A DNA stretch of 22,248 nucleotides from a virus. How positions within the stretch are numbered: the stretch's first letter is position 1; each line of letters opens with the position of its first letter. The stretch covers positions 1 through 22,248 of the IMG/VR virus record IMGVR_UViG_3300020473_000135; one strand, 5' to 3'. Both the position numbers and the translations under genes were made by a program. This document shows, one piece after another, positions 1-22,248 of the stretch. The notes beneath the pieces were generated by a model. It made no database searches. It saw only the letters and a list, made by a program, of their open reading frames with translations, and had not been told where the DNA came from.

Positions 1-124
1 AAGATTTTATTCTGTCTTGCCAGGTATGGACAAGTCAGAGTTTGACAAACACATGAAGAGAGTTAGGAAACTTGCTAGAAGTTTAAATCCTGATAAGAAG
101 AAAAAGATAAGTTGGTGGGCATAA
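1..124 (+). CDS. C-terminal end of an unknown protein (5' part outside window)
   Basis: An open frame runs from base 2 to a TAA at 122-124 and encodes about 40 residues, ending in a lysine-rich stretch and SWWA. It is cut by the left edge, so the start and most of the protein are missing. Its stop shares a base with the ATG of the next gene (TAATG), the coupling style used throughout this window, which supports it as a real gene end. The Met codon at base 26 could be an internal start, but the frame stays open upstream of it. No family is recognised from the tail alone. Confidence 0.6.
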   Translation, partial: RFYSVLPGMDKSEFDKHMKRVRKLARSLNPDKKKKISWWA

Positions 125-318
125 TGAAACGAGATTGTTTTTATGAAGCAAAAGTTACTACAAAAAATAAAACAGAAACTTATCACTTTGGTTATATGCC
201 TTACAAAATGATCATGAAAGATGTAAAACAATTTTATAAAGACGGCGCCGATGCTGTGGAATTAAAACAAATAACAAAAAAATATTTTGACAAATTAATG
301 GAGCCATACACGTCATGA
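124..318 (+). CDS. Small hypothetical protein, 64 aa
   Basis: This is a compact, charged protein (MKRDCFYEAKV...) with several aromatics, no signal peptide and no membrane segment. I chose the ATG at 124 because it overlaps the upstream TAA by one base; an in-frame TTG at 112 is less likely. Its stop overlaps the next ATG (ATGA), so it sits inside a coupled set of three genes. I do not recognise the family. The predicted product is soluble, with a helical C-terminal half (about residues 28-60). The function is unknown. Confidence 0.6.
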   Translation: MKRDCFYEAKVTTKNKTETYHFGYMPYKMIMKDVKQFYKDGADAVELKQITKKYFDKLMEPYTS

Positions 319-1064
319 AAACAATAAATTTAGGCAAACCAGAAATACAAGAAATCCCATGGGAGCCTTACACAGGCGAAACTATTGTTACTAATATCAC
401 AATAAAGCAAGGCAAAAAAGTTAAAAATACTGCATACATGGAAGATAGAGTAAAAGCAAAACCTAGAGGTAATGCGTACATCATCGGAAACGGACCTTCG
501 AGGAAAGGGTTTGATCTTACAACTTTGAAAGAGACCGGACAGACTTATGGCTGTAATGCACTGTATAGAGATTTTATTCCTGACTATATTTTTAGTGTTG
601 ATACTAAAATGACTGTAAAAATGATTGAAGATAAGGTATACGAAAAATGTATTCACTATGCTCCTAGTTTAGAAGTAAACAGAGCACACGGCAAAGGTAA
701 ATTGCATTTGATTCCAAACAATCCGCATTGGATATCAGGAAATGCGGCCTTTTGGACAGCAGGAGTTCACGGCCACAAAGATATGTATTTGTTAGGATTT
801 GATTTTAGAGAGTACGGAAAGAATCAACTTAACAACATATACCAAGACACCGAGTGTTATGGAAAACGTAATGAAGACAAAATATTTGAGGGTTGGTACA
901 AACAGTTTAGGGATCATTTAAAAATGCGTCCTTACATAAACTTCACAGTAGTGCATGACGATCCACCTGATTATCTACATCATATGCAGACAGGAACCGA
1001 TCTAGGTAACAGTAGGTTAATGACTTATAAAAGATTTAACGATATAATCTTAGGCCGACCTTAG
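315..1064 (+). CDS. GNGPS-motif protein, GT42 sialyltransferase/MptE-like (DUF115-type) fold
   Basis: This is a 249-aa soluble protein. After a beta strand, residues 58-62 read GNGPS, followed by a Cys-Asn-Ala block at 80-82 and a strand ending in SVD near 94-96. Near residue 157 comes a YLLGFDF segment. The order IIGNGPS...L...CN...PD-hhh-SVD is what is seen in the nucleotide-binding half of GT42 sialyltransferases and of DUF115/MptE-like proteins. By analogy it may bind a nucleotide or nucleotide-sugar; donor and acceptor cannot be read from the sequence. It could act with the glycan genes at 13205-18347, far to the right. Its 3' end overlaps the convergent metalloprotease gene by 29 bp. 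I am fairly sure of the fold class and unsure of the activity. Confidence 0.55.
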   Translation: MKTINLGKPEIQEIPWEPYTGETIVTNITIKQGKKVKNTAYMEDRVKAKPRGNAYIIGNGPSRKGFDLTTLKETGQTYGCNALYRDFIPDYIFSVDTKMTVKMIEDKVYEKCIHYAPSLEVNRAHGKGKLHLIPNNPHWISGNAAFWTAGVHGHKDMYLLGFDFREYGKNQLNNIYQDTECYGKRNEDKIFEGWYKQFRDHLKMRPYINFTVVHDDPPDYLHHMQTGTDLGNSRLMTYKRFNDIILGRP

Positions 1065-1503
1065 AAAATTTTTCTCTAAAGGCGTAAAAATTTTCATTGT
1101 GATTTGAGTAAGGATCTTTCATCACAGACATCTGATATAGGTGTACCATTTCATGTGCCAATGTCTCTATGAAATCTTTCCACGTAGGAAACTTACAATG
1201 CAATTCAATGTAATGATATACTTCGGTTTTTTGGAATGGTATAATTCTTTGGTTGAACGTTCCTTTTCTGCATTTTCTATTATCCCAATCGGCCACACAT
1301 CTTCCCCAATCATGATGTAATTTTTTGATTCTAATTTCTACTCCATGCAGTCTATTACCAAATAACAGTTTGTTAAGTCTACTGAACCAAATATTAGCAA
1401 CATAAGGAGTAGGTTTATACCATACAACATTTTCCTTAAGAGCAAGTGATCTAGCGAACTGCTTCTTAAGTGATTTTCGCTGGTTATGTGACTTCTTTTT
1501 CAT
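1036..1503 (-). CDS. SprT-like zinc metalloprotease
   Basis: This 155-aa protein has a basic N-terminus (MKKKSHNQRK) and the zinc-protease motif HEMVH at residues 117-121 in the context ETLAHEMVHLYQ. A downstream NHNENFYAF block supplies a candidate third zinc ligand (His135). The central segment with WGRC and a C-terminal FSKVGL match the SprT-like layout. In cells, SprT/SPRTN proteins cut proteins crosslinked to DNA. In a phage this could clear DNA-protein crosslinks or host proteins; that role is inferred. It lacks the C-terminal zinc ribbon of some SprT proteins. An AAAGG stretch lies about 9 nt before the ATG. It is transcribed leftward, against the UvsW operon, and its upstream DNA overlaps the -35 box of that operon's promoter. 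Confidence 0.8.
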   Translation of the reverse strand: MKKKSHNQRKSLKKQFARSLALKENVVWYKPTPYVANIWFSRLNKLLFGNRLHGVEIRIKKLHHDWGRCVADWDNRKCRKGTFNQRIIPFQKTEVYHYIELHCKFPTWKDFIETLAHEMVHLYQMSVMKDPYSNHNENFYAFREKFSKVGLRLYR

Positions 1504-1506
1504 AGG

Positions 1507-1534
1507 TTGACCTTTTTACCATTTCTGTTATAAT
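1507..1534 (+). promoter_or_regulatory. Sigma70-type promoter for the replication operon
   Basis: TTGACC at 1507-1512 and a perfect TATAAT at 1529-1534 are separated by 16 bp. Transcription would start near 1541, leaving a leader of about 24 nt before the ATG at 1565. It is the only intergenic gap upstream of the rightward run 1565-7118, so it probably drives those genes early with host RNA polymerase. Confidence 0.75.
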
Positions 1535-1564
1535 TGAATTATATACTATTAATTATCTAAAATT

Positions 1565-2902
1565 ATGCCAGAAATAACAGAGTCTAAAATGCCAAAAACA
1601 GTAAACGAAGCACTCAAAATACTAGCATATAATGAATTTTTTTGGGATAATATAGGTGCATATAAATCTAGACCCAAAGTTTACACACATCCTAAGGACA
1701 GACAAACAGTACACAGTCTTGCTGATGCACAATATCCATGGACTGAAAAACAGGCCAAACTTGCAGTTATTTTATTGAAAAGATATGCTTGTGGCTTTGA
1801 GAGGCACAGCATTGATATTCGTTCTTTACTGGATACACCTGTTTTTGATCATCCTTTCAGAAAAATTGATTGGGATAAATCAATTGAAAAATATGAGGAC
1901 GACAACGGTGAATGGATAGAACTTAAATTTCCTTACAACAAAAAAATAATTTCATTAATAAGAGTTTTAAAAGACAAAAAAGGACTGCCTTCAGGCACTT
2001 GTAGATATGATGGAGAGTCAAAAAAATGGACAATAAAGGCCACTGATGTTACTTGTTACTATTGTACTTTGATTGCTGTTAGATATGATTTTAAATTTAG
2101 CGATCAAACTTTAATTGATCTATTTTATGAAATAAGAAAAGAAAAAAACAGTTTCAAAAAACCAGTGGCGGTATTTGCTGACAATAGTATTGCTATACAA
2201 AATGCTCCAGAATCATTGCAAGAGTATTGGAATGGTGTAGAAAAAGATTTAATTAGATCGGTAGATAAGTTAAAATCTGTTGGATTAGCAGTGCCTAAGA
2301 TACCGGCAAAAGGTTGGAACGAAGGAATGTGTCCTTTAACTTACAAAGTAGCAACCAGTCATAGTACATATATGTGGATTGACAGCAACGTTTATAGTCG
2401 TGATAGCATAGTAAGAATGTTAGACGATTTAGATAGTTGGCCTATAATTATGCCTGTGAGTGGTGAATTGGATTCTCGAGATACTGTTGAAGAAATTTGG
2501 AACTGGATTAAAACGTTTGAAGCCAACGGCGTAGATATTTACAAACAGATATCATGGGGTTTTGATGCTGATAGACGTGAAGGCAATTTAGGAGAATGGG
2601 TAAATGATATGAGAGCGGACAGAGACCTTAAAGACAAGATTCATGAGATCATACAGATGTCAAAACAGTTTAAGTATATTGACCAGAATACCAAAGTTTA
2701 CTTTATGAGAAACAAAATTACAAGGACACAAATAAGATCAAAGTTTGAACCTAAAACAGCAATCATGGATATAGGTGGTGGTTATTGGTCAAGCGGTGGC
2801 GGTAATTTGAAAATCTTTCTTGATAATTTGCCTAAGAAGTTGTATTATACTAGTAATAGACCCATGAGGTTTGATAATACAAAGGCAATTATTAAAGTAT
2901 GA
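1565..2902 (+). CDS. Unknown protein with a HARP-like segment, upstream of UvsW
   Basis: This 445-aa soluble protein is the first gene of the operon. Residues about 118-170 (IELKFPYNKKII, then CRYDGESKKWTI) resemble the HARP domain of SMARCAL1-type annealing helicases: a strand, a helix, then R-Y-D-x-x-x-K-x-W. I see no Walker A or DExH motif, so it is not an active helicase by itself. The C-terminal half has a Gly-rich GGGYWSSGGG run near residues 404-413. A 4-bp overlap with uvsW (ATGA) suggests coupled expression, so it may be a DNA-fork or annealing partner of that helicase; this is inference. The ATG at 1565 is preferred over an in-frame ATG at 1589 because it follows the promoter directly. 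No strong Shine-Dalgarno is visible. Confidence 0.6.
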   Translation: MPEITESKMPKTVNEALKILAYNEFFWDNIGAYKSRPKVYTHPKDRQTVHSLADAQYPWTEKQAKLAVILLKRYACGFERHSIDIRSLLDTPVFDHPFRKIDWDKSIEKYEDDNGEWIELKFPYNKKIISLIRVLKDKKGLPSGTCRYDGESKKWTIKATDVTCYYCTLIAVRYDFKFSDQTLIDLFYEIRKEKNSFKKPVAVFADNSIAIQNAPESLQEYWNGVEKDLIRSVDKLKSVGLAVPKIPAKGWNEGMCPLTYKVATSHSTYMWIDSNVYSRDSIVRMLDDLDSWPIIMPVSGELDSRDTVEEIWNWIKTFEANGVDIYKQISWGFDADRREGNLGEWVNDMRADRDLKDKIHEIIQMSKQFKYIDQNTKVYFMRNKITRTQIRSKFEPKTAIMDIGGGYWSSGGGNLKIFLDNLPKKLYYTSNRPMRFDNTKAIIKV

Positions 2903-4365
2903 GTTCATGTAAATTGGTAATCAAAGACGAAGTCAATGTGAAATTTGAGAATTTAGATCTCAAATGGAGGCAACGTTTACACAACAAATTCAAATATCAA
3001 GTACCATATGCGTTTCACTTACCTGCGGTCAAGTTGGGTAGATGGGATGGCAAGATTGCTTTTTTTGGTCTTGGCGGCACAACATATCTAAGTTTAGTCG
3101 AACAAATATTACCCATACTGGAAGATGGCGGTGTTTATGTAGAACTAGAAGATAAAAGAACTAAACACGACTTTGAATTTAAAGCAATCAATAAAAATTT
3201 TCTTTCAAATATAAATTGGCCGGAGAATCATCCATGTGCAGGACAACCTATCGAGTTACGTGATTATCAAGTTGAAACAATTAATAAGTTTATTGAAGCA
3301 CCGCAATCTATTCAAGAGATTGCCACAGGTGCAGGTAAAACTATTATTACAGCGGCATTGTGCCAATTGGTCGAACCATATGGACGTACAATCACAATAG
3401 TTCCAAACAAAAGTCTTGTTACACAAACCGAAGAAGACTTTCTTGCTTGTAATTTAGATACAGGAGTATACTATGGAGATAGAAAAGAAATCGGTCGATA
3501 CAATACTATTGCAACTTGGCAATCACTTAACGTGCTTGACAAAAAAGCAAAAGACGAACACACAACAGAGTTTAAAGAATTTATTCAAGGAATTAATACT
3601 GTAATTATTGACGAGGTGCATATGGCCAAAGCGGATGTGTTGAAAAGATTACTTACAGGTCCTTTTGCACATTGTGGCATACGTTGGGGACTTACCGGAA
3701 CGGTGCCAAAAGCAGATTACGAATTTATGGGAATAAAGGTATCTATAGGAGAAGTAACAAATAGGATTCCTGCAAAAGAATTGCAAGACAAAGGTGTACT
3801 TGCAAATTGTCATGTTAATGTTCTGCAAACACAAGACCATCCAGAATTTAAAACTTATCAAGAAGAATTAAAATGGCTTACAACAGACAATACAAGAATG
3901 ACTTGGATTGCTAAAACAATAGATACCATAGCAAGTTCAGGAAATACTTTGATACTTGTTGACAGAATATCTGCGGGACAGTTATTAGAAAAGAAAATAA
4001 AAGATTCAGTGTTTATATCCGGAGCAACAAAAACAGAGGACAGGAAGGAACATTACGATGAAGTATCTACTGCAAAAAGTAAAATTATTATTGCAACATA
4101 CGGAGTGGCTAGTGTTGGTATTAACATTCCTCGTATTTTTAATTTGGTTTTACTTGAGCCTGGCAAAAGTTTTGTCCGTGTAATTCAAAGTATAGGTAGA
4201 GGAATACGTAAAGCACAGGACAAAGATCATGTACAAATTTGGGATATAACTAGCAGTTGTAAGTTTGCAAAAAGACACCTTACACAAAGAAAAAAGTTTT
4301 ACAAAGAGGCAAATTATCCTTATAATATAGAGAAAATAGATTATGAAAATCCTTACACTAGATAA
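2899..4365 (+). CDS. uvsW: UvsW-like SF2 DNA/RNA-DNA helicase
   Basis: This 488-aa superfamily 2 helicase has every core motif visible: RDYQ (Q-motif region, about 121-124), Walker A ATGAGKT at 142-148, DEVH at 238-241, GLTGT (motif III), and QSIGRGIRK (motif VI) near the C-terminus. An N-terminal region of about 110 residues precedes the helicase core, as in T4 UvsW, and the length is close to the T4 protein. T4 UvsW unwinds R-loops and branched DNA, shutting off origin replication and promoting recombination-dependent replication. It is coupled to the HARP-like gene upstream and overlaps the next gene by 23 bp. The first residues (MSSCKLVIKDEVNV) fit a start at 2899. Confidence 0.92.
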   Translation: MSSCKLVIKDEVNVKFENLDLKWRQRLHNKFKYQVPYAFHLPAVKLGRWDGKIAFFGLGGTTYLSLVEQILPILEDGGVYVELEDKRTKHDFEFKAINKNFLSNINWPENHPCAGQPIELRDYQVETINKFIEAPQSIQEIATGAGKTIITAALCQLVEPYGRTITIVPNKSLVTQTEEDFLACNLDTGVYYGDRKEIGRYNTIATWQSLNVLDKKAKDEHTTEFKEFIQGINTVIIDEVHMAKADVLKRLLTGPFAHCGIRWGLTGTVPKADYEFMGIKVSIGEVTNRIPAKELQDKGVLANCHVNVLQTQDHPEFKTYQEELKWLTTDNTRMTWIAKTIDTIASSGNTLILVDRISAGQLLEKKIKDSVFISGATKTEDRKEHYDEVSTAKSKIIIATYGVASVGINIPRIFNLVLLEPGKSFVRVIQSIGRGIRKAQDKDHVQIWDITSSCKFAKRHLTQRKKFYKEANYPYNIEKIDYENPYTR

Positions 4366-4846
4366 CGCATCTTATACATTAGAAAAGATTCCAGAATACG
4401 TGGATGAAAAATTACGGTTTGCCGTGTTAGACAACTCAAATCCTGAAGAGCCTGACTTTTTTTACATACCATTAATATTTCTTGAAAGTTTTAATGCACC
4501 TGCGGCAGTTCTTACAATAGGAGAACATAAAATAAAAATGCCATTGGATTGGAAGATGCTTATAGGTGAATGGGGACAACAAGAAATGCACGTACTACCA
4601 ATAACAAGTTTAAACGATAGAGGCTTCGATGCATTTACATTTAATCCTTTATCGAGCCATAAACCTGAATTTTTCCCAATTGATATTGTTGACATATACA
4701 CAGAAGTGAAATGGTATTTTCCTAAAATTAAATCGGGTCAACTACTTGCTGTGCCTTTAAGCGATGGACCTAAACCAACGTGTGCTTATTTTGTTAAAGA
4801 CATTTCAAGACAATGTGAACAAGTGGATTATGGCTCTTGCTGGTAA
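4343..4846 (+). CDS. Hypothetical protein, 167 aa, resembling a conserved marine T4-like phage family
   Basis: This is a soluble protein with alternating strands and conserved-looking blocks: LESFNAPAA, MPLDWKMLIGEWG and FNPLSSHKPEF. It has no catalytic motif or membrane segment that I can name. From memory, a similar protein occurs beside replication genes of marine T4-like phages without a known function. It starts inside the end of uvsW (23-bp overlap) and its last 17 bp overlap the next ORF, so it is co-translated with replication genes and may be a replisome or regulatory accessory. It does not look like RegA. Reading frame confidence is high; the function is unknown. Confidence 0.75.
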   Translation: MKILTLDNASYTLEKIPEYVDEKLRFAVLDNSNPEEPDFFYIPLIFLESFNAPAAVLTIGEHKIKMPLDWKMLIGEWGQQEMHVLPITSLNDRGFDAFTFNPLSSHKPEFFPIDIVDIYTEVKWYFPKIKSGQLLAVPLSDGPKPTCAYFVKDISRQCEQVDYGSCW

Positions 4847-5075
4847 AAAAACTGTTAGGTTGAAAGCACCAATAATGAAAATAGAGGGTGCTTATGTTTG
4901 GATGGACAAAGATTGGCCAGTTAAATTTTTTGATTGGTTGGTAAAAGAAAAGTTGAATAAAAAACTTTCCGGTATGACACAAATGAATAATAAGTTAAAA
5001 TTACATTTTGTTGATGCCAAGAGTGCAACATTATTTGGATTAAAGTATGACGAAGCGAAAATTTTTCGAACTTAA
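4830..5075 (+). CDS. Small hypothetical protein, 81 aa
   Basis: I place the start at the ATG at 4830 (MALAGKKTVRLK), which gives a 17-bp overlap with the gene before; a longer TTG-started version from 4764 would overlap by 83 bp and is unlikely. The protein is basic, with a W-rich middle (VWMDKDWPVKFFDWL) and a strand-rich C-terminus. There is no recognised domain. It lies between the 167-aa protein and the gp62-like clamp-loader gene, overlapping the latter by 29 bp, so it probably belongs to the replication set. The function is unknown. Confidence 0.6.
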   Translation: MALAGKKTVRLKAPIMKIEGAYVWMDKDWPVKFFDWLVKEKLNKKLSGMTQMNNKLKLHFVDAKSATLFGLKYDEAKIFRT

Positions 5076-5490
5076 AAGTGGACTACAAGCAGTAGACTAT
5101 CGTAACAAAGATTATTATGACAGAATAGATGATCATGAAAAATCATTATATTCTCCATTTATGTTGATGAGATATGCTTCAAGCATAGCGAACAAAGATC
5201 CATTTTTTGTTGAACATTACATAGAAATGGTCAACGAATGCGTTAATAAACATTTGTTCACATTATCAAGCAAACACAAAAAACTTTGTTGGATACTTAC
5301 TGCGATGTGTGGCACAGAGACAAGACAATTTCATCCATGGATAAAGCCAATGAAAAAGGTTGCTAACAAGTCTATGAAACAATTGATGCAACTATATCCA
5401 AACATGAAAGAGTCAGATTTAGAAGTACTGGATAAAATTATTACGGATGGGGAACTAGAGGAGTTAATGGAGTCACATGGAATCAATTAA
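5047..5490 (+). CDS. Probable clamp-loader small subunit, gp62-like
   Basis: This is a 147-aa all-helical protein. The pattern YSPFMLMRYASS, then a central VNECVNKH segment, then LCWILTAM and HPWIKP follows the gp62 plan as I know it: Y..f..n..ls, a helix with N at its core, a k..yd..l segment, and a terminal basic W-containing stretch. T4 gp62 with gp44 loads the gp45 sliding clamp; marine phage versions are shorter than the 187-aa T4 protein, which fits. The partner gp44 and clamp gp45 are not in this window. The ATG at 5047 overlaps the previous gene by 29 bp, and the 3' end overlaps the zinc-finger gene by 14 bp. The assignment is by pattern, not by a catalytic motif. Confidence 0.55.
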   Translation: MTKRKFFELKSGLQAVDYRNKDYYDRIDDHEKSLYSPFMLMRYASSIANKDPFFVEHYIEMVNECVNKHLFTLSSKHKKLCWILTAMCGTETRQFHPWIKPMKKVANKSMKQLMQLYPNMKESDLEVLDKIITDGELEELMESHGIN

Positions 5491-6163
5491 ATTTAAGTGT
5501 CCATACTGTGGCAAAGAGTTTACTAGAGAAAGAACATTACAAGTTCATATGTGTGAACCAAAAAGAAGATACCTACAAAAAAATGAGAAATGGGTACAAA
5601 ATGCTTTCATGGTGTTCCAAAGGTTTTATGAAATACATCAAAAAAATCATAAACCAAAAACTTATGAACAGTTTTGTGATTCACCGTACTACAATGCATT
5701 TGTAAAATTTGGTAGATACATAATGCACATCAACCCATTATATCCTGAAAAATATATAGACTTTGTTATATTGTCGCAAGTGAAACTTGACCATTGGGCA
5801 AATGATACAATGTATGAAACTTATCTCATAGACACACTTAAAAGAGAACCGGTCGAAGCCGCATTGAGAAGATCGATAGCAACAATGATGGATTGGGCAG
5901 AAGAACAACACGCACAATGGAGCGATTACTTTAGACTTGCAAATACGACACGTGTTGTAGCACACATACAGCAGGGAAAAATGTCTCCATGGTTAATACT
6001 TGGTTGCTCTGCAGGAAAAAAAATGCTACAATCATTTAGTGATGAACAATTACAAATGGCACAAAAATTTATAATTCCGGAGTTTTGGGCAAGTAAATTT
6101 AAAAGTTATCCAGCAGATTATTTGTTTGTACAGGAAACAGCCAAGGAGGCAAAAATTGAGTAG
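5477..6163 (+). CDS. C2H2-type zinc-finger phage protein, 228 aa
   Basis: The N-terminus carries CPYCGKEFTRERTLQVHMC (residues 8-26), with Cys8, Cys11 and His24, and Cys26 as the fourth ligand: one zinc finger of C2H2/C2HC form. The remaining 200 residues are helical and aromatic-rich, with no enzyme motif I can name. Such single-finger proteins recur beside replication genes of marine T4-like phages and are of unknown function; the finger suggests nucleic-acid or protein binding. It overlaps the gp62-like gene by 14 bp. Its tail contains the Shine-Dalgarno of the next gene. Confidence 0.75.
   Translation: MESIKFKCPYCGKEFTRERTLQVHMCEPKRRYLQKNEKWVQNAFMVFQRFYEIHQKNHKPKTYEQFCDSPYYNAFVKFGRYIMHINPLYPEKYIDFVILSQVKLDHWANDTMYETYLIDTLKREPVEAALRRSIATMMDWAEEQHAQWSDYFRLANTTRVVAHIQQGKMSPWLILGCSAGKKMLQSFSDEQLQMAQKFIIPEFWASKFKSYPADYLFVQETAKEAKIE
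6143..6149 (+). promoter_or_regulatory. Strong ribosome binding site AAGGAGG for a TTG start
   Basis: AAGGAGG lies 6 nt before TTG at 6156. It is one of the few near-perfect Shine-Dalgarno sequences in the window and decides the start of the 74-aa gene, which would otherwise be read from an ATG at 6189 or a TTG at 6126. Confidence 0.8.
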
Positions 6164-6380
6164 GATTGAAAGTGAAATAGCAGACGGAATGCAAATTGAA
6201 CCAGGCGACTGTATTGTTGTAATTAAAAAAGATGGAAGTGTTGGTAAGGTGGTTATGCCGGAAATGACTGCAAATATGACTAATTCGTTAGCCTATAAAA
6301 AACTACTTGATGTTTTAGATTTATTGCAACCGGGTGCCAGAAAAGATTTTATAAATTATAATAAAAGGAAAATGCATTAA
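6156..6380 (+). CDS. Small conserved-looking protein, 74 aa, TTG start
   Basis: The TTG at 6156 is used as the start because AAGGAGG sits 6 nt upstream; this gives MSRIESEIADGMQIEPGD. A short beta segment (DCIVVIKKDGSVGKVVMP) is followed by a helix (AYKKLLDVLDLLQPGARKDF) and a basic tail. No family with a known function is recognised. Its stop overlaps the ATG of the mini-DnaE gene by one base (TAATG), so the two are very likely translated together and may act together. It overlaps the zinc-finger gene by 8 bp. Confidence 0.7.
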   Translation: MSRIESEIADGMQIEPGDCIVVIKKDGSVGKVVMPEMTANMTNSLAYKKLLDVLDLLQPGARKDFINYNKRKMH

Positions 6381-6970
6381 TGCCTGATGTTGATATAGAC
6401 TTTTTTGATAGAGATGGAGTATTGAAATTATTCAAACATACTCCTGCTTCTATTATCAAAGATGACAAAGTTGAAAAACATAAAACAGGTGTGTACTTTC
6501 ATGCAGTTCCTGAACACCCAATTACAGGGCATTCAAGTTTGGATTATAAAAAAGCAGAAGATAGAGGATATTTTAAAATTGATTGCTTGAACGTTAGTAT
6601 CTATAAAGATATCAAGTCAGAGCAAGAACTTGTAGAATTAATGATAAAAGAGCCTGATTGGGAAATGCTGAAAGATGCAACTATTGTTGATAAACTTTTC
6701 CATTTAAATGGACATTTTAATATAGTATCAAAACTAGAACCTAAAAACATCGAACAACTTGCGGCTGTGTTAGCAATAATACGTCCTGCTAAAAGAAACT
6801 TGATGCACAAGGATTGGATAGATATACTGAAAGAAGTTTGGGTACGTCCTACAGACGGATCATACTTTTTCAAAAAATCCCATGCTGTTGCTTATGCTCA
6901 AGCAATCGTTGTGCAGATGAATTTGATGTCTCGTGCTAAATATAGTTTTGATGCAACATCAAAAAACTAA
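6380..6970 (+). CDS. Miniature DnaE-like protein (PolIII alpha palm/fingers core only)
   Basis: This 196-aa protein starts at the polymerase active-site motif: residues 2-8 are PDVDIDF, the DnaE palm motif with its two catalytic Asp. A later YFKIDCL supplies a candidate third Asp (compare KFDFLGL of DnaE). VLAIIRPAKRNL matches the DnaE LYRPG-type segment, and YFFKKSHAVAYA matches FNKSHAAAYA of the fingers. The PHP, tandem-HhH, OB and tau-binding parts of a 1,100-1,200-aa DnaE are absent. Whether such a small core can polymerise is unknown; it could be a catalytic minimum, a nucleotide sensor or a decoy subunit. From memory, similar short proteins occur unannotated in marine T4-like phages. 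It is coupled to the small gene upstream and overlaps the next ORF by 20 bp. Confidence 0.7.
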   Translation: MPDVDIDFFDRDGVLKLFKHTPASIIKDDKVEKHKTGVYFHAVPEHPITGHSSLDYKKAEDRGYFKIDCLNVSIYKDIKSEQELVELMIKEPDWEMLKDATIVDKLFHLNGHFNIVSKLEPKNIEQLAAVLAIIRPAKRNLMHKDWIDILKEVWVRPTDGSYFFKKSHAVAYAQAIVVQMNLMSRAKYSFDATSKN

Positions 6971-7118
6971 GAAAAGAAAATCCAAAAAAACTAGTAAAAA
7001 AGCCTCCCGTAACAATTCACGTAGCGAATATTATGGATATCAAAAAGATAATCCATTAACCGAATATGTTGAAAGAGTATGTGGGATTAACAGTACACAA
7101 CGTACTAAAATTAAATAG
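6951..7118 (+). CDS. Small basic protein, 55 aa
   Basis: An ATG at 6951 opens a frame beginning MQHQKTKKRKSKKTSKKASR, a highly basic disordered head, followed by a short neutral tail with SEYYGYQKDNPLTEYVERV. A longer version from GTG at 6933 is possible. It overlaps the mini-DnaE gene by 20 bp and ends 8 bp inside the convergent gene at 7111-7485. The basic head suggests nucleic-acid binding. No family is recognised; that it is a gene at all is likely but not certain. Confidence 0.5.
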   Translation: MQHQKTKKRKSKKTSKKASRNNSRSEYYGYQKDNPLTEYVERVCGINSTQRTKIK

Positions 7119-7485
7119 GTCTTCTTACTAATTGAATAGTTCTTCTTTTTACCCGTTTCTTTGAAATTTCAGACAGTCTTACAGTTGGTCCATGTACTAT
7201 TTCAACATCTTTAGATGCCAACGAAACAAGTGTTGTTCTAAAATATCTGAATTCACCTTTTAAAAATATGTTTATTGGGATTTTTCTATTGGATTCGTTC
7301 CACCAAATTTCTCCACACTTTAAAAACCTCATCTTATCTTGCGGTTGCATGATTCTGCCATAATCATAAAAACTGATCACGTTGTTATCTTGGTTTTGTA
7401 TAATACCAACAAACTCCAAATCACCCTTTCTTATGAGTGTTAGAAAAGGAAATTTGTCCTTTAGTGTGTTAAAAATTTCATTCAT
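7111..7485 (-). CDS. Conserved-looking hypothetical protein, 124 aa
   Basis: This is a soluble alpha/beta protein with blocks such as GEIWWNESNRKIPINIFL and a strongly basic tail (KKRVKRRTIQLVRRP). From memory, similar proteins are widespread in marine T4-like phages with no assigned function. It is transcribed leftward between the replication operon and the structural gene at 7518, sharing a 32-bp divergent gap with the latter. ATAGG precedes the ATG by a few bases and may act as a ribosome binding site. The basic tail suggests RNA or DNA binding, but this is inference only. Confidence 0.7.
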   Translation of the reverse strand: MNEIFNTLKDKFPFLTLIRKGDLEFVGIIQNQDNNVISFYDYGRIMQPQDKMRFLKCGEIWWNESNRKIPINIFLKGEFRYFRTTLVSLASKDVEIVHGPTVRLSEISKKRVKRRTIQLVRRPI

Positions 7486-7493
7486 CCTATGTC

Positions 7494-7501
7494 CATAAAT
7501 A
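7494..7501 (+). promoter_or_regulatory. T4-late-type promoter motif CATAAATA
   Basis: CATAAATA matches 7 of 8 positions of the T4 late consensus TATAAATA. It lies 16 bp before the ATG of the structural gene at 7518 and would start transcription near 7507. A second TAAATA copy lies 5 bp after its last base, so either or both could be used. Confidence 0.5.
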
Positions 7502-7503
7502 TT

Positions 7504-7511
7504 GTTAAATA
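7504..7511 (+). promoter_or_regulatory. Late-promoter-like GTTAAATA, 6 nt before ATG 7518
   Basis: TAAATA ends at 7511, six bases before the ATG. With T4 late geometry (last motif base at -6), transcription would begin at 7517, one base ahead of the start codon. Three other unit-leading genes share this arrangement. Confidence 0.5.
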
Positions 7512-7517
7512 TGTACT

Positions 7518-8324
7518 ATGCAAACAATACAAAGGTATTTAATAAACAATTTGGTAATCGCCTACATAAATGGTTATCATGGAAGGAACGACAAAGTGTA
7601 CGATAGACGTTTAACAGTGTATAGAGGTGTTTTTAACCCTATTACATTTACTTTCAAAAATGAGGACCAAAAACCACAAAACATAGTGGGCAAAACCTAT
7701 GAATTTAACGTAATAGATACGCAGTCTAAAAAGAGTGTATTGACTAAAACTTTAACAATAAAAGACGACGGTTCAACAACATCTACTAAAGGACAAGCAT
7801 CAGTAGAAATATCAGATGGAGATTTGTTGAGTTTAGATGCTAAATTTTACAATTATTCTGTTCGAGAAAATAAGGACGATGGAAGTTCGATCGTAACTTA
7901 TGCCGATACAGGATACAATGCATCTGGTACAATAGAAATCATTGACGGTGCTTATCCAAGTGTTATTGATAGTACATCTATAACAAATTTCACACAATCA
8001 GGCGGACCATTGGCAAAAACATCAGGAAATATAAATGCTAAACCAGGACAAAATAACAATAAAGCATTACATACAATCGCGGTTTATACACACGCAGGAT
8101 TTTCGGGTGCATTGAGAATACAAGGTTCAATGTCTGCTTCACCAGGATCAACCGATTGGTTTGATATTACCACTGATGGTGCTGGTAGTCCTACAAATAC
8201 TTTTTCCAGTTCAACTGGAGTAAGTTATTTCAACTTTACAGGTGTTTACCACTTTGTAAGATTTAGTTGGAGTAATGACTCTGGTAATACTGGAATCATT
8301 GACAAAATACTTTATAGACAGTAA
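7518..8324 (+). CDS. Virion protein with BppU-like N-terminal beta domain (baseplate/fibre type)
   Basis: This 268-aa protein is almost all beta. Residues about 30-140 (RGVFNPITFTFKN ... VGKTYEFNVID ... ISDGDLLSLDAKFYNYSVRE) follow the BppU_N-type pattern of phage baseplate proteins. The C-terminal half is rich in Ser, Thr, Gly and Asn (STSITNFTQSGGPLAKTSG) with a final strand-rich domain, as in receptor-binding or fibre-associated proteins. No other Met is near, so the ATG at 7518 is firm. It is a structural gene set among replication genes, and the motifs at 7494-7511 suggest separate, late expression. It probably acts in the baseplate or tail; the exact position is unknown. Confidence 0.65.
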   Translation: MQTIQRYLINNLVIAYINGYHGRNDKVYDRRLTVYRGVFNPITFTFKNEDQKPQNIVGKTYEFNVIDTQSKKSVLTKTLTIKDDGSTTSTKGQASVEISDGDLLSLDAKFYNYSVRENKDDGSSIVTYADTGYNASGTIEIIDGAYPSVIDSTSITNFTQSGGPLAKTSGNINAKPGQNNNKALHTIAVYTHAGFSGALRIQGSMSASPGSTDWFDITTDGAGSPTNTFSSSTGVSYFNFTGVYHFVRFSWSNDSGNTGIIDKILYRQ

Positions 8325-8334
8325 AATATAGGGT

Positions 8335-9348
8335 ATGAACCTGATCCAGTCTACTATCCTGACATCTCTGCCGGGCGGCCGGAAGAAAACTCCTTCTGGG
8401 TGGATATCATTCAATGCTCCTTGTTGTGTACACAACGGAGAAACACAAGATAAGAAAAAACGTGGAGGCATAATGACAAGTGCTGACGGAACATTATCTT
8501 ATCATTGTTTCAACTGTGGCTATAAGGCATCCTATATAATTGGAAGAAAATTAAATTTTAAAATGAGGCAGTTCATGAGTTGGATTGGAATTGCAGATGA
8601 TACAATTAAAAAATTAGCAATAGAAGCCATGCGTCATGAGGAAGCAGATACTAAAATAGAAAAAAAGAAATTTGTTGCATTTAAAAAGAAAGAACTTCCT
8701 AAAAATGCACATAAACTAGAAACGTGGTTAGAGAAATATGTTGCCAAAGATTTGACTGAACCACAATGGAAAAAAATTGATTCACTTTTAAATTATTTAA
8801 AACAACGAGGCATAGGTGCTGATTGGTATGACTTCCTATACTCTCCTGTATCTACTTGGGATATCGACAAACGTTTGTTAATCCCATTTTATTGGAAAGG
8901 TGATGTTGTCGGCTATACAGGCAGAATATTTGTGGAGTCTGACAAAGTAAAATATTATACCGATGTGCAACCGGGATATGTTTTCAATATGGATGCACAA
9001 GACTGGTCTAGAAAATTTGTTATTGTAACTGAAGGACCATTTGATGCTATATCCGTTTCTGGAGTAAGCATACTGGGTTCAGAGGTAAATGACGTACAGC
9101 GAGACCTTATAGACGGCTTAAACCGCCAAGTAATTGTTGTTCCAGATAGAGATGCTCCGGGAGAAAAGTTAATTAACCAAGCAGTAGAATTTGGTTGGAA
9201 TGTTGCTTTTCCGGAATGGGATGAAGGTGTTGACGACGTGGCTGATGCTGTGTTAAAATATGGAAGATTGTTTACAATACAAACTATATTGAATTCAACA
9301 GAATCTAATAAGTTAAAAATAGATTTAAAGAGAAAAATGTATGGATAA
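8335..9348 (+). CDS. DNA primase, gp61/DnaG-type (zinc ribbon + TOPRIM)
   Basis: This is a 337-aa primase. The N-terminal zinc-binding set is visible: Cys30, Cys31 and His33 (APCCVH), then His57, Cys58 and Cys61 (YHCFNCGY). The TOPRIM core follows: VIVTEGPFDAISV at about 228-240 with the catalytic Glu, and VVPDRDAPG near 268-276 with the DxD pair. The length and layout match T4 gp61 and its marine relatives, which make RNA primers on the lagging strand while bound to the gp41 hexamer. The gp41 gene lies two genes downstream, which supports the pairing. It overlaps the methyltransferase gene by 8 bp. Confidence 0.88.
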   Translation: MNLIQSTILTSLPGGRKKTPSGWISFNAPCCVHNGETQDKKKRGGIMTSADGTLSYHCFNCGYKASYIIGRKLNFKMRQFMSWIGIADDTIKKLAIEAMRHEEADTKIEKKKFVAFKKKELPKNAHKLETWLEKYVAKDLTEPQWKKIDSLLNYLKQRGIGADWYDFLYSPVSTWDIDKRLLIPFYWKGDVVGYTGRIFVESDKVKYYTDVQPGYVFNMDAQDWSRKFVIVTEGPFDAISVSGVSILGSEVNDVQRDLIDGLNRQVIVVPDRDAPGEKLINQAVEFGWNVAFPEWDEGVDDVADAVLKYGRLFTIQTILNSTESNKLKIDLKRKMYG

Positions 9349-9835
9349 GAATAGATACGAACTGTATTTAGAAATGGCAAAACAAACACACCAAGATCCT
9401 AATACATGGCGTGGCACAAATTTACGTGATCATCATATAGACGCAATCGATGACTTAATAAAGCAACAAGGTATCAAGACCATATTAGATTATGGTTGCG
9501 GTAAAGCACATTATCATCAAAAAGATTGGAATGCTACACTATACGATCCAGCGGTACCAGAATACAGCAACGAACCAACAGGTAAATTTGATTTAGTAAT
9601 TTGTACTGATGTGTTGGAGCATATACCGGAAGAGGACATACCTAGAATTGTACAACAACTAAAAGACCTTACACAAGGTTGGTTGTATATAAGTGTTTGT
9701 CCTAGACTTGCTAAACAAAAATTAAAAGTACCAAACTCTAACGAAGAAGTTAATTCTCACGTTTGCGTGAAACCACCTGAATGGTGGAGAGAACAGATAC
9801 AAGGTGATAAAATAATATTGAAGTTTACGGATTAA
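9341..9835 (+). CDS. Class I SAM-dependent methyltransferase
   Basis: This 164-aa Rossmann methyltransferase shows motif I as TILDYGCGKAHYH (about residues 47-59), an acidic DP at the end of strand 2, and FDLVICTDVLEHIPEEDI (about 84-101) as motif IV with the DVLEH signature. There is no DPPY or other base-methylation motif, so a DNA methyltransferase is unlikely; a small-molecule or protein substrate is more likely. It is placed between primase and helicase genes, with its first 8 bp inside the primase gene. The substrate cannot be read from sequence. It is short for the family, ending soon after strand 5. Confidence 0.8.
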   Translation: MDKNRYELYLEMAKQTHQDPNTWRGTNLRDHHIDAIDDLIKQQGIKTILDYGCGKAHYHQKDWNATLYDPAVPEYSNEPTGKFDLVICTDVLEHIPEEDIPRIVQQLKDLTQGWLYISVCPRLAKQKLKVPNSNEEVNSHVCVKPPEWWREQIQGDKIILKFTD

Positions 9836-9836
9836 T

Positions 9837-9995
9837 ATGGAAGAAGAAGTTAAAAAATTAAGAAAAGAAATATCAGACTTGAAAAAAATTATATCTAATT
9901 TAGATAAAAAATTATCAAAACATATAGTTTTTATTGAAGAAGTTTATACTCCTTTGCAAAAATCTATAGATAAATTTAAGAGGTTTTTTAAATAA
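9837..9995 (+). CDS. Small coiled-coil protein, 52 aa
   Basis: An ATG one base after the methyltransferase stop opens a 52-codon frame starting MEEEVKKLRKEISDLKK and ending FKRFFK. Its stop TAA shares a base with the gp41 ATG (TAATG), the same coupling seen elsewhere. The heptad-like spacing of Leu and Ile over the first 30 residues predicts a coiled coil. It lies immediately before the replicative helicase, so it may be a helicase accessory; that is inference. Its exact fit between two genes argues that it is real. Confidence 0.7.
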   Translation: MEEEVKKLRKEISDLKKIISNLDKKLSKHIVFIEEVYTPLQKSIDKFKRFFK

Positions 9996-11431
9996 TGGCT
10001 GAATATACATTCGACGTACAAAAATTATATATTGAAATGATGTTGGCAGATGCTGAATCATTTGCTAGGGCACAAAACATATTCAAGCCTGAATCTTTTG
10101 ATCGTAAATTGCAACCAATTGCAAAATTTATTAAAGACTATATGGAAGAATATAAGGTAATGCCTGATGTAGAACAGGTTAATGCCAAGCATGAAATAAA
10201 ATTAAAATCAGCAAAAGATTTAGATCCAAGTCACTTCAATTGGCTGTTGGACGAATTTGAAACGTTTTCAAGACACAAAGCACTAGAACGTGCAATATTA
10301 CAGTCAGCAGACTTACTAGAAAAAGGAGATTATGCTCCTGTTGAGGATATGGTTAAGGCCGCGGTAAGTGTTGGACTGACGAAAGATCTTGGTACAGACT
10401 ACTTTGAAGACCCGAAAGGTAGATTGGAGAGACTTAAAAACTCCAATGGACAAGTCAGCACAGGTTGGCCAAACATTGACAAGAAACTGTTCGGTGGATT
10501 TAACCGAGGTGAACTAAACATTTTTGCAGGTGGATCAGGCGCAGGTAAAAGTTTATTTTTACAGAATCTTGCAGTGAATTGGGCAACCACTGGCTTGAAT
10601 ACCGTTTACATAAGTTTTGAGTTAAGTGAAGAACTTACTGCGATGAGACTTGATGCCATGATGACTAACATTCCAACTAAAAAAGTATTTCCCGAAATAG
10701 ATAATGTTGAGATGAAAGTTAAGATGATGGCTAAAAAATCCGGGCAGATGCACATCAAGTATATGCCAAGTGGTAGCACAATTTTGGATATTAAAACTTA
10801 TATAAAAGAATTAGAACTAAAAACTAAAAAGAAAATTGATTGTATATTGATTGATTATTTGGATTTGATGATGCCAAAAAGCAAACGTATCAGTCCAGCA
10901 GACTTGTTTATAAAAGACAAATATGTATCAGAAGAAATAAGAAACTTTGCAGTAGAATCACAAATGTTGTTGGCAACTGCATCACAATTGAATAGAGCAA
11001 GTGTAGAAGAAATAGAATTTGATCATTCTCACATAGCAGGAGGTTTATCTAAGATACAAACAGCGGACAACGTAATTGGTATTTTTACAAGTAGAGCAAT
11101 GAAAGAACGTGGTCGATATCAGATACAATTTATGAAAACTAGAAGTTCAAGCGGTGTTGGACAAAAAGTAGACCTAGAGTTTGATGTTGATAGTTTAAGA
11201 ATAAGAGATTTAGCAGACGATCCTGAATATAAACAGTTTGACAAACAGAGAAGTACTATATACGATTCATTGAAACAGAAGTCTAAAGTAGTCCCCGACA
11301 CACCTAAAGATGCAAGACCGGGGGTTCCGGATCCAACCAAAGGAGATACTGTGGGCAAAATTAAAGGCACAGTAGAGGGTGGTAAACTTAGACAACTACT
11401 AAATGAGTTGCATTCAGACGAAGATCAATAA
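9995..11431 (+). CDS. Replicative DNA helicase, gp41/DnaB-like
   Basis: This 478-aa RecA-fold hexameric helicase has a helical N-terminal domain (about 1-130), then GGFNRGELNIFAGGSGAGKS with Walker A at 179-186, and VYISFELSEEL carrying the catalytic Glu near 209. IDCILIDYLDLMMP is Walker B, and ATASQLNRAS holds the sensor Gln. A basic QFMKTRSSSG segment supplies the arginine-finger region. The length is close to T4 gp41 (475 aa). It unwinds ahead of the fork and carries the primase; the gp61-type primase gene is upstream. The C-terminal 60 residues are charged and Pro-rich (VPDTPKDARPGVPDPTKG), probably a flexible tail. Confidence 0.92.
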   Translation: MAEYTFDVQKLYIEMMLADAESFARAQNIFKPESFDRKLQPIAKFIKDYMEEYKVMPDVEQVNAKHEIKLKSAKDLDPSHFNWLLDEFETFSRHKALERAILQSADLLEKGDYAPVEDMVKAAVSVGLTKDLGTDYFEDPKGRLERLKNSNGQVSTGWPNIDKKLFGGFNRGELNIFAGGSGAGKSLFLQNLAVNWATTGLNTVYISFELSEELTAMRLDAMMTNIPTKKVFPEIDNVEMKVKMMAKKSGQMHIKYMPSGSTILDIKTYIKELELKTKKKIDCILIDYLDLMMPKSKRISPADLFIKDKYVSEEIRNFAVESQMLLATASQLNRASVEEIEFDHSHIAGGLSKIQTADNVIGIFTSRAMKERGRYQIQFMKTRSSSGVGQKVDLEFDVDSLRIRDLADDPEYKQFDKQRSTIYDSLKQKSKVVPDTPKDARPGVPDPTKGDTVGKIKGTVEGGKLRQLLNELHSDEDQ

Positions 11432-11460
11432 CCAAAAAATATTACAAAATAATATACGCA

Positions 11461-11468
11461 GATAAATA
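11461..11468 (+). promoter_or_regulatory. Late-promoter-like GATAAATA upstream of the DnaE-like gene
   Basis: GATAAATA differs from the T4 late consensus at one position. It lies 35 bp before the ATG at 11504 in a 72-bp gap. With T4 geometry, transcription would start near 11474, inside the left arm of the adjoining inverted repeat. Confidence 0.4.
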
Positions 11469-11498
11469 TGTTTGCTCAAGGCAATAACAGGCAAACAT
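11468..11498 (+). promoter_or_regulatory. Leader hairpin (8-bp perfect stem) before the DnaE-like gene
   Basis: ATGTTTGC at 11468-11475 and GCAAACAT at 11491-11498 are perfect inverted copies around a 15-nt loop, ending 5 nt before the start codon and touching the likely ribosome site (ATAGG). In RNA read through from gp41 this could mask the start. T4 gene 43 polymerase has a leader hairpin that its own product binds, so autoregulation is a reasonable guess. Confidence 0.45.
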
Positions 11499-11504
11499 AG
11501 GCAA
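11479..11504 (+). repeat. Three AGGCAA copies at 10-bp spacing
   Basis: AGGCAA occurs at 11479-11484, 11489-11494 and 11499-11504. The last copy runs into the ATG. One-helical-turn spacing suits a protein-binding array or repeated weak ribosome sites (AGG). It overlaps the leader hairpin. Confidence 0.5.
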
Positions 11505-13198
11505 TGAAAAAAGATAAAGAACTAAACGACATAACTAGGCTGTACGATAGATTTATTAGGCAATGTCCAGGCACAGAAGAATACACGCAAAGGCTCGCCG
11601 AAGAAACTCAAATCATCCTTAGACTACGTTTCGTAGACTACTTCATTCAAATATGTGATATACTAGCAATAACCAGAGACATACCTCATATGACTCGCGG
11701 TAGTGCTGGCTCATCACTTGTCTGCTATCTACTTGGCATAACAGACGTAGATCCTGTGCAGTGGGGAATACCCGTGGCACGATTCTTAAATCCAAACAGA
11801 GATGACCTACCTGATGTCGATATTGACTTCCCCCATTATCGTCAGGAAGAAGTGATGAATAGAATATTTGATCGATGGCCCGGACGTAGTGCAAGAATAT
11901 CAAATTACGTGCTCTATCAAGATAAGTCGGCAAGACGTGAAGCGGCAAAACGATTAGGTGCAAAAGGTAATCTCCCTCGCAGGTTTACGTATGAATCTGT
12001 TGGTGTTGATCCAACAGAAGCAAAAAGAATAGAACGAAAACTGAAAGGTAAAAAAAGATGTATATCAAAACACTGTGGAGGAATATTAATGTTTTCAAGA
12101 CAATTGCCAAAATCTTTATTCACGGCAGAAAATCAAATACTATTAGACAAGAACGAAGTGGAGGACCTAGAACATCTGAAAGTGGATGTTTTAGCCAATC
12201 GTGGTTTATCGCAACTCATAGAGATAGATCCAACTATGAGATTAACAGACTATCCAGAAGAAGACCGTGCTACCTCGGACCTATTATGCAGAGGAGACGT
12301 GCTAGGAGTGACTCAGGCAGAAAGTCCGGCGATGCGAAGACTGTTCAGGGCAATACAACCAAAGAGTAGAAAGGATTGTGTATTTGGTACAGCACTAATA
12401 AGACCTGTTGCAATATCCGGACGTAAGAAAGCAACTATGTTCCATGACTGGTCTCAAGAAAGAATGAGTGATACTATTGTATACGAAGACGATGCTATTG
12501 ACAGAATATCGGAAGTGCTTAACATAGACAAGTATGAAGCAGATATGTATCGCAGAGCATTTGCTAAAAAGAACGAAGAGAAATGCATGGAGTTCATGAC
12601 AAGATTAGGAAATCATCCACGTAAAGATGAAATAATCACAATGCTAGAATCGTTATCTGGCTTTGGTTTATGTCGTGCTCATGCTGTAAATTTAGGAAGA
12701 CTAATTTGGGCACTGGCTTATCAGAAAGCACACAATAAAGAAAAATTTTGGCAGGCTTGTTTAAAACACTGTCAAGGATCTTATAGACGTTGGGTTTATA
12801 GAACAGAGGCAAAAAGAGTTGGCATAGATGTTATAACTCCTTCTAATTCTGATAAATGGGATACCCCACAATTTCAATATAGGAAATATGGTTGGTGGAG
12901 TTCAAGAGAATTTATGCCTGGTGTTTATGTAAAAGAACTTTACATGGATAAAGTTGAATTTGCTGGGTTGGTTGCTAATGGCAGAGTGTTTAGAGGAGAC
13001 AAAGGTAGATATGTAACATTTTTAACACTTGGTGTGGGTAACGGACAGTACATAGATGTTACAATTAAAAAACCTTTTTCTTATAGTGATCATGACATAG
13101 TTTGGGGTCAGGGAACAATTAAACACGTTAACAATTCTGACTACATTGATTGCTACGATTCGGAAGGTTTTAAATTAGAAAAATTTATGCATAACTAA
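11504..13198 (+). CDS. DnaE-family DNA polymerase III alpha-like protein lacking the PHP domain
   Basis: This 564-aa protein matches DnaE from the palm onward: TRGSAGSSLV (64-73), RFLNPNRDDLPDVDIDF (93-109; catalytic Asp106 and Asp108), ISKHCGG (187-193), LKVDVL with a candidate third Asp at 228, VLGVTQAESPAM (266-277), ALIRPV, IVYEDD, EADMYRRAFAKK, and GFGLCRAHAVNLGRL (386-400). EAKRVGIDVITP and a C-terminal OB-like segment (FAGLVANGRVFRGDKGRY...) follow. Normal DnaE is about 1,000-1,200 aa: the roughly 300-aa PHP domain and the tau-binding end are missing. All three Asp are kept, so activity is plausible. T4-like phages normally use a family B polymerase, so its role (second polymerase, repair, or the replicase itself) is open. 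It has its own leader with a hairpin. Confidence 0.85.
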   Translation: MKKDKELNDITRLYDRFIRQCPGTEEYTQRLAEETQIILRLRFVDYFIQICDILAITRDIPHMTRGSAGSSLVCYLLGITDVDPVQWGIPVARFLNPNRDDLPDVDIDFPHYRQEEVMNRIFDRWPGRSARISNYVLYQDKSARREAAKRLGAKGNLPRRFTYESVGVDPTEAKRIERKLKGKKRCISKHCGGILMFSRQLPKSLFTAENQILLDKNEVEDLEHLKVDVLANRGLSQLIEIDPTMRLTDYPEEDRATSDLLCRGDVLGVTQAESPAMRRLFRAIQPKSRKDCVFGTALIRPVAISGRKKATMFHDWSQERMSDTIVYEDDAIDRISEVLNIDKYEADMYRRAFAKKNEEKCMEFMTRLGNHPRKDEIITMLESLSGFGLCRAHAVNLGRLIWALAYQKAHNKEKFWQACLKHCQGSYRRWVYRTEAKRVGIDVITPSNSDKWDTPQFQYRKYGWWSSREFMPGVYVKELYMDKVEFAGLVANGRVFRGDKGRYVTFLTLGVGNGQYIDVTIKKPFSYSDHDIVWGQGTIKHVNNSDYIDCYDSEGFKLEKFMHN

Positions 13199-13204
13199 TA
13201 TTAC

Positions 13205-13951
13205 ATGAGCAATCTCACAGTAATATTACCAGCCGCGGGAAAGGGAACAAGATTAAATTTACCTTATCCAAAAGAAATTCTTAGACTAGATAAAGACCAC
13301 GCCCTCATAGATAATTGCTTTAATTTTTTTAGAAACTACGGTAGGAAAGATGTAGAATTTGTTGTGGTTATAAACGAACACAAACCTGAACTACTAACAT
13401 ACCTGGCAAAATACAAAGATAGATTTAACATTTCATTCATATATCAAGATCCAAGCGAACAAGAATACACAGGTGCAATCAAAAGTGCCAAGCCTTTATT
13501 TGGGGAATACAATCTTGTATTGTTACCAGACACAATAATGAAACTAAAAGGCAACAATGATTTATACACATTAGTGAAAGAAGCATTGACTGAAACAGGA
13601 TTTACTTTTTTGTACAAAAAAGAAAACTCAGAAGATGTACTTAAAACCAAAGGTGCTTTGGAAATAAATGGCGAAGGCATGGTTATTAACTATTGCGATA
13701 AGCCAAAAAATTATGTACAATACTATAATGCTTTTTGGTGTGCCTTTGCATTTAGAAGAAGAACATTTAACAGTTGTATTGAGTTCATGGAAAAATCAAC
13801 ACTACAACAAAATGTAGATCCAAAGGAAATACAGAACACACCAATATTTGGATCTAAAGCAATAGAAGTCGAAGACTATATTGATTTAGGTACATGGGCA
13901 GAGATAAGAAGGTTACTGTTAAGTTATGAAGAAAATAATAAGCGACTGTGA
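13205..13951 (+). CDS. Sugar-1-phosphate nucleotidyltransferase-like protein
   Basis: This 248-aa protein starts with the signature LPAAGKGTRL (residues 8-17) followed by PYPKEIL, the nucleotide-binding loop and Lys of GalU/RmlA-type enzymes. LLPDTIM near residue 107 gives the metal-binding Asp, a CDKP block near 163 is the usual EKP region, and VEDYIDLGTW near the end is the D-x-G-T motif. It should join an NTP to a sugar-1-phosphate to give an NDP-sugar for the transferases downstream. Which sugar is not readable. It follows the DnaE-like gene after 6 bp and overlaps the HAD gene by 26 bp, opening a five-gene coupled cassette. Confidence 0.8.
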   Translation: MSNLTVILPAAGKGTRLNLPYPKEILRLDKDHALIDNCFNFFRNYGRKDVEFVVVINEHKPELLTYLAKYKDRFNISFIYQDPSEQEYTGAIKSAKPLFGEYNLVLLPDTIMKLKGNNDLYTLVKEALTETGFTFLYKKENSEDVLKTKGALEINGEGMVINYCDKPKNYVQYYNAFWCAFAFRRRTFNSCIEFMEKSTLQQNVDPKEIQNTPIFGSKAIEVEDYIDLGTWAEIRRLLLSYEENNKRL

Positions 13952-14495
13952 TGGAGTACTATTGGATTGGTGTTTTGCTTTCGATGTATGGATGAGAGAG
14001 CAAGGTTACGTCAGGCTACCAAACACAGATCAATATTTTGAACAATCAAAAAGATATGGCATACCTGAAGCAGAAGCACTAGAACAGGTGCATAAGTTTA
14101 ACGAGACAGGTGTGCTGGGGTTCATACCTGCATACAAAGATAGTGTTGAGTACGTTACAAAATTTGCAAATGAAGGTTGGCGTTTTGAAGTTATCACCAT
14201 GATAGGCAAAGATAAATTTGCCCACAAACTTAGACAAGCAAACCTTAGACATCTGTTTGGAGATGTTTTTGATTATATCTATTGTGCTGGAGATTTTAGA
14301 AAACCTAAAAGCGAAATACTAAAAGAAAGATACGAGGGCAAAGATTATATTTGGATTGAGGATAGAGTTGATTATGCTTTACAAGGAGCAGAGATAGGAC
14401 TTAAAACATTTATAATGGATTGGCCTTATAATAGATCAGAAACAACACTACCGCGTGTAAAAAATTGGAAAGAATTATATGACGCCGCACATTGA
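13926..14495 (+). CDS. HAD-superfamily phosphatase, 5'-nucleotidase-like
   Basis: This is a 189-aa HAD hydrolase. Motif I is SDCDGVLLDW with the nucleophile Asp7 and acid Asp9; motif II is the Thr of FEVITMIG; motif III is the Lys of FRKPKSEIL; motif IV is IEDRVDYA. A small helical cap lies between motifs I and II. The size fits C1-cap 5'(3')-nucleotidases and sugar phosphatases. Next to a purine nucleoside phosphorylase gene it may dephosphorylate (d)NMPs to nucleosides; next to the nucleotidyltransferase it may instead act on a sugar phosphate. It overlaps both neighbours (26 and 17 bp). Confidence 0.8.
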   Translation: MKKIISDCDGVLLDWCFAFDVWMREQGYVRLPNTDQYFEQSKRYGIPEAEALEQVHKFNETGVLGFIPAYKDSVEYVTKFANEGWRFEVITMIGKDKFAHKLRQANLRHLFGDVFDYIYCAGDFRKPKSEILKERYEGKDYIWIEDRVDYALQGAEIGLKTFIMDWPYNRSETTLPRVKNWKELYDAAH

Positions 14496-15237
14496 AGCAA
14501 AGCCGGGTGACTATGCAAAAATAGTATTGATGCCAGGAGATCCATTGAGGGCAAAATGGATTTCAGACAAATATATCGATGACAGTAAACAAGTGAATGG
14601 TGTCAGAGGTATGTTAGGATTCACGGGTAATCTAAGTTGGAATGATAAATGGTTTCCGATATCTGTACAAGGTGGCGGAATGGGTATGCCGTCCAACTCA
14701 ATATATATTCACGAACTTTTTAAATTTTATGGAGTTGAAACTATTATACGTGTTGGTAGTTGTGGTGGAATAGCAGAACACGTTCAAACCGGAGATATAG
14801 TTGCGGCAACCACTGCTTCAACAGAATCTCGTAATACAGTTGTGCGAGGAGTACAGTATAGTCCTTCTGCAGACTGGGATCTACTTAAAAAATTTACAGA
14901 AGTGTGTCCAACCGCTCATGTTGGAACCATTGTTTCAAATGACGATTTCTATCAACAAGATGAGAATTGGTGGAAGGAACATCAAAAGGTTGCAACGTTG
15001 GCTGTTGAGATGGAAACTTATGCATTGTACACAATAGCAAATCAATATAAAAAGAAAGCATTGTCAGTAAACACAGTTTCGGACCATATGCAAAAAACTG
15101 GAATGACCAAAGGAGAGATGACCGAAATTGGTTATGTACCGGGAATACAGTTTGAAAACAAAACAATGTCTCCAGAAGAAAGAGAGACAGGTTTTTCAAA
15201 AATGGTTGAAGCAATATTTGACACATTAACAAAATGA
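14479..15237 (+). CDS. deoD: Purine nucleoside phosphorylase, DeoD type
   Basis: This 252-aa protein is close to hexameric bacterial DeoD over most of its length: TPHIEAKPGDYAKIVLMPGD at the start, phosphate-site Gly20 and Arg24 (MPGDPLRAKW), RVGSCGG (Arg91, Ser94), the ribose-binding EME at 177-179, and catalytic SD at 201-202 followed by Arg235 in PEERETGF. It splits (2'-deoxy)purine nucleosides with phosphate to free base and (deoxy)ribose-1-phosphate. E. coli DeoD has 13 residues between the catalytic Asp204 and Arg217; here the gap is 33, an insertion of about 20 residues beside the active site. It starts inside the HAD gene and overlaps the GT2-like gene by 4 bp. Confidence 0.92.
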   Translation: MTPHIEAKPGDYAKIVLMPGDPLRAKWISDKYIDDSKQVNGVRGMLGFTGNLSWNDKWFPISVQGGGMGMPSNSIYIHELFKFYGVETIIRVGSCGGIAEHVQTGDIVAATTASTESRNTVVRGVQYSPSADWDLLKKFTEVCPTAHVGTIVSNDDFYQQDENWWKEHQKVATLAVEMETYALYTIANQYKKKALSVNTVSDHMQKTGMTKGEMTEIGYVPGIQFENKTMSPEERETGFSKMVEAIFDTLTK

Positions 15238-15971
15238 AAATTTGTATAGCAGTACCAAGCAGAGGGAGAGCGAGAACCTTATGGAAAGGTAAGGATGTAA
15301 GTTTACCTGAACGTTTATGCAGAACTGCATTTAATACTGCCAAAGATCCTGACAATGTTATTGTAAAATATTACATTAACGATGACGACGAAAGTTTAGA
15401 ACAATACAATATAGAGTTCGAACCTTTGTTAAAAAAATATCAAAATAATTTAATTGTTGAAACAGGACCTGATCAAAGCACTGTGCAAAGTTGGAACAAA
15501 ATTTGTGCAGATGTAGATGCCGACCTTTCTATGATTGCAGGAGACGAAATACAATTTATAACACAAGGCTGGGACGAGAGAATGAGAGATACCAGAAGAG
15601 AACATAAGCATGGTGTATATGCAATGAACTTTTGGTTTGACAAATTAAAATATAGCGAAGATTTTAGATATGGTGGTAGCCAACCTGTTGTAACCAGAGA
15701 ATGGTACAAAGCATTAGGGTGGCACTATCCTCCATATTTTTGGCATTGGTACGTAGACACATACACTATGAAACTAGCAATCAAATCAGGCACTTTAGAA
15801 TACAGAGACGATATAGATATTCTACAAAAGAAAATAATGGACGATACTGCCATGAGAAGTAGAACAAACAAAATTAAAGAAAGAGACAAATGGGTGTACG
15901 AGATATTAGTTAATACTACAATGAATGATGACATTGCCAGAATAAAAAAAGCGATCAATGGGACAAAGTAG
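15234..15971 (+). CDS. GT2-like (GT-A fold) glycosyltransferase
   Basis: This is a 245-aa protein. The N-terminus KICIAVPSRGRART is the first strand and loop of a GT-A fold. YYINDDDESLEQY follows as the second acidic turn, and MIAGDEIQF near residue 104 is the metal-binding Asp/Glu position. GWHYPPYFWHWYVDTYTM has the aromatic and acidic residues seen in the acceptor part of GT2 enzymes. It probably transfers a sugar from an NDP donor, perhaps the product of the nucleotidyltransferase gene three genes upstream. No membrane segments are present. It overlaps deoD by 4 bp and the methyltransferase gene by 14 bp. Confidence 0.65.
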   Translation: MKICIAVPSRGRARTLWKGKDVSLPERLCRTAFNTAKDPDNVIVKYYINDDDESLEQYNIEFEPLLKKYQNNLIVETGPDQSTVQSWNKICADVDADLSMIAGDEIQFITQGWDERMRDTRREHKHGVYAMNFWFDKLKYSEDFRYGGSQPVVTREWYKALGWHYPPYFWHWYVDTYTMKLAIKSGTLEYRDDIDILQKKIMDDTAMRSRTNKIKERDKWVYEILVNTTMNDDIARIKKAINGTK

Positions 15972-16656
15972 GCGTATAAAATCTAAGGGTGAGATCAAAG
16001 ATATTCTTTTCAAGGAAGTTAACGAATCAAATAAAAAATTGCTAGAAAAAATTATAGACTTGGATCCAATTACACTTGGAGAAAACAAAATTGATTTGTT
16101 AGGCACAAGAAAAAAATGGCAACAAGACGTAATTGAATTTGTAACTCTTAACGATATGTGGTTGGAATTTGGAGTGAGAGAAGGACAAACTATAAATTGG
16201 CTGTTAGAAAAAATGCCATTGCAAGTAATACATGGCTTTGATAGTTGGGAAGGTCTTCCGGAAGAATGGAACACAGGTGCACAGGTTTGGAAAAAAGGTG
16301 AGATGAACGTTCCTATGCCAAAGTTTACTGAAAACGTAATTTTACATAAGGGTTGGTTTCAAGACACAATAGATCCATGGAAAGCAGAATACAAAAATAA
16401 TATTGCATACCTGCACATAGATAGTGACCTATATAGTTCTGCCAAAACTGTGTTGACAAAACTCAATGATAGAATTGTTCCCGGTACACTTATTGTATTT
16501 GACGAACTTATTAATTTTAGACTTATGCAAAAAATGAATACTTGGACACAGCACGAATGGAAAGCATTAACCGAATGGCGAAGTGAATATAATAGAGAAG
16601 TGACTCCTGTTGCTAGGTCTTCAATGAATCAAGTTGCTTTACGTGTTATTTCTTAG
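15958..16656 (+). CDS. TylF/MycF-like SAM-dependent O-methyltransferase
   Basis: This is a 232-aa protein. MWLEFGVREGQTINWL (about 67-82) is motif I of the TylF (macrocin O-methyltransferase) family, HGFDSWEGLPEEW is its characteristic second block, and YLHIDSDLYSSAKTVL with VPGTLIVFDEL supplies the metal-binding Asp residues. The family methylates sugar hydroxyls, which agrees with a position directly after a glycosyltransferase gene. It closes the coupled cassette begun at 13205. Its 3' end overlaps the convergent SGNH gene by 11 bp. Confidence 0.8.
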   Translation: MGQSRRIKSKGEIKDILFKEVNESNKKLLEKIIDLDPITLGENKIDLLGTRKKWQQDVIEFVTLNDMWLEFGVREGQTINWLLEKMPLQVIHGFDSWEGLPEEWNTGAQVWKKGEMNVPMPKFTENVILHKGWFQDTIDPWKAEYKNNIAYLHIDSDLYSSAKTVLTKLNDRIVPGTLIVFDELINFRLMQKMNTWTQHEWKALTEWRSEYNREVTPVARSSMNQVALRVIS

Positions 16657-17437
16657 ATAACAAATTATTTTCTTTCACAAAGTTACACAATCGTTGACCC
16701 CAATGATGATGTCCTGTTTGATTAGGATGTCCGTCATTTGCTGACTTTACATAACCGGTCATTGCACAATATTCAAAATGACTTTGCACATAATCTTTGT
16801 TAGCAACTTGTACTTTGTGTTCTACACTTGATCTATTCTCTTGTTGCATTTTTATATTTTCTTGTACAAACTCACTACTATCAAAGTTGTAAAAATGTTT
16901 TTTATCAATAGCATCATACCATAATTTTAAATCGGGTCTTTCTTTGCCATTGACTGATTTCGTAGGAGTATCGTTTGTTAAAGCATGATACATTACATAA
17001 GGAATACCATGTAATTTGAAAAAGTTTTGTAAAGTTAAAATATGTTGGTATAGTCTTACTGCTCCATTAAGTTCATGATCAATATCCTTATCACGTGCTA
17101 ACCATTCATGTTGCCATACCGACCAGGTTGCCCATTGATAAGAAAATTTAAGGAGTTCGCCTTTTATGCCACCTTTCTTTTCCTTCGGTGTAACAAAGCC
17201 AGATACATAATCCCATCTATGAGTACTACTCCACCCTATACTTACAAATGTGTCTTTCATTCTTTCAGGATTTGCTAGGAACCAATTAATTGTTGAGTTA
17301 ACGATTCTGTCATTCCCTCTGCCACCTTTTGCTAAATTAATTGTTTCTTCTAATCCAAGCAGTTTTCCCAAATGCTGATGACAACTGTTAAAAACTTTTT
17401 TAGTACTAAAACTGCAACCGTTACTTAGATGTTTCAT
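16646..17437 (-). CDS. SGNH/GDSL-like hydrolase or acyltransferase
   Basis: I place the start at the ATG at 17437 (MKHLSNGCSFS) because AAAGG lies 6 nt upstream and it overlaps the preceding gene by only 17 bp; an in-frame ATG at 17509 would overlap by 89 bp. This gives 263 aa. Block I is NGCSFS with the candidate Ser nucleophile (Ser9), GGRGND near 37-42 is block II, and NDGHPNQTGHHHW near the end holds the Asp-His pair of block V. SGNH proteins in sugar loci remove or add O-acyl groups; a tail-linked esterase is the alternative. It lies behind the GT-B-like gene in a leftward pair. Confidence 0.7.
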   Translation of the reverse strand: MKHLSNGCSFSTKKVFNSCHQHLGKLLGLEETINLAKGGRGNDRIVNSTINWFLANPERMKDTFVSIGWSSTHRWDYVSGFVTPKEKKGGIKGELLKFSYQWATWSVWQHEWLARDKDIDHELNGAVRLYQHILTLQNFFKLHGIPYVMYHALTNDTPTKSVNGKERPDLKLWYDAIDKKHFYNFDSSEFVQENIKMQQENRSSVEHKVQVANKDYVQSHFEYCAMTGYVKSANDGHPNQTGHHHWGQRLCNFVKENNLLSKK

Positions 17438-18347
17438 TAATTGCCTTTCTAATATGTTTCCAGCATTCGCCGTTTTCAAATTCTTCAGTATTCCATTGAC
17501 ACATGGCAATTTTTTTCATCCATGCTGTCCTATCACCCCTGTATGGATTTTCAACTTCTGATAATTTTTTAGAACTAACTTCGTACACCATGCTACCAGA
17601 ATCACAAGCAATATTAGGTGTGCCCGAAAGTACAGCATCAATTCCTGTGCCACTGGTGTATGTTACTGTGCACCATGCTTTTGCTATATCGTTTTGTATT
17701 GGTTCATATTCTCCTGTATTAAGATTAGTACCTTTCCAGATAACATCTTTAAGTTCAGCACACTCTTCTTCTAATGCTTTGTGATTTAATTTTTTTCTAT
17801 ATAAAGGGTGCGGTCTAACTATAATCTTTCTGTCAGTATGTTGTCTCAGTTCTTTTATAGTATCACGTGTCCAATCAAATATATCTAATCCACGTAAACT
17901 TGCATCACCAACTTTTTGCATACACAGTACAATATGATCTCCATTATCTTTCCATTTTTGATTTACATCATACTTGTTTCGTTCAAATACTTTTTGATAT
18001 CGTGTGGGATCTACGTAGTCAAATCCCCAATCTGCATCATCCCATAGGAATCCGTTAACCCCCACTCTAAATTCATCATGCTCATGAGTTGTAATAGATC
18101 TACCTATTAGTTGTGTCTCTAATTGCACATAAGGAATTCCGCTGTTTATTATTACACCCTTGCCTCTGTGTTGAGGACGTTTACGATGTATCTTATAACT
18201 TCCAAATATTACTGCGGCATCATAGTCTATGGGTTGATAACTTTTTCTTTGCACAACTTCATCGTTGGTAATGCCTTGTGCAAATGCTTGTAATTTCTTA
18301 AGGTAATATCCTGTGTTTGCTGAATCTGTGATTATGGCAACTTTCAT
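17421..18347 (-). CDS. GT-B/capsule-polysaccharide-type glycosyltransferase (KpsS/Kdo-transferase-like)
   Basis: This is a 308-aa protein. The N-terminus MKVAIITDSANTGYY is a Rossmann-like strand and loop. RPHP at 178-181 and TYTSGTGIDAVLSGTP at 229-244 are the paired motifs of capsule-polysaccharide synthesis proteins and related GT-B transferases, where the latter loop binds the sugar-nucleotide donor. It probably adds a sugar to a host or phage glycan; donor and acceptor are unknown. It leads the leftward pair with the SGNH gene. A TAAATA motif ends 5 nt before its ATG, and no Shine-Dalgarno is visible, so a leaderless message is possible. Confidence 0.65.
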   Translation of the reverse strand: MKVAIITDSANTGYYLKKLQAFAQGITNDEVVQRKSYQPIDYDAAVIFGSYKIHRKRPQHRGKGVIINSGIPYVQLETQLIGRSITTHEHDEFRVGVNGFLWDDADWGFDYVDPTRYQKVFERNKYDVNQKWKDNGDHIVLCMQKVGDASLRGLDIFDWTRDTIKELRQHTDRKIIVRPHPLYRKKLNHKALEEECAELKDVIWKGTNLNTGEYEPIQNDIAKAWCTVTYTSGTGIDAVLSGTPNIACDSGSMVYEVSSKKLSEVENPYRGDRTAWMKKIAMCQWNTEEFENGECWKHIRKAINETSK

Positions 18348-18352
18348 GCACG

Positions 18353-18360
18353 TATTTAAA
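18353..18360 (-). promoter_or_regulatory. Late-promoter-like TTTAAATA, 5 nt before ATG (minus strand)
   Basis: Read leftward, TTTAAATA ends at 18353 and the ATG begins at 18347. With T4 late geometry, transcription would start exactly at the A of the start codon. Confidence 0.5.
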
Positions 18361-18469
18361 TCGAGCGGAGCGAATGCGTTTTTTTACCAAATGCGTAAAT
18401 TAAGAAAAAAGCGAAGCGTAAATTTGCGTAAGACGACCTATCCTTTGAAAAGTCGGTCGCCAGTTTACT

Positions 18470-18477
18470 TGTAAATA
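18470..18477 (+). promoter_or_regulatory. Late-promoter-like TGTAAATA, 6 nt before ATG 18484
   Basis: TAAATA ends at 18477 and six bases separate it from the ATG of the radical SAM gene, the same spacing as at 7504-7518. Predicted transcription start is 18483. Confidence 0.5.
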
Positions 18478-18483
18478 CTTTAT

Positions 18484-19542
18484 ATGATTAACAAGCGACT
18501 GTTTAAACAATACGGTATAGACATCGAAAAAAACCTTAAACTAGAGGTCAGGTGTCCTAGGCCCTACGACACAGTTTTGATCGACAAGAACGGCAGTGTG
18601 TATGCCTGTGAATGCCAATCGTGGTTGCCACAGTCTATAGGAAACCTGCAGGTAAAATCCCTAGAGGATATGTTCGCAGGAGCAATGGCAGGTGAACTGC
18701 GAGACAGCATGGCCGACGGAACATACAGGTATTGCAACAACAAGCAGTGTGCATACCTTAAGGACACAGAGATATTGAAGAGGCGTAGTGCCTGGAACAG
18801 GGCACCGCAGGTGTTGATCAGGCACATCAGGCTGGCCATGGACGAGAGTTGCAACCTCAAATGTCCAAGTTGCAGGACCGATCAAATATTGCACACATCG
18901 GGATCTCAGTTCGAGATGCGTAAAGGATTGGTCAAAAAAGTATTGGAGTACATCAAGCACAGGATCAAGATGCCAAACAGTCTGCGTGTACACATAGGAT
19001 CCGATGGTGATCCTTTCGCGAGTTTGATATACAGGTATTTCATGAAGGAGATGGCCGCATATGACTCCGACTACCTGGAATATACAATGCAGACAAATGG
19101 ATTATTGGTCAAACAGTTGAGCAACAGGGTTCCTCACATATTCAAAAGAATGAGCATATTGGCTGTCAGCATAGACGGAGCAACAAAAGAAACATACGAA
19201 AAACTGAGACTGGGTGGCACCTGGGAGAAGATAAACGAGAACCTACGCCACATACAGGAACTGGCACATCACTATGACTTTGTGTTCCAGATGCACATGG
19301 TTGTACAGGCAGACAACTGGCGTGAGATGCCTGCGATGGCGGCACTGGCTAGAAGTGTTGACGCGGAAGTTCAATTCAATCCAATAGAGGATTGGCAAAC
19401 TTTTGATAACTTCGAAGAGAAGAGATGCCCGGAGGAACTGGACGAATTCAAATCAGTGTGTGATGAGGTTGCGAGGCAGGATCATGTGTATGCTTGGTTC
19501 AAAACAAACACAGTGTACAGAGAGTTTGTTCAACCCGACTAA
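18484..19542 (+). CDS. Radical SAM enzyme with N-terminal SPASM-like cysteine region
   Basis: This is a 352-aa protein. CNLKCPSC at 123-130 is the CX3CX2C motif that holds the SAM-binding 4Fe-4S cluster, and the beta/alpha strands that follow (RVHIGSDGDPF, YTMQTNGLL, ILAVSIDGATKETYEKLR) fit the radical SAM barrel. Residues 24-92 contain Cys24, Cys42, Cys44, Cys84 and Cys89 around GSVYACECQSW and IGNLQVKSLEDMF, the wording of a SPASM auxiliary-cluster domain. SPASM domains normally follow the barrel; here the region precedes it. The substrate is unknown (peptide or sugar modification are options). The gene is visibly GC-richer than its surroundings, suggesting recent transfer. It overlaps the next, convergent gene by 4 bp. 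Confidence 0.85.
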   Translation: MINKRLFKQYGIDIEKNLKLEVRCPRPYDTVLIDKNGSVYACECQSWLPQSIGNLQVKSLEDMFAGAMAGELRDSMADGTYRYCNNKQCAYLKDTEILKRRSAWNRAPQVLIRHIRLAMDESCNLKCPSCRTDQILHTSGSQFEMRKGLVKKVLEYIKHRIKMPNSLRVHIGSDGDPFASLIYRYFMKEMAAYDSDYLEYTMQTNGLLVKQLSNRVPHIFKRMSILAVSIDGATKETYEKLRLGGTWEKINENLRHIQELAHHYDFVFQMHMVVQADNWREMPAMAALARSVDAEVQFNPIEDWQTFDNFEEKRCPEELDEFKSVCDEVARQDHVYAWFKTNTVYREFVQPD

Positions 19543-20231
19543 TTTATATTATTTCCAAATTTGTGTAAGAAATCTTCTGCGAAAGTCTTGTGATGTTTGG
19601 GTCCGTAGTGCAGTCCGTCCTTGGCCTTGTCTATTTCGGATATCCGCTCTCTGTCCTTTTTATTGCTCTTGATACGGCTCCATTTGGGATAGCAATTCTT
19701 TAGATTTGTTTTTGTCCAACAGTTTTTTGCGTCAGCCACATAGTCTTTTGGATCATCCTGTGCAAAACAATGCCATATTTTTGCGTTGTTGTACTTGGCA
19801 AATTTTTCCGACAGGAACAGATTGCGTTGGAAATTGTGCCAATCGGTTTCGCTTGTCTCGTATTTGTAGGTGTCTACGTCACCAAAATTTTCCCTACGTG
19901 TGACACTTGGCCACATGATCAATATCAGTTTTGGGAATAGGACTTCTTCTGTTCCTTGCAATATCCTTACCACTGTGTCGCCACTTGCGCCGGGTGTGCC
20001 GAGGTTCCACCACCTGATCCTATCCGTGTTGTGCTGACTTATATGATAGACCCAGTGCTGATCTTCCTCTAGACCAACCCCGAAAGTGTGAGAACAACCA
20101 AGCACGACTGCGTTCTTTTTGCCAGCAGGCAAAGGTGAGAATTCAGCACATCTATAGCCGTGGCTGTTGACTTTGTAACCTTCGATTTTTTGCTTTGGTA
20201 TTTCGTTGTCCGAGTAATTTCCAAATTGCAT
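19539..20231 (-). CDS. SGNH/GDSL-like hydrolase, second copy
   Basis: This is a 230-aa protein. VVLGCSHTFGVG (42-53) is block I of a phage-type SGNH family, with Ser47 as the likely nucleophile. NLGTPGASGDTVVR (76-89) is block II, MWPSVTR near 106-112 corresponds to block III, and DGLHYGPKHH near 205-214 holds the Asp and His of block V. It is unrelated at the motif level to the SGNH protein at 16646-17437 (GCSHTFG versus NGCSFS). It may act on O-acyl groups of a glycan or cell envelope. Like the radical SAM gene opposite, it is GC-richer than most of the window. A TAAATA motif lies 5 nt before the ATG. Confidence 0.75.
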   Translation of the reverse strand: MQFGNYSDNEIPKQKIEGYKVNSHGYRCAEFSPLPAGKKNAVVLGCSHTFGVGLEEDQHWVYHISQHNTDRIRWWNLGTPGASGDTVVRILQGTEEVLFPKLILIMWPSVTRRENFGDVDTYKYETSETDWHNFQRNLFLSEKFAKYNNAKIWHCFAQDDPKDYVADAKNCWTKTNLKNCYPKWSRIKSNKKDRERISEIDKAKDGLHYGPKHHKTFAEDFLHKFGNNIN

Positions 20232-20236
20232 ATGGA

Positions 20237-20244
20237 TATTTAAT
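20237..20244 (-). promoter_or_regulatory. Late-promoter-like ATTAAATA, 5 nt before ATG 20231 (minus strand)
   Basis: Read leftward, TAAATA ends at 20237 and the ATG begins at 20231. Predicted transcription start coincides with the A of the ATG. Confidence 0.5.
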
Positions 20245-20246
20245 TG

Positions 20247-20275
20247 TTGACATTTTATTCAAAAATAAATACAAT
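20247..20275 (+). promoter_or_regulatory. Sigma70-type promoter TTGACA-N17-TACAAT
   Basis: A perfect -35 box at 20247-20252, an ideal 17-bp spacer and TACAAT at 20270-20275 form the best host-type promoter in the window. Start is predicted near 20282, giving a leader of about 26 nt with AAGGA before the ATG at 20308. AATAAATA at 20264-20271, a late-type motif, overlaps the spacer and -10 box, so early and late use are both possible. Confidence 0.8.
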
Positions 20276-20307
20276 TTGGTATTGGCATAGAAACAAGGAC
20301 GTTAAAA

Positions 20308-21021
20308 ATGTACAAAACCGATCTCGACAAGAAATTACTCAGACACAATATAAAACCGTGGGCAGAGAGCCAAGTGAATACTTGGAAGATGTTCGACAAA
20401 CACAAAGACAAGCCAGGATATCACAAACACGGCAACGTATGGAAACACTTCGAAAAGCATGGCGTGACACGTGAAAGAATGGTTGATTGGGAAGTTCCCG
20501 AAGTTGTTGGAATAAGTTCAACTTTTGGTGTTCAGCCACAGGCACCGGACACACGACCGGAACTGAATCACATCAGAGAACTAAACATCTACTGCGACAA
20601 GGAGCCTCATGACCTAACTGTGACTAACGAAGTCATAACAAAACAAACACAAGACAGGCATCTAAATCGTGATGTGTACAATGCACTGATGGAGTTTATA
20701 GGTTGGGAAAAGATTAGATATTCTAGATTCTCACAACCGCCAGGCAAACTTACAAAGAGTCACGTGGATGTACACAGACAAATGAGCAATATGCACAATT
20801 CACATGACGACCCAATACTTTGTGGAGAGGTGCGTATAGGTGTTATCTTTTTGAACGACTGGGCATATGGTCAGGGATTTGGAATGGGAAACAGTGTTGC
20901 CCAACAATGGAAAGTTGGAGACTTCTATGAATGGCCATGGTTCTTTCCTCACCACACATTCAACAACTCAAATATGCAAAGAGATTCGTTGACTATAATT
21001 GGACGTAAGAGACTGAAGTAA
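20308..21021 (+). CDS. 2OG-Fe(II) dioxygenase-like protein
   Basis: This is a 237-aa protein. The C-terminal half looks like the double-stranded beta helix of 2-oxoglutarate/iron oxygenases: HVD at 152-154 as the HxD ligands, a strand with VRIGVIFLNDW, then WKVGDFYEWP and a distal His at 215-216 in FPHHTFNN, with Arg225 or Arg233 placed to bind 2-oxoglutarate. The N-terminal 60 residues are unusually rich in His, Lys and Trp. Such oxygenases are common in marine phages and may hydroxylate a protein, sugar or nucleotide; the substrate here is unknown. It has its own strong promoter and ribosome site (AAGGA) and is followed after 6 bp by the PP-loop-like gene. Confidence 0.65.
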   Translation: MYKTDLDKKLLRHNIKPWAESQVNTWKMFDKHKDKPGYHKHGNVWKHFEKHGVTRERMVDWEVPEVVGISSTFGVQPQAPDTRPELNHIRELNIYCDKEPHDLTVTNEVITKQTQDRHLNRDVYNALMEFIGWEKIRYSRFSQPPGKLTKSHVDVHRQMSNMHNSHDDPILCGEVRIGVIFLNDWAYGQGFGMGNSVAQQWKVGDFYEWPWFFPHHTFNNSNMQRDSLTIIGRKRLK

Positions 21022-21027
21022 TGTCCA

Positions 21028-22062
21028 ATGGATGCAACTAAACTCTACATAAGCAATTACACTTCCGTAGAAGGTGTCAGGAATAAAAATACTAATATCC
21101 TTTATCCAAGTATGCTAAATGCATTATTGGCAAATCAAAACATTAAAGACCTAGAAGTTTATTGGGATCCATGGCAGAACTGGAAACAAGGACGTGTTGT
21201 TGAAAGCATAGATCCTTTAGCAGATGAAAGGTTACAAGAATTACGTGATTCATACAAGTACATGGAACTTGCTTGGGGAGGTGGGTACGACTCTTCATAT
21301 ATCATAGAAGTTGCTATTCGAACAAACATACCATTTGATGCAATCACAATGTACGTGTTGGAATCTATTTCAAACACACATAAACAAAATCAAGAGTTCA
21401 TACAAAATAAAGATTTATTAGATCGTTACATCAAAAAATTTCCAAAAACAAAAATTAATTTTGTAGATTATCTTGAACTAGAAAAGTATGCAATACAGGA
21501 TAAGGATTTTGAACTTTGGTCAACGACTTATGGTATGTGGGATGACATATTACAATTATATGGTGACAAGATAGTAAAAGAACGAGAACAAGACAAATCT
21601 GTTTTTATTATAGGCACAGGTTACAAACAAGTGTGTTACAACAACGATCATAATATATGGAGCCTACTAGTAAACAGTTACGGACTAGCAGGTGCAACTG
21701 CCTGTAGTTTTACAGCAAACACAATGAGATTTTACGAAACTCCTTGCATGATGAATACCATTGCTCACAAACAAACCAAATACAAGAAGACTTTATCAAC
21801 GCAAGAAATACAAAAATTAATGTATCCCGACTTGAAAATATTTCATCTAGGAAAAGAAGATGATTCAAGTGATTGGTGGGAACATCCAAAATTTACTTGG
21901 TTTGTTGATAATGGAAAAATAAATCCTAGACTTACCGAATACAAAGAGTTCTTGAACGTAGTAAACGAAACGGTTGGTCCTGACAATTGGAAAACAAAAG
22001 GTGAGTTTCCTTTCATACGTTGGAAAGACTGTCCGTTGTTAATTGACTTTTACAAGGAATAA
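21028..22062 (+). CDS. PP-loop/asparagine-synthase-like ATP pyrophosphatase-fold protein
   Basis: This is a 344-aa protein. WGGGYDSSYIIEVAI (83-97) matches the PP-loop SGGxDSS that binds ATP in asparagine synthases, QueC and related enzymes, with Gly in place of the first Ser. The downstream strands (FDAITMYVLES, INFVDYLEL) fit the alpha-hydrolase fold. There is no N-terminal glutaminase domain (no Cys2), so it is not a full asparagine synthase. Such enzymes adenylate a carboxylate or amide before an amine is added; the substrate is unknown. It follows the oxygenase gene closely and probably shares its promoter. Confidence 0.65.
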   Translation: MDATKLYISNYTSVEGVRNKNTNILYPSMLNALLANQNIKDLEVYWDPWQNWKQGRVVESIDPLADERLQELRDSYKYMELAWGGGYDSSYIIEVAIRTNIPFDAITMYVLESISNTHKQNQEFIQNKDLLDRYIKKFPKTKINFVDYLELEKYAIQDKDFELWSTTYGMWDDILQLYGDKIVKEREQDKSVFIIGTGYKQVCYNNDHNIWSLLVNSYGLAGATACSFTANTMRFYETPCMMNTIAHKQTKYKKTLSTQEIQKLMYPDLKIFHLGKEDDSSDWWEHPKFTWFVDNGKINPRLTEYKEFLNVVNETVGPDNWKTKGEFPFIRWKDCPLLIDFYKE

Positions 22063-22070
22063 AGTATAAT
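22043..22070 (+). promoter_or_regulatory. Sigma70-type promoter TTGACT-N16-TATAAT before the TctA-like gene
   Basis: TTGACT at 22043-22048 and a perfect TATAAT at 22065-22070 are 16 bp apart, the same layout as at 1507-1534. The -35 box lies inside the end of the PP-loop-like gene. Transcription would start about 22077, at the ATG itself, so the message may be leaderless. Confidence 0.65.
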
Positions 22071-22076
22071 AATAGA

Positions 22077-22248
22077 ATGTTAGAAGCAGTATCAGTAGAC
22101 TTGGTAATAATGCTATGTGGAATTTTATTTGGCCTAATAGCAGGTATGTTGCCGGGGGTTGGTAACGTTGTCACATTGATGTTATGTTATCCATTCATAA
22201 CAGATTTCAGTCTATTCCAAATTGTTTTATTTTACGTGTGTCTGGCGG
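22077..22248 (+). CDS. TctA-family membrane protein, N-terminal part (cut by window end)
   Basis: Only the first 57 codons are present. The start MLEAVSVDLVIML is followed by a hydrophobic segment GILFGLIAGMLPGVGNVVTL, which carries the Gly-Pro-Gly pattern (GxLPGxG) of the large membrane subunit of tripartite tricarboxylate transporters, and a second hydrophobic stretch FSLFQIVLFYVCLA. TctA proteins take up carboxylates using a periplasmic binding protein (TctC). A phage copy would be an auxiliary uptake gene or a repurposed membrane protein. Full length, and the presence of tctB or tctC, cannot be judged from this window. The family call rests on a short segment. Confidence 0.6.
   Translation, partial: MLEAVSVDLVIMLCGILFGLIAGMLPGVGNVVTLMLCYPFITDFSLFQIVLFYVCLA

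Follow-up and report, generated by a model that had tools for sequence, protein, structure and literature searches.

We found that three overlapping phage genes, coding for a sugar-1-phosphate nucleotidyltransferase (NTase), a HAD phosphatase and a DeoD-type purine nucleoside phosphorylase, form a real unit, and we favor, with some reserve, the interpretation that this trio is a mobile module making an activated pentose, most likely NDP-ribofuranose, from purine nucleotides for transfer by a glycosyltransferase (GT). The window, i.e., the whole stretch of DNA analyzed (22,248 nt; IMGVR_UViG_3300020473_000135), contains five consecutive ORFs at positions 13205-16656, all on the plus strand (Table 1). 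A sequence-only reading had described them as five overlapping genes, and the ORF coordinates confirm this, with successive overlaps of 26, 17, 4 and 14 bp. Purifying selection acts on all five: compared with the nearest relative (L070), dN/dS was ~0.06 for NTase, 0.01 for HAD, 0.19 for DeoD, 0.10 for GT and 0.20 for the methyltransferase, values that are only rough because dS was saturated.

Table 1. Features of the cassette and of its right-hand neighborhood in the window.
Feature	Position	Strand	Assignment	Evidence
NTase (core gene 1)	13205..13951	+	Sugar-1-phosphate nucleotidyltransferase	PF00483, model fold, invariant motifs
HAD (core gene 2)	13926..14495	+	Phosphatase of the T4 30.2 / NT5C-like group, probable 5'-nucleotidase	phrog_420
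DeoD (core gene 3)	14479..15237	+	DeoD-type purine nucleoside phosphorylase	NF004489, TIGR00107, residues
GT	15234..15971	+	Glycosyltransferase, likely user of the activated sugar	phrog_14945
Methyltransferase	15958..16656	+	TylF/Methyltransf_24 type, possible tailoring of the transferred sugar	PF13578, PF05711
DUF6071 ORF	16646-17509	-	Right-hand glycan neighborhood	PF19547 8e-10
Weakly surface-polysaccharide-like ORF	17421-18347	-	Right-hand glycan neighborhood	TIGR04396 1.8e-7, below cut-off

The trio was carried by many uncultivated phages, most of them marine. Upstream sequence was long enough in 75 distinct phage relatives of DeoD, and 74 of these had NTase and HAD directly upstream in the same order; a broader, bacteria-led scan gave trio linkage in 65 of 70, two of the remaining five being cut by contig ends. 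Because this order recurs in 69 distinct complete trios (about 20 lineages; 31 NTase groups at 90% identity, 20 at 80%), it is not a chance arrangement. Across trios the commonest NTase/HAD overlap was 20 bp, HAD and DeoD overlapped mostly by 17-26 bp, and pairwise distances of the three genes were correlated (Mantel 0.71-0.73, 0/499 permutations). The neighbors, in contrast, varied (18 families upstream and 17 downstream) and were mostly glycan genes, found on both sides in many lineages; GT11, GT8, GT6, GT2-like, NDP-sugar epimerase, DegT aminotransferase, HldE-like cytidylyltransferase and sulfotransferase genes were recurrent. Gene order is therefore conserved in related phages for NTase-HAD-DeoD, but not for GT and methyltransferase, which are interchangeable partners outside the core. 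The view that salvage and glycan genes are simply neighbors is disfavored by this combination of a fixed trio and variable, mostly glycan flanks. A literature search found no paper describing the trio; a single phage PNP, from a Psychrobacillus phage, is described (PMC8779076).

The window DeoD scored above the NF004489 cut-off (2.7e-74; 249.4 bits, cut-off 230) and just under that of TIGR00107 (4.8e-66; 222.6 bits, cut-off 232.25). Catalytic D204 and R217 and the phosphate/ribose residues H4, R24, R43, R87 and E181 (E. coli numbering) were kept in 70 of 70 DeoDs. Family and active-site residues are thus common to the cassette enzyme and E. coli DeoD (1ecp/1a69), but the former belongs to a phage branch fixed to NTase-HAD; the window DeoD also carries extra residues inserted behind the SDH motif. 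Scanning viral contigs with one DeoD sequence returned nothing, whereas alignment queries recovered the DeoDs there. In the annotated phage set, DeoD matches did not exceed 49% identity and fell in records that are unannotated or look bacterial. A role as S-adenosylhomocysteine/methylthioadenosine nucleosidase serving the methyltransferase was rejected, as the DeoD models outscored those of such enzymes by a wide margin and most cassettes have no methyltransferase.

The NTase matched PF00483 at 6.6e-8 (32.9 bits, gathering cut-off 21.2). Profile searches against solved structures gave only weak IspD matches for NTase and chance matches for HAD, so a fold search was needed. The NTase model (pLDDT 87) had a GalU/RmlA-type fold, with 227-231 residues aligned at Z about 20 and rmsd 2.9, and was nearest to hexose NTases. 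The family motifs GxGxR...K-E, catalytic D and D-x-G-T were present, and G12, G14, R16, K23, E24, D109, D165-K166-P167 and D227-L-G-T-W were invariant in 31 relatives. Fold and motifs are common to GalU/RmlA sugar-1-phosphate nucleotidyltransferases, but identity to them is about 17% and DKP replaces EKP, the usual motif of such enzymes. Its relatives included no enzyme established as pentose-specific. NTase had no match among 50,697 GenBank phage records at E 1e-5, and bacterial relatives were rare (1/295 in a Rhodobacteraceae family sample; 1/398 and 3/297 genomes in two phylum samples), their gene settings giving no pointer to substrate.

HAD matched phrog_420 (2.5e-25) and had the catalytic DxD, K and D motifs, with D7, D9, K128 and D146 invariant. 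It belongs to the same sequence family as T4 gene 30.2 / NT5C-like phage proteins, although as a distinct branch; a phiM12 homologue is annotated 30.2/NT5C. Weak Pfam matches and the fold suggest an NT5C-like protein, probably a 5'-nucleotidase. In an unlikely alternative, the substrate of HAD would be a sugar phosphate, as for GmhB or for the domain of ribofuranosyltransferases that dephosphorylates ribose-5-phosphate, and DeoD would contribute only part of the donor or a minor flux. GmhB-type phosphatases indeed ranked next in the fold search, with Z 16.7 and 16.4, NTase-HAD occurs without DeoD in the L068 group and L273, and in the known bacterial route to ribofuranose a PRPP-dependent transfer is followed by a HAD phosphatase step (PMC11127046). 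However, the best solved fold was deoxyribonucleotidase-like 3bwv (Z 18.3, rmsd 2.2, 160 aligned), and Pfam NT5C was weakly matched by 22 of 25 HAD members (best 1.3e-5; window HAD 18.9 bits, under the 24.8 cut-off). Besides, HAD homologues in other phages sit among DNA-metabolism genes (rnh, phoH, MazG, RuvC, dCMP deaminase), and no phosphoribosyltransferase Pfam domain was seen among the cassette genes. In L250, a second 30.2-like HAD (32% identical) lies just upstream of the cassette.

The fourth gene had been called GT2; its assignment as a glycosyltransferase holds (phrog_14945, 6.7e-19), but the GT2 label is not established because the protein has no Pfam match. In 10 contigs a member of this GT family was no more than one position away from the cassette, and in 9 it was directly downstream. 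The methyltransferase (PF13578, Methyltransf_24, 2.3e-11; PF05711, TylF, 1.8e-10) follows GT in the window, L070, L045 and L046. Phage GTs often modify DNA, and 7-deazaguanine- or pterin-type genes (QueD/QueE-like by reading; GTP cyclohydrolase) lie nearby in L068 and L339. It is nevertheless very improbable that the donor glycosylates phage DNA or another phage molecule instead of a surface glycan or protein: the cassette lies among many surface-glycan-type genes, and a bacterial NTase homologue (L072) overlaps a TPR/OGT-like gene beside flagellin.

Beyond the linkage, order, intact catalytic residues, folds and glycan setting observed, we infer the substrates, the nucleotide used and the acceptor. 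HAD would remove the 5'-phosphate of a purine (deoxy)nucleoside monophosphate, and DeoD would convert the nucleoside and phosphate to base and alpha-(deoxy)ribose-1-phosphate. NTase would then form NDP-pentose and PPi from this sugar phosphate and an NTP, pulling the reversible phosphorolysis forward. A neighboring GT, differing between phages, would move the pentose onto a glycan or protein, and in the window's lineage the TylF-like enzyme may methylate it. The nucleoside-fed glycan pathway of the sequence-only reading is partly supported: it agrees with the trio linkage, the DeoD residues and the NTase fold, although GT and methyltransferase fall outside the conserved core. We consider it the best-supported explanation and a fairly probable one, with ribose likelier than deoxyribose from host DNA. 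Host DNA as the sugar source is its weakest part, because DeoD-type PNPs accept ribonucleosides as well as deoxyribonucleosides, and of the two possible donors NDP-ribose should be far more stable than NDP-2-deoxyribose.

Phosphorylase, NTase and GT also share a locus in aminoribosylation of A-90289/muraymycin-type antibiotics, where LipP, LipM and LipN act as nucleoside phosphorylase, nucleotidyltransferase on pentose-1-phosphate and glycosyltransferase in turn (PMC4902027). However, LipP uses 5'-amino-5'-deoxyuridine made by LipL and LipO, whereas in the cassette, which has a phage glycan setting, the phosphorylase is of the purine DeoD type and is joined by a HAD phosphatase. Pfam and the ORFs revealed neither a LipL-type oxygenase nor a LipO transaminase in the window cassette, and we therefore liken it to that system by reaction logic and do not file it as a member. 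Systems that add ribofuranose from PRPP (gPRT with a HAD-type PRP domain; polyprenyl-phosphoribose) also bring pentofuranose into glycans with a HAD phosphatase (PMC11127046), but they take the pentose from PRPP or lipid-phosphate ribose instead of an NDP-sugar, and they lack phosphorylase and NTase. We give an even chance to a dedicated, transferable phage pathway from purine nucleotides to NDP-pentofuranose for glycans, which would be an alternative to the PRPP route and would tie glycan building directly to the breakdown of host nucleic acids. The trio probably detaches the sugar of purine nucleotides and activates it for attachment to glycans, and no such route is known for phage glycans. 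If the pathway holds, infection would feed nucleotide sugars into glycan synthesis without host sugar pathways, pentofuranose would enter glycans via an NDP-sugar, as opposed to PRPP in the described systems (PMC11127046), and the trio would mark a new nucleotide sugar. It would also be a clue to the products of large marine-phage glycan clusters, such as those reported in pelagimyophages, where they are ascribed to alteration of the host surface (PMC7029224).

Several loci depart from the trio and count against the favored interpretation. NTase occurred without DeoD in L056-064 (directly before GT, also without HAD), L273, the L068 group and bacteria L071 and L072. No PNP_UDP_1 gene was found in the DeoD-less phage contigs, which are fragments or of uncertain completeness. 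In such loci the sugar phosphate must come from elsewhere and is possibly hexose-1-phosphate. One DeoD (L159) was away from sugar genes, beside genes reading as DHFR and thymidylate synthase. Both this nucleotide-type locus and the direct NTase-GT pair are consistent with a different explanation, which we consider improbable, that HAD and DeoD work in purine salvage or in balancing nucleotides, that NTase supplies an ordinary NDP-hexose to GT, and that the genes travel together because they are transferred as a block with a single transcript. The hexose NTases as nearest folds point the same way, as does the largest group, whose position close to nrdA/nrdB and a RuvC-like gene also fits nucleotide metabolism. 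However, the trio stayed intact through many flank exchanges and has glycan genes on both sides in many lineages. Moreover, in a separate phage contig (L339), overlaps of 4 bp couple DeoD to a different NTase (24% identical) and to one more gene, with no HAD among them.

The sequence-only reading had offered a nucleoside-fed glycan pathway as one possible role of five overlapping genes, and we recovered these as five plus-strand ORFs (13205-16656) whose overlaps of 26, 17, 4 and 14 bp match it exactly. The check it proposed, whether related phages keep the gene order, came out positive for the core trio of sugar-1-phosphate nucleotidyltransferase (NTase), HAD phosphatase and DeoD-type purine nucleoside phosphorylase in nearly all loci, a few unlinked DeoDs being the exceptions. 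Searching with the NTase alone matched at least 68 IMG/VR contigs, and HAD and DeoD come next in most. In a DeoD-led search, NTase-HAD lay directly upstream in 74 of 75 distinct DeoDs with more than 1.3 kb of upstream sequence, among the matches listed. Because this query was built from linked copies, the scan was repeated with an alignment led by the bacterial DeoD of a Rhodobacteraceae genome (L072); among the matches listed, NTase-HAD was upstream in 65 of 70 loci with DeoD by profile, these counts being samples rather than a census since the scans list at most 80 loci and match short patterns. Two of the remaining contigs end after HAD, and three loci were unlinked: L297 (identical to contig L159), L339, and also L356, whose DeoD is a distant relative only (23 bits). 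Complete trios numbered 69 among the matches listed, and their NTases form 31 groups when clustered at 90% identity and 20 when clustered at 80%. Insertions inside the trio were rare and of two kinds only: in L137 and L140 a 210-aa gene separates NTase from HAD, and in L146 a radical-SAM gene separates HAD from DeoD. Besides, pairwise identities are correlated across the three genes (Mantel 0.71-0.73; 0 of 499 permutations as high). The trio is almost certainly a unit with a shared function.

Coordinates of the window cassette and of other loci in the window and related contigs
Feature	Location	Strand	Family
NTase, cassette gene 1	window 13205-13951	+	PF00483
HAD phosphatase, cassette gene 2	window 13926-14495	+	phrog_420
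DeoD-type purine nucleoside phosphorylase, cassette gene 3	window 14479-15237	+	
Glycosyltransferase, cassette gene 4	window	+	phrog_14945
Methyltransferase, cassette gene 5	window	+	TylF/Methyltransf_24
DNA polymerase III alpha-like ORF, first	window 6380-6970		
DNA polymerase III alpha-like ORF, second	window 11504-13198		
Radical SAM protein	window 18484-19542		SPASM/twitch
Coupled DeoD, NTase and 303-aa gene	L339:3001-5215		
Unlinked DeoD	L159:5052-7301		
QueD/QueE-like region	L068:4387-9297		
NTase homologue locus	L072:2915-8821		
210-aa insertion	L137:3808-4440		
Radical-SAM insertion	L146:2922-4031		
Sodium:solute symporter	L248:7671-9113		PF00474

All E. coli PNP catalytic and phosphate/ribose-binding residues (reference sequence checked against PDB 1pr0) are kept in 70 of 70 phage DeoDs, with minor changes at S90, V178, E179 and S203. 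In the window DeoD the SDH motif is followed by an insertion of about 20 residues, which is common to L011, L039, L043 and L070 and absent in most relatives. A fold search with the NTase AlphaFold model (pLDDT 87) gave glucose-1-phosphate uridylyltransferases as the nearest solved folds (Z about 20, rmsd 2.9, 227-231 residues); the NTase motifs are invariant, and a DKP motif is present where EKP is usual in hexose enzymes, a contrast that is a lead only. Among solved structures, the HAD model (pLDDT 91) best matched 3bwv, which is deoxyribonucleotidase-like (Z 18.3, rmsd 2.2, 160 residues), with lower scores for GmhB (Z 16.7) and for human dNT (Z 15.9). A homologue in phage phiM12 is annotated 30.2/NT5C. 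Since L250 has a second 30.2-like HAD (32% identical) adjoining the cassette, the cassette HAD is a separate copy, not the generic 30.2-like HAD.

The simplest scheme using all three genes is that HAD would convert (d)NMP to nucleoside, DeoD would release pentose-1-phosphate and base, the NTase would form NDP-pentose, and the glycosyltransferase (GT) would transfer the pentose to give a glycoside. We consider such an NDP-pentose pathway somewhat the better bet for the trio. The instability expected of NDP-2-deoxyribose speaks for ribose rather than 2-deoxyribose, and the purine specificity of DeoD-type enzymes favours purine nucleosides over pyrimidine ones. A second, independent coupling was found in L339, where DeoD (44% identity to that of the window), a very divergent NTase (24% identity, YIDLGTW retained) and a 303-aa gene with no Pfam match are joined by 4-bp overlaps, with no HAD among them and a GTP cyclohydrolase following. 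The pairing of this DeoD with a different NTase is an argument for the NTase being fed by the product of DeoD. The same last three steps have been reported for LipP, LipM and LipN in A-90289 biosynthesis (PMC4902027), whereas the described routes of bacterial ribofuranose addition use PRPP (PMC11127046). The trio was not found described in the literature, nor its NTase in GenBank phage records; because the pathway logic is already known from antibiotic biosynthesis, it is a variant and not a new kind.

Several loci, in which the linkage is broken, speak against the pathway. In L159, DeoD stands without NTase or HAD and adjoins genes read as dihydrofolate reductase and thymidylate synthase; another PNP_UDP_1 match lies elsewhere on this contig. 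In L056-064, the gene immediately after the NTase is GT-B-like and belongs to the family found downstream of DeoD in other contigs, so the sugar phosphate must there come from the host. NTase-HAD without DeoD occurs in L068 and relatives and in L273; no PNP_UDP_1 gene was found in the contigs of these three groups, each of which may be incomplete. In L068, a 230-kb phage contig, a dNK/AAA_28 kinase lies directly upstream of NTase-HAD, and QueD/QueE-like and GTP-cyclohydrolase-like genes were noted by reading. The L072 NTase homologue overlaps a TPR/OGT-like gene with flagellin adjoining, possibly a flagellin glycosylation locus, and DeoD is at another place in that genome.

The outer neighbours of the 69 trios fall into 18 families on the upstream side and 17 on the downstream side, counts that take in one-off families (at least about eight per side recur). 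Most are glycan genes: GT11, GT8, GT6, GT2-like, NDP-sugar epimerase, DegT aminotransferase, HldE-like cytidylyltransferase and sulfotransferase. In the largest group nrdA, nrdB and a RuvC-like resolvase precede the cassette, usually with one or more genes intervening. The window GT family is at most one position from the cassette in 10 contigs, and the five-gene order is complete in the window, L070 and the near-identical L045 and L046. The window is a virus record of 22,248 bases, and its DnaB helicase has 52% identity to the helicases found in PA5oct-like large Pseudomonas phages. The ORF before its cassette is DNA polymerase III alpha-like. Two separate ORFs match such phage families, and the match of the second spans part of the profile only, which suggests a split or reduced polymerase. 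The radical SAM protein lies near the cassette in the window, and likewise in L255 and L070. The sodium:solute symporter gene adjoins the cassette or is one gene further in phage contigs L248, L257, L259 and L103.
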